From Calditrichia bacterium (GTDB taxonomy: Bacteria > Calditrichota > Calditrichia > RBG-13-44-9 > J075): a stretch of 64,000 nucleotides of DNA. This document shows, one piece after another, positions 1 to 64,000 of this stretch. The notes below the pieces were generated by a model. It ran no database searches. It saw nothing but the letters and a program-made list of their open reading frames with translations, and had not been told where the DNA came from. Position numbers and translations under genes: made by a program. The DNA is taken from the NCBI GenBank assembly GCA_028284905.1, contig JANQQU010000072.1, positions 62,001 to 126,000 on the forward strand. Reading direction: 5' to 3'. Position 1 is the stretch's first letter, and the number at the start of each line of letters is the position of its first letter.

Positions 1-2501
1 TCAGTATGTTTTATCTCCTTTTTCCAATCTTTCCATAAATCTTTTAATTCCGCATCGGATTGGATCATCCGATTTATTGTCTCTTTCCCGGAAATACTGA
101 TATCATTATAAATTTGCTGTAATTTCTCCGCATATATGTAAGTCAGGTTTTCATCCTTGTTTTCTGCTACGTTGTATTTCCGCGCGACAACTTTAAAAAG
201 AGATGGCCAGGCTGCTGCGGAAAAATTCCCACTTCTGAGCAGCGCATCCAGCACATCTGCGAGCAGCTGCCAATAAAGCGGCGCATCGGCCATTTCACTT
301 AGATCGAGTAAAAAATTCAATCCGTCCTTTTGGCCATCATGTAAGGAGAGAAATTTCAGGAATGCTTTTTCCAGTATTGCAGAAATGGCCAGGCGATTTC
401 CTTTGGGCAATATCTCCAGTGCCGATCCAACCAAAGCCAGGCGATCTTTGGTATTCGGTGACTGTCCATAGCGGAAATGCCAGTCGCTCAACGATAAAAC
501 CTGATGCATCCGCTGAAATTCCGGGACCAGCGATAGGTTTGCAATATCCAGGTCAACATTAATTGCCTGATTAAACTCCGATTCAATTCGGGTGAATATT
601 GACACTAATTCCTGCATGGCACCCTTGGGAAAGAGAATATGCCGGGAAAGCGCCACTCCTTCTACTGCCAGTTTCAGAAAAGATTTTCGCCGCAGGACAT
701 TCCCGCCAAACTCATGGATTAAGGGCAAAGCAGTTGCCGGTGCCATATGCCCTTCCGGCCATCCCAATTGAAAAAACATTTCGTAATCTTCATCGGTAAG
801 TATCAATAAATCATATTGTTTATATTCTCGTAGAGTTTCCAATGTCAGCATTTCTTTTTGGGGATTGTTCGCAATTTCGGCCCCTTTCAGCCGTAGCAAT
901 AATCCATAATCATTGGTGCGTTTCGCTCGCTCACAGATTTTCTGATAAGTGATCTTCCTCCCCAGGAAAGGGCGAATATGCTGCATCATTTTTTCACTGC
1001 GGGAACAGGCACTAACAATGCGATAAATGACGAGTTCCAGTTCAAAGAAGAGATCCTTCTCGTAAAAAACAGCCAACAATTGCTGTACCGCCGGTTGGTG
1101 AAAAGATTTTACCAGGTGTTTGCGAATAACGTGAATAATCGCCGATTCCAGCTGATTGAGCACTTTGATAACTGCAGCAAAATTCAGAATAGCAGCAATA
1201 TGCCGGGTCTTTTTACTGGCCAATAGCATTTTACGTAACGTCTCGACAGATTTACGGCGAATCCTGAGATCCGTAAAATTTTTCTGGATGAGCGCTGTTG
1301 CTTCCCGGATCTCGGAAATTTTACCATTGGCTAACAGCGTATAAATCACCCAATCGATGAGAAAGCCGAGTACATCCTTCCGGGATAGTGTATCATCAGC
1401 CAGCAGCGTTTTGAAGAATTTTTGTGTGGCTTTCCGAATATCTTCATCGGCGGCAACCGGTTGTTTTAATAATTCCATTAAACCAGTGAGCACTTCCCGG
1501 GATTTGTATAGTTTCTTATTTTCTGTGAATGCCAATCCGGCCAGAATATCATTTTTATCAAAGGCGGCTTGTTGCAGGGAAAGATACAATTGCATCAGCT
1601 CATCCATCTCCCGGGGTGTAAATGATTGCTCCAGGCGGGAGAGGAAATTCTTGAAGTTTAGCACCGTGGTAAATTGATCGTTAGCGTACCAATTACTCAG
1701 CGTATTTGCAAAAGCATTTTCCCGGGGCAATTCGGAAAATTTTTCATTGATGAAATCAAAAACATGATAATCCTGGAAGAATTCGGATTCTGTTATAAAA
1801 TGCACCGTATCGGGATTACTGCCGCAAATCCGGGTATTATTATGGGAGGGATTCGCGGTAGAAATGGTAAAGGACAGTTTTTCCTGGAGATTTAAAGGTA
1901 AGGCCAGGGCTACAGCCCCAATCATGATGGCAATATATTCTGCCTGATCGGCAATTACCAAATGCCCGTCTTTATTTAAGGCATGCTGTACGGCGCTCGC
2001 CAGGGCAGCAAAGTACGAAAGGCGGCTTTGCGTGCTCAGGGTTTCCCGGATGTAAGAAATCGGAATAGTATCATGAATATTCAGCGTTGGCAGAGAAGGC
2101 AAATTTTCAGCGGGCGCTTCCGGGTAGGCTTTCCAGAAATCACTATGCCAGCTAAATGCCGGAAATACATATTTAACAAATTCGCGGGGATTTTCGTGAA
2201 TAATAAATCGGGTGAAGAATTTTGCCTGGCGGGCATTTTTGTTGCGGTCGAGATAAGCAGTATGAGAAAGGACAGCTTTACCATTGGGCAATCGATAAAA
2301 AGCAAGGCAGCGATATACATCCGGTTGCATTTCCCAAACAGTACGGTGCGGCAGTGGTGCCGGCAGGGTCTCCGTCATTGCCAGTTTTAACTGACTGATA
2401 GTGGACTCATCCAGACCTGCACTGGGGGCCACAATTTGAAGCTCACTAATTTTGCCAGCCCCACTAACGCTGGCATATCCAATGGCTTGCTCAAACGCCA
2501 T
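1..2501 (-). CDS. GAP1-like protein (GTPase-associated protein 1 family), C-terminus beyond left edge
   Basis: The minus strand is open from an ATG at 2501 to the left edge, giving at least 833 residues. The start has a good ribosome site (GGGAG, six bases upstream). The N-terminus reads FEQAIGYASVSGAG, then QIVAPSAGLDES, then a stretch around HTAYLDRNKNARQAKF. This order matches my recollection of the N-terminal domain of the GAP1 family, which occurs next to GTPase or chaperone genes in predicted conflict systems. The remaining roughly 600 residues are mostly helical with no catalytic motif I recognise, which fits the middle and C-terminal GAP1 regions. It follows the FN3-like and GrpE-like genes on the same strand with short gaps, so they are probably one operon. 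No signal peptide or membrane segment is seen, so it is likely cytoplasmic. The family call rests on memory of sequence patterns, not an alignment. Confidence 0.6.
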   Translation of the reverse strand, partial: MAFEQAIGYASVSGAGKISELQIVAPSAGLDESTISQLKLAMTETLPAPLPHRTVWEMQPDVYRCLAFYRLPNGKAVLSHTAYLDRNKNARQAKFFTRFIIHENPREFVKYVFPAFSWHSDFWKAYPEAPAENLPSLPTLNIHDTIPISYIRETLSTQSRLSYFAALASAVQHALNKDGHLVIADQAEYIAIMIGAVALALPLNLQEKLSFTISTANPSHNNTRICGSNPDTVHFITESEFFQDYHVFDFINEKFSELPRENAFANTLSNWYANDQFTTVLNFKNFLSRLEQSFTPREMDELMQLYLSLQQAAFDKNDILAGLAFTENKKLYKSREVLTGLMELLKQPVAADEDIRKATQKFFKTLLADDTLSRKDVLGFLIDWVIYTLLANGKISEIREATALIQKNFTDLRIRRKSVETLRKMLLASKKTRHIAAILNFAAVIKVLNQLESAIIHVIRKHLVKSFHQPAVQQLLAVFYEKDLFFELELVIYRIVSACSRSEKMMQHIRPFLGRKITYQKICERAKRTNDYGLLLRLKGAEIANNPQKEMLTLETLREYKQYDLLILTDEDYEMFFQLGWPEGHMAPATALPLIHEFGGNVLRRKSFLKLAVEGVALSRHILFPKGAMQELVSIFTRIESEFNQAINVDLDIANLSLVPEFQRMHQVLSLSDWHFRYGQSPNTKDRLALVGSALEILPKGNRLAISAILEKAFLKFLSLHDGQKDGLNFLLDLSEMADAPLYWQLLADVLDALLRSGNFSAAAWPSLFKVVARKYNVAENKDENLTYIYAEKLQQIYNDISISGKETINRMIQSDAELKDLWKDWKKEIKHT

Positions 2502-2530
2502 AGTGATCTCCCATTTGCCATACACTTCGG

Positions 2531-2650
2531 TTAAGCCGGATTGGTAAAATCCATTTTACCAGCTAAAACCTGCATCGCTGTCTCATTTTCAAGTATCGGT
2601 AAATATTCCGGCATTCCTGCCATGAATGCTACATCACTGTAGTTTTCCAC
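2531..2650 (-). CDS. Possible 39-residue small protein in the GAP1/GrpE operon
   Basis: Between the stop of the FN3-like gene and the start of the GAP1-like gene there is a short open frame beginning GTG at 2650, or ATG at 2623, and ending at 2531. Its product contains AGMPEYLPILENETAMQVLA and ends in KMDFTNPA. It is acidic and looks like real coding sequence rather than random translation, and it fits neatly between its neighbours (27 bases after one stop, 29 before the next start). No convincing ribosome site is visible, so translational coupling would be needed. I do not recognise the family. It could also be spacer sequence. Confidence 0.3.
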   Translation of the reverse strand: MENYSDVAFMAGMPEYLPILENETAMQVLAGKMDFTNPA

Positions 2651-2676
2651 TCGTCTTTCGGTGGAGAGATATCATC

Positions 2677-3585
2677 TTATATTCGTAGTTTACCAGCTGC
2701 TGTTGGTAATAACTCATAATCCCCGGCATCTTCGGGATTCGCCAAAAATAGCCGAAAGCGCGTTGGAGATGGCAGCTCTGTTAAGCGAAACTGAATCCCG
2801 TATGCAGCATGCTCTTTTAAACGCTCACCGGCCATGCGGCATACCACTTCTCCATTCCGAACATGCGCGGGTAATAATTCCCCATCTCTGGCAATTAGCA
2901 AAACTTCCGGTAAACAATCAACAGGCTTATCAGGAATTAAAGTCAAAATTGCATGGGTTTTCCGAAAGAGTCCCCGAAAACGTATCGAATAACGGATAGT
3001 AGTTTTGCGCCGGTAAAGCACCACCGTTCGGCATCCCAGGCTTTCGCCGGGAGAGACTAATTCCTGCCTCCCGAAGTCCGTTATCGCGTACACCCGAATA
3101 AAATAATTTTGCCGTAAAGAGTTCTCTATCCGGCAGCCAAATCGCTCATAATCATGACGGGAAATCATCTTGGAATACCCGGGGAGAACATCTGTCGGAT
3201 AGTTTCCGGTAGACCAGCTTACCAGATAGCGGTTCACCATGCGATTAGTCTTCCACCGCACTCGGATAAAGCTTCCGTAATGCACAGCATCAACATTTTC
3301 GACATCATTTGGTTGAAAGGCGCGCTGCACGCGCAACATCAGGGGACGTACTTCCGGCAAATCAGCCATGTGGACTTCGTCCCAGGCTGCCATTATTGCC
3401 TTATCGTCGTTTCGTTTGATTGCGGTTTTCAATATTGCCAGGCGATCCGCCGGTGTAGTTACCGGCAAATCAAGTTTCGGAGTATCTTTCAGTAAATATG
3501 GCTTTGCGAACTCTTCTACCGGTGATTCCAGCCAACCGACATCGGCGTTCGCACTTTCCAAATAGGCTTTACTGTTCTGTTTCAT
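2677..3585 (-). CDS. Protein with helical N-terminus and FN3-like beta domain, conflict-system partner
   Basis: I chose the ATG at 3585 because GGGAG lies five bases upstream; an in-frame ATG at 3624 would overlap the previous gene by 56 bases without such a site. The product has 302 residues. Residues 1-85 look helical. Residues about 95-170 alternate strands in the manner of a fibronectin type III domain, with IRVRWKTN, YLVSWSTG and YFIRVYAITDFGRQ. A second beta-rich part runs to the end. No enzyme motif, signal peptide or membrane segment is present. The gene starts 17 bases before the end of the GrpE-like gene, so the two are translationally coupled. Its role is unknown. FN3-type domains suggest binding or scaffolding within a complex with the GrpE-like and GAP1-like proteins. 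Confidence 0.55.
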   Translation of the reverse strand: MKQNSKAYLESANADVGWLESPVEEFAKPYLLKDTPKLDLPVTTPADRLAILKTAIKRNDDKAIMAAWDEVHMADLPEVRPLMLRVQRAFQPNDVENVDAVHYGSFIRVRWKTNRMVNRYLVSWSTGNYPTDVLPGYSKMISRHDYERFGCRIENSLRQNYFIRVYAITDFGRQELVSPGESLGCRTVVLYRRKTTIRYSIRFRGLFRKTHAILTLIPDKPVDCLPEVLLIARDGELLPAHVRNGEVVCRMAGERLKEHAAYGIQFRLTELPSPTRFRLFLANPEDAGDYELLPTAAGKLRI

Positions 3586-4309
3586 CCAGACTCCCGTTTT
3601 CCCGGAAACCGTTTTTAACGGCACCGTTCTTATGGCTCACCGGCCGTCGATACCCATAAACCCGCACGCCTTCGGCACGAATCACTTTCTCGTGTCTTTT
3701 AAATCCACTGCGCAATCGGCTTTTGATGATCCGGTTTAATGCAGGTGAATCGGTTTCGACAACCGTGAGGGCTTGCTGAGTTTTCGGGTTAAAATCTTCG
3801 GTCGGTTCTTCATATGGAAAGACATCGTGTTTTTCCAAAATCGTTAATACATGCTGCTGAAAAACATTAAGAATTTTGATGACTTTTTCAACCGGAATGT
3901 CTTCTTCAGTTTGCTGAAAATGCTCAATGGTATTATCAAAGTCATCATAAAGACTAATTACATCGTTCAGCAAGGGCTTGACCATCTGTCCAGCTAAATC
4001 ATGCTTGAAAGTATCCAACTCCAGAAATAGCCGCTCGATAATCTGATCCTTATGCTGATCGTTTTTTATTTTTTCCTGAAATTCACTCCCCAGACTACTG
4101 ACGGAGGATTCCAGGTTATCAAGCTTTGCATGAATAGAATTTGGTATCGGTTTGCTTGGTGTGGCGTGGTCTTCATTGGATGTCTTATGAACATCCTGCC
4201 CATTGGTAATGTCATTTCGTAAATCATCTTCCAGGAAGATGATATCAGCAAATTTTTCTTCTACGTTGTCCGGATTATTCTTTGTCACAGGATTACCTAT
4301 AGCGCTCAT
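3569..4309 (-). CDS. GrpE-like nucleotide exchange factor, divergent
   Basis: The protein has 246 residues. It opens with an acidic, disordered stretch (1-60), then a long coiled-coil helix (about 60-110), then the pattern MVKPLLNDVISLYDDFDNT, which matches the GrpE helical region (LLPVLDNLERA in canonical GrpE). The C-terminal part ends in VIRAEGVRVYGYR, matching the GrpE beta wing. GrpE releases ADP from Hsp70. Canonical housekeeping grpE sits beside dnaK, dnaJ or hrcA; here it leads an operon with an FN3-like and a GAP1-like gene, so it probably serves a dedicated Hsp70-like ATPase encoded beyond the left edge. No clear ribosome site precedes the ATG. The Hsp70 partner is an inference. Confidence 0.6.
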   Translation of the reverse strand: MSAIGNPVTKNNPDNVEEKFADIIFLEDDLRNDITNGQDVHKTSNEDHATPSKPIPNSIHAKLDNLESSVSSLGSEFQEKIKNDQHKDQIIERLFLELDTFKHDLAGQMVKPLLNDVISLYDDFDNTIEHFQQTEEDIPVEKVIKILNVFQQHVLTILEKHDVFPYEEPTEDFNPKTQQALTVVETDSPALNRIIKSRLRSGFKRHEKVIRAEGVRVYGYRRPVSHKNGAVKNGFRENGSLDETEQ

Positions 4310-4368
4310 AACTCGTATTTAATTTTTTGCATCATCATTGCTAAATTAACAGTAGAAGTTTTTTCAGC

Positions 4369-4390
4369 CGTAGAATTGATGCGTTCTACG
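4369..4390. promoter_or_regulatory. Inverted repeat upstream of the GrpE/GAP1 operon
   Basis: CGTAGAA and TTCTACG form a perfect seven-base inverted repeat separated by eight bases. A further half site (GTAGAA) occurs at 4352-4357. The position, about 60-80 bases upstream of the GrpE-like start, suits a repressor or activator site, but a short RNA hairpin is equally possible. Confidence 0.3.
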
Positions 4391-4684
4391 AATTTCCAGG
4401 AAATATTTTCAATAATACTCCCATGCCAGATTTGAAGCGAATGCTGCTTCAAAATTATTTGCGCTCCCTAATTTTTGAACAAATAGCCGGCATATGATAT
4501 CCGGTCCTCTGGTTCAATTGGCATAAAATGATTTCCCAAAACTCCGAAAGCATAACTATGAAGTAATAAAGCGAAGATGAATAATAGCAGAATCGTCAGG
4601 GCCCGCGGGTGTCAAATATCACGAATGCCATGCACGAATAATTTTTAAAAGGAAGCACCTTTTCACTGACGGGAAATTCACAAA

Positions 4685-4713
4685 TTGGTTAAATCCCGGA
4701 AAATGTTTATCTT
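4685..4713 (+). promoter_or_regulatory. Possible sigma70-type promoter for the NCS1 permease
   Basis: TTGGTT and TATCTT are separated by 17 bases and lie about 30 bases upstream of the GTG start. The match is moderate and the promoter consensus of this organism is unknown. Confidence 0.3.
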
Positions 4714-4742
4714 CCTAATTCGAATAGAATGGAGGATTTATC

Positions 4743-6224
4743 GTGAATGCATCCCGGGAAACAACGCGCAATGTTAACGGCTTGGTAGAGCTCATTACTC
4801 CTCCGGCAGACAGTCATCTTAGCAATAAAGATATTGCCCCAACGAGCGTATCCGAGCGCTCCTGGAATCGCTGGCACATCGCTTCTCTCTGGGTAGGCAT
4901 GAGTGTTTGTATTCCGACATATATGCTGGCGGCGAGTATGATCAGCGCAGGTATGAACTGGTGGCAAAGTCTCCTCGCCATTTTGTTGGGAAATCTGATC
5001 GTCCTGCTCCCGATGGTGCTGAACGCTCATGCCGGCACCAAATATGGCATTCCCTTTCCGGTCTATGTCCGTGCATCATTTGGCACGACCGGCGCGCATA
5101 TTCCTTCTATTCTTCGTTCTTTAGTTGCCTGTGGCTGGTTTGGCATTCAAACCTGGATCGGCGGTATGGCAATCGATACGATTATTGCAACACTTTGGCC
5201 GGGCTGGGCATCGATTGGCGGTGGTGCGACCTTCATGGGATACGGTTTACCGCAGTACCTCAGTTTTCTCTTTTTCTGGGCAATTAACATGTATTTTGTC
5301 TGGGCGGGCACAGACAGCATTAAGTGGATGGAAACCGTTGCCGCACCATTTCTCATCCTGATGGGTATCGTGCTGCTCTTCTGGGCGTCCGGCAGAGTTG
5401 GCGGCATTGGCACCATCCTGGAGAAATCCGATGAACTTATTCAGCGTCAGGAACAACTTTCCACACTGGACTTCCTCTTTACGCTTTTTATTCCCTGGCT
5501 AACCGCGATGGTTGGTTTTTGGGCAACATTGGCATTGAATATTCCCGACTTTACCCGTTACGCAAATAGCCAGGAAGATCAGATGAGCGGACAAGCACTA
5601 GGCTTGTTAACGACGATGCCGCTTTTCGCCTTTATTGGCATTGCGGTTACCAGCGCCACTTTAATCCTCTATGGGGAAGCCATCTGGGACCCGGTAAAAC
5701 TGCTGGCGAAGATTACGTCGGAGAATAACAGTCCGATGATTGGCATTCTTTCCATGGTCGTCCTTTTAATCGCCACGCTTAGCACGAATATCGCTGCGAA
5801 CGTCGTCTCTCCGGCAAACAGCATTTCCAATCTCTCCCCGCAGAAAATCACCTTTCGAACCGGCGGTTTAATCGCCGGCCTAATCGGCATTGTCATTATG
5901 CCCTGGCTGTTGCTGGATATGTATCTTACCTGGCTAATCAGCTACTCCGGCTTACTCGGCGCGGTTGGCGGGATTATTGTTTGCGACTATATTTTTATCC
6001 GAAAAATGGAATTAAACCTGAATGATCTTTATGATGAAGCAGGTGAGTATCATTACGATAGCGGTTGGAATAAGAGTGCGATCGTGGCGCTGGTAGCTGG
6101 TGTTTTAGTTGCACTGACGGGAAAACTACATCCTTCACTGGGCTTTCTGTTCAACGGTGCCTGGTTTTCGGCAGGGCTGGTTTCCTTTGCACTCTATTGG
6201 GTATTGATGCGTCGATCTTCCTGA
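4743..6224 (+). CDS. NCS1-family nucleobase permease (cytosine/allantoin type)
   Basis: The product has 493 residues with about 12 membrane segments. The start is GTG, preceded by GGAGG with suitable spacing. Near the N-terminus lies SERSWNRWHIASLWVGM, followed by IPTYMLAASMISAGM, the signature of nucleobase:cation symporter-1 proteins such as PucI, Mhp1 and fungal Fur/Dal4. These import uracil, cytosine, allantoin or hydantoins with sodium or protons. The exact substrate cannot be read from sequence. A cytosine deaminase gene lies 1.5 kb downstream on the same strand, which makes cytosine or a related pyrimidine a reasonable guess. The protein ends without any fused domain and has the normal family length. 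Confidence 0.9.
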   Translation: MNASRETTRNVNGLVELITPPADSHLSNKDIAPTSVSERSWNRWHIASLWVGMSVCIPTYMLAASMISAGMNWWQSLLAILLGNLIVLLPMVLNAHAGTKYGIPFPVYVRASFGTTGAHIPSILRSLVACGWFGIQTWIGGMAIDTIIATLWPGWASIGGGATFMGYGLPQYLSFLFFWAINMYFVWAGTDSIKWMETVAAPFLILMGIVLLFWASGRVGGIGTILEKSDELIQRQEQLSTLDFLFTLFIPWLTAMVGFWATLALNIPDFTRYANSQEDQMSGQALGLLTTMPLFAFIGIAVTSATLILYGEAIWDPVKLLAKITSENNSPMIGILSMVVLLIATLSTNIAANVVSPANSISNLSPQKITFRTGGLIAGLIGIVIMPWLLLDMYLTWLISYSGLLGAVGGIIVCDYIFIRKMELNLNDLYDEAGEYHYDSGWNKSAIVALVAGVLVALTGKLHPSLGFLFNGAWFSAGLVSFALYWVLMRRSS

Positions 6225-6231
6225 AAATACA

Positions 6232-6334
6232 TTGGAATATTGAAAGGATAAGCGGTTTTAGGCCCTTTGAAGTCTCAACTATATCACATTTTCGTTGACT
6301 AAACCGGAGAAAAAAGATAAATTGAATATTCCAA
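6232..6334. repeat. Ten-base inverted repeat flanking the clpS promoter region
   Basis: TTGGAATATT at 6232-6241 and AATATTCCAA at 6325-6334 are perfect inverted copies about 83 bases apart. They bracket the predicted clpS promoter. They could be paired operator sites for one dimeric regulator or the ends of a small degenerate element. Confidence 0.35.
6295..6323 (+). promoter_or_regulatory. Sigma70-like promoter upstream of clpS
   Basis: TTGACT and TAAATT are separated by exactly 17 bases, and the -10 ends 60 bases before the clpS start. This is a good match to the general bacterial consensus. Confidence 0.5.
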
Positions 6335-6383
6335 TTCAAATAACTTTTAACCGAATATTCTGAGAAAATTACCGAGGCAATTC

Positions 6384-6722
6384 ATGTCCACATATGTAAC
6401 ATTGCCGGAGATCAAGGAAACAGAAATTGAAAAGTCTGATGAGCAGACTTTCCTGGTGCCGCAATACAATGTTATTCTGCTGGACGATGATGATCATACC
6501 TACGAATATGTGATAGAAATGCTCATGAAATTATTTGGGCACAGTATGAATCGCGCCTATCAAATGGCTTGCGAAGTAGACGCCTCCGGCCGGGTAATTG
6601 TCGACACTACAACTCAGGAACGCGCCGAACTTAAGCGGGATCAAATTCACTCCTATGGCGCAGATTGGCGGTTGCCCCGCTGTAAAGGGTCGATGTCCGC
6701 GACGATCGAGCCTGCTGAATAA
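6384..6722 (+). CDS. clpS: ClpS-like Clp protease adaptor with altered N-degron pocket
   Basis: The protein has 112 residues: an unstructured N-terminus of about 27 residues, then the ClpS core beginning YNVILLDDDDHTYEYVIEML. ClpS delivers proteins with N-terminal Leu, Phe, Tyr or Trp to ClpAP. Aligned by eye with E. coli ClpS, Asp35 and Asp36 are kept, but Asn34 is Asp and His66 is Asp (CEVDASG where E. coli has LAVHYQG). Both changed positions line the pocket that holds the N-terminal residue, so specificity may differ. No ClpA gene is adjacent. The flanking genes are transporters, so co-location may be accidental. Confidence 0.85.
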   Translation: MSTYVTLPEIKETEIEKSDEQTFLVPQYNVILLDDDDHTYEYVIEMLMKLFGHSMNRAYQMACEVDASGRVIVDTTTQERAELKRDQIHSYGADWRLPRCKGSMSATIEPAE

Positions 6723-6774
6723 ACGAATCACCGAATTTCCCTATCCTTTTAATTGATCTAAGTAAGGATTATTC

Positions 6775-7629
6775 TTGTCACTGACGGTCTTCCTTCTGGT
6801 ATTGCTTTCAGCAGTTTTTCATGCCAGTTGGAATTTCATCCTTCGCAAAGTTACCGGAAATATTGTTGTTTTATGGCTATCGCTCTGGGCATCAAGTTTG
6901 GTAGCGCTACCGTTTACATTATTATTTCTGCCCGAAGAGATAAGCACTTATACGACTGCCGATTTTTTCTTTGTCCTGCTCAGCGGTATCATTCATTGGA
7001 TATATTTTTCATTATTGGCAAGCGCTTATCGCTATGGGGAAATTTCCACTATTTATCCGATTGCGCGAGGATCCGGCATCGCCTTAACATGCATTTTCGC
7101 AACACTTTTTCTGCAGGAGCAAATCTCTCCGGCTGGCTTGATCGGTATCGTTCTGATTATTAGTGGCATCGGCATTACCAGCGGTAAAGGGATTCTGATT
7201 GGGGATAATCGCCGGGCATTAATGCTAGCTCTTGGGGTTGGGGTAAGCATATGCGGTTATTCAGTGGTAGACAAAGGCGCCGTTGCCACCCTTCCACCCC
7301 TTTTATTCTTGACGCTCCTCTACCTGCTTTCAGCCATTTTGATGACGCCACAAATTTTGCGAAATTATTATCATCAACTTTCGGAGCAACTCCGCATGCA
7401 CTGGCAATACGCACTGGCAGTCGGCATTGGCAGCGCCGGTGCTTATTTGATTATCCTTGACGCTTATACACTGGGTCCGGTCAGCTATATTGTTGCAATG
7501 CGGGAATTTGCGATTGTTATCGGGGTATTATTAGGTGCCGTTTTCCTGAAAGAAAGAGTGACTACTCGTAAATGGATTGGAGTTTTAATTATTGTTGCTG
7601 GTTTAGTTTTTATTCGGATAGGATCCTGA
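6775..7629 (+). CDS. EamA/DMT-family permease
   Basis: The product has 284 residues and about ten hydrophobic segments in two similar halves, the layout of the drug/metabolite transporter superfamily. The C-terminal half carries VGVLLGAVFLKERVTTRKWI, the typical end motif of EamA repeats. The start is TTG at 6775, with AAGG about nine bases upstream. DMT proteins export or import small metabolites such as amino acids or nucleosides; the substrate is not predictable. It lies 52 bases after clpS and 124 before the cytosine deaminase, so it may share transcription with them. Confidence 0.88.
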   Translation: MSLTVFLLVLLSAVFHASWNFILRKVTGNIVVLWLSLWASSLVALPFTLLFLPEEISTYTTADFFFVLLSGIIHWIYFSLLASAYRYGEISTIYPIARGSGIALTCIFATLFLQEQISPAGLIGIVLIISGIGITSGKGILIGDNRRALMLALGVGVSICGYSVVDKGAVATLPPLLFLTLLYLLSAILMTPQILRNYYHQLSEQLRMHWQYALAVGIGSAGAYLIILDAYTLGPVSYIVAMREFAIVIGVLLGAVFLKERVTTRKWIGVLIIVAGLVFIRIGS

Positions 7630-7753
7630 GGAATTAAAATTTCTCACGTCAAATTTATTTGATTTAATCTGCATTTTCTGAGTATAAATTGATATGGCGT
7701 TTATCAAAAGAGAGTCTAACTAAAAGCAGCGCAAACCTCGGAAAGGAGCCGAA

Positions 7754-8206
7754 ATGGCTAACAATACTGATTATGAAGCAATGTTACAAGTTGCAATTGC
7801 AGAAGCCCGGCAAGGACTGGCCGAAGGCGGTATTCCCATCGGTGCGGCTTTGTTCGATCAGGATGGCAATCTTCTCGGAAAAGGGCACAACCGCCGCATC
7901 CAGGAAGATGACCCTTCCGTTCACGGAGAAACCGATGCTTTTCGCAAAGCCGGCCGACAGCGAAATTATCGGGATAAGATAATGGTTACGACATTGTCTC
8001 CCTGTTGGTATTGCAGTGGATTGGTGCGACAATTTAACATAGGGACGGTAGTTGTCGGCGAATCAGTAAATTTTAAAGGGGGCGACGATTGGTTGAAAGA
8101 GAATGGCGTCACGGTTATCGATTTGAATTCGCAGGAATGTATCGATATGCTCGCTACTTATATTCGGGAAAATCCGGAAGTCTGGTTTGAGGACATTGGG
8201 CTTTGA
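7754..8206 (+). CDS. Cytosine deaminase of the yeast FCY1 type
   Basis: The product has 150 residues with the CDA-fold zinc motifs HGE (His57, Glu59) and SPCWYC (Cys84, Cys87). It resembles yeast Fcy1 closely along its length: GGIPIG near residue 25, GKGHNRR, TLSPC, VVGESVNFKGG, and the ending NPEVWFEDIG, which matches the Fcy1 C-terminus almost exactly. Fcy1 converts cytosine to uracil and ammonia and is unrelated to the bacterial amidohydrolase CodA. The start has an excellent ribosome site (GGAAAGGAG). With the NCS1 permease upstream it forms a likely pyrimidine salvage group. A broader nucleobase or pterin deaminase role cannot be excluded. Confidence 0.88.
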   Translation: MANNTDYEAMLQVAIAEARQGLAEGGIPIGAALFDQDGNLLGKGHNRRIQEDDPSVHGETDAFRKAGRQRNYRDKIMVTTLSPCWYCSGLVRQFNIGTVVVGESVNFKGGDDWLKENGVTVIDLNSQECIDMLATYIRENPEVWFEDIGL

Positions 8207-8207
8207 A

Positions 8208-8352
8208 ATACGGAATGGCGAAGGACGAATGCGGAAGGACGAATGCGGAATTCGGAATGGGGAAGGACGAATGCGGAATTTGGAATGCGGAATGGCGAAT
8301 TTTGTACTGTATTTATTAATTCCGCATTCGCCATTCCCCATTCCGAATTCCA
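8208..8352. repeat. Intergenic word-array hairpin built on GGAATGCGGAAT-type units
   Basis: The gap between two convergent genes is filled by repeats of GAATGCGGAA and GGAAGGACG, with an inverted copy at its right end (the strand switches to ATTCCGCATTCGCCATTCC after 8315). The two arms can pair into a long hairpin. It lies between two stop codons, so it could serve as a bidirectional terminator. Confidence 0.75.
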
Positions 8353-8359
8353 AAATGTT

Positions 8360-10729
8360 TTATTCACTTCGAAGTGCATGGACCGGATTGGCGACAACTG
8401 CTTTGTAAATTTGAGCACCTATCGTCAGCAATGCTGTGAACAAAATCAGCAGAAAAGCGATGATAAATGGTAGCCCATCCACAGCAATATGATATTCAAA
8501 TAGCGCATCCAAAAAGAGTGTGGCTGCGAAATAATTGATAGGCAGAGAAATAATGGCGGCAATAATCATCAAGACGACAAAACTCCTGTTGATTAAGTTG
8601 GCGATATGCATTGTTCCCGCCCCAAGCACTTTCCGTATGCTTATTTCCTTTCGACGACGGGCAATGGTTAAGGAGACCAGTCCAAAAATGCCCATACAAG
8701 TTATCAGCAACGCCAGGGCGGCATTAAAGCTGGCACTTTGGGAAATACCATCCATCGCCTGGAAATAGCGCTCGAAAACATCATCCTGAAAAAAGCCGCT
8801 GTAGGGGGTATCCGGCAATTGTTTTTTCCAAATGTCATTAATCGCCGCAGCGGTTGTATTGATATTGCCACCTTCTAATTTTACAACTAAATAATTGAAT
8901 TGCCCCTCCGGCACAACCCGCAATATTAGCGGCTCGACTTTCTGCATAAAACTGTTGTAATGAAAATCTTCGACCACGCCGATCACCCGATATTGCCGGT
9001 TATTGTAGGTAATTTTCCGATCCAGTGCATCATCCCAGGCCATCTCCCGGGCGAATGTCTGATTGATAACCACTGCAGCATCGCTATCACTCTGCCGCAA
9101 TTCATCAAAGAAACGGCCGTTTACCAGGCGAATACCCAATGTTTCCAGGTAATTGAAGCCGACATCAAATTTGGCAATCTCAAACGGCTCTCCGGCGATG
9201 TTGACGACCGCCTGCCCGCTGGAACGGGCAATATGATTATCTGCCCCGGCCAGATTCTCCACACCGGCCAGGCTTTCGATCTCATTTTTTAATGGCACAA
9301 AATCTGAGGCCTTTTCCAAAGGCAGCACCAATACCTGCGCCTGCTGATATCCCCAATCCCGGGTTTTCTGATTCTCGCCATTCTGCCAAAAAACCACGCT
9401 CATAACGATTGCATTGAAAGACAAAATAAACTGCAAAGTAAGAAGAATGCGGGTCAGTCGGTTTTTCCCATTAAAACGTAATTTGTCCCGGAAAATTCCG
9501 ACCGGCTGAAATTTTGAAATATAAAATGCCGGATACGCGCCGGCACCAACGCCGGTAACGATCAGCAAAGCAAGGAAAAATAGCCAGAGTGGTGCATTAT
9601 CTGCATAGATGAGCTCCAGATTAAAAACGCCCCATAAGCTGTTAAATCCCGGTACCAGAAAGTTATCCGCGACCAATACGCCGAGGATTAATGCACCGAG
9701 GCAAAGAAAAATGTTCTCGGTAATAAATTGGTAAATCAACTGCCGGCGATTGCCCCCGACCACTTTACGAATACCGATTTCTTTCAGTCTGCGGGAGGCG
9801 GATACGATAGCGATATTCATATAATTAAAACAAGCAAGCATCAGGATAAAAATGCCGGTCATTGCCATGGAAATCACCTGACTACGCAGAATCTGGATGC
9901 TAACGATACTATTCCGCACCCGGGGAGAATTTTCTGCCATGGCCGGTAAACTCTCGAACATGATCTGTGCCATGGGCCGGTCTTCACTGGCCGCGTTTTG
10001 CAGCGCCAGGTATTTTCCCATTTGCCCGTTTAGTGTGGAAATATCTGCATTTTCCTGAAGTTGAATAAATGTTGCGGTTGTTAGCGTCTGCCATTCATCG
10101 ACATTTCCGATCAAATCTCCACGGATCTGATAATTTACCAGCACATCAAATTTAAAACTGGCGTGGCTGGGCAGTTTTTCCAGCACTGCTCCTACGACCA
10201 AAACTTCCTTGTGTTGATTACCGAAATCAAAGCGCATCTCCTTGCCGACGGGATTACCCTGGACAAAATATTTTTCTGCAAACGCCTCGCTAATGACAAT
10301 TTTATTCCGCTGTTGCAGTGCTGCGCTCTCCCCTGCTTTCACTTGAAAACTAAATATCTCCAGAAAAGATTGATCTACGAAGCGCAGTCGTTCATACAAC
10401 AACTTTTCCTGATAACGCACGCGCGCACTACCGTCGGCAATTCGCACAGCCTTTTCGACCTGCGGAAAATCCGCAACTAATGCAGGCCCCAGCGCAATCG
10501 GAGAATCGCCCCATACTTGCTGGCCTTCCGCGCCGCTGATGACATTTTCCACTAAAAATATCCGATCGGCATTTTCATGAAAATCATCCCGGTTAAAATA
10601 AAAATCGAGGAAAAGATAAGCGACAATCATGCAGCCAATAGCCACTGAAAGACCGAAAATGTTAATGAAAGCAGTCAATTTATTTTTGATGATATTCCGG
10701 TAAGCTAACAGGAAGTAACTTTTCAGCAT
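8360..10729 (-). CDS. MacB/FtsX-type ABC transporter permease
   Basis: The product has 789 residues. It begins MLKSYFLLAYRNIIKNK with a membrane helix, then a periplasmic MacB-type domain (about 40-240), three membrane helices, a second periplasmic domain, and a last FtsX core with RRRKEISIRKVLGA, repeating RRLKEIGIRKVVGG from the first half. This two-copy arrangement is typical of the permeases common in Bacteroidetes and relatives, thought to drive lipoprotein or peptide export with a separate LolD/MacB ATPase. No ATPase gene is adjacent, so it would work with one encoded elsewhere. It converges on the cytosine deaminase and diverges from the flavin-binding protein. Confidence 0.9.
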   Translation of the reverse strand: MLKSYFLLAYRNIIKNKLTAFINIFGLSVAIGCMIVAYLFLDFYFNRDDFHENADRIFLVENVISGAEGQQVWGDSPIALGPALVADFPQVEKAVRIADGSARVRYQEKLLYERLRFVDQSFLEIFSFQVKAGESAALQQRNKIVISEAFAEKYFVQGNPVGKEMRFDFGNQHKEVLVVGAVLEKLPSHASFKFDVLVNYQIRGDLIGNVDEWQTLTTATFIQLQENADISTLNGQMGKYLALQNAASEDRPMAQIMFESLPAMAENSPRVRNSIVSIQILRSQVISMAMTGIFILMLACFNYMNIAIVSASRRLKEIGIRKVVGGNRRQLIYQFITENIFLCLGALILGVLVADNFLVPGFNSLWGVFNLELIYADNAPLWLFFLALLIVTGVGAGAYPAFYISKFQPVGIFRDKLRFNGKNRLTRILLTLQFILSFNAIVMSVVFWQNGENQKTRDWGYQQAQVLVLPLEKASDFVPLKNEIESLAGVENLAGADNHIARSSGQAVVNIAGEPFEIAKFDVGFNYLETLGIRLVNGRFFDELRQSDSDAAVVINQTFAREMAWDDALDRKITYNNRQYRVIGVVEDFHYNSFMQKVEPLILRVVPEGQFNYLVVKLEGGNINTTAAAINDIWKKQLPDTPYSGFFQDDVFERYFQAMDGISQSASFNAALALLITCMGIFGLVSLTIARRRKEISIRKVLGAGTMHIANLINRSFVVLMIIAAIISLPINYFAATLFLDALFEYHIAVDGLPFIIAFLLILFTALLTIGAQIYKAVVANPVHALRSE

Positions 10730-11168
10730 CTTCGCTCCAATGTGAGGCGTTGAAAGGTTTCTTATTTCTAATTAAAGCCACTGATTAGCACGGATTAACA
10801 CAGATTTAATCGATGCGAACATATTCTGCGGGCAATCGGGATAGTCCAATGAATCTCATCAATCAGCCCGCAAGGGCCTTCCAAACTAGCCCGGGACGCC
10901 AGTCCAGGGCGGGGTGGGTTGCAGCGGCGAATTCTAATACTGTCCGATATTAAATCACGCAAAAAAAACCCCTAAAAGAACAAATCATTCTACGAACTGC
11001 TTAAAATTTATGTTACGCAGAAACAGTGATGAATTCAAAGCAACAAATTGGCCTTGTCATTTTCTTCAATAATGGCTCTTTGCAGCAATCCAATTTTCTT
11101 TTATTCTTTCTTATACCTGACAGATATAATCAATCGAATGAATGAGAATCATAATAGAAGGAGAAAAT
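10730..11168. other. Divergent intergenic region, 439 bases
   Basis: This holds the promoters of the minus-strand permease and the plus-strand flavoprotein. At 10777-10806 it contains GCCACTGATTAGCACGGATT, one half of the repeat seen complete at 38679-38763. The stretch 10830-10930 is locally GC-rich and not coding as far as I can see. A perfect TATAAT occurs at 11125-11130, 38 bases before the flavoprotein start, but without a good -35. Confidence 0.55.
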
Positions 11169-11726
11169 ATGGCCAGAGATTATCTCGCACTGCCAGCAAA
11201 TGAAGTACGCCGAAAAGACCGGCAAAGAGAAGAAGAAAGCTGGATTCGGGAGTATTTGCACAAAGCAGCTATCGGCACCTTAGCAACAGTGCATAATGGG
11301 CAACCGTTTATCAATAGCAATTTATTTGTCTATGAACCGGAAAAACATGTAATTTACATGCATACGGCGGCGACCGGCCGCACCCGGGAAAATGTAAAAC
11401 AGGCGAAAAAAATCTGCTTTAGCGTTAGTGAAATGGGGCGTTTGTTGCCGGCGGAAGAGGCGATGCACTTTAGTGTAGAATATTCAGGCGTGGTCATTTT
11501 CGGCACTGCCAAGATCATTGAGGATGATCTCCAGGCCAAATATGCAATGGATTTATTACTGAAAAAATATTTTGGCCATCTGGAGCCGCACAAGGATTAT
11601 CGTCCCACTGTCAGTGAAGAGCTTCGGAAAACAACGGTTTATCAGATCGATATCGAACGCTGGAGCGGGAAGGAGAAAAAAGTTGAAGATGATTTTCCCG
11701 GCGCTTTTTATTATAATGAGCGATAA
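11169..11726 (+). CDS. FMN-binding split-barrel protein, pyridoxamine-phosphate-oxidase/NimA-like
   Basis: I start it at the ATG at 11169 because AGAAGGAG lies five bases upstream; the in-frame ATG at 11142 has no such site. The product has 185 residues. The pattern IGTLATVHNGQPFINSNLFV, then HVIYMHTAATGRT and later ICFSVSEMGRLLPA, belongs to the split-barrel flavin family that includes NimA nitroimidazole reductases. Such proteins bind FMN or related cofactors and reduce small molecules. The substrate is unknown. It is followed 17 bases later by the AlkD gene, so the two are probably cotranscribed. Confidence 0.85.
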   Translation: MARDYLALPANEVRRKDRQREEESWIREYLHKAAIGTLATVHNGQPFINSNLFVYEPEKHVIYMHTAATGRTRENVKQAKKICFSVSEMGRLLPAEEAMHFSVEYSGVVIFGTAKIIEDDLQAKYAMDLLLKKYFGHLEPHKDYRPTVSEELRKTTVYQIDIERWSGKEKKVEDDFPGAFYYNER

Positions 11727-11743
11727 CATTTTCGAGGAAAATT

Positions 11744-12412
11744 ATGCCCCATTCTTATCCCCTGCGGCTCCAGGCGCTTTTCGCAGAGAATGCAGATAAT
11801 GAAACTGCTCTGCCGATGAAGAAATATATGAAAAATCACTTTGAATTCTTCGGCATTAAAAGTCCCCTACGGCGATCATTAACCCGGCAATTTCTACAGG
11901 CGGAACAACGTCCCGCGATGGAAGAAATCCCCCAAATAATTCGGGAACTATGGGCGATGCCGCAGCGGGAAATTCATTATTTTGCAATCGATTTTCTCGC
12001 GAATTACCGGAAAGAATGGGATGCAGATATTTTACCGCTGTTTGAATTTATGATTACAACGCATTCCTGGTGGGATTCGGTGGATGCAATTTCTACCGAG
12101 CTTGCCGGCGCTTTCTTCAAGCGCTTTCCGGCGTTGATGCATCCCCGTTCTACGGCGTGGATTGAATCTGACAATATGTGGTTGCAACGTACCGCAATCA
12201 TCTTTCAGCGGCGCTACAAAGAGAAAACCGATGAAGTGCTATTGTTTTCGCATATTCGCCGCCGTGCCGATGAAACGGATTTTTTCATTCGAAAAGCGAT
12301 CGGCTGGGCGCTTCGGGAATATGCGAAAACCCATCCCGAAGCGGTGCAGGCCTTTGTCGGCGAAACACCGCTGTCACCATTAAGCGTTCGGGAAGCGCTG
12401 AAGCATTTTTAG
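11744..12412 (+). CDS. AlkD-type DNA alkylation repair glycosylase
   Basis: The product has 222 residues and is all helical in the HEAT-repeat manner of AlkD. Key segments are GIKSPLRRSLTRQF near residue 37, THSWWDSVDAIS (holding the Trp and Asp that contact the lesion), DNMWLQRTAIIFQ, and FFIRKAIGWALREYAKTHPE near the end. AlkD removes N3- and N7-alkylated purines without flipping the base. The gene follows the flavoprotein by 17 bases and its stop overlaps that of the convergent NagB-like gene by four bases. Confidence 0.93.
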   Translation: MPHSYPLRLQALFAENADNETALPMKKYMKNHFEFFGIKSPLRRSLTRQFLQAEQRPAMEEIPQIIRELWAMPQREIHYFAIDFLANYRKEWDADILPLFEFMITTHSWWDSVDAISTELAGAFFKRFPALMHPRSTAWIESDNMWLQRTAIIFQRRYKEKTDEVLLFSHIRRRADETDFFIRKAIGWALREYAKTHPEAVQAFVGETPLSPLSVREALKHF

Positions 12413-14766
12413 CGATTCTCGATTTGCTGCTTCAATTCTCTGCTGGACTTGTAGAATTCATCGAGACTCATTTCATTCAGAAAGACAAACCCACGCGTCG
12501 CTCGGATGAGCGGACTGGGATTTTCGTGGAACCACTTTTTCCCCAGGCAAACCTTCAATTTTCGATATTGCTCCACCTGAATTTTCTGCGCCAGTTCCGA
12601 GAAGGGGCCGTCATGCTCGTAGCTGGGAAAAGAGGCGTCTTTTTGTGAGATGAAGGAGTTGACAAACGCATCCTGCATGATCGCGAACATGTTGATCGAT
12701 ACCGGCACGTAGATGTTCGCCTCGCTGGGATGGAAGCGATACCAAACGTTGCGATATCCCCAAACTTTGATGTTCTTCCGTTTGCTCTCCTTAACATACC
12801 TTTTTAAAGCTTCCGAGATCGATTGCAGCACTTTGTAGTGGGTATCCGGGCCGCTGGCTTCCGGATCGTAAGCAACGGAGACGACATGCGGTTTAATTTC
12901 CCGTAGCTTGCGCACAATCGGCATGGCATCCCGTTCGATCGTCGGTTCCTCGGTAAAAATATCTCCGGTATAGAATCCCAGTCGCAGGTGGTCAATATTT
13001 TTGCCCATCCATCCCAGGTATCCCCAGATACATTCAGCTTCCCACTCCCGGCACATACTTTTCAATGCCTGAATATGGGAGAGGTCTTTTTTTCCGGGAT
13101 ATTCCGTGAGGAAATAGTGTTCTAATTCCTTCATGCGATTTTTTATCTGCTCCAGATCATTCTCTTCATACACTTCCATTAAGTTACGGAGCAGGCGGCG
13201 GGCCTCCCCTTCTTCCTGGGTATCAATGCTTTTGCCAGCGATACCATCCAGGTATTTCCAGACATCGCGATCGCGGCTTTCCTTATTATTTGGCTCGAAG
13301 TAATCTTCATCAAGCAATTCCCGGCATTCCGGAGAAATGATAAATTTTTCCAGCTTCTTCAGTTGCTTCAGCATAAAGGCGTTGGAAACCGAGGTAAATC
13401 CGCCGGTTAAGCAGAGAAAGTGATGTTGATTGCTGGCGTCGCGGCTATTCCGAACCACATAAGGCAGGTAGCCGAGCATAATATCATCGTGATGTGGTTC
13501 GGTATGCAGGAAGCGGGTCTTACTTAGTGCCTCGCTGCCCTTTTCAATTCGCTCGATCAATCGATCCCGCACTCCTTTGGCAAGTTCCTCCAAACTTTCC
13601 GGCCGTTTCTTTAAAACATTTTTTACCAGTGGATCAGTATCAACATCATTTTTATCGAGATCTACCAGGCGTTTATTCTGGCGGTAGGAAAGGTCGATCA
13701 ACACTTTTTCGACCATCGGATCGCTGATTTCCTGACAATCATCCACAATTTGCAACTGGCGCTGTTCCATCAGTTTTGTTGCCCCCCGGGTGATGTAGAA
13801 GCGGGCATTTTTAAGCTGATGCAGTGCTGTGCCGGGATACATAATATTCGGCGATTCCTGAACGGCAGTAGATACGATCCCCGCTTTCGCTTCCCCGGCG
13901 GCGATAATGATCGCAGCACATTTGGGATTGTAGGTGATTGTGCCCAATCCGATTGTAATTACCAGGCGATTCTTGGATATCTCGATACCGCCAAGGTCAG
14001 TAGCCGCTGCTGCCTGTGTTTCATAATTGGTTTCAGTTAAGCGGGTGGTCGAGTAATGATCAGAGCCGCGCACATTAAAACCGATATGCCCATCCGGGCC
14101 AATGCCGCCGAGGAAGAAGCCGATACCGCCCAACGCCCGGATTTTCTCTTCGTATTGTTGGCACCACTGATCTACTTCCGCAAGCATCGCCTGTTGTTTT
14201 TCTTCCAATATGGTTTTTGCGGAACGATAGCGTAGGGAAAGATCCACGGTTTGTTCCGGCCAGACATCCTTTAGCGACTCCCCTTTTTTCAAACCAATTT
14301 TCGTCGCGTCGATTAATAAGGCTTTTTCCCGGTCAAAACCGAAATCGTCCATATAAAATTCATTTACATAGGAGTAGAAACTGTTTTGCTGCCAGGGGTT
14401 GATCGGATAGAATTCGTCGATTTGCACAAAATGCAGGCTGGAGATATCCGGTTTTTTTGCCGGGTCTACCCCACTCTCTTCAAGAATTTTTCGGGCATTT
14501 TCTCCATCCCAGTTATTCAGCAATTCGGTTACCCACTTAATAAAGTGCTCCGGGGTCTTGCCGGTCGGCAGAGAAACAACCCCACCGGGATTATTTTGGG
14601 CCCACTCAAGAAAACGCATGGCGGCCAGTTTGCCGAGAGCTGGGAAATTTTCAACAACAATTGTGGGGATTTTTTCTTTCGGTGGGTAGATTTCCCGAAA
14701 CGAGGAAGATTTAAGGGCTATTTTTTCAACATTGCTCATTTTCAACTTTTTATGTGTGCGGCTCAT
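12409..14766 (-). CDS. Glucosamine-6-phosphate deaminase (NagB) fused to a PIG-L deacetylase domain
   Basis: The product has 785 residues. The start at 14766 is supported by AGGAG six bases upstream. Residues about 30-345 are NagB-like, with SLPTGKTPEHF (phosphate binding), FVQIDEFYP and GGIGPDGHIGFN. From about residue 415 comes a LmbE/PIG-L domain with TEPHHDDIMLGYLP, the zinc-binding HxxD-type motif of N-acetylglucosamine deacetylases. The fusion could couple removal of an acetyl group from a GlcNAc derivative to deamination of glucosamine 6-phosphate to fructose 6-phosphate. Related fusions exist in Bacteroidetes genomes. The ends of the gene overlap the convergent alkD gene by four bases. 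Confidence 0.9.
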   Translation of the reverse strand: MSRTHKKLKMSNVEKIALKSSSFREIYPPKEKIPTIVVENFPALGKLAAMRFLEWAQNNPGGVVSLPTGKTPEHFIKWVTELLNNWDGENARKILEESGVDPAKKPDISSLHFVQIDEFYPINPWQQNSFYSYVNEFYMDDFGFDREKALLIDATKIGLKKGESLKDVWPEQTVDLSLRYRSAKTILEEKQQAMLAEVDQWCQQYEEKIRALGGIGFFLGGIGPDGHIGFNVRGSDHYSTTRLTETNYETQAAAATDLGGIEISKNRLVITIGLGTITYNPKCAAIIIAAGEAKAGIVSTAVQESPNIMYPGTALHQLKNARFYITRGATKLMEQRQLQIVDDCQEISDPMVEKVLIDLSYRQNKRLVDLDKNDVDTDPLVKNVLKKRPESLEELAKGVRDRLIERIEKGSEALSKTRFLHTEPHHDDIMLGYLPYVVRNSRDASNQHHFLCLTGGFTSVSNAFMLKQLKKLEKFIISPECRELLDEDYFEPNNKESRDRDVWKYLDGIAGKSIDTQEEGEARRLLRNLMEVYEENDLEQIKNRMKELEHYFLTEYPGKKDLSHIQALKSMCREWEAECIWGYLGWMGKNIDHLRLGFYTGDIFTEEPTIERDAMPIVRKLREIKPHVVSVAYDPEASGPDTHYKVLQSISEALKRYVKESKRKNIKVWGYRNVWYRFHPSEANIYVPVSINMFAIMQDAFVNSFISQKDASFPSYEHDGPFSELAQKIQVEQYRKLKVCLGKKWFHENPSPLIRATRGFVFLNEMSLDEFYKSSRELKQQIENR

Positions 14767-15012
14767 AAATCGCTCCTATGTATGTTTTTTCTATTTGTTG
14801 TTCAAAACAACTAATTGTTGCCTATATATACCAAAACTTACCCCAAACCTGCAAGAGAAATTTATTTTTTCTCAAAATTCGACAGCCAAAGCTATGCAAA
14901 AAACGTATTTTTCTGATACTTTTTTACTTTTCGTCCTTATTAGTTTCACTTTCAAACTAACAAACTAAAAACAGACATATTCTAGAACAAGCCAAATGCT
15001 GCATTTTTTCAA

Positions 15013-15046
15013 TCTGCTGCCTACCAATGATTTGGCTGGCAGCAGA
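15013..15046. terminator. Nine-base stem-loop after the CocE-type hydrolase gene
   Basis: TCTGCTGCC and GGCAGCAGA pair perfectly with a 16-base loop, just past the stop of the hydrolase gene. No long T run follows on the minus strand, so it may be a processed or weak terminator. Confidence 0.45.
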
Positions 15047-15058
15047 TATTCAATCTCA

Positions 15059-16933
15059 TTACTGGAGGGTATTCAAACGAATATGGGTAGGATATTTACC
15101 AGAACGAAGCACGGTCTGTTCTGCGACAGAGAAGTCTTTTTCTTTAGCCTGATAGATATTAATGAATTTCTGCGGATTGAGATCCACATAAGGAAACCAG
15201 GTGCTCTGAATCTGCACCATTAAACGATGTCCTTTTTTAAAAGTATGCAATACATCATTCATAGTAAATGCGATTTTAACCGGGGAGCCGGGAGGCATTC
15301 TGCGGGGATGCTCGTAGCTATGGCGATATTTACTCCGCATAACATCCCCCCGTAACAACATCTGGTAATGCCCCATCTTCGCGCCGGTACGGGCATTGTC
15401 CGGCGTCTCCCCCGGCAGCACATCGATTAACTTTACAATAAAATCACAGTCTGTCCCGGTGGTCATTCCATAGAGTTCGACTTCGATTGGCCCGGCGATT
15501 GTCAAATCGGCAGTTAGCGTATCACTTTCATAAACGAGAACGTCCGGTCGCTGACTGGCAAATCGTTGATCTTCCACCACGAATGGTTTGGGCATATTTA
15601 GCGTCACTTCAGCGGTGTATGGGACGGGCGTAGCCGGATCGCTGATATAGCTATCAGATGCCATGATACTTTTAGTCGTTGGTTCACTAAAAGCAAGCTT
15701 TTTATCCGCCTGGAGATAAAGTTGCTTCTCCCCCATTCCCGCCGGTGGCCAGCTGTCAAAAGTATGCCACTTGTTTCCACCAGTTTCAAAGACATGCGCT
15801 TCCGGAAATGATTTGCTGCCCTTGTCTTTCAGATAATAATTAAAGAAAGGGAGTTCAATATTTTCCTTGTAATATTCGCCGGTTAATCCGCCAAACTCGA
15901 TATTCCCTAAATGGCTACCATCCGAGCGCACCCAACCACCGTGGAACCAGGGCCCCATTACCAGGTAGTTATCCGCGTCCGGGTTTTTCGATTCAATTGA
16001 ATGATATGTTTCCAGGGCGCCATAGCAATTTTCCGAATCGAACCAACCACCGACAACCATAACCGCCGGTTTTACATTGTGAAAATACTGGGTGGTTCTT
16101 CGGGACTGCCAGAACTCGTCATAGTTCGGATGCGCCATCATATCATCCCAGAAAGCGATTTCGTTCTTCAGATACTTTTTATTAGCATTTCGCAACGGCC
16201 CCATTTCCAGGAAAAAACGATAGCCATCCGGCGTGCCATGGTCAAAGCGCGGCGGCCATTCCTGGACCAATCCTTCCCGCTTTACGCCGAAAACAGAAAA
16301 GAAATTAAACGCCAGGGGAATATTAAATGCACCGTTATGATGAAAATCGTCCCCGATAAACCAATCGGAAATCGGTGCCTGGGGAGAAACCGCTTTTAAG
16401 GCCGGATGGGCGTCGATCGCTCCCATCGCTGCATAAAATCCCGGGTAGGAAATTCCCCACATCCCGGCCCGGCCATTATTGTTCGGAATATTATTTATCA
16501 ACCAGTCGATCGTATCATATGTATCACTGCTTTCATCGATGTCTTTTTCATTTTGCTTCACCTGGATATGCGGGCGCATATTGACATATTCTCCTCCGGA
16601 CATAAAACGGCCGCGCACATCCTGAAAGACGAATATGAATTTTTCCCGGACGAGATGCTCCCAGGTTTCGAGCCGGCTGGTGCGATAGTTATTTTCGCCA
16701 TAAGGCCCGGCAGAGTAAGGTGTTCGCCATAACATCAGCGGGTAAGTGGTTGAACGGTCTTTCGGAGAATAAATAACGGTATATAAGTTTACCCCGTCCC
16801 GCATTGTAATTCGATGTTCACTTTTATTGTAATGCTTTTCCAGATATGTTTTTTCCGACTGAGCATACAGCGCCGTAAACGCCAAAAACCCAACAATAGC
16901 AATAATTAATCGATACCTTAACAGCAGCGCCAT
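15059..16933 (-). CDS. Secreted CocE/NonD-family alpha/beta hydrolase (X-Pro dipeptidyl-peptidase S15 type)
   Basis: The product has 624 residues and starts with a signal peptide (cleavage near Ala24-Gln25). The catalytic domain carries RDGVNLYTVIYSP, FQDVRGRFMSGGEY and the nucleophile motif GMWGISYPGF (Ser about 162). Later come VVGGWFDSE, likely holding the catalytic Asp, and MGPWFHGGW with the His. The C-terminal part is the beta jelly-roll found in this family. Members act on alpha-amino acid esters, cocaine, beta-lactams or proline peptides; the true substrate cannot be read. It is transcribed away from the cyclase gene. Confidence 0.9.
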   Translation of the reverse strand: MALLLRYRLIIAIVGFLAFTALYAQSEKTYLEKHYNKSEHRITMRDGVNLYTVIYSPKDRSTTYPLMLWRTPYSAGPYGENNYRTSRLETWEHLVREKFIFVFQDVRGRFMSGGEYVNMRPHIQVKQNEKDIDESSDTYDTIDWLINNIPNNNGRAGMWGISYPGFYAAMGAIDAHPALKAVSPQAPISDWFIGDDFHHNGAFNIPLAFNFFSVFGVKREGLVQEWPPRFDHGTPDGYRFFLEMGPLRNANKKYLKNEIAFWDDMMAHPNYDEFWQSRRTTQYFHNVKPAVMVVGGWFDSENCYGALETYHSIESKNPDADNYLVMGPWFHGGWVRSDGSHLGNIEFGGLTGEYYKENIELPFFNYYLKDKGSKSFPEAHVFETGGNKWHTFDSWPPAGMGEKQLYLQADKKLAFSEPTTKSIMASDSYISDPATPVPYTAEVTLNMPKPFVVEDQRFASQRPDVLVYESDTLTADLTIAGPIEVELYGMTTGTDCDFIVKLIDVLPGETPDNARTGAKMGHYQMLLRGDVMRSKYRHSYEHPRRMPPGSPVKIAFTMNDVLHTFKKGHRLMVQIQSTWFPYVDLNPQKFINIYQAKEKDFSVAEQTVLRSGKYPTHIRLNTLQ

Positions 16934-17219
16934 CTTCTAATTCTCCTTGTTACCGGGACATATTCCAATTCATTAGCAGAAGATACATAAATCATCGGAA
17001 ATTGAAAAATTTGTTTGGGAATATTTCTCTGCTTTCCAACGAAATTGATTTCTTCATTTGCAAATCATCGTGCAATTCGCTACTTTTCTTGCTGACTTCA
17101 ATGCAAAATTTCAACCGGATCGACCGATTTTCAATCTGAAAATTTTGTATTGAAAGTGGGATAGAAATTCCCGCGGCAGGAAAAGTAATTTAGTTTTTCA
17201 GAAATAATAACGGACATTT

Positions 17220-18161
17220 ATGCTATCCTGGATTCGGGGCAAACTGACGCCACGCCAAAAAGCTACTATGACAATCATGTTCGCGGACGTCTGCGGCAGC
17301 ACGCAGCTCTTCGAACGGTATGGTGACGAAAAAGCCCGTAAAATAGTCTCATTCACTTTGGCGCTGCTCACTCAAATCACCATGAAATACGGCGGCGAAG
17401 TAGTAAAGACCATCGGTGATGAGATTATGTGTAAATATCCGGACAACAGCAGCGCCTTCCAGGCTGCCTGCGATATGCAGCGCAGTATTCGTAACCACGA
17501 ACATCTCGCCAAAATAAACATGGCCATCAAAATCGGATTTCACCATGGTGAAATTTTGCTGGAGAAAAATGATGTTTTCGGCGACGCTGTCAATGTTGCC
17601 GCCCGCATGGTCGGGATGGCGAAAGCCAAGCAGATTATCTGCACCGGCTCAACAATCGCCAAGCTACCGATCGCATTGGCCAAAAATGCCCGCAACCTTG
17701 GCCGGGTAAAAGTGCGGGGCAAAAAACGGGAGATGGAAATTTTCGAAGTAATCTGGCAGGAAGATACGTCTGATGTGACCATGCTCTACAAGAGCACCGA
17801 TCCTCCCCGCCGACCCGCTTCTGTGCGCCTGGTGCTCCATCACAAAGGGCAACGCTTTGAAGTAAATGAAAAGCTTCCCTTCCTTAGCCTCGGCCGGGAT
17901 CGGGAAAATGATCTTTCCGTAGACACCGACCTCGCCTCCCGAAATCATGCCAGCATCGAATTTCGCCAGGGGAAATTTCTCTTAACTGATCGCAGCACCA
18001 ACGGCACTTTCGTTTGGATGGAGAACGGTGAAAAATTTTTCATCCACCGGGAAGATATTCACTTATATAACCGCGGTATTATTAGTCTTGGCAGAGATGC
18101 CATGACTGACGATCCGGACCTTATTTATTACAAATACGTCAGCAAAAAAGAGAGCCGTTAA
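17220..18161 (+). CDS. Class III nucleotide cyclase with C-terminal FHA domain
   Basis: The product has 313 residues and no membrane segment. The cyclase domain (about 15-185) contains MFADVCGSTQLFERYGDE and VVKTIGDEIMCKYP, which give the two metal-binding aspartates and the adenine-contacting lysine, and FGDAVNVAARM with the transition-state Asn and Arg. So it should be an active adenylate cyclase. Residues about 210-295 are an FHA domain with LGRDREND, LASRNHASIEF and TDRSTNGTFV, which bind phosphothreonine. The joint layout suggests cAMP synthesis controlled by a Ser/Thr kinase partner, which is not in this window. The ribosome site is weak. Confidence 0.93.
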   Translation: MLSWIRGKLTPRQKATMTIMFADVCGSTQLFERYGDEKARKIVSFTLALLTQITMKYGGEVVKTIGDEIMCKYPDNSSAFQAACDMQRSIRNHEHLAKINMAIKIGFHHGEILLEKNDVFGDAVNVAARMVGMAKAKQIICTGSTIAKLPIALAKNARNLGRVKVRGKKREMEIFEVIWQEDTSDVTMLYKSTDPPRRPASVRLVLHHKGQRFEVNEKLPFLSLGRDRENDLSVDTDLASRNHASIEFRQGKFLLTDRSTNGTFVWMENGEKFFIHREDIHLYNRGIISLGRDAMTDDPDLIYYKYVSKKESR

Positions 18162-18283
18162 CTGCCCCGGCTTTAAAAGCATTTTTACTGATTAATGCGT
18201 TTCACCACACCCTCTACCTGCTTTTCCCCTAATTTTTACTTCCGATCTGATCATTCATTTTACATCATTGAAGGAATACCTCC

Positions 18284-19741
18284 ATGAAAAACGCAACTGT
18301 TTTCCTTGCTATTATATTCTTTTGCATTTGCAGTAATATCCCCGCCAACCTCTATGGGCAGGCAAGCGATTTTGCCCGTTCTACCAACAGCGTTTTTACG
18401 CCATTAACGGATACTTCTCCGAAGACCCCAGAAACACGATTAATCAACCTGCCGACGCTGCCCGGCAAGCATGTCATTTGGGGCTCCCTGGGGCGGGACG
18501 ACCGTGGGCATATCTGGCTGGGCACTTCCGGTGGCGATGCCACACCGAGTGGTCATCTGATTGAATATGATCCTGTTGCCGATACCACCTACCATCGCGG
18601 TGATGTCATTTCTGCGTTAAAAGCTGCAGGGAAATATCGCCCCGGGGAAGCGCAGGAAAAAATCCATTCTCGCATTATGCAGGCATCCGATGGCTACCTG
18701 TATTTCACTTCGATGGATGAAGCGGGTGAAGATTGGACAACCGGCACCAATCCGGCCTGGGGATCGCATCTCTGGCGAATCAAGCCCGGCAGCAATAGTT
18801 GGGAACATCTTCTTGCCGCACCGGAAGGATTAATTGCCCTTAGCGTTGGCGGGCAATATGTTTATGCCCTGGGGTATTATGGCCACAAGCTTTATCAGTT
18901 CAATACTGCAACGAAAGCAGTACGCTCTGTACTTGTCGGCTCGCTGGAAGGCCACGTTTCCCGCAATATTCTCAGCGACCCGCGCGGGCATGTCTATGTT
19001 CCCCGCCTTACGATGGATACAGTTGAAAATGAACCGCTGAGCCACCTGGTTGAATTTGATGCCGGGCTAAATGAACTGGCGGCTACTCCACTGGAAGACT
19101 ATTTCGAGGATTCACCGACGGAATCCCATGGCATTATCTCCTTCACTTACCTGGCGGATCGCTCAATGGTTTTTGCAACGGGACGCGGTTTTTTATACCG
19201 TATTATTCCCGGTTTCGAAAGCGCGGCCACTGTAATTCCAGTTGGAAAGTTTCATCGCGGCAGGAAAGCATATACACCGGGTATGTTTACTATCGCCGGC
19301 GACAAATATCTTCTTGGTATTGCGAAAAAACGTCCCTCCTACCAATGGGTGGTTTACGATTTGTATAGCGATAGTGTAACCGTTCATCCATTTCCCTTGC
19401 CAGAAGGTGTGCAAAAAATCAGCCTCTATGGTTCAGTTGCTCGCGATAATAATGGCAGCTTCTATCTGGTTGGCAGCTATCAGAATCCCGCCAACTACAG
19501 CATTTCGGACGACAATTTAGCGTTGATGGCAGAAGATGGCTTACCTGAAAAGCTGCTGGCGCAGGTGAGTACTTTAAAAGGGCAAATATTTCCGAACAAA
19601 AAGAAATTTAGTCGCCGCCTGAACAAGACAATTTCTTATAAGTATGTGAAAAAATATAAATCGAGAATTGTCAAACGCGCACGCGACAATCAACGCTATC
19701 CTTTGTTGCTGCAGGTCTCTGTCGCAGCCAGCTCCGAGTAA
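18284..19741 (+). CDS. Exported beta-propeller-like protein of unknown function
   Basis: The product has 485 residues with a signal peptide (cleavage near Gly25-Gln26). Repeated segments such as IWGSLGRDDRGHIWLGTSGG, GHVYVPRL and GSFYLVGSYQN recur at intervals of roughly 50-60 residues, as in propeller proteins of the NHL/SMP-30 or two-component-sensor type. A basic stretch (KKKFSRRLNKTISYKYVKKY) follows the last blade. No catalytic motif is seen. A clear ribosome site (GAAGGAA) precedes the ATG. It stands 68 bases ahead of the alpha/beta hydrolase gene. I cannot name a function. Confidence 0.7.
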   Translation: MKNATVFLAIIFFCICSNIPANLYGQASDFARSTNSVFTPLTDTSPKTPETRLINLPTLPGKHVIWGSLGRDDRGHIWLGTSGGDATPSGHLIEYDPVADTTYHRGDVISALKAAGKYRPGEAQEKIHSRIMQASDGYLYFTSMDEAGEDWTTGTNPAWGSHLWRIKPGSNSWEHLLAAPEGLIALSVGGQYVYALGYYGHKLYQFNTATKAVRSVLVGSLEGHVSRNILSDPRGHVYVPRLTMDTVENEPLSHLVEFDAGLNELAATPLEDYFEDSPTESHGIISFTYLADRSMVFATGRGFLYRIIPGFESAATVIPVGKFHRGRKAYTPGMFTIAGDKYLLGIAKKRPSYQWVVYDLYSDSVTVHPFPLPEGVQKISLYGSVARDNNGSFYLVGSYQNPANYSISDDNLALMAEDGLPEKLLAQVSTLKGQIFPNKKKFSRRLNKTISYKYVKKYKSRIVKRARDNQRYPLLLQVSVAASSE

Positions 19742-19809
19742 CAGTTTCCCCTTGACAAGCGGGGCTGCAGATGCTATTTATGCTTGACGATTAGCTGAAG
19801 GATAAATCG

Positions 19810-20634
19810 ATGCAGCCCTACTTTCCCGATTTAAATTGCCGACAAAATGGATTTACATCCGGCGAAAATGCCCGCATATATTATGAAGTTTATGGTGATG
19901 GGCCTCCGCTTTGCCTGGTCAATGGCCTGGGGCTCGATGGCTGGTTTTGGGAAAAACAAGTACCAGTATTCTCCAAACAGTACACTACAATTATTATCGA
20001 TAACCGGGGCGCTGGTCGCTCAGATAAACCTCACGGCCCCTACTCTATTCCCATGATGGCCGGAGATATTTTAACCGTTCTGAAATCATTAGATATCAAT
20101 TCCGCAAATTTTCTAGGCTTCTCTCTGGGCAGCCGTATTACTCGGGAAATCGCGCTCAGTTGCCCGACTTTAGTCAAGCGGCTAATTCTCGCCGCATCCA
20201 GCCCCGGCTACAAAAAACGGATTGAGATGACTGCCGCAACCCGTCAACTGCTGGCAACGCGAGACGGCGATCCCGATGCGCTCTTCCGCAAAAAGCTGGT
20301 GCTGGCATTTACAGAGGATTATCTCACAGAGATGGATCTGGACGCTTACATCGCTTTTCGGATCAAATACCGTCAGCCGCAGGATGCTTTTGAAGCCCAG
20401 GTTGCCGCCGGTATTTCCTACGACCGTAGTGATGAACTTGCCGGTATCACTCAGCCATGTTATATTCTTGCTGGCGGGGACGATCCAATCACCGTTCCGG
20501 AAAATGCTGAAATTCTTCATCAGTTGATTCCAAACAGCGAATTAAAGATTTATCCGAAGCTACGCCATCAATTTTTAGTAGAAGATGCAGAAACCGTCAA
20601 TCAGGATATTTTCGCTTTCTTCGGCCATCAATAA
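19810..20634 (+). CDS. Alpha/beta hydrolase
   Basis: The product has 274 residues and the usual order of the fold: the oxyanion region CLVNGLGLDGWFWE, then IIIDNRGAGRSDKP, the nucleophile elbow LGFSLGSRI (Ser about 106), an Asp in AGGDDPITVP and the His in LRHQFLVED. No signal peptide is present. It is similar to the RutD/PcaD/BioH-like carboxylesterases, but the substrate is open. The small gene that follows begins 53 bases later. Confidence 0.88.
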   Translation: MQPYFPDLNCRQNGFTSGENARIYYEVYGDGPPLCLVNGLGLDGWFWEKQVPVFSKQYTTIIIDNRGAGRSDKPHGPYSIPMMAGDILTVLKSLDINSANFLGFSLGSRITREIALSCPTLVKRLILAASSPGYKKRIEMTAATRQLLATRDGDPDALFRKKLVLAFTEDYLTEMDLDAYIAFRIKYRQPQDAFEAQVAAGISYDRSDELAGITQPCYILAGGDDPITVPENAEILHQLIPNSELKIYPKLRHQFLVEDAETVNQDIFAFFGHQ

Positions 20635-20687
20635 TTCATGACCCCGGAAATAAATGAACCCAGCGGGCAAAGCGGCGTTAAACGAAT

Positions 20688-21479
20688 ATGAAAAAACTGA
20701 CGACCCACTTATACATCCATATATTTTTGCTAAGCGGTCTGCTTGCAGCTGCGTTACCCCAACCGGAAGAAGCGCAGCCCCCTTTTCTGGAAGACAGCAC
20801 CTGGTTGGCCCCGCTGAAAGTTCGTGCGAAAGTTACCCTGGATAATTGGGAGTCCCGCGATCCGCTGACACCGTTAATCACCTTTTACACTCCGCTGGAT
20901 TATTATCAACCGCTTTCCGAGAGACTCAATTTGCCCCGGGGCATCAAGCTAAAGCCGGACGACATTCCCTTTGAAGAAATCCGCAGCGGCACTGCTTATC
21001 AGGTGGACCTTGCCCAAAGCTACCTGATTCCAAAACATCTACAATCACCGCAAATTATGGTATCACCAATTACACTGGCCAGCCTTGCCTATCAGGCAAC
21101 CAAAAAGCTGCTCCCGGGCCTGTTCAATCGCAAGCATGATTACAGTAATCTTTATGTCCGAAAACTCGATATTGATTTGCTCGACATTGTTTGGGAAAAT
21201 CCGGATCTCACTGCGTACGATATTTACGCGCTCTATCTGAAAACACCGGCGAACCAGCATCTTTCTTTTATGGATATCCAGTATCAGCTGGATCAATTAG
21301 AGAGCGACAAGCTATTGACTTCCCGGAAGCCCCATAAATTAAAGATTTATTCAGCGATAAAAAATCGTACCTGGTTGAGCTATCATGTACAGGATAAACT
21401 TGACCTGAGCGATGCGCTCCACAACGGCGCACGCCATTTTGAATTATTGAGAATTCGGCAAGTATTGGAAGGGAATTAA
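20688..21479 (+). CDS. Exported protein with a BlaI-like winged-helix segment
   Basis: The product has 263 residues and starts MKKLTTHLYIHIFLLSGLLA, a likely signal peptide or anchor. I do not recognise the middle. Residues about 160-220 read LDIVWENPDLTAYDIYALYL, then FMDIQYQLDQLESDKLLTS and LKIYSAI, which follows the helix pattern of BlaI/MarR-type winged-helix domains. A DNA-binding fold after an export signal is odd; either the hydrophobic start is a membrane anchor with the domain in the cytoplasm, or the fold has another use. No clear ribosome site is seen. The palindromic element at 21554 follows it. Confidence 0.6.
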   Translation: MKKLTTHLYIHIFLLSGLLAAALPQPEEAQPPFLEDSTWLAPLKVRAKVTLDNWESRDPLTPLITFYTPLDYYQPLSERLNLPRGIKLKPDDIPFEEIRSGTAYQVDLAQSYLIPKHLQSPQIMVSPITLASLAYQATKKLLPGLFNRKHDYSNLYVRKLDIDLLDIVWENPDLTAYDIYALYLKTPANQHLSFMDIQYQLDQLESDKLLTSRKPHKLKIYSAIKNRTWLSYHVQDKLDLSDALHNGARHFELLRIRQVLEGN

Positions 21480-21553
21480 AATCTTGCTGGATACATGAAA
21501 GAGCGTTTCACAGACTTAGATAATTGGTAGTGCTAAAGAAGTAATGCTGTTAA

Positions 21554-21642
21554 CTGTCATCGCGAGGAGTGCAACGACGACGCGATCTATTTGTGGATGT
21601 AATTTTGAGATTGCTTCGGCAAAAAATGCCTCGCAATGACAG
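21554..21642. repeat. Palindromic dispersed element, copy 1
   Basis: It begins CTGTCATCGCGAGGAGTGCA and ends CCTCGCAATGACAG, so its ends are inverted copies. The same ends and the same flanking bases (ATCAAA) occur at 45919-46009. It sits between two convergent genes and could act as a bidirectional terminator. It encodes nothing. This looks like a MITE- or REP-type element. Confidence 0.8.
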
Positions 21643-21708
21643 ATCAAATAACATTACAAATTAAACACTACCAAACAACAATCTACTACAGACAATCTGA
21701 TTAAGGTT

Positions 21709-22839
21709 TTACAATTCTTTCGTTAAGGTCTTTTTCAATTCTTTCAACCAATCTTTAACTTCATCAAAGCCATTGAGCGCCCCCTCCAGTTCCTCATCAT
21801 CATTGCGGGTGTCACTCAATGCAATTGCTTCATTGGTAAGCGCCAATGCTTCGGCAGATCTTCCGGTTTCCGACATCGAGCGGGCGATCCAGTATTTACA
21901 TTCGACCTGAAAACCAACGGAACGGTACGGCTGGGCATCGATGCGGGTTAAAATCTCTTCAAAGATCGACTGTGTGTCAATCCAGCTACCATTATGCGCT
22001 TTCAGACGGCCCTGGAAGTAACGAGCGGCCAGAATCGGCGGATCGCCTTCCGAACGTTCCAGGAATTCATTCAGAGCAACTTCCGCTTCATCATAGCGCT
22101 CATAGTCAAACAGCGAATAGAAATAGCCGAATAGTGCTTCATCGGTGCAATACTGGCCATGATCGATGGCAAAGCGCATTTGCTTCAGTCCCAACTCCCG
22201 CTTATCCTTCATCCAAAAGGCAACCACGCGAATGAAACCGGAACGGGCAGTCCGCCAGTAATGATAGGTGCCAAAACCGAGGTAGACATCATAAAGGCGT
22301 TTATCTTTCTTTTCAGCCTTTTTGAAATTGCCAACCCCTTTCTTACCATCCATGTAGGCCCCAATCCAGTTAAAGCTACGGAAACGATAGAAAGCCCGAT
22401 AGCCATAGGCGGCTCCTACATAAAAATTCAGCCAGGGATCATCTTTTTGCTTTTTCAGCAACTCATTCCCCTTTTCGATGGCTGTTTGAATATTCTCCTC
22501 CAGTTCATCCTGAAACTTGTTAAAGCGGTAGGTGCTCATCCAGCTTTGCAGGACAGCGGCTTTATAAAAATATGGAGCGGGGTGATTTGGATGAAGCTGC
22601 TTAACACTATCAAATAGTGCATTGGCTTCTTCGAAACGGTCGGAATAAACCAGGGCAAGTCCCCGGCTTAACGGTTCATGAAAGACGCTGTCAATTGGCG
22701 CTTTCTCCCCGGGAGCAACTTCCGGCAAGTCATCACCGGCAAAGAGCTCTCCACCGGTTCCTGCGGAAAAAATAAGGGTCAGAGAAAAAATAATCCTGAG
22801 AAATATATTGGTGCCGAGAGATTTACTGGCAAGCTTCAT
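21709..22839 (-). CDS. Exported tetratricopeptide-repeat protein
   Basis: The product has 376 residues with a hydrophobic signal (about 12-35). TPR-like helical pairs run throughout, for example DRFEEANALFDSVKQLHPNH, YDEAEVALNEFLERSEGDP and GRSAEALALTNEAIALSD. A middle part is rich in aromatic residues (FYVGAAYGYRAFYRFRSFNW). TPR proteins mediate protein contacts, here probably in the periplasm. No enzyme motif is seen. The gene is alone on this strand, between the palindromic element and the sulfurtransferase terminator. Confidence 0.75.
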   Translation of the reverse strand: MKLASKSLGTNIFLRIIFSLTLIFSAGTGGELFAGDDLPEVAPGEKAPIDSVFHEPLSRGLALVYSDRFEEANALFDSVKQLHPNHPAPYFYKAAVLQSWMSTYRFNKFQDELEENIQTAIEKGNELLKKQKDDPWLNFYVGAAYGYRAFYRFRSFNWIGAYMDGKKGVGNFKKAEKKDKRLYDVYLGFGTYHYWRTARSGFIRVVAFWMKDKRELGLKQMRFAIDHGQYCTDEALFGYFYSLFDYERYDEAEVALNEFLERSEGDPPILAARYFQGRLKAHNGSWIDTQSIFEEILTRIDAQPYRSVGFQVECKYWIARSMSETGRSAEALALTNEAIALSDTRNDDEELEGALNGFDEVKDWLKELKKTLTKEL

Positions 22840-22992
22840 ACATCATCCTCTTTATTGAGACAGAAAATTTGTCGTCCGTATAAAGTATGTAATTCCTGTA
22901 AAAATGTAAAGTTACAATCTGCTAATATAGCAATGCCTTAGAAAACATTTTATCAACACATAGGTCATTTAATTCAATACGAATCTAAAACA

Positions 22993-23028
22993 AAAAACCC
23001 CGTCACCTTTGTAGATAACGGGGTTTTT
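22993..23028 (-). terminator. Rho-independent terminator of the sulfurtransferase gene
   Basis: AAAAACCCCGT and ACGGGGTTTTT pair with a 14-base loop just past the stop at 23044. On the minus strand the stem is followed by a run of T. It is symmetrical enough to act in both directions. Confidence 0.88.
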
Positions 23029-23043
23029 CCAGAGCCAACGTGG

Positions 23044-23889
23044 TTATGCACCTTTCTCAATCGGCGCGCCCACTAAATTTCCCCATTCCGTCCAGGAACC
23101 GTCGTAGTTACGGACGTCCCGATAGCCGAGGAGATACTTCAACACAAACCAGCTATGACTGGAACGTTCGCCAATGCGGCAATAGGTAATTACCGGCTGG
23201 TCCGGGGTTACCTGCTGCCCACCATAGAGCGCTTTCAATTCTTCTGCGCTTTTGAATGTACCATCTTCGTTACAAGCCATGGCCCAGCCAATATTCTTTG
23301 CACCGGGAATATGCCCGCCACGCTGACAGGTTTCCGGCAATCCCGGAGGGGCCAGAATTTTCCCGGTAAATTCATCTGCAGAACGGACGTCTACCATCGC
23401 GGAGCTACCGGCATTCATAGCATCCATTACCTGTGGCAAATAGGCGCGCATACTTTCATCTGCCTCGGCAGCCCGATAAGAAGCCACTTCGATCGCCGCT
23501 GCGGCTTCGCTGAGCGGGCGCCCCTCTGCAAGCCATTTTTTCCGGCCGCCGTCCATCATGCGAACGTCCTTATGACCGTAAATTTTCAGCTGCCAAAAGG
23601 CCCAGGCGGCAAACCAGTTATTGTTATCGCCATAGAGCACAACGATATCCTCATTGCTGATGCCGCTGCTGCTCATCAGCTTTTCCAGATCGGCAGGACT
23701 AATGATGTCCCGCTGAACACTGTCACTCAACTGCGTTTGCCAATTCCAGCCCACAGCGCCTTCGATATGGCCAGCATCATACGCCTGCGTGTCCACATCG
23801 ACTTCTACCACAATAACATTTGCATCATTCGCATGCACTGCGACCCAATCGGTGGAAACTAAAACTTCCGGATGTGCGTAGTTACTCAT
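23044..23889 (-). CDS. Thiosulfate/3-mercaptopyruvate sulfurtransferase (two rhodanese domains)
   Basis: The product has 281 residues. The inactive N-terminal rhodanese domain spans about 8-130 and the catalytic one about 155-275. The active-site loop is YCRIGERSSHSW, the form found in actinobacterial CysA2-type thiosulfate sulfurtransferases. The enzyme moves sulfane sulfur from thiosulfate or a similar donor to cyanide or a thiol acceptor. There is no signal peptide, so it is cytoplasmic. It stands alone with its own terminator. Confidence 0.93.
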   Translation of the reverse strand: MSNYAHPEVLVSTDWVAVHANDANVIVVEVDVDTQAYDAGHIEGAVGWNWQTQLSDSVQRDIISPADLEKLMSSSGISNEDIVVLYGDNNNWFAAWAFWQLKIYGHKDVRMMDGGRKKWLAEGRPLSEAAAAIEVASYRAAEADESMRAYLPQVMDAMNAGSSAMVDVRSADEFTGKILAPPGLPETCQRGGHIPGAKNIGWAMACNEDGTFKSAEELKALYGGQQVTPDQPVITYCRIGERSSHSWFVLKYLLGYRDVRNYDGSWTEWGNLVGAPIEKGA

Positions 23890-24036
23890 TACTTCTCCTT
23901 TTCTTCTAAAGTTGATTTTTCATACATCCGCTAAGATACCGGCAGTATAGTGAGATTGTTGTGAGATGGAAACTACATCTAAATGGGGGCAGCAGCAGTG
24001 AAATAGAATACAAGGAGATTATAGGTACAAATAAGC

Positions 24037-24062
24037 AACTCTGAACTTTGAACTCTGAACTT
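24037..24062. repeat. Short word array (AACTCTGAACTTTGAACTCTG)
   Basis: The word AACTCTG or AACTTTG is repeated four times in tandem. It lies next to the terminator of the RND efflux operon. It belongs to the same style of intergenic array as those at 8208, 28389, 31427, 32345, 34367 and 43483. Confidence 0.6.
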
Positions 24063-24096
24063 AAAAAAAAGGTGCTGAACACTTCTAGAAAGCACC
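24063..24096 (-). terminator. Rho-independent terminator of the RND efflux operon
   Basis: On the minus strand GGTGCT pairs with AGCACC around a 14-base loop and is followed by a run of eight to nine T. It lies 38 bases past the stop of the pump gene. Confidence 0.85.
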
Positions 24097-24133
24097 CAAC
24101 ACCTTTTATTCTTAAAAGTTTAAAAACTATCAA

Positions 24134-27100
24134 CTATCCTTTCTCATATTTCACCCGGAAGAAGATAGAATACATTAACGGGACGAATACAAGGGTTAGC
24201 AGGGTTGCGAAGATCAATCCAAACAAAATGGCCACTGCCATCGCGCTGAACATCGCGCCTCCACCGAGCCAGAGCGGAATTAAACCACCGACCGTGGTGG
24301 TAGTCGTTAACAAGATTGGGCGCAAGCGCCTTTGCGCGGCTTCTACCACCGCTTTCGCCGGTGATAGTCCATTTTCCTCAATTTCGATCTTAATCCTGTC
24401 AATCAAAACGATTGCATTGTTGATGACAATTCCCGCCAGTGATATCACCCCGAGGAAGGCCATAAAGCCCAATGGTTCCTGGGTTATTGCCAGTCCAATG
24501 AAAACACCAATTAGTCCTAATGGGATGGTCATCAGGATGATCGCCGGGCGACGCAGAGAATCAAACTGCCCTACCAACAGCAAAATGATCAAGAGGAGTG
24601 CAATCGGCAATTTGGCGCCGATCGATTCATTTGCTTCACCGGAGGATTCTATCTCGCCACCCAATTCATATTTGTAGCCGATTGGCCAGGATTTGCTCTC
24701 TTCTTCGATCAGCTCGGCAAAAGACTGCGCCGCGGCGATCGCGTTAAATCCCGGCTGAAGGTAAGCATCTACAGTCACATTGATCAAGCGGTCCCGCCGT
24801 AAAATTTTTGAGGGCTGGAAGGCAATCTCGACATCCGCAACCTGCTTGAGCGGCACAGTTTGGCCGGACTGCTGCACATAAATATTGTGGCTTTCCAGTT
24901 TACCAATATCCTGTCGATCCGCAGCAACCGAACGCAGCAATACCGGAATCACATCTTCGCCCTCCCGGTAATCGGTCGTTTCGATACCGCTGAGGATACT
25001 TTGCAGGGAAATAGCAATGTCCTGGCTGGACAGGCCAGCTAACTGGGCGCGGGGCTGATTGATATTCACCAACAGCTTTTTAGTGCGGGCGCCCCAATCA
25101 TCCTGAATATTCATCGTGCCGGGAACGGTTGCCAATTTTGCTTTCACATTATCGGCAATCGCAAATACTTTATCGACATCCTTTCCGGAGATGCGCACCT
25201 GCACCGGCGCGGTTACCGGTGGGCCGAGGGCCAATGGGGCGACCTGCACCGTTGCATCAGGGAAATTCTCCCGCACGTATTTATCGAGGGTCGGCATAAA
25301 ATCTGTGTCCATCTTCCAGCGATCGGTAACATTCATCAACACGTAAGCATATTCCGGGCTGGGCGGCACCACGTTTAGGGATAGATAGAAGCGCGGCGCC
25401 CCGGCTCCGATAAAGGATGTCAAATCAATGACCCCATCCTTGCTCACCTCACCATCCGCATCGTATTCTGCCATCATATTATCCAGGATGAAACCTTCCG
25501 TCTGCGATATAATATTTTCCGTTTTCGTTAACGGCGTACCAACCGGTAGCTTCAATTCCAGATACATCACCGGCTTATCATTGGGTGGAAAGAAGATGTT
25601 GGGAATCAATGGCAGAAGTTGCATCGCAGCCCAGAAAATGAATACAGTGCCAAGAATGGAGAGAATCGGATGACGCAAAACGGACAATAAACCTCCGCGA
25701 TAAAGACGATAGAAGCGTCCGTCAAATCCATCCTCTGTCGATTTTTGCTGCACCTTCAAAAAAAGGACGCATAATAGCGGCGTCATGGTTAGTGCGAGCA
25801 CCCAGGAGGATAGCAGGGTAATGGTTACCACCTCAAAAATAGGCGCAGTGTATTCGCCAGTGGCGGACTCCGCCAGGTAGATCGGCAAAAAGGCCGCAGC
25901 TGTTGTCAAAGAAGAAGTGAGGAGCGGAATGCGCAGCTCCTTCGCGGATTCCACTGCTGCTTCCACCGGCGGCCTTCCTTCCTGCATGGACACCATAATC
26001 GATTCGGACATTACGATGGCATTATCTACCAGCATTCCCAGGGCAATAATCAATGCTGCCAGAGACATCTGGTCCAGACCGATATCGAGAAAGCCCATGA
26101 TCATCAGGGCCATCACCATTGCCATTGGAATCAGGCTGGCGATCACAAGCCCGGTGCGTAACCCGAGAAAAAGGAGCATCACGACAATAACAATGATTAC
26201 AGCCTGCACCAAACTGCTCACAAAGTCATCAACCTTTTTCTGCACAAACGCCGGCTGGAAATAGACGATGTTAAAATCTACCCCGATTGGATAAACACTT
26301 TTAAAACGGGTTATTTTTTCCTTAATCGCCTCCCCAAGGTTGAGGATATTTCCTCCGTCCCGCATGCTCACCGCCAGCGTCAGCGCGGTTTCTCCCTGGT
26401 AATGCACTTTCATATCGGCAGGATCTACATAACCGCGGCGAATCTGAACAATATCGCCGAGCTTCAATAAATCGCTGCGGCCGGGAAACTTGATGATAGT
26501 GTTTCTCAGATCTTCTATCGATTCGAAGTTACCGGTAGGCTCCAGCAAAATTTGTTCATCAGCGGTAAACACTTCGCCCCCGGGAAAAATGATATTACGG
26601 GAATCGAGAATCGATTTAAGCTGACCGGGAGAAATTCCCAGCTCGGCCAGGCGAGCGTTATTGAATTCGACAAAGACGCGCTCTTCCTGGGTACCGACGA
26701 TATCAACTTTTGCCACCTCTTCTATCAACAACAGTTCGTTGCGGCAATCATCGGCGACCTCTTTCAATTCCGCATAGGTGTAACCTTCACCGGTCAGGCT
26801 GATCAGGGAACCGAAAACGTCTCCAAATTCATCATTGACGTACGGGCCGCGAATATCGCTGGGGAGATCATTTACTGCGCCATCCACTTTCCGGCGGAGA
26901 TTATCCCAGATTGGGCGCATGTTCTGATAGCTTTCCTTGATATTCACAGTAATAATCGAAATGCCGGGCTTCGATTGGCTGGTAACAAAATCGATTTCCG
27001 GTAATTCCTGAATCACTTCTTCCAGTTTATCGGTTACCAACTTTTCGACCCTTTCAGGACTGGCCCCGGGAAATGCAGTCGTTACCATTGCGGCGCGAAT

Positions 27101-27223
27101 GATAAACCCCGGATCTTCATCACGCGGCATCGACATGTAAGTCGTAATACCGGTGACCAGAATGACCAGCAGCGCCACAAAGGTGATCCGTTTTTTCTCA
27201 ATGGCGAACCGGGTAATATCCAT
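24134..27223 (-). CDS. RND efflux pump, inner-membrane component (AcrB/HAE1-like)
   Basis: The product has 1029 residues and the full RND plan: one membrane helix, a large periplasmic loop, a block of helices, a second loop and a last block of helices. The fourth-helix motif is ALGMLVDNAIVMSE, which keeps one of the two proton-relay aspartates of AcrB (the second is Asn). Similar single-Asp versions occur in many RND branches. The pump exports drugs, lipids or other hydrophobic compounds using the proton gradient. Its ATG follows the adaptor stop codon directly, with GGAGGGGAG inside the adaptor end as ribosome site, so the two genes are translated together. Confidence 0.95.
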   Translation of the reverse strand: MDITRFAIEKKRITFVALLVILVTGITTYMSMPRDEDPGFIIRAAMVTTAFPGASPERVEKLVTDKLEEVIQELPEIDFVTSQSKPGISIITVNIKESYQNMRPIWDNLRRKVDGAVNDLPSDIRGPYVNDEFGDVFGSLISLTGEGYTYAELKEVADDCRNELLLIEEVAKVDIVGTQEERVFVEFNNARLAELGISPGQLKSILDSRNIIFPGGEVFTADEQILLEPTGNFESIEDLRNTIIKFPGRSDLLKLGDIVQIRRGYVDPADMKVHYQGETALTLAVSMRDGGNILNLGEAIKEKITRFKSVYPIGVDFNIVYFQPAFVQKKVDDFVSSLVQAVIIVIVVMLLFLGLRTGLVIASLIPMAMVMALMIMGFLDIGLDQMSLAALIIALGMLVDNAIVMSESIMVSMQEGRPPVEAAVESAKELRIPLLTSSLTTAAAFLPIYLAESATGEYTAPIFEVVTITLLSSWVLALTMTPLLCVLFLKVQQKSTEDGFDGRFYRLYRGGLLSVLRHPILSILGTVFIFWAAMQLLPLIPNIFFPPNDKPVMYLELKLPVGTPLTKTENIISQTEGFILDNMMAEYDADGEVSKDGVIDLTSFIGAGAPRFYLSLNVVPPSPEYAYVLMNVTDRWKMDTDFMPTLDKYVRENFPDATVQVAPLALGPPVTAPVQVRISGKDVDKVFAIADNVKAKLATVPGTMNIQDDWGARTKKLLVNINQPRAQLAGLSSQDIAISLQSILSGIETTDYREGEDVIPVLLRSVAADRQDIGKLESHNIYVQQSGQTVPLKQVADVEIAFQPSKILRRDRLINVTVDAYLQPGFNAIAAAQSFAELIEEESKSWPIGYKYELGGEIESSGEANESIGAKLPIALLLIILLLVGQFDSLRRPAIILMTIPLGLIGVFIGLAITQEPLGFMAFLGVISLAGIVINNAIVLIDRIKIEIEENGLSPAKAVVEAAQRRLRPILLTTTTTVGGLIPLWLGGGAMFSAMAVAILFGLIFATLLTLVFVPLMYSIFFRVKYEKG

Positions 27224-28333
27224 TTACTCCCCTCCTTCGCTCAGTTCAAACTTCACCCGCTGGCTATCTGCCAGCTGACTGACACCGGCAGTTACCACCC
27301 GGGATCCATCAATAATTCCTTCGAGGATTTCTATCAGTTCGCCTTGTAATTCGCCCAGCACAACAGCATTTCGCAGCACTCTTCCCTCACCCGCTTCATC
27401 CCCCGGTTCCAGAAGAAATACAAAGCGGCCACCGCGGTCTTCCCCAACTGAGGACAGCGGCACTAGAAAGCGCTCACGCTCTCCGCTAGTGCTAAACTGA
27501 AAAGCAACTTCCGCGGCCATACCGGGACGAATATTCTCGGCAGAGTCTTCCAGGCGCACCGTTACCGGGAAAGTCGTTGCAAAACCGGTAGAAGAGATGC
27601 CCACTTCGGTAACTGTTGCATTAAAGGATTTATCCCGAATCGCATCGAAACTCACCGATACCTGCTGCCCTTCGCGAATACGGGCAATCAGGATTTCCGG
27701 GATGGCGACCTGAACTTCCATACGGGCACCGGAACTAAGCTGGACAATCGACTGTCCACTCTGCACGTTTTCATTTTCTTCCACATCCACGGAAGCAATA
27801 GCGCCTTTTACCGGTGCGGTAATTCTGGTATAGCTGACCTGCAACCTGGCGAGGGCGAGCTGTTTTTCCAGGGCACTAACCTGGGCCTGGGCAGATTCCT
27901 GCGAGGCGCGGGCAGCATCAAGATTATTCCGGGAAGTATTATTATTTTCATAGAGTTGGCGCACCCGGTCATAATTCGCACGGGCGTTGCGCTCCTGGGC
28001 TTTGGCGCTTTCCAGCGAGGCGTTTGCCTGCTGCACCTGCAGCTGATAATCGCTGGCGTCCAGCACTGCAATCAGCTGCCCAACATTGACCTCATTACCG
28101 ACCTTAACGTGAATTTTGTCCACTGTACCAGGCACTTTAAAACTCAGGCGCGATTCCAGCCCAGCCCGGGCGACACCGGAAAAAGTGCGCATGCGCTCAC
28201 CGCCAGTGGCGTATATTTCCTGATAGCGTACCGGACGTAAAATTTCCGGAGCAATCTGTTCCTCTGCGCAAGAAAGAATCATTGCCAGCAGAAAAATGAT
28301 CATTATCGGCTTATGTTTTCCGAAAGCATTCAT
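27224..28333 (-). CDS. RND periplasmic adaptor (membrane fusion) lipoprotein
   Basis: The product has 369 residues. It starts with a lipoprotein signal ending AMILSC, so Cys22 should be lipidated. Next come a beta-barrel/lipoyl half (SRLSFKVPGTVDKIHVKVGN), a helical hairpin (about 95-165), the second lipoyl half (RITAPVKGAIASVDVEENEN) and the membrane-proximal domains. This is the AcrA/HlyD-like plan that bridges the pump and the outer-membrane channel. It is the middle gene of a three-gene operon, 100 bases after the TolC-type gene and touching the pump gene. Confidence 0.95.
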   Translation of the reverse strand: MNAFGKHKPIMIIFLLAMILSCAEEQIAPEILRPVRYQEIYATGGERMRTFSGVARAGLESRLSFKVPGTVDKIHVKVGNEVNVGQLIAVLDASDYQLQVQQANASLESAKAQERNARANYDRVRQLYENNNTSRNNLDAARASQESAQAQVSALEKQLALARLQVSYTRITAPVKGAIASVDVEENENVQSGQSIVQLSSGARMEVQVAIPEILIARIREGQQVSVSFDAIRDKSFNATVTEVGISSTGFATTFPVTVRLEDSAENIRPGMAAEVAFQFSTSGERERFLVPLSSVGEDRGGRFVFLLEPGDEAGEGRVLRNAVVLGELQGELIEILEGIIDGSRVVTAGVSQLADSQRVKFELSEGGE

Positions 28334-28388
28334 GTAGGCTCTCCTGATAAAACTGGCTATTTAACTACATTTATTAACATTTGATATT

Positions 28389-28425
28389 CTGGTAACTGGT
28401 TGCTAATAACTAGTAACCAGCAACT
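28389..28425. repeat. Word-array hairpin (GGTAACTGGTTGCTA / TAGTAACCAGCAACT)
   Basis: The gap between the TolC-type and adaptor genes holds GGTAACTGGTTGCTA followed by a near-perfect inverted copy. It can form a small hairpin in the operon message, which might adjust the expression ratio of the neighbours. Confidence 0.55.
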
Positions 28426-28433
28426 TATTGCCC

Positions 28434-30788
28434 TTATCTTCTAATACCTTCCTGCACAAAGAAGCTATCGAGGCGCTGAAAGAAGGCTGCTTTTTCTTCA
28501 GGCGTTCGCAAAAAGTGGAACTGCCCAATCGCTCTTTCCAGGCTCATTAAATCGAGCAGAAACTGATAAATCGCCACTGCCGAGGCCTGATCTGCCACCA
28601 GCGATGCATTTTGCGCTTCCAGCAAATCGGTAATGGAAACAACCCCCTGGGAATAAGCATCGATAATCAACTCAAGATTCAGACGGGCAGCGACAGCGGC
28701 ATCCTCGGATTGTTCAATGCCGGCGTAAGATGCGCCCATGGTATGACTGGCAGAGCGGATGCCTTGCTCAATCAATTCTGTCAGTCCCTTTTTCTCGTAA
28801 CGCAATTGGTCCAGGGTTTCCACCGCCTGCGCCCGACTGGCATATTTGGCGCTGCCGTCGTATAGCGGAAAAGAGAGATTCAGTGCTACACTCCAGTCGG
28901 TATCATCACTGCCGCCTGGCACCGCTGCCGATCCCACGCCACCTTCCCAGAACCGGCGGGTTAGCTCTCCCTGGGCCACCACATCCGGCAGGTAAAAAGC
29001 GCGTTTGGTATTACGAAGAATTTTATCCTGGGCATCAATGGCAGCTGCCAGCTGCTGAATTTCCGGAGAATTATTCAAACCTTCCGCGACAAAGAATTTC
29101 CGGAGTGCTTTAAAGAAAAACGGGGTAGACATAAACTGAAAAAGAGTGCCCTGCTCGGAGAGAATTCCTTCTTCTTCCAGACCGGCATCGCGGGTTGCAA
29201 AGTTCTCTTCCAATGGCCTGTTCATCAAACGGTTCAGCTGAATTTCAGCAACATTGCGCATGGCATTAGCGCTGATGACATCTTTACGGTTACTGGCGAT
29301 CTGGCTATCCCAACGATACACTTCCGCCCGGCCGGAAAAACCAACAGCTTCTCGAATCCTCGCTAATTCCAGGTTAGAGCGGGAAAGCTTCAGGTTTTCC
29401 TTTTGAATTTGCTCGAGAGATTTGGCATTAAGAATTTGCATGTAAGCAGAAGCGACATCCCGGGCGACATCCAATTGGGTTGCCCGATAGCCCGATTCCA
29501 GAGATTGCTGCAGCGATTTCTGAATACCATAATTCATCCAGGCATCGTCCGCATAGATCACCTGGGTAAAGGTTGCGGTGCCGCCGAGGGATCTTTCCGC
29601 CTGGAAACCCCCGGCACGGTCCTTATCGATTTGCAAACCGGTCGCGGAAAGGTCTATCTGCGGCAGCAAATTCGCCCGGGCAATGCTGATATTCTTTGAT
29701 CCGGCGGCGACTTCTTTTTCCGCGGCGCGAATATCATTATTGGCTTTAATGCCTTCCTTGACGGCTGTTACCAGGGTCCAGTTCTTGTCTAATTGCTTGC
29801 GCTCTTCACCAATGAGCACTGCTTCGGTTAAAAGTCCCCAATCCGGATAAACATTGATTTTCCGGCCCGTTCCAACGTTAATACTCAACTCTTCGCCGGA
29901 ACTGAAAGCGAATGGAATTTCCCCTGCTTCCTCGCCGAGGAGAATGCGCTGTACATTCAATGCAACTCTGCGGGCAATTCTCGGGAAAATATCCGGACTA
30001 ATCGACGCCAGTACCCCCTTCTCTACCTCACTTCGGCCGAGCATGGAAAAACTGGGAATTTTTCTCTCGTTCATCAAATCAACCAGCTGTTGAAAATCAC
30101 TGTCGGTTAACTGCAGTAAGGGTGCCAGGTAAACCGCATCAACCGGGCTATCCAGGGCTTGCAGTGCATCCTGGATAGTCTCCACCGGCACCACGCGGGG
30201 ATCGATATCAAAACTACCAACAACCTGTTCAGTACGTTCCTGCAAATGCGGAATAGCATTATACACTTCCTTATTTACCAGCATGATCATTTTTTTGAAT
30301 GAGACAATGCTGAGGAAAGCTTTGATATCCCGCTGCATACCGGAGGGGATGGCGATATAACTCCAGTTTTTAATCCCGCTCCCCCCTTTTAAATTTGGCA
30401 ATTCCTGCAAATCGGTATCAATAATAAAAGGGGAAATCACCGGCTTAGGTAACGCACCACGCTGCGATGCTTCGTGAGAGACGATAACGCCCATGGTAAA
30501 AATGATATCGACCTCCGGATCGGCCAACAGTTGATCCAGACTGCGCTTAATGGATTCGTAATTCCAATCGCCGACAATCATTTTATCCGGAGGAAATTCG
30601 ATATTAAATTCCCCTTCGGTTAAATCCAGCACCTCTTTCTGGACAATCTCGGTAATCATCGTATTGCCTCCCCAGGGGCCATCGATAATTACGCCGATCC
30701 GTGTTGGTGACTGCCCTGCTAACCAGGTGACACATATAAACAGAAAGAACAGTGTGCGAAGTGAAGTTTTTACTAAAAACGGGTTCAT
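28434..30788 (-). CDS. Fusion of an ABC-type substrate-binding domain with a TolC-like outer-membrane channel
   Basis: I start it at the ATG at 30788, where GGAAGG lies five bases upstream and a signal peptide follows; an in-frame ATG at 30836 lacks both. The product has 784 residues. After the signal (ending LAGQ), residues about 25-325 resemble the ABC_sub_bind family, with TRIGVIIDGPWGG, IIFTMGVIVSHEA and VDAVYLAPLLQLTD. From about 345 to 755 it is a TolC/OEP protein, with repeated helices such as IRAAEKEVAAGSKNISIARA and ITDLLEAQNASLVADQASAV. Normal TolC proteins lack the first domain. It heads the RND operon, so the channel of this pump probably carries a built-in ligand-binding module. 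Confidence 0.85.
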   Translation of the reverse strand: MNPFLVKTSLRTLFFLFICVTWLAGQSPTRIGVIIDGPWGGNTMITEIVQKEVLDLTEGEFNIEFPPDKMIVGDWNYESIKRSLDQLLADPEVDIIFTMGVIVSHEASQRGALPKPVISPFIIDTDLQELPNLKGGSGIKNWSYIAIPSGMQRDIKAFLSIVSFKKMIMLVNKEVYNAIPHLQERTEQVVGSFDIDPRVVPVETIQDALQALDSPVDAVYLAPLLQLTDSDFQQLVDLMNERKIPSFSMLGRSEVEKGVLASISPDIFPRIARRVALNVQRILLGEEAGEIPFAFSSGEELSINVGTGRKINVYPDWGLLTEAVLIGEERKQLDKNWTLVTAVKEGIKANNDIRAAEKEVAAGSKNISIARANLLPQIDLSATGLQIDKDRAGGFQAERSLGGTATFTQVIYADDAWMNYGIQKSLQQSLESGYRATQLDVARDVASAYMQILNAKSLEQIQKENLKLSRSNLELARIREAVGFSGRAEVYRWDSQIASNRKDVISANAMRNVAEIQLNRLMNRPLEENFATRDAGLEEEGILSEQGTLFQFMSTPFFFKALRKFFVAEGLNNSPEIQQLAAAIDAQDKILRNTKRAFYLPDVVAQGELTRRFWEGGVGSAAVPGGSDDTDWSVALNLSFPLYDGSAKYASRAQAVETLDQLRYEKKGLTELIEQGIRSASHTMGASYAGIEQSEDAAVAARLNLELIIDAYSQGVVSITDLLEAQNASLVADQASAVAIYQFLLDLMSLERAIGQFHFLRTPEEKAAFFQRLDSFFVQEGIRR

Positions 30789-31024
30789 AGTACCTTCCGG
30801 GATTGTAATCCAACATTTACAAACTGGTTTTTCCATAAAAAAATATCCATCGAATCGCTAAACAATGACGTCAACCACCATTTGCTTCAATGGATATAAT
30901 TTGATTTTCGAGTTTCGTTAAGGATATTCATTCTTCGCAAATTAATATGCCTGCAATGTTATCCGTTCGAAGTTAGTAACTCTGTAGTAAATAACATGGA
31001 TGTGAATGGAAAGTTAACAAACAA

Positions 31025-31420
31025 TTATGATTCAGACAAATCTCCCTCGATACAGGTTGTATCAAAACCACCGCGGGTATTATATATCGTGGTAATTTGT
31101 ATCCGGCTGGTTTCCAGGAGCGTTCTTAAGTCATCATAAATACGCTTTGTTACCGCTTCCTGATAAATACCAACATTCCGAAAACTGACGATATAATACT
31201 TCAGCGATTTTAATTCAATACACTTTCCGCCTTCCGGGTAATACTCGATCTTCAGGTAAGCATAGTCCGGTAGACCACTAAACGGGCAAACCGCACTAAA
31301 TTCATCTGTTTCCGTGATAATTAGTTGGTTCGGACTATCAAAATCAAAGGGCTCTAAAAAGTCCACGCGAATATGTGATTCATCGAGAAACTCGAATGAT
31401 TTTCCTTCTGCTTTTGGCAT
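31025..31420 (-). CDS. queF: PreQ0 reductase (NADPH-dependent 7-cyano-7-deazaguanine reductase)
   Basis: The product has 131 residues, the length of the single-domain YkvM-type QueF. Cys45 in [12 protein letters not shown] is the residue that forms the thioimide with preQ0, and [18 protein letters not shown] carries the substrate-binding Glu and the NADPH region. It reduces preQ0 to preQ1. GAGGAAG just upstream of the ATG is a good ribosome site. It is the last gene of the queuosine cluster. Confidence 0.96.
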
Positions 31421-31426
31421 AGCTTC

Positions 31427-31483
31427 CTCGTTGTTCGTTGTTCGTTGTTCGTTCTTCGTTGTTTGTTAATCGTTGTTTGTTTT
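31427..31483. repeat. Word array of TTGTTCG units
   Basis: TTGTTCG is repeated several times and drifts into TTGTTTG. It fills most of the gap between folE2 and queF. No clear inverted arm is present. Confidence 0.65.
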
Positions 31484-31512
31484 CCTGCGACTGCCTGGTG
31501 CCACTGCCACTA

Positions 31513-32313
31513 TCAGTCTCGTTCCCATTCGATGCAGGCAAAGGCGTTATGATTATGGATGCTTTCTTCATTTTCCACCTGCACCCGGAACCAAACCACT
31601 CTTTCATCCTGCTGAAATTTAAGGGCAATGTTGCGGACAATATCTTCCACAAATGCCGGATTTTCAAAGGCTTGCATAGTTACGAAGCGCTCATCCGGCC
31701 GCTTCAGCAAGGCATAGACCGGTGCGGATGCAGCAGATTCGGCAATCTCGACGCACTCCTCAATCCAGATCATTTCCGGCTGACCGTCTTTTTCGCAGCG
31801 CACTTCCATGGTAACCAATCCGCGCTGGTTATGGGCACCATAATCACTGATCTCTTTGCTGCAGGGGCACAAGCTGGTAATGGGCGCTTTGACGCGCAGG
31901 GTGAAATCGTCCCGGCCATTCACTGTATCACCGATAAATGCGCATTGATGATCCATCAGGGAAATTGCCCCGCTTACCGGTGCCCGCTTTTCTATAAAAT
32001 ATGGGAAATCCATTTCCACATGGGCGCAATCAGCTTCCAGGCGATCTTTCAGATTATGAAGAATCTGCGGAAGTGTCCACATCGTCATATCTTTTCGGTG
32101 CTCGTTCAAGATTTCCACAAAGCGACTCATATGGGTGCCTTTGAAGTTGGCAGTCAGGTTTACTGACATACTAACCGTTGCAATGGTATGCTGCTTATCA
32201 TTCGCGCGATCCAGCACATTGATGGGATAGCGGAGATTATTTACCCCCACTTTGTTGATCGGAATTCCTCGCCGGTCCGGGCGATTTTGTACGTCTTCCA
32301 TTATTTTTGTCAT
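31513..32313 (-). CDS. folE2: GTP cyclohydrolase IB
   Basis: The product has 266 residues and matches the metal-flexible type IB enzyme, not the FolE type IA. The mark is ITSLCPCSKEISDYGAHNQR, with Cys149 as the metal-binding and activity-linked residue. The enzyme makes dihydroneopterin triphosphate from GTP, the first step of both folate and queuosine synthesis. Its location in the queuosine cluster shows which pathway it serves here. FolE2 works with metals other than zinc and is often kept by bacteria facing zinc shortage. Confidence 0.95.
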   Translation of the reverse strand: MTKIMEDVQNRPDRRGIPINKVGVNNLRYPINVLDRANDKQHTIATVSMSVNLTANFKGTHMSRFVEILNEHRKDMTMWTLPQILHNLKDRLEADCAHVEMDFPYFIEKRAPVSGAISLMDHQCAFIGDTVNGRDDFTLRVKAPITSLCPCSKEISDYGAHNQRGLVTMEVRCEKDGQPEMIWIEECVEIAESAASAPVYALLKRPDERFVTMQAFENPAFVEDIVRNIALKFQQDERVVWFRVQVENEESIHNHNAFACIEWERD

Positions 32314-32344
32314 TTTTTTCTCTCTTTTTAGGCCATAGGGGTTT

Positions 32345-32410
32345 AGGCTTTAGGCAATTAGGTTATAGAGGCTCTTGGCCTACGGCCTATCGCCTAATCA
32401 CCTAAAGCCT
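32345..32410. repeat. Word-array hairpin (AGGCTTTAGGCAATTAGG and inverted copy)
   Basis: The 18-base left arm at 32345-32362 and the right arm at 32393-32410 are inverted copies with two mismatches. The loop repeats the same words (GGCCTA, GGCCTAT). It lies between queD and folE2 within the operon. Confidence 0.7.
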
Positions 32411-32423
32411 ATTCTCCCAAAGC

Positions 32424-32792
32424 TTAATCCCCTACATAAATACAACCGGAGGTGCAGGTCTCAAAAAGCTCCACCTTACTCAGCGCTGGCAGCACCGGCT
32501 TTACTTTTTCCCAAATCCAGCGAGCAATTACTTCACTGGTCGGGTTTTCCAGCCCTTCAATCTCATTCAGATAATGATGATCGAGCATATTATAGATTGG
32601 TTTGAAAGCGGCTTTAATATCGGCAAAATCGATGAACCAGCCGGTATGCGGATCAGGTGTACCGCTCAGATATAAACGCAAGCGGAAAGAGTGGCCATGC
32701 AACCGGCCGCATTTATGTCCTTCCGGGACATTCGGCAACATATGCGCTGCTTCGAAAGTGAATTCTTTAAAAATTTCCATTATATCGTTCAT
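32424..32792 (-). CDS. queD: 6-carboxy-5,6,7,8-tetrahydropterin synthase
   Basis: The product has 122 residues (118 if it starts at 32780). Zinc ligands are His17, His32 and His34 (TFEAAHMLP and RLHGHSF), the catalytic Cys is Cys28 in GHKCGR, and ETCTSGCIY closes the protein. It converts dihydroneopterin triphosphate to carboxytetrahydropterin. The ATG at 32792 lies one base past the queE stop codon, so the two genes are coupled. Confidence 0.95.
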
Positions 32793-32793
32793 C

Positions 32794-33432
32794 CTAAGGA
32801 ATGTTCAGTATTTTGTGGGTTTGTAAGCTGAGCCGCCATTGGGGATTTTCCAGGCAGTAAGCCATGGCCAGGCGGGTATTCTCTTCGATATCCGGGCCAT
32901 CCATTGGCTGCAGCAGGAAGTGTTTAAAGTCCAGCTCGCTAAATTTTTCCGGCATCGCGTTCGCCTGAGGGAAAACCAGTTTCAACTCGTCTCCTTTATG
33001 GAGAATAAATTCCGACCCGGCTTTCGGGCTAACACAAATCCAGTCAATATTTTCCGGGGGAATAATGGTGCCATTGGTTTCCACGGCGATTTCGATATTC
33101 AGGGAATGGCAGGCTTCAATAAGCGCTGTATCCAACTGCAGGAGCGGTTCTCCACCAGTGAAAACAACGAAGGGATGGCTTGCGAAATCACTAGTCGGCC
33201 ATTCGGCAAGAATCGCCGTTGCCAGGGATTCGGCGTCAGTGAACTTCCCACCTCCAGGACCATCCGTACCGACAAAATCGGTATCACAAAACTGGCAAAT
33301 AGCTTTGGCCCGATCCGCTTCCCGTCCGGTCCAAAGATTACAACCGGCAAAGCGGCAGAAAACCGCCGGGCGTCCGGCTTGTGCACCTTCGCCCTGTAAT
33401 GTATAATAAATTTCTTTTACGCTATAACTCAT
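32794..33432 (-). CDS. queE: 7-carboxy-7-deazaguanine synthase (radical SAM)
   Basis: I start it at the ATG at 33432, giving [20 protein letters not shown], the normal QueE beginning; a TTG three codons upstream is also possible. The product has 212 residues. The iron-sulfur cysteines are Cys31, Cys46 and Cys49 in a CX14CX2C layout, known from Burkholderia-type QueE in place of the usual CX3CX2[10 protein letters not shown] and VSPKAG follow. The enzyme makes the deazaguanine ring from carboxytetrahydropterin. Confidence 0.95.
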
Positions 33433-33456
33433 AACAAACAATTTTATATATACTGA

Positions 33457-34152
33457 CTAAACATACTCTATCGGGTCGGGCACGCCGGCATGCAAAAAGC
33501 CGCGAATCCTTAACACGCAGGCATCGCATTTCCCACATCCCCGGCCATCATCTGCCGGATCGTAACAGGTATTGGTAAGGCCATAATCGACGCCTTGCGA
33601 CAATCCTGCTTTAATAATTTCTCCCTTGGTCATTTGGATCAATGGGGTATGAATTGTGATCCGGCTGCTGCCTTCCACGCCGGCGCGGGTGGCTAAATTA
33701 GCCATGCGTTCATAGGCGGCAATATACTCCGGCCGACAATCCGGATAGCCACTATAATCGATTGCATTGACGCCAAGAAAAATATCCTGCGCGCCGAGCA
33801 CTTCCGCCCAGGCGAGGGCAAAAGAGAGAAAAATAGTATTACGGGCCGGCACATAGGTAATCGGGATACCGCTCCCCATTTCCTCGTCGCTACGTCCCTT
33901 GGGCACCTCGATATCCGAAGTTAGTGCCGAGCCACCAAATGTTCGTAAGTCGATATCAACAATTACATGATCTGTTACGCCTTGTGCTTTAGCCACCTTT
34001 CGGGCGCAATCCAGTTCAAATTCGTGGCGCTGCCCATAGCGGAAAGTTAAAGCATAGGTTTCGAAACGACGATTATTTGCAATCGCCAGCACTGTTGTGG
34101 AATCCAATCCGCCACTGAGCAGAACAACTGCTTTCGGTTTCGGCGTATCCAT
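33457..34152 (-). CDS. queC: 7-cyano-7-deazaguanine synthase
   Basis: The ATG at 34152 has GGAGG upstream with fitting spacing; a GTG at 34155 is too close to it. The product has 231 residues. SGGLDSTT is the ATP-binding PP-loop, and the C-terminal cysteines in [13 protein letters not shown] with an earlier Cys (NTCYDPADD) bind zinc. It turns carboxydeazaguanine into preQ0 with ammonia and ATP. It leads the queuosine operon behind the promoter at 34189-34217. No queA, queG, queH or tgt gene lies nearby. Confidence 0.96.
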
Positions 34153-34188
34153 CACATTCCTCCGGTTTTAACAATCAAATGCGGCGAA

Positions 34189-34217
34189 ATATCGAATCTA
34201 TGGTGCAGCAATGTCAA
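34189..34217 (-). promoter_or_regulatory. Sigma70-like promoter of the queuosine operon
   Basis: On the minus strand TTGACA (perfect -35) and CGATAT are separated by exactly 17 bases. The -10 lies about 37 bases before the queC ATG. I looked for a preQ1 riboswitch in the short leader and found none. Confidence 0.6.
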
Positions 34218-34366
34218 GGGTTTTATTTTACGGTGGCTCCCCAGGCTTTCCCGGGAATACGTTTGGGATTCTGCCAACATTCCAGTATATTTTCCGGCGA
34301 TATTAAGCAAAGAGATAAGAAAATTGCAGTAAGAATTAAGTCATCATCATCCCTGCATTATTCGCC

Positions 34367-34408
34367 AATTTGTAATTTGTAATTTGCAAATGGGCAAATG
34401 GGCAAATG
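34367..34408. repeat. Word-array hairpin (AATTTGTAATTTG / CAAATGGGCAAATG)
   Basis: Three copies of AATTTG are followed by three copies of CAAATG, so the array folds on itself at ATTTGCAAAT. It lies about 85 bases ahead of the HAD gene. Confidence 0.65.
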
Positions 34409-34492
34409 ATGCAGGATTTCGCAGTCTTATTAATCTTTTCTGTTTAACTCTGTAATCAGTTTTTCCGCGCTGTATAGCAGAAAGGCTCTCGA

Positions 34493-35146
34493 TTGAAAGC
34501 CCTTTTTTTTGACCTCGACGGCACTTTGACAGATTCCCGCCCGGGTATTTTTCGCTGCATAGAATATGCGTTGGAAAAGATGCAGGTTCCTACTCCCCCG
34601 GAAAGCGAATTACAGGCTTGCCTGGGACCTCCGCTGCAAGAGAGCTTCGCCCGTCTGTTAAACACTGAGAATCTCCGGGATATCGATAAAGCGGTACAGC
34701 TTTATCGGGATCGATTTGAAGTTAAAGGAATCTACGAAAATGCCGTTTATCCGGACATCGAATCAACACTGATGGCATTGCAGAAGCGCTTCCGTTTATA
34801 TGTGGTTACATCGAAGCCGGAAAAGTATGCGGTGAAAATTATTGCGCACTTTTCTCTGGACAGCTTTTTTCAGCAGGTTTATGGCAGTTATCCCGATGGC
34901 CGCCTTGCCAATAAAACAGATTTGATTAAACACGTTTTATCTAGTGAGGCTTTGGCCGCAGAGGCTGCTATTATGATTGGTGATCGCCACCATGATATTA
35001 GCGGTGCCCGGAATAATGGCGTCACATCCATTGGGGCCGCTTATGGATATGGCAGTGTTGAAGAGTTAAACGCGGCTGGCGCCAATAAGATATCTCATTC
35101 CCCCAAACAGCTCGTAGAGATCATCCACCATCTGACCGAGGAATAA
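34493..35146 (+). CDS. HAD-superfamily phosphatase (Gph/PpaX-like)
   Basis: The product has 217 residues and starts with TTG (AAAGG upstream). The motifs are FFDLDGTLTDS (nucleophile Asp), VTSKPEKY (motif II) and IMIGDRHHDISGARNNG (motif IV), with a helical cap in between. This is the phosphoglycolate phosphatase/pyrophosphatase branch of HAD enzymes. The substrate could be phosphoglycolate or another small sugar phosphate. It is followed four bases later by the M23 gene. Confidence 0.9.
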   Translation: MKALFFDLDGTLTDSRPGIFRCIEYALEKMQVPTPPESELQACLGPPLQESFARLLNTENLRDIDKAVQLYRDRFEVKGIYENAVYPDIESTLMALQKRFRLYVVTSKPEKYAVKIIAHFSLDSFFQQVYGSYPDGRLANKTDLIKHVLSSEALAAEAAIMIGDRHHDISGARNNGVTSIGAAYGYGSVEELNAAGANKISHSPKQLVEIIHHLTEE

Positions 35147-35150
35147 ACGA

Positions 35151-36059
35151 ATGCTGATTACTTTCCTGACAAGTTTTCTTCTCCCCGTATTTTTTATCGG
35201 CACCTTATGGAAAGCGAAGGATAAAAACCTCACCGACTGGCTGCTTAAACTCATCCTGGTAACGGTTTCACTGCTCCTAGTTTACTTGATTGGCCGTTGG
35301 GATTTCATTAGTTATTATTTTCGATATATTTTTGCCATCTTATTTTTACTGGCAGCATATTTCTCTTTCCAAAATATCCCGGATCGACAATTACATATTC
35401 CCAAGGATTCTAAAGCAATCATTTCGATGGTGTTTAACCTATTAGTGATAGGATTTATGGGATATTTAAGCTTTCTCTCGATAAAAGGATTTTCTCCCGA
35501 CCAGGATGCCGTCGCGCTGGAATTTCCTTTTAAAAATGGCACATACTACATTGGCGGTGGCGGCAATTCCCGGCTTATCAATAACCACCAGGTGCAGTTT
35601 TCCCAGAAATATGCAATTGATGTGGTGAAGCTAAACGGGTATGGCGCGAACGCCAGTTTAAGCCCCTCCAGCCTGGACGACTATGAAATTTGGGGGGATT
35701 CCCTTTTCAGTCCTTGCGATGGTGTGATACTGCTGGCGGTTGATCAATTCCCCGATGCACCGGGTGCAAATCGTGACTATGAAAATCCTGCCGGAAATCA
35801 TGTCGTCATCAGCTATCTGGGCCACAAGGTTGTAATGGCCCACTTCCGGCAAGGCAGCATTGCCGTTGCCAGTGGTGATACCGTTTCCACCGGGCAATAT
35901 CTTGGTCAGGTCGGCAATTCGGGCAATACCAGTCAACCCCACCTGCATTTGCATATTGAAAGTGGCGGCGGCGATTTGGAAATTCTTAGCGGGAATGGTG
36001 TACCGATGACGTTCGATGGAAAATTCTTGGTCAGGAATGATCTGGTCAGGCGAGACTAA
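35151..36059 (+). CDS. Membrane-anchored M23/LytM-type peptidase, variant active site
   Basis: The product has 302 residues. The first 110 hold about four membrane segments, which is unusual for M23. The peptidase fold follows, with SQKYAIDVVKLNGYG, NHVVISYLGHKVVMAHFRQG and QPHLHLHIES. The HxH pair and the Asp of YAID are present, but the first zinc His of the standard HxxxD motif is replaced (QKYAID). Such YAID forms are a known branch whose activity is unclear. It may cut peptidoglycan cross-links or act as a regulator. Its stop overlaps the stop of the convergent response regulator by four bases. Confidence 0.85.
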   Translation: MLITFLTSFLLPVFFIGTLWKAKDKNLTDWLLKLILVTVSLLLVYLIGRWDFISYYFRYIFAILFLLAAYFSFQNIPDRQLHIPKDSKAIISMVFNLLVIGFMGYLSFLSIKGFSPDQDAVALEFPFKNGTYYIGGGGNSRLINNHQVQFSQKYAIDVVKLNGYGANASLSPSSLDDYEIWGDSLFSPCDGVILLAVDQFPDAPGANRDYENPAGNHVVISYLGHKVVMAHFRQGSIAVASGDTVSTGQYLGQVGNSGNTSQPHLHLHIESGGGDLEILSGNGVPMTFDGKFLVRNDLVRRD

Positions 36060-36757
36060 TAATTAAGCAGCTCGTGTAATTCCTTGTATTTTTGCCGGCT
36101 TAAGGGCAGCGATTGTCCCCCACGAATGGTGACCTGGTAAGTGCCTCCACCGGTATGCCGGTAGGATTCGATCAGAGAGATATCCACATAATAGGAGCGG
36201 TGAATTCGGATAAAGCGGGCGGGCAGAATCTGCCCGAGGCGGTCCATAGTTTTATCGAGAATTTCCACCCTGCCACTCTCCAAATGCGCCTCCACATAAA
36301 TTCCTGCCGCTTTCAGGTAAATGATGTCTTTAATCGGAAGAATAACATTCTGGTTTTCTTTCCGGACAGTCAGATATTTTGTGGTTCTTTCTTTTTCCTG
36401 GCTGCGGCCAAAGTAGCGCTCAAACGCTGTAGCGAGGCGCTCTTCATCAAATGGTTTGGGGACAAAATCCAGCACGCCAAACTGAAACGCTTCTATCGCT
36501 TTATCGGTATTGGCGGAAATGATAATAGTGTGAAAAGAACCGGCAGTGGCTGTTTTCAGCAAATCATAGCCATCATCACCATTGAGATTAAGATCCAGCA
36601 ACAGCAGGTCGATTTTTTCTTCAAAGAGGCGAGCGGCAGCGCTGTCGAGATCATTGGCGATCTCGATTTGATAAGAATGTTCCCCCAAAACCGTGCGGCA
36701 CATATCTTCGATATATTTGGCGATCGGGAGTTCATCTTCGACTATTAAAATTCGCAT
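36056..36757 (-). CDS. LytTR-family response regulator
   Basis: The product has 233 residues. The receiver domain (1-120) has the acidic pair VEDE and the phosphorylated Asp55 (LLLLDLNLNG). The DNA-binding LytTR domain (about 128-232) carries IYLKAAGIYVEAHL, FIRIHRSYYVDISLI and LPLSRQKYKEL. It is partnered with the kinase gene that ends 12 bases upstream. Its target genes are unknown. Confidence 0.95.
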   Translation of the reverse strand: MRILIVEDELPIAKYIEDMCRTVLGEHSYQIEIANDLDSAAARLFEEKIDLLLLDLNLNGDDGYDLLKTATAGSFHTIIISANTDKAIEAFQFGVLDFVPKPFDEERLATAFERYFGRSQEKERTTKYLTVRKENQNVILPIKDIIYLKAAGIYVEAHLESGRVEILDKTMDRLGQILPARFIRIHRSYYVDISLIESYRHTGGGTYQVTIRGGQSLPLSRQKYKELHELLNY

Positions 36758-36768
36758 CGAACATCCTT

Positions 36769-38490
36769 TTAATTCTTATCGATAATGATATTTACTTCCC
36801 AGTTGCCTTCTTCAATGCCATAATCCAGCTGCCATTTATTCGGATAACGCTCTTCTAAGCGCGCTTTTACATATTTAAGTCCCATCCCCTCTACCACACT
36901 GCTATTGCCATTTTCATGCTGCTTGAGCAGTCGTGAGCCATCATTTTTTAAACGGTAATGCAGCGAGCCATTGTCCTTTTCGCAGCTCAGTGTAAACTGT
37001 CCGTTTTCGCCGGTTTGGTAAGCATGGGTTAAACCATTTTCAATTAAGGTATGGATCACCATCGGCGGAATTTTTGCATCATCCGGGATGTTTTCTTCGT
37101 GCAATTCGTAATTGACATCTTTCCGGCAGCCCATCAATTCGAGATGGGTGCGGCAGAGGGCGATTTCATCATGGAGGGAAATTTCCCGCTCGGAAGAAAT
37201 CTTGTTGATCATGCGGAATTCTTCAGCCAATGCCTTGATCAATTTAATCGCCTTATTGGGATCCTGTTTAATCCAGGACATGATCGATAAAAGCGTATTC
37301 ATCAGAAAATGCGGTTGAATATTTTTCTTCAACAGCTCCGCTTCCAGGCGAGCCGAACGTAATCGCGATGCTTCATGCAGCTGATGTTCTTTCTTCAACT
37401 GGCGGCTGGTAGCAAAAACCACACAAACCAGAAAAAAAGTAATGCCGGCGGTGTAGACATACCATTGGAAGCCCCAATAAAAAATGATCAACATCGTCAA
37501 CAAACCCAGGATACCAATCAGCGTCGAAATGCTCCCGACTTTCTTCTGCGAGATGGCGTATATCGCAACGCCGGCCAGATAAATTAATTCGAATAGCTGA
37601 TCCTGCAAGCCGAAAAAAACCATCGGCAAAATCGCCAGGGCAGTTATAATACCAATATGAAGATATTTGTTTTCCAATTGAAAATTGAGAATAAAAAAGC
37701 CACCGAGCAAAATGCCGGTTGCCGGTACCAAAATGAACGTGATCATTCGTTGGGGAATCAGGTAAGTCACATCTGCATCTTGAAAAATCGGATAAACGCT
37801 GAAAGCCATACCGATCATACAGAGAAAGCAGTATAAGCTAAAGATGAGATATGGCCGCTGTTTTCCCCCACCGAGAAAAAGGGCCAGGCTAAAAAGAAAT
37901 GCCAACAGAAACACCCCGAAGTTAAAAACCGGAAAGTAGACCATTTCGTTCAGGGCAGTTTGAATAGGATTGAAATATCCGAAAGGAATTGACAGGAAAC
38001 CACTGGCAATGGATGTGTGGTGATTGGAAAGGCGCACGGCAATGAGGTGTTCGCCAGGCAGCGTTTGCTCCCGCTTTAGCTTAATCATCTTGCGGTAATC
38101 GCCGGGAGTTTCTGTTGCTAAGTTATTTCCGACAACACCATTCTTCGCCAGCAATTCGCCGTCCCAATAAATTTCGAAGGCAGAAGGAATACTGGTGAAA
38201 TAGAAAGCGAGGATATCATAATCGTCCTGTGAACCGTTTAATACGACTTTTTTACGATACCAACGGATATCAGGCTGGTAATCTGCTGCTGCTGTCAGTG
38301 TCTCCCAGTCACTATCATCAAAACCCGGCTGAGACCAACTTTCATTGTCCCCCACCATGGTTTTCCAAGCGGCAAGCAGGATAAAATGATTATGTTGGCT
38401 CAGGTCAAACTGCTGTGCGTCGCCATTCCCCTGTCCATATAGCGGAACAACAAATAAACTCAACAGTAATATTAAAATCGTTTTTCGCAT
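36769..38490 (-). CDS. LytS-type sensor histidine kinase with extracytoplasmic beta domain
   Basis: The product has 573 residues. A signal peptide precedes an outside beta-sandwich domain (about 30-180, with WSQPGFDDSDWETL and RWYRKKVVL) similar to 7TMR-DISM or sugar-binding sensor domains. About seven membrane segments follow. The kinase part has KKNIQPHFLMNTLLSI, which holds the phosphorylated His, and the ATP lid region MVIHTLIENGLTHAYQ and GMGLKYVKARLEERYP. It is paired with the LytTR regulator. The DSDW pattern hints at a carbohydrate-type ligand, which is only a guess. Confidence 0.92.
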   Translation of the reverse strand: MRKTILILLLSLFVVPLYGQGNGDAQQFDLSQHNHFILLAAWKTMVGDNESWSQPGFDDSDWETLTAAADYQPDIRWYRKKVVLNGSQDDYDILAFYFTSIPSAFEIYWDGELLAKNGVVGNNLATETPGDYRKMIKLKREQTLPGEHLIAVRLSNHHTSIASGFLSIPFGYFNPIQTALNEMVYFPVFNFGVFLLAFLFSLALFLGGGKQRPYLIFSLYCFLCMIGMAFSVYPIFQDADVTYLIPQRMITFILVPATGILLGGFFILNFQLENKYLHIGIITALAILPMVFFGLQDQLFELIYLAGVAIYAISQKKVGSISTLIGILGLLTMLIIFYWGFQWYVYTAGITFFLVCVVFATSRQLKKEHQLHEASRLRSARLEAELLKKNIQPHFLMNTLLSIMSWIKQDPNKAIKLIKALAEEFRMINKISSEREISLHDEIALCRTHLELMGCRKDVNYELHEENIPDDAKIPPMVIHTLIENGLTHAYQTGENGQFTLSCEKDNGSLHYRLKNDGSRLLKQHENGNSSVVEGMGLKYVKARLEERYPNKWQLDYGIEEGNWEVNIIIDKN

Positions 38491-38678
38491 AAATTCCTCT
38501 ATCTCGCAGCTATATCGCTGATATCTTTGCCATTTACTCTCTTAACCAGCTGATAGTTTCAATGCAAAATAAAGGAGAAATGATCATTTTTCAATGGTTA
38601 TTAGCCCACAATTTTTAGGCGGAAGGTTATAGTCCGGTAGGTTTTTAAGGGATATTGTGAGATACTGAAAGGTTAATA

Positions 38679-38763
38679 GCCACTGATTCACACGGATATT
38701 CACGGATGTTAATACCTTGAAAACAAAAACGTTACATCAGTGTTATCTGTGTAAATCAGTGGC
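38679..38763. repeat. Palindromic element GCCACTGATT...AATCAGTGGC
   Basis: GCCACTGATT at 38679-38688 and AATCAGTGGC at 38754-38763 are perfect inverted ends, with ACACGGAT-like words inside and an inverted ATCTGTGTAA on the other arm. A half copy lies at 10777-10806. It follows the stop of the GH13 gene and may help end transcription. Confidence 0.75.
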
Positions 38764-38786
38764 AAAAAAAGCAGTCGAATTATTAA

Positions 38787-41666
38787 TTACCGCACCAGTA
38801 ACATTCGTTGATGCTGGGAGAAACTTTCCGTGCTCATCCGCAGGAAATAAACCCCACTGGCTGCAGGTCGATTGTAACTATCGGTGCCATCCCAAATCAC
38901 CCGGTATTTCCCTGGCGCCAGTTGCTCGTTGTTCAACACGCGAACTTCCTGACCAAGAATATTATAGATTGCCAGCTTCACAACTGCTGATTTGGCAACA
39001 TCGAATTCGATCGTGGTTTCCGGGTTAAAGGGATTCGGGTAATTGCTGTGCAAAGCGAATGACTCTGGTAAGGCAGCGTTCGGTAAAGTTTCGGCGATAC
39101 CGGTGATCAAGCCCTGCTCCGGAGTTTCCAGGCGGACGTTGGTATAAATGTGAAATACGCCGGGACTAAGAGTGATCGGATCGGAAATATTATTCACCTG
39201 CAATGTATCTCCGGAGAAGTAATCATACCACTCTCCCGTGGAAACAAACTGCGGATTCATCGTTACATTGCGAACGCCAAAATTACCGATGATGACCGCA
39301 TTCATATCCGGATGAATAAGCATAATACGCTTACTGCCGTTGGGATTGGCGACATCCATGGAAACATAAGTGGCGGGATCGTGAAAAGTCGCATTTTCCC
39401 GGCGAAGCTTCAGCAACGCCTGCCAGGTTTTGTAGAGGCGCTTACGCTCCGTATCGACATTATAGTTCCAGAGAATCGGCTTATTACAAATCCGGCAGGG
39501 GTCGTCGATGGAAATATCGTAACCGAGCTCTCCAAACTGCCAGATCATCTTCGGTCCGGGCAAGGTGAAGAAGAAAGCGCCTGCCATCTTATTCCGATCC
39601 AGTGCCGTAGAAAGGTCTTTAACGTTATAATTACCGAAACTATTGCCAAATTGCAGGTTTTTATACATCAACCGTTCTTCATCATGGCTTTCCATATAAG
39701 TGACCAGGCTGGCATTTCCCCATCCGCGGGAGCCGTAGTAGCCCCAGGAAAAATCCGATTTGCCATTGTCGTGGTAGCCCATGGTTGCTTCATTGTAATT
39801 GAAGTTGGTATTTCCCCAGATGAGCATGCCATTGCCATATTCGGCGAGAATTTTTTCCTCGGTATTCGCGGCAAAATGTTCCAGGATGATGTAGGAAGAA
39901 TCATCCACTGCCCACATCGCATCGGCCATGCGTTTCAGGATATTGATCCGCGCGCCGTCAAAACTACCGCCGTCACCGGGCGTGTTGGTGAATCCCTTGG
40001 TAAAATCGAAACGATAACCATCGACATTATACTCGTTTAACCAAAAGGCGTTGACCCGGTCAATAAATGCCTCAGTATGGGGACTATCGTGATCGAAATC
40101 GTAACCCCAGGAAAATACCGGATTGGGCGACTGCACATTATACCAGGGGTTTTGCGGCGTCGGTCGATTTAGTTGACTATCCCAATACATACGCACAAGC
40201 GGGCTTTGCCCATAGGAATGGTTAAGAACAATATCCATGATGACAGCAATATTGCGACGATGGCATTCATCGATAAACGCCTTCAGGGCGTTTTTGGTGC
40301 CATAGTATTTATCCGGGGCAAAGTAGAAGGATGGATTGTATCCCCAGCTTTCATTACCTTCGAATTCATTAAAGGGCATCAGCTCGATGGCATTTATTCC
40401 GAGGTCTTCCAGGTAATCGAGGGTATCGATCAGGGTCTCATAATCGTGCCGGGCAATGAAGTCCCGCACCAGTAATTCGTAGATCACCAGCTCTTCTTGT
40501 TTGGGGCGTACATAGGTATCATTATAGAGCCAGTTATAGGGCTGCTGCGCAGTTTGGATAATCGATACCGGCTCGGCGGTTTTTCCATCCGGATAAGGTT
40601 TCAGATTCGGATAGGTGATGTCCGGAATAAACTCATCATTCCAGGGATCGAGCAGTTTCTCGGTGTAAGGATCGGCAATGCGAATCGTACCATCGACCAG
40701 GTACTGAAACGCATACTCTACCCCGGGATTCAGATTATCTAAAGTGATCCACCAGAGTACGCTATCTTCACTGGCTTCATATTTCTTCATATAACGGGAT
40801 TCCGAGACCATCCAATCGCCAAAGTCGCCAATCAGGTAAACGAACTCTTTATAAGGAGCGAATAATGCTAAAGTCACCTCGGTATCACTGTTGTAATTTA
40901 TACCCGGTATAGTACCGGCTGGCGGGGCAGCCATCTCAACTGCCGGGTTTACCATCATCACAAACGAAATCTCATCGGTGCCGCCGGTATTATCGCTGGC
41001 ATTGATCTCTATTGAAGTCATCCCCTGCCCAAAGTTTGCAGCAATAAAATCATAGACCAGAGAATCATTCGAAGTACTTGCAACCTGTCCGCCATTAACG
41101 CTCAGACTGAGCTCGGTTAACTGAACGCCAAGCTGTGCTGCCGTCGCAACAATCCGCAGCGTATCATCTGCACCGACAAACACCGGAGAGCGCTGCGGCA
41201 CGCCAAAATCGACAACGACATTCGGCTCTAAAATGACCACGGATAAACCGGGCTCAAATAAATCGACAAATAAATCCTCGGTTTGCTGGGAAGCATTTGC
41301 GCTGCGAAAAACAAAGGCAAATTGTTCGATATGCTCATTGGGATTGGTAATACTGTAAAACTCGCGGGGATTAGCGATGGTGAGCGTATACAGATCAGTG
41401 CCTATCCGCGTCAGGGAAGGCTGGACGCTGTTATCTCCCCAATTCCCAATAACATGGGACCACTGCCCATTGGACAGGTTCGTAATAACACCGGTATGTG
41501 TGTAGAGGGTGCCATTATATCCGGCCATTCCCCCACCCCCTTGAGTGGCATCAAAAGTGATGACGATTGAATCATTTTCCGTAGGGAATTCTGGCACTGT
41601 GGTAATCTGCCCATAAGCAATACTGCTAACAAATACCCAACTCAATATATAAATCAACTGCTTCAT
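38787..41666 (-). CDS. Secreted GH13 alpha-amylase-type enzyme with sorting tail
   Basis: I start it at the ATG at 41666, which has GGAGG upstream and leads a signal peptide (ending IAYGQ); an in-frame ATG at 41747 would overlap the regulator gene. The product has 959 residues: N-terminal beta domains (20-245), a CBM48-like domain (about 258-340, with YLIGDFGDWM) and a GH13 barrel (about 370-790). The nucleophile is Asp554 (VDGYRFDF), the acid Glu596 (IILEHF) and the third acid Asp662 (ESHDEER). The C-terminus holds the sorting domain with NYPNPFNPETTIEF. It should cut or rearrange alpha-1,4-glucans on the cell surface or outside. Confidence 0.93.
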   Translation of the reverse strand: MKQLIYILSWVFVSSIAYGQITTVPEFPTENDSIVITFDATQGGGGMAGYNGTLYTHTGVITNLSNGQWSHVIGNWGDNSVQPSLTRIGTDLYTLTIANPREFYSITNPNEHIEQFAFVFRSANASQQTEDLFVDLFEPGLSVVILEPNVVVDFGVPQRSPVFVGADDTLRIVATAAQLGVQLTELSLSVNGGQVASTSNDSLVYDFIAANFGQGMTSIEINASDNTGGTDEISFVMMVNPAVEMAAPPAGTIPGINYNSDTEVTLALFAPYKEFVYLIGDFGDWMVSESRYMKKYEASEDSVLWWITLDNLNPGVEYAFQYLVDGTIRIADPYTEKLLDPWNDEFIPDITYPNLKPYPDGKTAEPVSIIQTAQQPYNWLYNDTYVRPKQEELVIYELLVRDFIARHDYETLIDTLDYLEDLGINAIELMPFNEFEGNESWGYNPSFYFAPDKYYGTKNALKAFIDECHRRNIAVIMDIVLNHSYGQSPLVRMYWDSQLNRPTPQNPWYNVQSPNPVFSWGYDFDHDSPHTEAFIDRVNAFWLNEYNVDGYRFDFTKGFTNTPGDGGSFDGARINILKRMADAMWAVDDSSYIILEHFAANTEEKILAEYGNGMLIWGNTNFNYNEATMGYHDNGKSDFSWGYYGSRGWGNASLVTYMESHDEERLMYKNLQFGNSFGNYNVKDLSTALDRNKMAGAFFFTLPGPKMIWQFGELGYDISIDDPCRICNKPILWNYNVDTERKRLYKTWQALLKLRRENATFHDPATYVSMDVANPNGSKRIMLIHPDMNAVIIGNFGVRNVTMNPQFVSTGEWYDYFSGDTLQVNNISDPITLSPGVFHIYTNVRLETPEQGLITGIAETLPNAALPESFALHSNYPNPFNPETTIEFDVAKSAVVKLAIYNILGQEVRVLNNEQLAPGKYRVIWDGTDSYNRPAASGVYFLRMSTESFSQHQRMLLVR

Positions 41667-41694
41667 TAAATCCTCCGTAATGATAAATCTGTTA

Positions 41695-42594
41695 TTACTT
41701 ACTATTACTTTCGACAGTCGTTCTTTCCAGGAAATTTCGAAATTCATCCGAATTCAGATAGGTCATATCCATATTCATCAATGGATTCTCCGGAAATTTT
41801 TCGCGGAGTAACCGATCCAGCAAAGCAAACTGTCCCGGATGCGTTTCGATAACCGCATCGGAAAAATCGACACCAACCCGCAGACCATAAAGGGTAATAT
41901 CCAGGATAATATGATTGGCGGCGATCATCACGATAGCCTTGTTCTGCGTCCAGGCAACCTTTCGGGGAAATTCCATATTCGCTTCCCCCATCAGCAGTTC
42001 TTCCATGTCCCGCACAAGTATAATTTTATGATCCCAGCCTTTTTCCAGTTCTGCTTCCGAGAGGCCATAACTGTATACCTGGCCAAAATCAATTGTTTCC
42101 GTAAATGAGAATGTTATTAATTTTACCCCACGCTCTACCGCTGCTTTCAACGCTGGTTCCAGTTCACGGATTTCCCGGTCCCAGGTGGAAAGGTAAATTT
42201 CGCTCTCGGCATTATCGATCATCTCTTTTGCCTTGATGATCATATTTTTGTATCCGGTAATATTCCAAAGGTTCTCGGATTCGATGCTGACCTCTAGATT
42301 CGAGACCATTTCATAAAAGTCATGAATTTTGCCTTTATAGCGATTTTCCAACAATTCAACAAACTGATCCGGCGGTAGTGGCGCATATTTTTCAGGCTTG
42401 GTGGAGATCGCATTTACGGCGCCAAAGTTCTCCAGGCGTTGAATCACGTCATAAATCGCGGAACGGGGCACGCCACTTTTTTTACTGATTTCGTAGCGTG
42501 TTGCCGGATAGTTTTGTAATAAGCAGATATATGCCCGGGATTCATACTGGGTAAAACCCAACTCGCTCATATGTTTGGCAATTTTCTCTAACAT
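41695..42594 (-). CDS. TrmB-family sugar-responsive transcription regulator
   Basis: The product has 299 residues. The N-terminal winged helix (about 1-80) reads GFTQYESRAYICLLQNYPAT and SGVPRSAIYDVIQRLEN. The rest resembles the sugar-binding C-terminal part of TrmB, first known as the maltose and trehalose regulator of Thermococcales. GGGAG upstream of the ATG is a good ribosome site. It lies inside the operon, between the ABC permease genes and the GH13 gene, so it likely senses maltodextrins and controls this locus. Confidence 0.9.
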   Translation of the reverse strand: MLEKIAKHMSELGFTQYESRAYICLLQNYPATRYEISKKSGVPRSAIYDVIQRLENFGAVNAISTKPEKYAPLPPDQFVELLENRYKGKIHDFYEMVSNLEVSIESENLWNITGYKNMIIKAKEMIDNAESEIYLSTWDREIRELEPALKAAVERGVKLITFSFTETIDFGQVYSYGLSEAELEKGWDHKIILVRDMEELLMGEANMEFPRKVAWTQNKAIVMIAANHIILDITLYGLRVGVDFSDAVIETHPGQFALLDRLLREKFPENPLMNMDMTYLNSDEFRNFLERTTVESNSK

Positions 42595-42638
42595 CTTTCT
42601 CCCTGTTCTAGCATTTAATTTTCTTCAAGAATTCCCCT

Positions 42639-43481
42639 TTACCCTTTCACACTGCCAAGGGTGAGCCCGGATATTAACCAACGGCTGAGAAAAATGAACA
42701 ATATGACTACTGGCAAACTAACGATAATAGCACCAGCAGAATAAAGTCCCCAACTGGCTTCCATAGAAGATTGAAAACTTTTTAATCCCAGCGGCAAGGT
42801 AAAATAGTCCGTGTTCTGAATCAGCACGACAGCCACGAGATATTCCGAATACGCCGTCATAAATGAGAACAATGCGGTAATCGCAAGCGCTGGCAATGCC
42901 AGCGGTAGTATTACCTTGTAAAAAGTGTAAGTTCGGGAAGCGCCGTCAATCATCGCGGCTTCCTCCAAACTGTATGGAATGGTGTCGTAATATCCCTTCA
43001 TCTGCCAGATTGTAAACGGTAAAGCAGTTGCGGAGTAGGCGATAATCAATCCGAGAAAAGAATCATATAACCGTAGGTTAATCAATAAGATAAACAGTGG
43101 CAGCAACAGAATACTAACCGGAAACATCTGGGTGGTCATAATTGCAATCATTGCTGATGATTTTCCGGGAAACTTGAAACGGGAAAAGGCATACCCGGCG
43201 GTCGTGGCCAGACTAACGCCGACGATGGTCACCACAATCGAAATCAACAAGCTATTGCGCAGCCAGATCAGAAACGGCTCCTCGGTAAACAGAGAAATGT
43301 AAGCGTTAAAATTTGCCCCATCCGGAATGATCGCCAACGATTTGGTTAGCAGACGGTCACCGGGCCGAAGGGAAATAGAAAACACCCGCAATACCGGATA
43401 GATCGCAAAAATCGTGAACAGCGTCAATACCGAGTAAGCGCCTATTTTGCCTTTTAAACTTAGTTCTCTTGGATTTGCCAT
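42639..43481 (-). CDS. Maltodextrin-type ABC importer permease (MalG-like)
   Basis: The product has 280 residues with six membrane helices. The EAA loop that docks the ATPase is EEAAMIDGASRTYTFYKVIL. It follows the MalF-like gene but is separated from it by a repeat array. Directly upstream of the ATG there is no ribosome site; the array fills that position. Confidence 0.93.
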   Translation of the reverse strand: MANPRELSLKGKIGAYSVLTLFTIFAIYPVLRVFSISLRPGDRLLTKSLAIIPDGANFNAYISLFTEEPFLIWLRNSLLISIVVTIVGVSLATTAGYAFSRFKFPGKSSAMIAIMTTQMFPVSILLLPLFILLINLRLYDSFLGLIIAYSATALPFTIWQMKGYYDTIPYSLEEAAMIDGASRTYTFYKVILPLALPALAITALFSFMTAYSEYLVAVVLIQNTDYFTLPLGLKSFQSSMEASWGLYSAGAIIVSLPVVILFIFLSRWLISGLTLGSVKG

Positions 43482-43482
43482 A

Positions 43483-43625
43483 ACAGTTGTCAGTTATCAG
43501 TTATCAGTTTACAGTTATCAGTTTACAGTTATCAGTTTACAGTTATCAGTTATCAGTTATCAGTTATCAGTTATCAGTTGTCGTTTATCTTTAATGATAA
43601 CTGATAACTGTTCACTGTAAACTGT
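43483..43625. repeat. Word array of CAGTTAT units filling the malF-malG gap
   Basis: The word CAGTTAT, alternating with CAGTTTA, is repeated about a dozen times. The left-to-right order turns at about 43585 into the inverted words GATAACTGATAACTG. The arms can pair in the transcript. It takes up the entire gap between the two permease genes. Confidence 0.8.
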
Positions 43626-44522
43626 CTACCCATATACATTTTCTGTTGCACCAGTCTTCAGGATGAAACGCCAACTAAAGATGAAGAGTATCAGAAATAT
43701 GATCATAGAGAAAGCCGCTGCGTATCCCATGCGATAGTAAAAGAATGCTGCCCGGTAGACCCAGCTCACCAGAATATGGGTTGTTTCCGAAGGCTCTCCC
43801 CCATTACTCACCAGCCATACGACATTGAAATTATTGAATGTCCAGATAACGCCCAGTACTATCGCCGGAACCATCACCGGTTTAAGCATTGGCAGGGTTA
43901 TTTGCCGGAATTTTTGCCAGGGCGAAGCGCCGTCAATATCAGCGGCCTCGTAGAGGGAATCCGGAATGCTTTGCAGGCCCCCTAAAGCGATCACCATCAT
44001 AAACGGAAAGCCCAACCAGATATTGGTGATCAGGCAGGCAGTAAATGCACCCCATTCACTGGAGAGCCAGGCGATTTCAATACCGAAAAGATCATTCAGG
44101 AATAGATTTACCGCCCCATATTCAGCATTAAACATTCCTCGCCAGGTTAAAGCCGTAATGTATTGCGGCACCGCCCAGGGTAAAATCAGCAAGGTTCGAT
44201 AAATAGATTTACCTTTAATATTCTTATTCAGGATCAGGGCGAGAAATACGCCGATCCCGACATGAAAGACCAGGTTCAGAACTGTCCAGAGCACGGTTTT
44301 AAAAAAGAAGTACCAGAAAGAGTTATCGGCAAAAACCTGCAGGTAATTGCCAAAACCGGTAATCTCCCAATCACGGAAGTGAGTCAAATTCATATTGGAG
44401 AAAGAGACCACCACATTATAAACGAACGGGTAAAAAACAACCAATCCCATTACCAGAAAGGCAGGTAGCAAAAAGAGATACGCCAATCTTGTTGTACTAT
44501 TAAATTTGGAACCGCTTGCCAA
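43626..44522 (-). CDS. Maltodextrin-type ABC importer permease (MalF-like)
   Basis: The product has 298 residues with six membrane helices. The start is TTG, with AGGAG five bases upstream. The EAA loop reads EAADIDGASPWQKFRQITLP. It lacks the large periplasmic insertion of enteric MalF, which is normal for this subfamily. It is 32 bases from the binding protein gene. Confidence 0.93.
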   Translation of the reverse strand: MASGSKFNSTTRLAYLFLLPAFLVMGLVVFYPFVYNVVVSFSNMNLTHFRDWEITGFGNYLQVFADNSFWYFFFKTVLWTVLNLVFHVGIGVFLALILNKNIKGKSIYRTLLILPWAVPQYITALTWRGMFNAEYGAVNLFLNDLFGIEIAWLSSEWGAFTACLITNIWLGFPFMMVIALGGLQSIPDSLYEAADIDGASPWQKFRQITLPMLKPVMVPAIVLGVIWTFNNFNVVWLVSNGGEPSETTHILVSWVYRAAFFYYRMGYAAAFSMIIFLILFIFSWRFILKTGATENVYG

Positions 44523-44554
44523 GTTTTCTCCTTTTAAAACTCATAGACATTTCT

Positions 44555-45814
44555 TTATTGCCGGTTTTCCCGGATCAATTTCTCTGCCAGTTTTTGCATT
44601 TCCGCGGCGGCATCTTCCGCAGTATAGGTGCCGGTGAAAATCCCCTGGTACGCCGGGCGCATCGCGTCCCAAATCCAGCGCAGCTCTGTCACTACCGGCA
44701 TTGCTCTGCCGACCAGCATCTGGTCTATTGCTGCCTGGTAGAGCGGGTCTTCAGACAGATCCGGATGATCAAACAATTCAGTACGGGAGGGGATCAGGTT
44801 AAACCGCTTGGAAGATTCCAACTGTACTGATGGTGAGGTAAGAAAACGAACCAACTCTTTGGAAATCGCCAGTTCCTCCCCTTCCAGATTTACATTGAGC
44901 ATATATCCCAATGGTGAAACGATCGGGGAAGCCCAACTACCGGTTTCTGCATTGCGGGGAATCCGTGCTAACCCAATATTCATCCCCCGTTTGATGTAGG
45001 TTCCCCAGGACCAGGGGCCGTTAATGATCATGGCAGATTTACCATCGAGGAACATCGCATTAGCAGTTTCATAATCACATTCGCGGGGAATAATACGATG
45101 TTTATTAGCGAGATCGTAAATCAGCTGACAAGCATTCGACATAGCAGAAGTATTCAACGTCGGTCGATTTTGCTCATCCATAATCCAGCCGTCATACAAG
45201 CCGAGAAAGGGCACAACAAAAAAAGGTTCGATGAAATTCCAGGCGACCACATACCGATCAGCTTTACCGTCGCCGTCATTATCCTGCGCCCAGTCGGCAT
45301 TGCCCAGTGCGATCAGGTCATCGATCGTTTCCGGTGCCTCCGTAACATAATCTTTATTGTAAACCAGGGCGAGGTGATTACCAATGCGGTCAGCTAACTG
45401 GTAGAGATGCCCATTATGACGGGTATTCGCCGAAAAGGGCTCGGTGAGGAAGCTGTCGAGAAAGGCCGGCTCGAAATGGTCTTCCAGGGGCATAATCACT
45501 TCCAGTTCAGCCAACGGACCGATATTATCACTGGCCATATGGATCACTGCCGGCCCTTTTCCCGCCAATGCGGAGATCATATAATTCGGCCGTAGTTCTT
45601 CCGGCTGATAGTATAGTTCCTTGAATTCATAATCCGGATAGCGTTTCCCAAATTCCGCCAATTTTTCGGCCAGGAATTCCCGTTCTACCGGACGCAGGGT
45701 GCTCCAGACTAAAATACGTTTGGGGCTTTCTCCCTGGCAACCAGGAAAAAGGCTGAGAAATGTTATCAGAATTATAAAACGGAGAATACTATTTACGATT
45801 GCATTCTTATTCAT
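44555..45814 (-). CDS. Extracellular solute-binding lipoprotein of the MalE type
   Basis: I start it at the ATG at 45814; a TTG two codons upstream is also possible. The product has 419 residues with a lipoprotein signal ending LFPGC. The CUT1 solute-binding fold follows: ILVWSTLRPVEREFLAEKLA near the start, HLYQLADRIGNHLALVYNKD, and NGPWSWGTYIKRGMNIGLA. Such proteins deliver oligosaccharides to the permease pair. In a diderm cell it would be anchored facing the periplasm. Confidence 0.92.
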   Translation of the reverse strand: MNKNAIVNSILRFIILITFLSLFPGCQGESPKRILVWSTLRPVEREFLAEKLAEFGKRYPDYEFKELYYQPEELRPNYMISALAGKGPAVIHMASDNIGPLAELEVIMPLEDHFEPAFLDSFLTEPFSANTRHNGHLYQLADRIGNHLALVYNKDYVTEAPETIDDLIALGNADWAQDNDGDGKADRYVVAWNFIEPFFVVPFLGLYDGWIMDEQNRPTLNTSAMSNACQLIYDLANKHRIIPRECDYETANAMFLDGKSAMIINGPWSWGTYIKRGMNIGLARIPRNAETGSWASPIVSPLGYMLNVNLEGEELAISKELVRFLTSPSVQLESSKRFNLIPSRTELFDHPDLSEDPLYQAAIDQMLVGRAMPVVTELRWIWDAMRPAYQGIFTGTYTAEDAAAEMQKLAEKLIRENRQ

Positions 45815-45918
45815 CTTCAAAAAATTATACCTATATCTTTACAAATGACGAACTGCCTGATTTTAAATACTAGCGAAAAGCCAGTAGCATTGAGCACAAA
45901 TACAGCACATAGTTCTGA

Positions 45919-46009
45919 CTGTCATTGCGAGGAGTACAACGACGAAGCAATCTCATGATGTGCACGAACGAAATAGATCGCGTCGTCGTTGTACTCCTCG
46001 CGATGACAG
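45919..46009. repeat. Palindromic dispersed element, copy 2
   Basis: It begins CTGTCATTGCGAGGAGTACA and ends GTACTCCTCGCGATGACAG, so both ends are inverted copies. Copy 1 is at 21554-21642. The right flanks (ATCAAA) agree in both copies. Confidence 0.8.
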
Positions 46010-46063
46010 ATCAAACAAACTTACATCTTTATTACTCTTAAATATTTATTTTGGTAATTACAC

Positions 46064-46090
46064 GGAGACCCGAAAATTTTTCGGGTCTCC
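46064..46090 (-). terminator. Stem-loop after the glucan-binding protein gene
   Basis: GGAGACCCGAAAA and TTTTCGGGTCTCC pair almost without a loop, forming a strong hairpin 37 bases past the stop. No long T run follows on the minus strand. Confidence 0.6.
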
Positions 46091-46126
46091 GGAAGAAGAA
46101 TTACAAGTAGTGTAAAACTCAATGTA

Positions 46127-48007
46127 TTAGCGCATTAATACCATTTTACGAACGGCAGACTGCTTATTGTCTACGTTCAGTTTGTAGAAATAAATACCGG
46201 AAGTTACTGCAACGCCGGATTCATTCATACCATCCCAAACCTGATCATGTGCGCCGGGAGCTACTGTGCCATTCAGCAAGGTGCGAACCTTCTGACCGAG
46301 AGCATTGTAGATAACCAGATTCACATCAGCAGCACGGCTAATGGAGAAACGAATCGTGGTTTCCGGGTTGAACGGATTCGGATAGTTTTGTTCCAGGGAG
46401 AAAGCTGCCGGAAAAACAGCATTATCATCGATACTGGTAGCACCAAACGGCCAGGGCTCTACTACCAGCGGAGGATCTTTAGTAAATACATCTGTTTCGA
46501 AAGTGATACTGCTAGGAATAGCACCACCACTCCAGAGATAGCGAGTACGGCTCTTACCAAAGTCAAAGCCACCACCTTCGTAAATAGCTGCAACACGATT
46601 ATCGCCATAAGCCACGCGATATACCATTGCTGCATAACCAGGACTACCAACATCCATAGTCATCTCATAAATAGTGTCGCCATCGACATCTTCGTAGAAG
46701 AAATCGCCAATGCCACGCTGCGGATCCCAGCCCTGGAAGTATCCCTGGATCTGGTCTTCGCTCGAGAAGAATACAGAGTCAGATGCCGGATCAAACGGAT
46801 CCGGGAAGACATTACCGTCAGTTGCCGGACGCATGTCAACGGAAAAAGTAACCGTTACAGTACCGGTAAGCACACCTGCCGGGGGAATGTCCATATAGTA
46901 TGCATGATCAGCGGTTGTACCTGCAGCACCATTAAAGACGAACTGGCGATTACCACCACCCTGAGAAGGAGGCTCTTCCCAACCGTCTACATTGCCATGA
47001 GCAACGGTGTCGACCAGCATAAAGAATTTGTAATTCTGAGTTGAACCTACTTCAGCCGGTCCAACAGTTGCATTTAATTCATAATCAAACGGTCCGCCAA
47101 AGAGTGCCGGCTGCATGTGCGAGTTCGCGGGATTTCCCGGTCCCCAGCCGTTGAAAGCGCCATATGTGCGGATTTCGTCATTGGCAACATCCGGGGTGAA
47201 GAGGCCCATGCTGTTCATTACAGACATATCGATGGTGAACAGTACCGGACCGGTATCAAGTGTAGTACATACATCATCTCTATTGAAGAAAACGGTCGGA
47301 ATAGAAAGACCAGATCCTGCAACATCAGGATGTACGTATTCGCGGTTTGGGTCACCTTCCCAAAAATCACCAGCGGCCTGAACCATTACATACTTATAGA
47401 AAACAGTGGCTCCGGGAGTTCCCTCAAGAGCAAATGTAGCTTCGTACACTTCACTACCATTGTCAGTTAATTGCTGGGCATTACCACCCCAATCATTGAA
47501 GGCACCACGAGTGACAACAATATCACCTGCGCCCGGATCAAAAAGGTTTTCGCAGATTTGAACGCTCATATCCACGCTGAAAGAAATATCTTCCGTGCTG
47601 AATACACTACATTCGCTATCGCGATCGAAAAAGTCTGAGCCAACGCTGATCGGCGTACCGGCGGTAAAAGTGAATTCGCGGTTCGGATCACCTTCCCAAA
47701 CATCGCCGCTACCAGCAGTAACCAGAACATATTTGAAAGCCTGAGTAATGCCTGCAAGACTATCCGGCATCGGGAAAACACCCTCGTAAATTTCGGAACC
47801 ATTGTCAGCCAATTGCTGGGCATTGCCACCCCAATCGTTAAAGGAGCCACGAACGACAGCAATGTCGCCAGCGCCGGCGTCAAAGACACCTTCGCAAATC
47901 TTGACGCTTAAATTAACGCTGAAAGTCACATCGGTAGTCTGCGCATTTACTGCTGTCGCGAATACGAACATGGCCATCAAGCAAAATAGTGTCGTAAAAT
48001 TTTTCAT
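46127..48007 (-). CDS. Secreted four-module protein, putative glucan-binding, with sorting tail
   Basis: I start it at the ATG at 48007, where GGAGG lies eight bases upstream. The product has 626 residues with a signal peptide ending VNAQ. Four related modules of about 110 residues follow. Modules 1 and 2 are close copies (VRGSFNDWGGNAQQLADNGS against TRGAFNDWGGNAQQLTDNGS), and 3 and 4 are diverged (YGAFNGWGPGN, QGYFQGWDPQ). The FNDWGG/YKY pattern is like CBM20/CBM48 starch-binding folds. The end is the sorting domain with NYPNPFNPETTIRFSI. It has no catalytic motif. Its role is probably to hold starch at the surface. Confidence 0.8.
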   Translation of the reverse strand: MKNFTTLFCLMAMFVFATAVNAQTTDVTFSVNLSVKICEGVFDAGAGDIAVVRGSFNDWGGNAQQLADNGSEIYEGVFPMPDSLAGITQAFKYVLVTAGSGDVWEGDPNREFTFTAGTPISVGSDFFDRDSECSVFSTEDISFSVDMSVQICENLFDPGAGDIVVTRGAFNDWGGNAQQLTDNGSEVYEATFALEGTPGATVFYKYVMVQAAGDFWEGDPNREYVHPDVAGSGLSIPTVFFNRDDVCTTLDTGPVLFTIDMSVMNSMGLFTPDVANDEIRTYGAFNGWGPGNPANSHMQPALFGGPFDYELNATVGPAEVGSTQNYKFFMLVDTVAHGNVDGWEEPPSQGGGNRQFVFNGAAGTTADHAYYMDIPPAGVLTGTVTVTFSVDMRPATDGNVFPDPFDPASDSVFFSSEDQIQGYFQGWDPQRGIGDFFYEDVDGDTIYEMTMDVGSPGYAAMVYRVAYGDNRVAAIYEGGGFDFGKSRTRYLWSGGAIPSSITFETDVFTKDPPLVVEPWPFGATSIDDNAVFPAAFSLEQNYPNPFNPETTIRFSISRAADVNLVIYNALGQKVRTLLNGTVAPGAHDQVWDGMNESGVAVTSGIYFYKLNVDNKQSAVRKMVLMR

Positions 48008-48176
48008 TAACACGACCTCCGTTAATTAAAATTACGGGTTAAAAAATTCAATGGATTATATACGCTAAAAACATTGTACTACCTGTAATTAAGCACCTCC
48101 TTCTGTGCCATAGCACTTGTAATGAAACATTGGGTTTAAAGAGTTTATAGAATACCTAAAAAACAAGTTCCTCCTC

Positions 48177-48232
48177 GTACCGAAACTGGAGTTTCGGTAC
48201 GTAACCGGGTTGCGAAACTCAGTTTCGCAACC
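48177..48232. repeat. Two adjacent perfect hairpins sharing GAAACT/AGTTTC cores
   Basis: GTACCGAAAC-TGGA-GTTTCGGTAC at 48177-48200 is followed by GGTTGCGAAACT-C-AGTTTCGCAACC at 48208-48232. Both stems are perfect and share the core. They lie just past the PorV-like gene and upstream of the glucan-binding gene, so they may work as a terminator or a message stabiliser between the two. Confidence 0.75.
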
Positions 48233-48254
48233 AGCGCCAGGAGTAGTAATAGTT

Positions 48255-49277
48255 CTAAAAGTTAATGATCAGGGAATACTGATGCACATTTTCCAGCAAT
48301 GCCCAGGACTGGAACGCATAGTCCAGACTGACCTGCAGATTACCGGCAAACTTCTGGCGCAGGCCAGCACCAAAAACATATTCTTCCTGGCTTTCATCCT
48401 GGAAAATCGCCCGATAGCCGCCGCGCAGGAAAATCTTCTCATCGAATGCCGCATATTCCACCCCGACGTTCATATGCTGCTGATTATCATTCGGGTAGAT
48501 CGCATCCACGGAGAGGGTTAGGCGATTCTGCTCGTTGAAGTTTATATCACGTGCCAAGCCAATACGCAGATTCAGCGGCAGCTCAAACTGATCGGTTTGC
48601 AGCACGGCATTCACATCTTCGTTATTCCCGGAAGTGAAGGGATCGATATCTTTTCTGACCAGGAGGTTATCTCCGGAAATTTGCATCTTGGTGCCAAAAT
48701 TAGAGATCGAAGTTCCGAACTTGATGCCGTAGAACGGCGTATCGAAAATCGTTCCAACGTCGACGGCCACCCCGCTGGCGGAGCTGCTCCAGATTTTCTC
48801 GAGGACGTATTTAACGCTACCACCAATCATAAACGTATTGGTAATGCGCCGGCCAAAAGTGGCGCCAAAGGCAAAGCTGGAGGAGCCAAATGTTTCCCCG
48901 GTACCTTCCGGCTGATCTTCGGTGGTTACATCCATATCGCCATAATTTATCGCGGTAACGCTCAGGCCGAAATTCCCCATGGCGCCGCCGTTAAAAACCA
49001 TCGCGAAATAATCATAATTGATGTCCGCTAACCAGTCGCTGTGCATAACAAATACCTGCTGGTTCTCTACCTGAGCGACCCCACCGGGATTCCAATAGAT
49101 GGCGGTTGCATCGTTGGCAATAGCAGTATATGCGCCACCGAGCGCCAATGCCCGGGAGCCAACCGGAATGCTCAGAAATTTGGCGGCCGTTGTACCGACT
49201 TTGGTTACCCGCTGTGCCTGCAGAGCACTTTCGCTGCAGAAGAAAAGAACAAGGAGTAATAGTAAGATTTTTTTCAC
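48255..49277 (-). CDS. PorV/PorQ-family outer-membrane beta-barrel protein
   Basis: The start is most likely the GTG at 49277, because AAGGAG lies six bases upstream; an ATG five codons before it overlaps that site. The product has 340 residues with a signal peptide (ending ALQAQ). It has the family opening FLSIPVGSRALALGGAYTAIANDATAIYWNPGG and ends with Phe, as many outer-membrane barrels do. PorV shuttles cargo in the type IX secretion system, but this broad family also occurs with other surface complexes. It follows the 1242-residue protein in the same operon. Confidence 0.88.
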   Translation of the reverse strand: MKKILLLLLVLFFCSESALQAQRVTKVGTTAAKFLSIPVGSRALALGGAYTAIANDATAIYWNPGGVAQVENQQVFVMHSDWLADINYDYFAMVFNGGAMGNFGLSVTAINYGDMDVTTEDQPEGTGETFGSSSFAFGATFGRRITNTFMIGGSVKYVLEKIWSSSASGVAVDVGTIFDTPFYGIKFGTSISNFGTKMQISGDNLLVRKDIDPFTSGNNEDVNAVLQTDQFELPLNLRIGLARDINFNEQNRLTLSVDAIYPNDNQQHMNVGVEYAAFDEKIFLRGGYRAIFQDESQEEYVFGAGLRQKFAGNLQVSLDYAFQSWALLENVHQYSLIINF

Positions 49278-49385
49278 AACAGACTCCTTCATAAAGTCTA
49301 TTCGGTTAAGAAACGTCTAATTTTTTCTGTATCACCGTAATGCCGGTTGTTCATTGAAACCACCGGCACTGTGGCATAAATTCGT

Positions 49386-52300
49386 TTATTTTATAATCGC
49401 AAATTTTCCGACTTTTTCACCAACGCCCGGTGCTTCAATGTGGTAGATGTAAATACCATAGGAAACATCCAGGTTATCTTTGGTCAGCAAGTCCCATTCT
49501 GCACTACCATCAGCCAATTCACTGTCATGTTCGATTGTATCGACCAACTCGCCATTCACTGTAAAAATGCGAATGGTGCATTCCTGGGGCAGATGGGTAA
49601 AGTGGATGCGACGCGGCCCTCTTCCCCGGTTAAACGGGTTACGGGTTTCGAAGCGGGATGCCGCCAGGTAAGGATTGGGCACCACTTTGATTGCGTCAAG
49701 GCTTTGGCTGGCTAAAGTATTGTCAACGGCCTCGCCTTTAGTCGTAAACTCATAAACATCCGAGCTCAGGAAAGGTTTATCGAGAATATACTCGACAACA
49801 TCACCGCTTTGCGCGAAGGTAAAACCAGGCTCCAGCAATACCGGTCCGGTTTCGTAGCTTACGCTCCAGGTAATCTGCAATTCATCATTCGCATCCGGCT
49901 CCAGAAAAGTAATAAGGTCGCTACGGATTCCTTTTGCATCGAAGAAACCTTCGCCATTATCATCGCTTTCCAATTCGATAAAGCCGAATTGTACCGGTTC
50001 CCCGGTGCCAATGTCGGTAATTGTAAAGTTTACCGGTTTGGATGGGATAGTAACAGATTGTGGTGGATTCTGCCGAATCAGAAAAGTGAATTCGGTACTT
50101 TGCCCAACACCAACTTCGCCAAATTCAATGCGATAATCTGCCGGGTTTTCTTCTCCACGGGTTGACCCTTGATTGAAAGGCTCGAAGACCAGCGGAAAAA
50201 CATCACTGCGGCTAACCGTGGATTTATCGTTGTTAACACTGAGACGAAGCGGGTTTACAAATTCAAAACGCATACCGTAAACCATGGCGGATTCCAGATT
50301 GGTAACCGGTGCTTTGTCGTCTTTGATCAGAGTATCCGGCGTGCCTCCTCCGGTAATGTCCACCAGCGTAAAAGCGCGGGTAGTAAAAGTATCCGGCACG
50401 GATACATTACGCCCTTCAATAAGCGTGTCGGAAAAGGTCATACGCAGTGTGCGGCCTTCCGGCACCAGGCGGGGATCGATAATATTGAAGTTAATTTCTC
50501 CACCGGCCGATCCGGACACGTGGACCAAATCGGTAATTTCTGCCGGTTGATATCCGGCAACCGGTGCTTCCGGGGTTACTTCCACAACATTTTTACCAAG
50601 ACTAGCTTCGCCAACCGCATTTACGGTGACCAGAATCGGAGATTCCGCCGGTCCGATATTAAACTGGGCAGCACCGTAATCGTAGGAAGTCAGTGCGTAA
50701 TAATAAGTGAAGCCATTCTTAACATCGGTATCGACGTAGGAGTGAACCAAGCCGGTATTATCACCGAGGAAGAACTGAACGCCATTGACACCGACACCAG
50801 TTAAGGTGTCCACTTCGCCATCATTATCGGAGTCGAAGCCATAGTCGAAGTAGCCGTCAATGATATCCCATTGAGCGATCGGCTTATAGAAAGTCCGTGC
50901 GCCGCCGCCATCGGTAATGGTAAAGATATCCTCGAAAGCCGGATCCTGGGAACGATAGAGACGATAGCCTTCGAAGTCGAAACCGGGCAATCCCAGTTTA
51001 CGCAGGAAGTTGTCGAAGGAAGCTTCTGCTTCGTTGTCCCAGTAAAGAGTGACCTGATTATCGCCGGGGACAGCCCAAAGAATCGGGGTTGCCGGCGCTT
51101 TCGCAAACTGGAAGTCTGCATTATATACTTCCAGCGCTTTCTCGCGGTTCTTCAAAACATCATCGGGACTTTCACCGAGAATAACCGCGTAGGAAATTGT
51201 TTCGATATTGCCATTTTCCAGGGGAAATACACTTGAGGAAACCGTCAGGTCATTTTCGCCCTCTTCCTGCTGTCCGGGTCCTAAGCGGAAGAACTGACCG
51301 GGACGCATATACTCGCCCCAAATTACCCGGTCTTTTACGGCTGCAAAGTTCAGGCTACCAGCCGGGAAACGCTGCACATTGGTAATACCTAACTGATCCG
51401 ATTCGGAAACGTCAGTTTTATCAATGTTCGGCTCACCGGGAAATGGTGTTCCCGCACCACTGGTCGGCAGGCCATCGTTTTCCCCGAAATCACCGGTGCC
51501 TTCTACGCCGTCCAGGCCAACATCATCAGTGGTCGGATCCCAGTCTCCATCATTATCGAGACCATCATTACGGGACTCATCGATACCATCGTCGATGCCT
51601 TCGTCAATATTTTCATCAATCACGCCATCGTTATCGTTATCGATGCCATCGGCGAAGCGTTTGCCAAGATCTTCCGGGCCAACATCATAAAGAATGATAT
51701 CTGTGCCGGGCACTCTATAGCGACGATAAAAATCATTACTCGCCTCATCGATAATTGCCTGGGTAATTTCATTACTGTTATCTGCAGCAATTTCACTATT
51801 GCCGTCATTATCTATAAAATCTTTAAATTTCAATCCTTCATCATCGCTTTCCACCATTATCAGGTGAATAGCACCATTCTGGACAGGATCATTTTCCGGA
51901 TCGGGAGGCCAGCGTTTCCAAATATCGCCGCTCGCCTGACTGACCATGCTGGAAGTTACCAACGGGCTGTCAAATTCACCATTACCGTCATAGTCCATGC
52001 GATCCGCATAACTAACACCCGCCTGATCAGCAAAAGGCACGTGCGTCGTATCTTCGTCAATCAGACCATTGCCATTGTCATCAATGAAGTTGCCACGGAA
52101 TTCGCCGACAATCAACGCTTCGGTGACCTTCGGTTCCAATTCGCCATTACCATTGTTATCAATGCGATCCGCTGCGTTACCGGGGGTCTCCAGGTAAGCG
52201 ACACCGACGGAGCCATACTGCGGCTCGTCATCGTCCATTGTCGCAAGGTCATTGATCAAGTCATAATTCATCCGGTCATTCTGAGTATCCTGACCAATAA

Positions 52301-53114
52301 CGTCGGCCAGCCAAATAGCAACAGCCATGTTTGTCAGGGTTCCGGTGCCGTCATTCAGAGTGTTCTGGAGAATAAAAACAACATCATTCACCAGCACCTG
52401 GGACCAGGCCATCACGCGGACGTCCACCAGCAATCCCAGTCCCCCACGAAACATGTCAGTGGAATCCGGCTGAAAAAGGTGGATCTTGTGATCGGCACGG
52501 TCATCGCTCATTTTGTAGAACAGTTCCTGGTCCGCATTAAAAATATTCTTACCAAAGAATCCATTCCAGGAACCGATCCAGCCGGGATCACTGGGATCTT
52601 CCCGCTTATCCCGCCAACCATCCTGCGGCCAGCTGTTCGGGTCGATACTTTTTGCAATACCAACTTTTTTATTTCCGGTTGGGCTGCCGGCGAAATCTCT
52701 TTCTTCCAGGTAATTGGGATCGTTATATCCTGCTACCGGCTCGAAGTTTAATGTCCGTCCGTCCGGTGCGCTTCGCCATTGAACAACACTGGCCAGCTTC
52801 AATGTGGGAAGATCGGTTTCATCAGTATCGATGATATCCGGGAAATCGGCTGCTGCCCAGTAAGCAGTCAAAGCAACGTGCTCCCGATTGGTATTCTTCG
52901 GCCACTCATAAGCAATTTCATTCGAAGAACCACCGGTACGGCCGGTCAAACCAGTATTAAAAATGGTTGCACGAACGTTGTTACCGTCAATATCGGTAGA
53001 TCGCCGCAAACCGGGTTCCCCCCGCTCATCACTGGGAGTATGTTGGCCAAACAACAGTGGCGAAATCATCAGCAGTGTCGCCAAAATCAGTTTGTAGTTT
53101 AGAAAGTTACGCAT
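49386..53114 (-). CDS. Large exported protein with calcium-loop repeats and C-terminal sorting-like domain
   Basis: The product has 1242 residues with a signal peptide (ending LLFGQ); GAGGT lies four bases before the ATG. Between about 315 and 545 there are repeated DxDxDG-like loops: IDNNGNGELE, IDDNGNGLIDED, MDYDGNGEFD, FIDNDGNSEI and IDNDNDGVIDENID. They resemble thrombospondin type-3 or dockerin calcium sites. An FN3-like part follows at about 680-810 (PGDNQVTLYWDNE). The last 100 residues (KVVPNPYLAASRFE, IRIFTVNGELVDTI, YGIYIYHIEAP) are a FlgD-like sorting or anchoring domain. No catalytic motif is seen. It sits between the TonB receptor and the PorV-like gene, and similar triads occur in relatives. 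Confidence 0.75.
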   Translation of the reverse strand: MRNFLNYKLILATLLMISPLLFGQHTPSDERGEPGLRRSTDIDGNNVRATIFNTGLTGRTGGSSNEIAYEWPKNTNREHVALTAYWAAADFPDIIDTDETDLPTLKLASVVQWRSAPDGRTLNFEPVAGYNDPNYLEERDFAGSPTGNKKVGIAKSIDPNSWPQDGWRDKREDPSDPGWIGSWNGFFGKNIFNADQELFYKMSDDRADHKIHLFQPDSTDMFRGGLGLLVDVRVMAWSQVLVNDVVFILQNTLNDGTGTLTNMAVAIWLADVIGQDTQNDRMNYDLINDLATMDDDEPQYGSVGVAYLETPGNAADRIDNNGNGELEPKVTEALIVGEFRGNFIDDNGNGLIDEDTTHVPFADQAGVSYADRMDYDGNGEFDSPLVTSSMVSQASGDIWKRWPPDPENDPVQNGAIHLIMVESDDEGLKFKDFIDNDGNSEIAADNSNEITQAIIDEASNDFYRRYRVPGTDIILYDVGPEDLGKRFADGIDNDNDGVIDENIDEGIDDGIDESRNDGLDNDGDWDPTTDDVGLDGVEGTGDFGENDGLPTSGAGTPFPGEPNIDKTDVSESDQLGITNVQRFPAGSLNFAAVKDRVIWGEYMRPGQFFRLGPGQQEEGENDLTVSSSVFPLENGNIETISYAVILGESPDDVLKNREKALEVYNADFQFAKAPATPILWAVPGDNQVTLYWDNEAEASFDNFLRKLGLPGFDFEGYRLYRSQDPAFEDIFTITDGGGARTFYKPIAQWDIIDGYFDYGFDSDNDGEVDTLTGVGVNGVQFFLGDNTGLVHSYVDTDVKNGFTYYYALTSYDYGAAQFNIGPAESPILVTVNAVGEASLGKNVVEVTPEAPVAGYQPAEITDLVHVSGSAGGEINFNIIDPRLVPEGRTLRMTFSDTLIEGRNVSVPDTFTTRAFTLVDITGGGTPDTLIKDDKAPVTNLESAMVYGMRFEFVNPLRLSVNNDKSTVSRSDVFPLVFEPFNQGSTRGEENPADYRIEFGEVGVGQSTEFTFLIRQNPPQSVTIPSKPVNFTITDIGTGEPVQFGFIELESDDNGEGFFDAKGIRSDLITFLEPDANDELQITWSVSYETGPVLLEPGFTFAQSGDVVEYILDKPFLSSDVYEFTTKGEAVDNTLASQSLDAIKVVPNPYLAASRFETRNPFNRGRGPRRIHFTHLPQECTIRIFTVNGELVDTIEHDSELADGSAEWDLLTKDNLDVSYGIYIYHIEAPGVGEKVGKFAIIK

Positions 53115-53210
53115 ATAGACCTCTTTATATAGACCTCTTTTAGTTTCGGCAATTAACGCATTGCTTTCGGAATTCAGGAAATCCCGAATAAACCGTCCTG
53201 AGAATAATTC

Positions 53211-55946
53211 TTAAAATTCAATTTCCAGACCGGCCTGTACCTGACGCGGCGGACTGTAAAAATCGGGACGGATATAAAAGCTGTCGTCCCGGGTACTGGG
53301 GAGCAGCAGGGTCACGTCGGCACGTCCTGTATCGCTAAATACATTTGTCTCGTTCCGGCGATCAAACAGGTTGAAAACCCGTCCAAACAGAACAACGCCT
53401 AAATCATTAATTCGAAAACTCTTATGTGCCCGAAAATCAACCACAAAACTGGTTGGGCGTCTCCGGCTATTCTTCGGTGCGTCGTTTGTTGCATTTGGGC
53501 CAATAACGATTTCTGCATTGACATTAGTGGACGGCGTAAACGGTAAGCCGCTGTTGTAACGGGCAATAATGCCGGTCTGCCAGGACGGTTTGCCGTAAGA
53601 AAACGAAAAGTTCAGACTATGGGTCTGATCCCAATCCAGCGGAGACAGTTGAATGGTTGGCTCGAAGCCGCTGTTTTGCTGATTATATTCTTCTTCCGGG
53701 CTGGAGTTCGTTCCTTCCGCCACCTGAAATTGATAAACCAAATCCGCGGCAAAATTATTACTCATTCGCTTGTTCAGGGTAAAACTAACGCCGCGAACAT
53801 TCGCATAGTCTTTATTGATATATTGAGAGTAACGAGTACCGGCGAGGTAAGTATCTATTCCCGGACCGGATGTTACCCAGTCCCGAATGTCCCGGTAAAA
53901 ACCGGTGATATCAAGCTTGATATCGCTGCTTAGCTCTTGTGCAACACCCAGTTCATATTGAACGGTGCTTTCCGCGTCCAGATCAGGATTGCCAAACAGC
54001 CCCTGCCCTCCCCCGACAAAGGAGATTTTGTAACTGGAATTCTGGAATAATCGATTCAGGGTTGGGATTTGCAAAAAATGCCCAAAACTGAAGTGAATCA
54101 CACCAGTCTCGCTAATCGGGTAGGCAATTCCCAGACGAGGACTTATCTGATACTTCGGTTCTGCTTTTTCATACCAAATCGCTTCCCGTTCTGCCAGGGT
54201 CATCGCCTGATGCTCCGGCTTTGTCGGCCGGAAGATATCCGGATCACGAGGATCCGCCAATACCAGTCCCTTGGAGTAAAAATAGTCGAAGCGCAAACCA
54301 GCATTTATGATAACGTTTTCGTATTCAAGTTTATCCTGAAAATAAGCAGCATATTGGATCGGATCGCGGCTGAAGCGGTCGCGCAATGGAGAAGTTACAT
54401 CCGGCACTTCGACACCTTCACTGCCCAAACCGGCAGGCAAGAGATTGAAGCCATCCTGGAAAAGTTCTGTATAGCGCGCTTCCATACCAACTTTGATCAA
54501 ATGATTTTTATGAATCTGGCTACTTAAATCAAATTTAGCAACGTAGTTGGTCGTTTCCCGGTTATAACGATTCAAATCCAAACCACCGACACCAAAATTG
54601 CCCGGTTCTACATTATCCAGATCAAACGGGTTGACAAGGTATCCAGGGTCATTAAGGTCTTCAAAAGCATACTGCTCATATTTCCGGTTCAGATAAGAAA
54701 AATTCATCTGGTAAAACGTGCGGGAAGAAAGCGTATGATTAATGTTTAGGCTAAGCGTAATCCCGTCGTTGAACTTTTGCAGTTGTCCGCCCGGACTACG
54801 CTGCTGGAAGTGGTTATAATTCTGAAACTCATCGGAGCTATAGAGACTTTCCAGATTAAACTTTAATGTGGGCGTCGCCTGATATGTCAGCTTAGCCTGT
54901 GCACTTCGGTTTTTGCTCCAACTCATCGGTACCGCAGCAAACTGACTCAAAAACGCTTCGGAATTTAGCGTATCCGGGGTTGCATTCGCGATGAATGCGG
55001 AATCCTGCGCTATCGTAAAACTGCCATCGGTATTATATACCTGGCGGCCATAGAAATAGCCATCATCATCCCGGTAGCGTCCGGTCGCAAAAAAGCGAAT
55101 TTTGTTATTGGTAAAAGGCACCGGCCCGCCTAATGCCCCCTGAAAGGTGACATTATCTCCGGGATTGACATCATCAATATTGTAGAACAAATCGTCGTCA
55201 CTACTGTAATAATCGCTGGTGTAGGCCTTGAAACTACCGGTATACTCTCTGCCACCTTCTTTGGTGACAACATTAATAATACCGGACATCGCATTACCAT
55301 ATTCCGCATTGAAAGTACCGCTGATCACCTGTAATTCCTGAATCGACTCATTTTCAATGGCCAAACTCTGGGAATTATCAAATCCATCGGTAATGGAAAT
55401 ACCATTTACCCAATAGGAAATTTCCGAGGAACGTCCCCCACGAATATGGAATCCGCCGCCGGCATCCCGGGTAACACCAGCCTGCAACTGTAAAATATCA
55501 CCGATATCTTCAACCGGCAGCTGCTCAATTTTTTCGCTGGTCACTCGTGCTTCCGAGGAAGTGAGGTCTTTTTGAATAACGTCCCGATCTGCCACCACGA
55601 CAACTTCATCGCCAAGATCAATCGCTGCAGAACTCAGCTCGAAGCTTTGACGGGTGGTTAAATCTACAGATACCTGCACGCCGGAAATCCGTACATCCTG
55701 ATAACCGATATACTGAACAACAAGGGTATAATTTCCTGGCGGAACGTTTAGGATGAAGTAGCTGCCATCCAGATCTGTCGTTGCTCCCAGCGGAAGCCCA
55801 TCCACCAAAATATTTGCCCCAATCAATGGTTCGCCATTTTCTTTGTCTTTTACGAAACCGGCAATTTTACCAGTCGTTCCCGCAAAAACAGCCATACTCA
55901 GGCTTACCATCCACACTAATAATAACGTGATAGCATTGCGTCGCAT
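53211..55946 (-). CDS. TonB-dependent receptor with N-terminal carboxypeptidase-regulatory domain
   Basis: I start it at the ATG at 55946 (AGGAGAG upstream, then a signal peptide). The product has 911 residues. A CarboxypepD-reg domain follows the signal (IAGFVKDKENGEPLIGANIL), then the plug (about 100-230, with FHIRGGRSSEISYWVNGISI and GIINVVTKEGG) and a long beta-barrel that ends in Phe. This is the SusC-like plan. It should import an oligosaccharide or other large nutrient across the outer membrane with TonB energy. It stands directly before the 1242-residue surface protein where a susD gene would be in Bacteroidetes. Confidence 0.92.
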   Translation of the reverse strand: MRRNAITLLLVWMVSLSMAVFAGTTGKIAGFVKDKENGEPLIGANILVDGLPLGATTDLDGSYFILNVPPGNYTLVVQYIGYQDVRISGVQVSVDLTTRQSFELSSAAIDLGDEVVVVADRDVIQKDLTSSEARVTSEKIEQLPVEDIGDILQLQAGVTRDAGGGFHIRGGRSSEISYWVNGISITDGFDNSQSLAIENESIQELQVISGTFNAEYGNAMSGIINVVTKEGGREYTGSFKAYTSDYYSSDDDLFYNIDDVNPGDNVTFQGALGGPVPFTNNKIRFFATGRYRDDDGYFYGRQVYNTDGSFTIAQDSAFIANATPDTLNSEAFLSQFAAVPMSWSKNRSAQAKLTYQATPTLKFNLESLYSSDEFQNYNHFQQRSPGGQLQKFNDGITLSLNINHTLSSRTFYQMNFSYLNRKYEQYAFEDLNDPGYLVNPFDLDNVEPGNFGVGGLDLNRYNRETTNYVAKFDLSSQIHKNHLIKVGMEARYTELFQDGFNLLPAGLGSEGVEVPDVTSPLRDRFSRDPIQYAAYFQDKLEYENVIINAGLRFDYFYSKGLVLADPRDPDIFRPTKPEHQAMTLAEREAIWYEKAEPKYQISPRLGIAYPISETGVIHFSFGHFLQIPTLNRLFQNSSYKISFVGGGQGLFGNPDLDAESTVQYELGVAQELSSDIKLDITGFYRDIRDWVTSGPGIDTYLAGTRYSQYINKDYANVRGVSFTLNKRMSNNFAADLVYQFQVAEGTNSSPEEEYNQQNSGFEPTIQLSPLDWDQTHSLNFSFSYGKPSWQTGIIARYNSGLPFTPSTNVNAEIVIGPNATNDAPKNSRRRPTSFVVDFRAHKSFRINDLGVVLFGRVFNLFDRRNETNVFSDTGRADVTLLLPSTRDDSFYIRPDFYSPPRQVQAGLEIEF

Positions 55947-56045
55947 ACACACTCTCCTATCTTCAGGATATTTCAACTCTCTATAACTCATAACGAACGA
56001 TACCAGTGGCCATCCCTTCCTGGAAAAGAAAGGTTATAACCACCG

Positions 56046-57761
56046 TTAGTTTTTTGTTTCTGTATCACTCAATAGCGCTAAATTTTTAAGCACTTCCATA
56101 TCTTTTTCAATGACGCTTTCTTTGCGTAACTTATTTACAGTCAGCCGAAAAACCTCTTCGCGTTTGGAGGAAATCAATTCTGTTATTACCGCATTTTTCA
56201 CCATTTCAAAAGGTTGCTGCATGCCTTCCCGCCGGTCGTGGAAGCGAATAATCCAGAATGTGTCATCATCCTTAAAAGGTCCGGCAATTTCTCCCGGCTT
56301 CATGGCGAAAATTTGATCTGCAATGGGGCCAAGCACTCTGCGGGGAAGCCAGTCCGTAAACCCATCGACCATTTGAATGCCGCCCAGCACGGAATGCGCG
56401 TTGACGAGATCTGTAAAATTTGCACCAGCAAGCACTCGCTGTTTCATCCGTTCAATATCTAATGAATCATTCATCGCCAAAATTTGTATCTTTACCGTTT
56501 CTTCCCCGCGGAACTGAGATTTGTTCAGCTCATAGAATTCACGCATTTCCGTTTCGGCAATGCTGTTCATGGTAACATCAGTAATGACATCTTTAAAGAA
56601 ATAGGTTTTTGCGAAGCGCGCTTCTGCAGCCAGTTTTAACGGTTGCCCCGGCAGTTTCTCATAATTACCAGCTTCTGCCTGCTGATAGAGTAGTTCCCGG
56701 GTCACCAGGCCTTGCAAAGTGAGTTGCAGACTAAACTTATCGCGAATCTTGTTGATAAACTTGGGCTTTACCTGGCCCAACTCCGACAATGCCTTAGCGA
56801 CATCCCAGGTGGTTCCTTCGCCAAATTTCAAACAGGGATGAGTGCTATCCGCCAGCGCCGGCTGCTCCGCGATATTTGTAAAAAGTGTGTCATCGACAGC
56901 AGGGCTGTTATGAATCAATTGCATTGCCTGCCAAAGTATTTCCAGACCGTTTGGATCGTAAACAATATTGGCATCTTCAACCAAACGATTAATCTCTGCT
57001 CTTTCCGCCAGCTCAATACGTTTGCGGTGCAGATGTCTTTTTAAGAATTTCTTTTTTTCCAGGAACTGTGTTTCGGTGATAATTGGGGTGCGTTGCCGGT
57101 CTTCAACTTTGATGATGCTAAATCCGTCACCGGTTTGTACTGGCGGGGATACTTCCCCCTGGGTGAGATTATAGGCAACGTCTTCAAAAGCCGGGTCCAT
57201 ATCGCCGGCAGCAAAATATCCTAAATCACCACCACTTGCGGCCAGGTGCTGATCGTTGAAAATATCGCGGGCAAGCTCCTCAAACGTCCGGCCTTCCTGA
57301 ACCAGCTGGTAAATACTATCGGCCGCCTGGCGATTACGGGCATACAGATGGCGAACACGCAACTTTGTGTTCAAACGATAAAAAGCTTCACGTAAATCAG
57401 CATCGTTTACGGAAACCTTATCTTTAATCTCAGTCTTTTTCCAGGCAGCAATCAAGACTTTCTTCCGGTGATATTTAAGTAAAGAATGTAAATACGAATT
57501 ATCACGATACTTGGAAGTATCAATATGATGCGCAATAATATATTCGTTAATGATATTGTTCAGAATTTGATCGCGTTGGCGAAGATCATCGCTGATTCCT
57601 GTTGAGTTCAGGAAATCTTTGTAGCGAGGTAAAAACTCCTCAGCAGTTACAGCTTCCCCGTTAACACGGGCAACCACCGTCTGCTCAGAATTATCGCTGC
57701 AGGAAAAACAACCGATCAGCAGGCAAAAAATAATTAGTCGTAACTTCCGGGACTTTTGCAT
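56046..57761 (-). CDS. Periplasmic peptidyl-prolyl isomerase lipoprotein with two parvulin domains
   Basis: I start it at the ATG at 57761, with AAGGA upstream; a start nine codons earlier has none. The product has 571 residues with a lipoprotein signal (LIGCFSC). A SurA_N-like helical part is followed by a parvulin domain (about 130-235, with VRHLYARNRQAA and ASGGDLGYFAAGDMDPAFED). A second, weaker one comes at about 415-520 (VKIQILAMND, GPFKDDDTFWIIRFHDR). It likely assists folding of the barrel and surface proteins encoded next to it. Confidence 0.88.
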   Translation of the reverse strand: MQKSRKLRLIIFCLLIGCFSCSDNSEQTVVARVNGEAVTAEEFLPRYKDFLNSTGISDDLRQRDQILNNIINEYIIAHHIDTSKYRDNSYLHSLLKYHRKKVLIAAWKKTEIKDKVSVNDADLREAFYRLNTKLRVRHLYARNRQAADSIYQLVQEGRTFEELARDIFNDQHLAASGGDLGYFAAGDMDPAFEDVAYNLTQGEVSPPVQTGDGFSIIKVEDRQRTPIITETQFLEKKKFLKRHLHRKRIELAERAEINRLVEDANIVYDPNGLEILWQAMQLIHNSPAVDDTLFTNIAEQPALADSTHPCLKFGEGTTWDVAKALSELGQVKPKFINKIRDKFSLQLTLQGLVTRELLYQQAEAGNYEKLPGQPLKLAAEARFAKTYFFKDVITDVTMNSIAETEMREFYELNKSQFRGEETVKIQILAMNDSLDIERMKQRVLAGANFTDLVNAHSVLGGIQMVDGFTDWLPRRVLGPIADQIFAMKPGEIAGPFKDDDTFWIIRFHDRREGMQQPFEMVKNAVITELISSKREEVFRLTVNKLRKESVIEKDMEVLKNLALLSDTETKN

Positions 57762-57995
57762 AACGATCCTTACCGAAAATCCATACAATAACCCGTCATC
57801 CCCTTTGGCAAGCGTCTTTCGCTCCGTCTCTTGCCACGAAACCGTTTACTTTCTAAAAAACAGTGTTGATTGAAAGAAAAACAGCTCAAAAATCTTACAG
57901 AAAAAATAGTAACTCTATTCAGAGTGACTATTATCATCATTTTCCACGATTAAGTCAAGCAGAAATTTTAAATATTCGAAAAATACTTAGATTTC

Positions 57996-58019
57996 GGGCA
58001 GCTGATAAAAACGCTGCCC
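57996..58019 (-). terminator. Hairpin after the SGNH-TPR gene
   Basis: GGGCAGC and GCTGCCC pair with a ten-base loop nine bases past the stop. A short T run follows further on. It could separate the SGNH/GH13 unit from the parvulin/TonB unit, and the 230 bases before the parvulin gene would then hold a promoter. Confidence 0.5.
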
Positions 58020-58028
58020 AGGCGTTGA

Positions 58029-60065
58029 TTACTGGTTATTTTTGCGGTAGGCGCGTATGCTATTTGCAAGCCCAATTGCCGGTTGATAATTGGCATCAAT
58101 GCGCAGGGCATTATTAATTGCAGCTTCTGCCGCATCGAGGTTTTTGAGGTTGGCATAGCTTAATCCAAGAAAATAAAATGCCAATTTTTGCTGTCCTTCG
58201 TTCAATTGCATCAATCCATCGTTGCTGCCGCTTAAGGATTTTTGCAAAGCTTCTGCAGCTTGTTCAAAACGATTTAGCGCAACATATATCTGGGCCACCT
58301 TGGCGTTAAGAAAAGGATTATCCGGGTTTCGCTTTAATCCCCGCTCATACCATAGTCTCGCTTTCCCCCATTGTTCTTGCCGGCCAAAGATATCTCCGAT
58401 CCGCATTGCCGGCACATAATTTTCATGAAACGCGCGATGAACAGTATTGTATTGGTGAATCGCAGCTTCCGGTTGACCATCTTCCAGGAGCCATTGTGCC
58501 AGTTCATAATGCGCCTCGTCCCAGAAAACCTTCCCCTGCAGATGACGATAGGCTAAATCCTTTACGATGGCCGGCGCATTAGTAATATACAAAGAAGAAT
58601 CCGATGGCTGATTGGCAAATGGCCAACGCCGGGTCAGGAAAAAGGTGCGCATTTTCCCGAATTCCAGATCCAGCTGAGTTACGCCGCCATCCAAATTTTG
58701 AAATTCTGCCAAAATCCCGTTAATACTTTCCTCATTGATCAAATTATCTTTCCAGCCGATTTTCTCGGGGGGATTGATAATCTGAATCTTTTTCAGGACC
58801 TCAAAGAATGTTTGAGCCATCAGACGATAACCGGCAAAGTTTGGGTGGAGGTGCTCTACAAAAAAGCGCTCTCCCGGTACGCCGCCGACACTGGCGCGAC
58901 GGAAAATCTTTTCCATATCAACAAATGGTTGATCCTGCGCTTTCGCGACGGCTTCGATGATCGGGTTAATGGCACCGGGCGCCCGAAAGCGCAGCATATC
59001 GAGATCGCGAGCGCGGGCAAACCCTTCATAAATGCCACTGCTGTCTCTTCTCTCCAGCATTGCTTGTGCCCGGTAATAATGGGCATTAGCAGCGTTTGGG
59101 GCCATAGCAAGCACTTCATCAAATGCTGCGATTGCATCATCGTATACGGCAGCGGATAGCTGGCTCTGCCCTTCCAGCAATTTGGCGTTACTGCGATTTT
59201 TTGCAGCTTCATCCAGATGATTATAATCGGAAACAAACGGGGCCTGGTCTGCAAGATTGCTTACTAATGTGCTTAAAATAATTGGCACATTGGCCGATTT
59301 CGCCAGCTTGACAATATCTGTTAAATTCGCCTGATAGTTTTCCAGTGTTGCCTGTAACTTCTCATCGTCATAAGGCAATGTTTTACCGGCGGACATCACT
59401 TGCATCAGGGGTGCATCAGCAGATTCTCCGCTGCCGGAAGAGAATAATCCCATCAATTTCTGCAGTAGCTGGACAGTACGATAACGGCGAAGCTTCAGGT
59501 AGTTGAGGATCAGTGTTCGATTATCGCCGATTTTTTGGGAGGACAGTGATCCATAGGCGCCATAAAACTCATTGTGCCCGGTATAGAGCACTAAGGCATC
59601 GGGTTCCAGGGCAAGTATTTCCGGCATTAGATCGAGAATTGTATAACTGTTAACAGCGGAGATGCCCAGGTTAATGACTTCGACATAATGTTCGCTAATT
59701 GCTTCCCGCAGGCGATATTGCAGTTGAAAGGGGAAGTTTGCATTTATTTCGTAGGGAAATCCTGCGGTCGTTGATCCGCCCAGGCAAATTATCCGCAACG
59801 ATTTTTCTTTTTTCTTAAAGTCCATCGCTTCGTCGGCGGCTTCCGGGATAATGCTTGGCGGCAAATTGAAATAACGACTGGTTACAGCAGAATTTACTAC
59901 GAGCTTATCTTGGCCGAATCGTTTTTCCTTGGTTACCAATGGATAATCACTGCCAAATCCTGCCACCCGCAAGCCAACTTCCAGCAAGGCAAGGAGCAGG
60001 AATGGTAAAACGATCATTACAACTGTAAATATGCGTTTGCGGCCCGGCGTAATTTTTTCAGCCAT
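58029..60065 (-). CDS. Membrane-anchored SGNH hydrolase with C-terminal TPR repeats
   Basis: The product has 678 residues. A membrane helix (about 12-35) anchors it. The SGNH domain has block I LGGSTTAG (Ser98) and the later YTGHNEFYG (Asn about 168), and a final block EHLHPNFAGY in which the usual Asp-x-x-His keeps the His. A helical TPR-like insertion lies at about 285-350, and TPR repeats fill about 510-670 (GRQEQWGKARLWYERGLKRN). SGNH enzymes in such settings deacylate or acylate glycans. GAGGT before the ATG is a good ribosome site. It follows the GH13 gene by 20 bases. Confidence 0.85.
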   Translation of the reverse strand: MAEKITPGRKRIFTVVMIVLPFLLLALLEVGLRVAGFGSDYPLVTKEKRFGQDKLVVNSAVTSRYFNLPPSIIPEAADEAMDFKKKEKSLRIICLGGSTTAGFPYEINANFPFQLQYRLREAISEHYVEVINLGISAVNSYTILDLMPEILALEPDALVLYTGHNEFYGAYGSLSSQKIGDNRTLILNYLKLRRYRTVQLLQKLMGLFSSGSGESADAPLMQVMSAGKTLPYDDEKLQATLENYQANLTDIVKLAKSANVPIILSTLVSNLADQAPFVSDYNHLDEAAKNRSNAKLLEGQSQLSAAVYDDAIAAFDEVLAMAPNAANAHYYRAQAMLERRDSSGIYEGFARARDLDMLRFRAPGAINPIIEAVAKAQDQPFVDMEKIFRRASVGGVPGERFFVEHLHPNFAGYRLMAQTFFEVLKKIQIINPPEKIGWKDNLINEESINGILAEFQNLDGGVTQLDLEFGKMRTFFLTRRWPFANQPSDSSLYITNAPAIVKDLAYRHLQGKVFWDEAHYELAQWLLEDGQPEAAIHQYNTVHRAFHENYVPAMRIGDIFGRQEQWGKARLWYERGLKRNPDNPFLNAKVAQIYVALNRFEQAAEALQKSLSGSNDGLMQLNEGQQKLAFYFLGLSYANLKNLDAAEAAINNALRIDANYQPAIGLANSIRAYRKNNQ

Positions 60066-60085
60066 CTATTACCTCGGTCAATCTG

Positions 60086-61972
60086 TTACTTCTCTTTCAG
60101 GATCATAATCTCGTAGGGCTGGAAGGTTGCTGGCAAGCGCTTCGCATCCCCGGCAATTACGGTTTCATTTAACAAGCTTTCCAGCGAAACATTGCCTGTT
60201 AAATTTGCTGGCAGCGTTAAAGTTTGGGATTGGGTATTTTCAGAATTATTAAAAAAGACGTAGATTGATTCGCCTTCTATGGTACGGGTATATCCTAACA
60301 CGCCGTTGTCGCTATCCGGTAGCAAAAATTCAATTTCCCCCAGGGAAAGCTGGGGATGTTTGTGCCGTAAGCCAATCACCTGCCGATACCAGGCAAAAAG
60401 CGATTCATCGAATTCAACTGAATCTACCGGCCGTTGGAAACCAGTTCGGGGATGGCTGCGTTCCGCTTCATAGGAGAATTCCGGCCAAACCATCGGTTTT
60501 CGACAGTCCGGATCATCGCCGCCCCACATCCCCACTTCATCACCATAATAAATCATTGGCGCACCGGGCAGGGTCATCTGAATGCCGATGATCATTCGCT
60601 GCTTGGCAATTTCCCGGGCATTTGGTTTCCGCGGACTATATTTTTCATGATGTATCGCTGTTGCATCGTGGTCATACCAACGATCAGGATTCACAATTTG
60701 CGAGGCGAGGCGATCGACATCATGGCTATCCATCAAATTTTGACAGACAAGCACATTATCCCAGCGATAGTCCTTATAAACTGCCTGCAGTGAATCAACA
60801 AATCCTTTGGTATCAATTCGCATTGTATCGTCAATAATATACTCTTTGATTGCCCGGGCGAAACGATAGTTCATTACGGCATCGAATGCACCATTAAACC
60901 AGGGAGCGGCATTGAACATTTTGTTTTCGTTCCAGTCTTCCCACCACAACTCTCCGGTGATATATGCCTGGGGATTTATTTCCTTAACGTATCGGTAAAA
61001 TTCTTTCCAGAACTCGATGCCCACTTTTTCAGCGACATCCAGACGCCAACCATCAATACCGTCCGAGGGATCGCCATCCCCATTAGGATCCATCCAGCGC
61101 TTTACAATCGCAAAAACATGATCGCGGAATGCCGGTGAAAACCCATTCTCATCTTCCCGCACTTCCGGCAGGTCGGAAACGCCATTCCAGCCTTCATAGC
61201 GAAATTCATTCGCTTCCGTAGCAGGATCATCCCATTGATGGATGGTGTACCAATCTTTATAGCGGGACTGCTGCTGCTCAGTTTGAACATCCTGAAAAGC
61301 CCAGAACATATTGCCAGTATGGTTAAATACGCCATCGATGACCACTTTAATTCCCCGTCGATGGCATTCTTCAATTAGTTTCAGGAAAAGACTATCTGCA
61401 CTGGTCCACTGCCAGGTCGCCAGGTCGCCGGGATTTTCCGCAGCCCAAACTTCCCGGTCTTTTGCTGGATTTGGCCCAAAGTTGTTATCGATGTGATGAT
61501 ACATTGTAGCATCATATTTGTGCAGGGACGGCGATTCAAAAAGTGGGTTAAAATATATAGCCGTTATCCCCAGGTTCTCAATATGATCCAGACGATCCAG
61601 CACGCCTTGCAAATCTCCGCCATAACGCCGCAGTCCGGCCGTTGCCCCAAAGTTAACTTCACCCGCTTTGGCCCAGTCGAAATGTTTATGCCAGGGAATA
61701 TTTTCTTCCCAGGGCTGCAGCTTATACCAATCCGAGGCCCAGGGACTATTCTGCCATCCCGGTGGGATAAAATAAGGCCATCCGCCTGCCATATCTATTG
61801 GCTGGGGATCATTCAAAGAATCACCATTCCAAAATCTCTCCGGAAATATTTGATACCATACAGCTGTTTTTGCCCAGGTAGGCACCGGATAAACGATCTC
61901 TTCGGAATAGTTCTTGAAACTATATATCACCGTCACAAAAAGAAGGATGCCGATGATAGTGCTCCGTTTCAT
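60086..61972 (-). CDS. GH13 cyclomaltodextrinase/neopullulanase-like amylase
   Basis: The product has 628 residues. It starts with a hydrophobic signal or anchor (about 5-20) and GGAGG precedes the ATG. WYQIFPERFWNGD and GGDLQGVLDRLDHIENLGI open the barrel. The nucleophile is Asp312 (DGWRLDVAEKV), the acid Glu341 (YITGELWWED) and the third acid Asp418 (MDSHDVDR). It ends with a C-terminal beta domain. It probably cuts maltodextrins in the periplasm. It is the first gene of the minus-strand glucan locus. Confidence 0.93.
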   Translation of the reverse strand: MKRSTIIGILLFVTVIYSFKNYSEEIVYPVPTWAKTAVWYQIFPERFWNGDSLNDPQPIDMAGGWPYFIPPGWQNSPWASDWYKLQPWEENIPWHKHFDWAKAGEVNFGATAGLRRYGGDLQGVLDRLDHIENLGITAIYFNPLFESPSLHKYDATMYHHIDNNFGPNPAKDREVWAAENPGDLATWQWTSADSLFLKLIEECHRRGIKVVIDGVFNHTGNMFWAFQDVQTEQQQSRYKDWYTIHQWDDPATEANEFRYEGWNGVSDLPEVREDENGFSPAFRDHVFAIVKRWMDPNGDGDPSDGIDGWRLDVAEKVGIEFWKEFYRYVKEINPQAYITGELWWEDWNENKMFNAAPWFNGAFDAVMNYRFARAIKEYIIDDTMRIDTKGFVDSLQAVYKDYRWDNVLVCQNLMDSHDVDRLASQIVNPDRWYDHDATAIHHEKYSPRKPNAREIAKQRMIIGIQMTLPGAPMIYYGDEVGMWGGDDPDCRKPMVWPEFSYEAERSHPRTGFQRPVDSVEFDESLFAWYRQVIGLRHKHPQLSLGEIEFLLPDSDNGVLGYTRTIEGESIYVFFNNSENTQSQTLTLPANLTGNVSLESLLNETVIAGDAKRLPATFQPYEIMILKEK

Positions 61973-62697
61973 GATAACATTTCCTCCGATTATATTCGAG
62001 GTATTCCCCTAACTCTCCATACCACTCAAAAACCGGGAACATACCAATCTACCCAATCGAAATCAAGTATTTTCATTGTGGTTAACCAATTTACCTAACC
62101 TAGTGACGACAGATAAAGGGTCATTATTACCATAGTCAGGCAATATTGCAGGGTATTTATTTCAAGGAATTGCTAGATCATCATCAGGTGATTCAGGGCA
62201 TAATCTTTACGCTTCTATATCAATTTGATTACATGACATTTAAATACGGTTTACAATAGAATTACATTTAATTAAATACTTGACTTCAATCACCGTCAGA
62301 ATAGTTTCCGCAGTTATTTTCATCACTAGAATTTATCGTAAAAGAGAACTTTAGCAGTGACATACTGGCATATCGCTCCTTGACATTTCCGCCCGGACAC
62401 TTTTTAACAACACCCCAAAAAGACTGATAGTCTTTAGTAAAGACACCGAATTGTTCGGCGGAATATGCTTTGTTGAAATCTTACGCCAACCACCACTTAA
62501 GTTGTAATCCGAATAAAAACAAACGTGTAACAGCGGAATTAAAAAGATTAAATCGAAAAGATATGTACAGATCAAAAACCTCCCGATGCTTAGTGATTAA
62601 TATTAATCGGCTTGAGGTATACCTTTATCAGAATAAATGCTGACACATTTAAGAATTTTTTCATAAGTCGAACCATATACGAGAAAAAAAGTCTATT
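61973..62697. other. Large AT-rich intergenic region, 725 bases
   Basis: It separates the minus-strand glucan locus from the plus-strand exopolysaccharide gene. A 74-residue open frame on the minus strand at 62351-62575 has no ribosome site and no recognisable content. A possible promoter for the plus-strand gene is at 62380-62408. No ops/JUMPStart element and no RNA gene were seen. Confidence 0.5.
62380..62408 (+). promoter_or_regulatory. Possible promoter of the exopolysaccharide gene
   Basis: TTGACA (perfect) and TTTAAC are separated by 17 bases. The leader to the ATG would be about 280 bases, long enough to hold a regulatory RNA, although none is recognised. Confidence 0.35.
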
Positions 62698-64000
62698 ATG
62701 CAATCTTACGACAGACAAGAGATATTAGCCGTTTTTTCAAATGTGCTTAACCGCAGAAAATGGCTAATCGTTGCCATGATTGTAGTGCTGCTAATTCCTA
62801 TTGTTTATTACAATGAGACAGCAACACCAATTTATTCTTCGAATACCACCGTCGTATTTGAGGAGTTTCGTGGCAATGTATCCACTATCGAGTTAAATGT
62901 TTCGCGAGAATTGTTTTTTAGCAACCAGTTGGTTGAGATAAAAAGCTTTTCTTTTGCAGAAGACATTTACCAGCAATTGCCCGCCGAGCATCGGGACCTT
63001 TTTGCTTTTCCGGATTCAACGGAATATCAGTACAGCCGAAAAAGCATCATTGTATCTCAAATTCAAGGTGGCATCAATGCTGTACCGGTGAAGACTTCGG
63101 GAATTATCAAAATCATTTATCGTTCGCATAGCCCGATTCTTTGTCGGGAAGTTGCGAATCTCGCCGCTGAAGTTCTTGGGACTCGTTATACAGAGAATAA
63201 ACAAACCGGCGTTGGCGATCGGCGTGAGTTTATTGCAAACCAGCTGCAAAGATATAAAGCTTTGCTGGATTCCTCCGAAGAACGTTTGAAGATATTTAAA
63301 TCGGCCACTCAAATAACTTCTATCAATCGCCATTCTGAAGATGTTATGCGCCGTTTGACGGAAGCAGAATTGCAGATGGATCGCCTGAATACCCAGATAC
63401 GAACAATTCAGGAAGACCTTAAAACAGTAGATGAGAAACTGGCTGAACAACAGACAGATATTGTCCCGGAAGCGCAAAACCTTGGTACCAGCTGGGCGCA
63501 AGTGCTTCGTGAGAAACAAATCTCTCTCTCCGTCCAATTTCAGGACTTGAAAATGCAGGGATATCCGGAAGATCATCCGAAAATGATTGATTTGCAAAAG
63601 GAAATCACTGCTGTTCGTGCAGAATTATCGGAAAAAGTAAAAGAATTGGCTGAGACGCAAAATGCTCTCGATCCGATTTTACAATTGCAAAAGTTCGTCC
63701 AGCAAAAACTGGACATGCAGCTTCAGCTGGAATCTCTGCAAGCACAAAAGAATTCGGTTCAATCTAATATCGACAGATATTCAGGAGAGTTACGGGCATT
63801 ACCAGACAAGGAATTTTCCCTGGCCCGCTTAATTCGGGAAAGAGATTTGAATGAAAAGATTTACACACAGCTATTGGAACGCCATGAACAAGCCAAAATA
63901 GCTTTTGTCGAAGAAACCAAAAGTGTACGTATTATTGATAAGGCTTATGTGCCGTTTACCCCGATTAGTCCGGTGAAGTCTGTCAATTTGGTCGTAGGCG
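62698..64000 (+). CDS. Exopolysaccharide chain-length/export protein (Wzz/GumC type), cut by right edge
   Basis: The frame from the ATG at 62698 stays open to the right edge, giving at least 434 residues. A Wzz-type N-terminus has a membrane helix (about 21-39, WLIVAMIVVLLIPIVYY). A long coiled-coil region follows (about 180-390), then ARLIRERDLNEKIYTQLLER, the conserved GNVR-type segment, and VPFTPISPVKSVNL leading to the second membrane helix. These proteins control polymer length and export, often with a tyrosine kinase domain fused or next door. It probably begins a polysaccharide operon. Confidence 0.85.
   Translation, partial: MQSYDRQEILAVFSNVLNRRKWLIVAMIVVLLIPIVYYNETATPIYSSNTTVVFEEFRGNVSTIELNVSRELFFSNQLVEIKSFSFAEDIYQQLPAEHRDLFAFPDSTEYQYSRKSIIVSQIQGGINAVPVKTSGIIKIIYRSHSPILCREVANLAAEVLGTRYTENKQTGVGDRREFIANQLQRYKALLDSSEERLKIFKSATQITSINRHSEDVMRRLTEAELQMDRLNTQIRTIQEDLKTVDEKLAEQQTDIVPEAQNLGTSWAQVLREKQISLSVQFQDLKMQGYPEDHPKMIDLQKEITAVRAELSEKVKELAETQNALDPILQLQKFVQQKLDMQLQLESLQAQKNSVQSNIDRYSGELRALPDKEFSLARLIRERDLNEKIYTQLLERHEQAKIAFVEETKSVRIIDKAYVPFTPISPVKSVNLVVG

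Follow-up and report, generated by a model that had tools for sequence, protein, structure and literature searches.

The left edge of the 64-kb stretch of DNA that was analyzed (the window; C19:62001-126000, in a 100%-complete genome of 8.55 Mb) carries a gene for a GrpE-like protein together with a gene for a GAP1 protein, and raises the question of which kind of system these genes encode. The three adjacent minus-strand genes reported in the initial annotation are all present: the grpE-like gene (3569..4309, 246 aa), a gene in the position of an FNIII component, called here the FNIII-position gene (2677..3585, 302 aa from its ATG), and the GAP1 gene (1..2501), for which the best start is the ATG at 2501, giving a protein of 845 aa whose last bases are encoded beyond the window, with the stop about 36 bases to the left of it, near C19:61964. 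As had been supposed, the window cuts the operon. One more co-directional gene (C19:59946-61853, minus strand; L003:17946-19853), encoding 635 aa, lies wholly outside the window and completes a four-gene minus-strand operon in which grpE comes first. Beyond this fourth gene lies prs, which is convergent and ends about 20 bases from it. The gene ends had been described as coupled, which holds for grpE and the FNIII-position gene, sharing a 17-base overlap, but not for the FNIII-position gene and GAP1, which are separated by 175 bases, or for GAP1 and the fourth gene, which are 110 bases apart. The wider of these gaps (2502-2676) contains a 30-codon ATG reading frame, MAGMPEYLPILENETAMQVLAGKMDFTNPA, which may be due to chance. 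No remnants of a ZnR-DO-GTPase or HSP70 gene were seen in the intergenic gaps of the operon, and the window genes had no match among the PADLOC models.

The 246-aa protein matched the Pfam GrpE profile (PF01025) with 56.1 bits (cut-off 25.8; E value 4.8e-15) over profile positions 11-163 of 165. The GAP1 protein matched both GAP1-N2 (PF20013, E value 1.5e-6) and GAP1-M (PF20014, E value 1.1e-7), each above its curated cut-off, and these two domains are followed by a divergent C-terminal region; no further GAP1-N2 was found in the same genome. Since GrpE is normally the product of a housekeeping gene, an ordinary chaperone operon might have been misread here. However, the window grpE is distinct from the housekeeping grpE, which adjoins dnaK on contig C7, and the window genes carry GAP1-N2 and GAP1-M domains. 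These two results refute an identification of the locus as the housekeeping dnaK operon and leave such a misreading extremely improbable, while the earlier view of a predicted conflict-type GAP1/GrpE operon outside the dnaK cluster is upheld.

Operons of this composition have been described. As set out in the parts of Kaur et al. 2020 (eLife 9:e52696, PMC7159879) that treat these systems, GTPase-centric systems are defined by DO-GTPases and GAP1, and theme 2 of the GAP1-N2 systems consists of HSP70, GrpE, FNIII and DO-GTPase, with HSP70 and GrpE found in approximately 14% of GAP1-N2 neighborhoods and the FNIII protein typically fused to DnaJ or TPR. The same sections describe the TM-type DO-GTPase of GAP1-N2 systems as having TM helices, zinc ribbons and SH3, and report that tubulin and HSP70 components are lost in some of the GTPase-centered systems. 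In the model presented there, the GTPase-GAP1 pair is predicted to form a first regulatory level that is coupled to sensing, and the role of GAP1-N2 systems in conflict or defense is likewise a prediction. The combination of GAP1, GrpE and FNIII, which the initial annotation had not seen described in this form, is therefore already known as theme 2 in that account, and the novelty of the present locus is its reduced form. Like theme 2, it has GAP1-N2, GAP1-M, GrpE, an FNIII-position component and a homologue of the TM/ZnR/SH3 DO-GTPase in a compact gene set; unlike theme 2, it lacks HSP70 and a ZnR-DO-GTPase, its GTPase has lost its motifs, and its FNIII-position protein is without the J-like/ZnR part.

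The initial annotation held that this GrpE implies a dedicated Hsp70-type ATPase, expected an ATPase and an effector downstream, and proposed to look there for Hsp70/DnaK, GTPase or vWA domains. Extending the contig leftward, we found no HSP70, vWA or recognized effector gene between GAP1 and prs. With no Hsp70 downstream, a dedicated Hsp70 is not implied by the GrpE in this genome; of the two chaperone components of theme 2, the locus has GrpE and is without HSP70 (four genes, then prs). What does follow GAP1 is a former GTPase. The fourth protein aligns over most of its length with the TM-DO-GTPase of a member of the same family, Calditrichaeota bacterium HKST-UBA06 (G032; blastp E value about 1e-41), and the GTPase domain alone gives z = 16.9 against shuffled sequences, so that a homologue of a DO-GTPase adjoins GAP1. 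The protein is arranged as TM, zinc ribbons, degenerate DO-GTPase domain, TM and SH3_3 (E value 3.9e-6), with CxxC at 202 and 246. Its hydropathic segments (1-23, 25-43, 116-173, which has room for two, and 511-543) would accommodate four TM helices near the N terminus and one near the C terminus. The P-loop, DxxG-like and [N/T]KxD motifs (G1, G3-like and G4) are gone, with GESATDKAS, DDNSN and TNHT in the places of GGGYSGKT, EDPGSD and TKSD in HKST-UBA06, and the sequence of the fourth protein itself had no match to Pfam DO-GTPase2. The ZnR-DO-GTPase is absent from the locus and has no homologue elsewhere in this 100%-complete genome, where only matches to PF19993 below the cut-off were obtained; thus neither the locus nor the genome-wide search for ZnR-DO-GTPases yielded a DO-GTPase with intact nucleotide-binding motifs.

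Conservation of the gene set in other genomes, which had been proposed as a check, was seen in part. A survey of 40 genomes in the phylum gave matches to GAP1-N2, GAP1 or the TM-DO-GTPase only in the present genome and HKST-UBA06; the remaining members of the family matched neither GAP1 nor the TM-DO-GTPase. An alignment search of genome contigs for the TM-DO-GTPase, using two peptide patterns that distant relatives in other phyla may escape, also returned only HKST-UBA06, and a plasmid search with the TM-DO-GTPase and GAP1 of that genome gave no match. In G029, G030, G031, G033 and G034, different genes, or the end of the contig, lie on the corresponding side of prs. The HKST-UBA06 locus is, like that of the window, beside a convergent prs, and is distributed over two contigs: C220 carries HSP70, a 659-aa J-like/ZnR/FNIII protein, a ZnR-DO-GTPase and a GAP1 gene cut by the contig end, while C68 opens with what is probably the tail of GAP1, followed by the TM-DO-GTPase-SH3 (P-loop GGGYSGKT) and then prs. 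Since GAP1 is split between both contig ends, we infer that C220 and C68 are neighbors. The two loci have in common the FNIII part, GAP1-N2 and the TM-DO-GTPase-SH3. That of HKST-UBA06 is the fuller in having HSP70, a ZnR-DO-GTPase with an intact P-loop (GARNAGKS; PF19993, E value 1.1e-5) and a TM-DO-GTPase with intact motifs, and it contains no GrpE. No second GrpE was found in that genome at all, which means either a loss of GrpE in HKST-UBA06 or a gain in the lineage of the window.

The FNIII-position protein aligns only with the C-terminal 251 aa of the 659-aa protein of HKST-UBA06 (blastp E value 5e-29; z = 21 against shuffles). The N-terminal J-like/ZnR half is missing and with it any DnaJ or TPR fusion. 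By eye, the 659-aa protein has a J-like start containing HPD, while its double zinc ribbon match is below the cut-off and Pfam DnaJ gave no match. A Pfam search with the FNIII-position protein itself produced no FN3 match and nothing passing any cut-off, and its structure model (mean pLDDT 36) was not used. Beyond the N and M domains, the GAP1 protein has no detectable similarity to that of HKST-UBA06 (z = -0.5 against shuffles). Compared at the level of sequence, the window locus is thus reduced relative to HKST-UBA06, in that HSP70, the ZnR-DO-GTPase and the N-terminal, J-like/ZnR portion of the FNIII protein are missing and the GTPase that is retained has lost its motifs. The direction of this change would follow from one comparison, since HKST-UBA06 is the sole relative with the locus.

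Such losses might also be those of a decaying remnant, in which the engines (HSP70 and the ZnR-DO-GTPase) have gone, the other genes are drifting to loss, and there is no present function. This is a serious rival, which we judge possible and well short of an even chance. The missing components, the degraded GTPase motifs, the truncated FNIII-position protein, the wide intergenic gaps and the failure of GAP1 and the TM-DO-GTPase to match in other family members are all as decay would predict. However, all four frames, of 246, 302, 845 and 635 codons, have stayed fully open despite the loss of the GTPase motifs, and the GAP1 and GrpE profile scores are still above the curated cut-offs. The best explanation, to which we assign a probability of roughly 0.6, is that the locus is a reduced and remodeled GAP1-N2-type GTPase-centric (predicted conflict) system, belonging to the HSP70-GrpE theme as presented in Kaur et al. 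2020. Weighing against this reading are the reliance on a single relative, the dissimilar C-terminal region of GAP1, the difference in GrpE content from HKST-UBA06, the failure of the FNIII-position protein to match FN3, and a residue of GrpE that is considered below.

Clear HSP70 genes are found elsewhere in the genome, on C7 (dnaK, with its own grpE), C61 and C93. The C61 cluster (L017:6727-18717, about C61:124726-136716) encodes a vWA-like lipoprotein, a small TM protein, Tubulin_2, a 1161-aa MreB/HSP70-like protein, a 526-aa HSP70 and a 1156-aa TM protein with SH3. This cluster is similar to parts of GAP1-N2 themes 1 and 2, and no GAP1 or GrpE was seen there. A complete system might be split across loci, with the HSP70 partner, and perhaps the tubulin and vWA parts as well, supplied from C61: the HSP70 and Tubulin_2 matches are of part types that PMC7159879 lists for these two themes, and the cluster has no visible GrpE or GAP1 of its own. 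We think this quite unlikely, given that the C61 HSP70 scores 142 bits against the GAP1-linked HSP70 of HKST-UBA06, less than the 224 bits between the latter and the housekeeping DnaK. On C93 (L015:15289-17399), the gene for a 530-aa HSP70-like protein is immediately preceded by one for a 171-aa protein. The 171-aa protein has a GrpE-like look near its end and was rejected as a GrpE for want of profile support, the profile having been built on two sequences only.

When compared with E. coli GrpE (1dkg), the window GrpE aligns weakly over residues 62-217, and a C-terminal pattern is common to both proteins. Position 122 of E. coli GrpE is glycine in the wild type (it is D in the 1dkg chain), and the window residue aligned with it is not glycine, so that binding of the window protein to DnaK, or to any particular HSP70, is uncertain. 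The extra GrpEs of G030 and G034 were rejected as orthologues, the gene sets around them being different. Divergent grpE genes occur there in sets with repeat-rich proteins (L040 on C7 of G034; L041 on C327 of G030), the former adding a Clp-type AAA+ protein and a protein kinase and the latter two long HSP70s and a CHAT-domain protein; these sets possibly represent another conflict-type system. On C26 of G034 (L039:9175-9948) a lone 257-aa GrpE-matching protein has a C-terminal hydrophobic helix and apparently no HSP70 alongside.

How a reduced GAP1-N2 system might work can be suggested from its parts. The TM/SH3 pseudo-GTPase could act independently of nucleotide, anchoring the complex and sensing the envelope, with GAP1 docked on it, and the FNIII-position protein may recognize a ligand or partner. 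GrpE would let the complex use the housekeeping DnaK, or another cellular HSP70, in trans for an ATP-driven step, if there is one. In its most specific form, which we offer tentatively and regard as doubtful, the proposal is of a GAP1-N2 system in which a dedicated GrpE, commandeering the housekeeping DnaK, has taken the place of the system's own GTPase and HSP70 engines, with the membrane pseudo-GTPase acting as a GTP-independent switch.

Calditrichota is not named among the main carriers of GAP1-N2 systems in the parts of Kaur et al. 2020 considered here. These systems can now be placed in the phylum: of two genera in a single family, one has a fuller and the other a reduced form, each adjacent to prs. 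If the reduced form is functional, it would mean that GAP1-N2 systems can operate without an active DO-GTPase, and that the scaffold role of this protein is separable from its enzymatic role.
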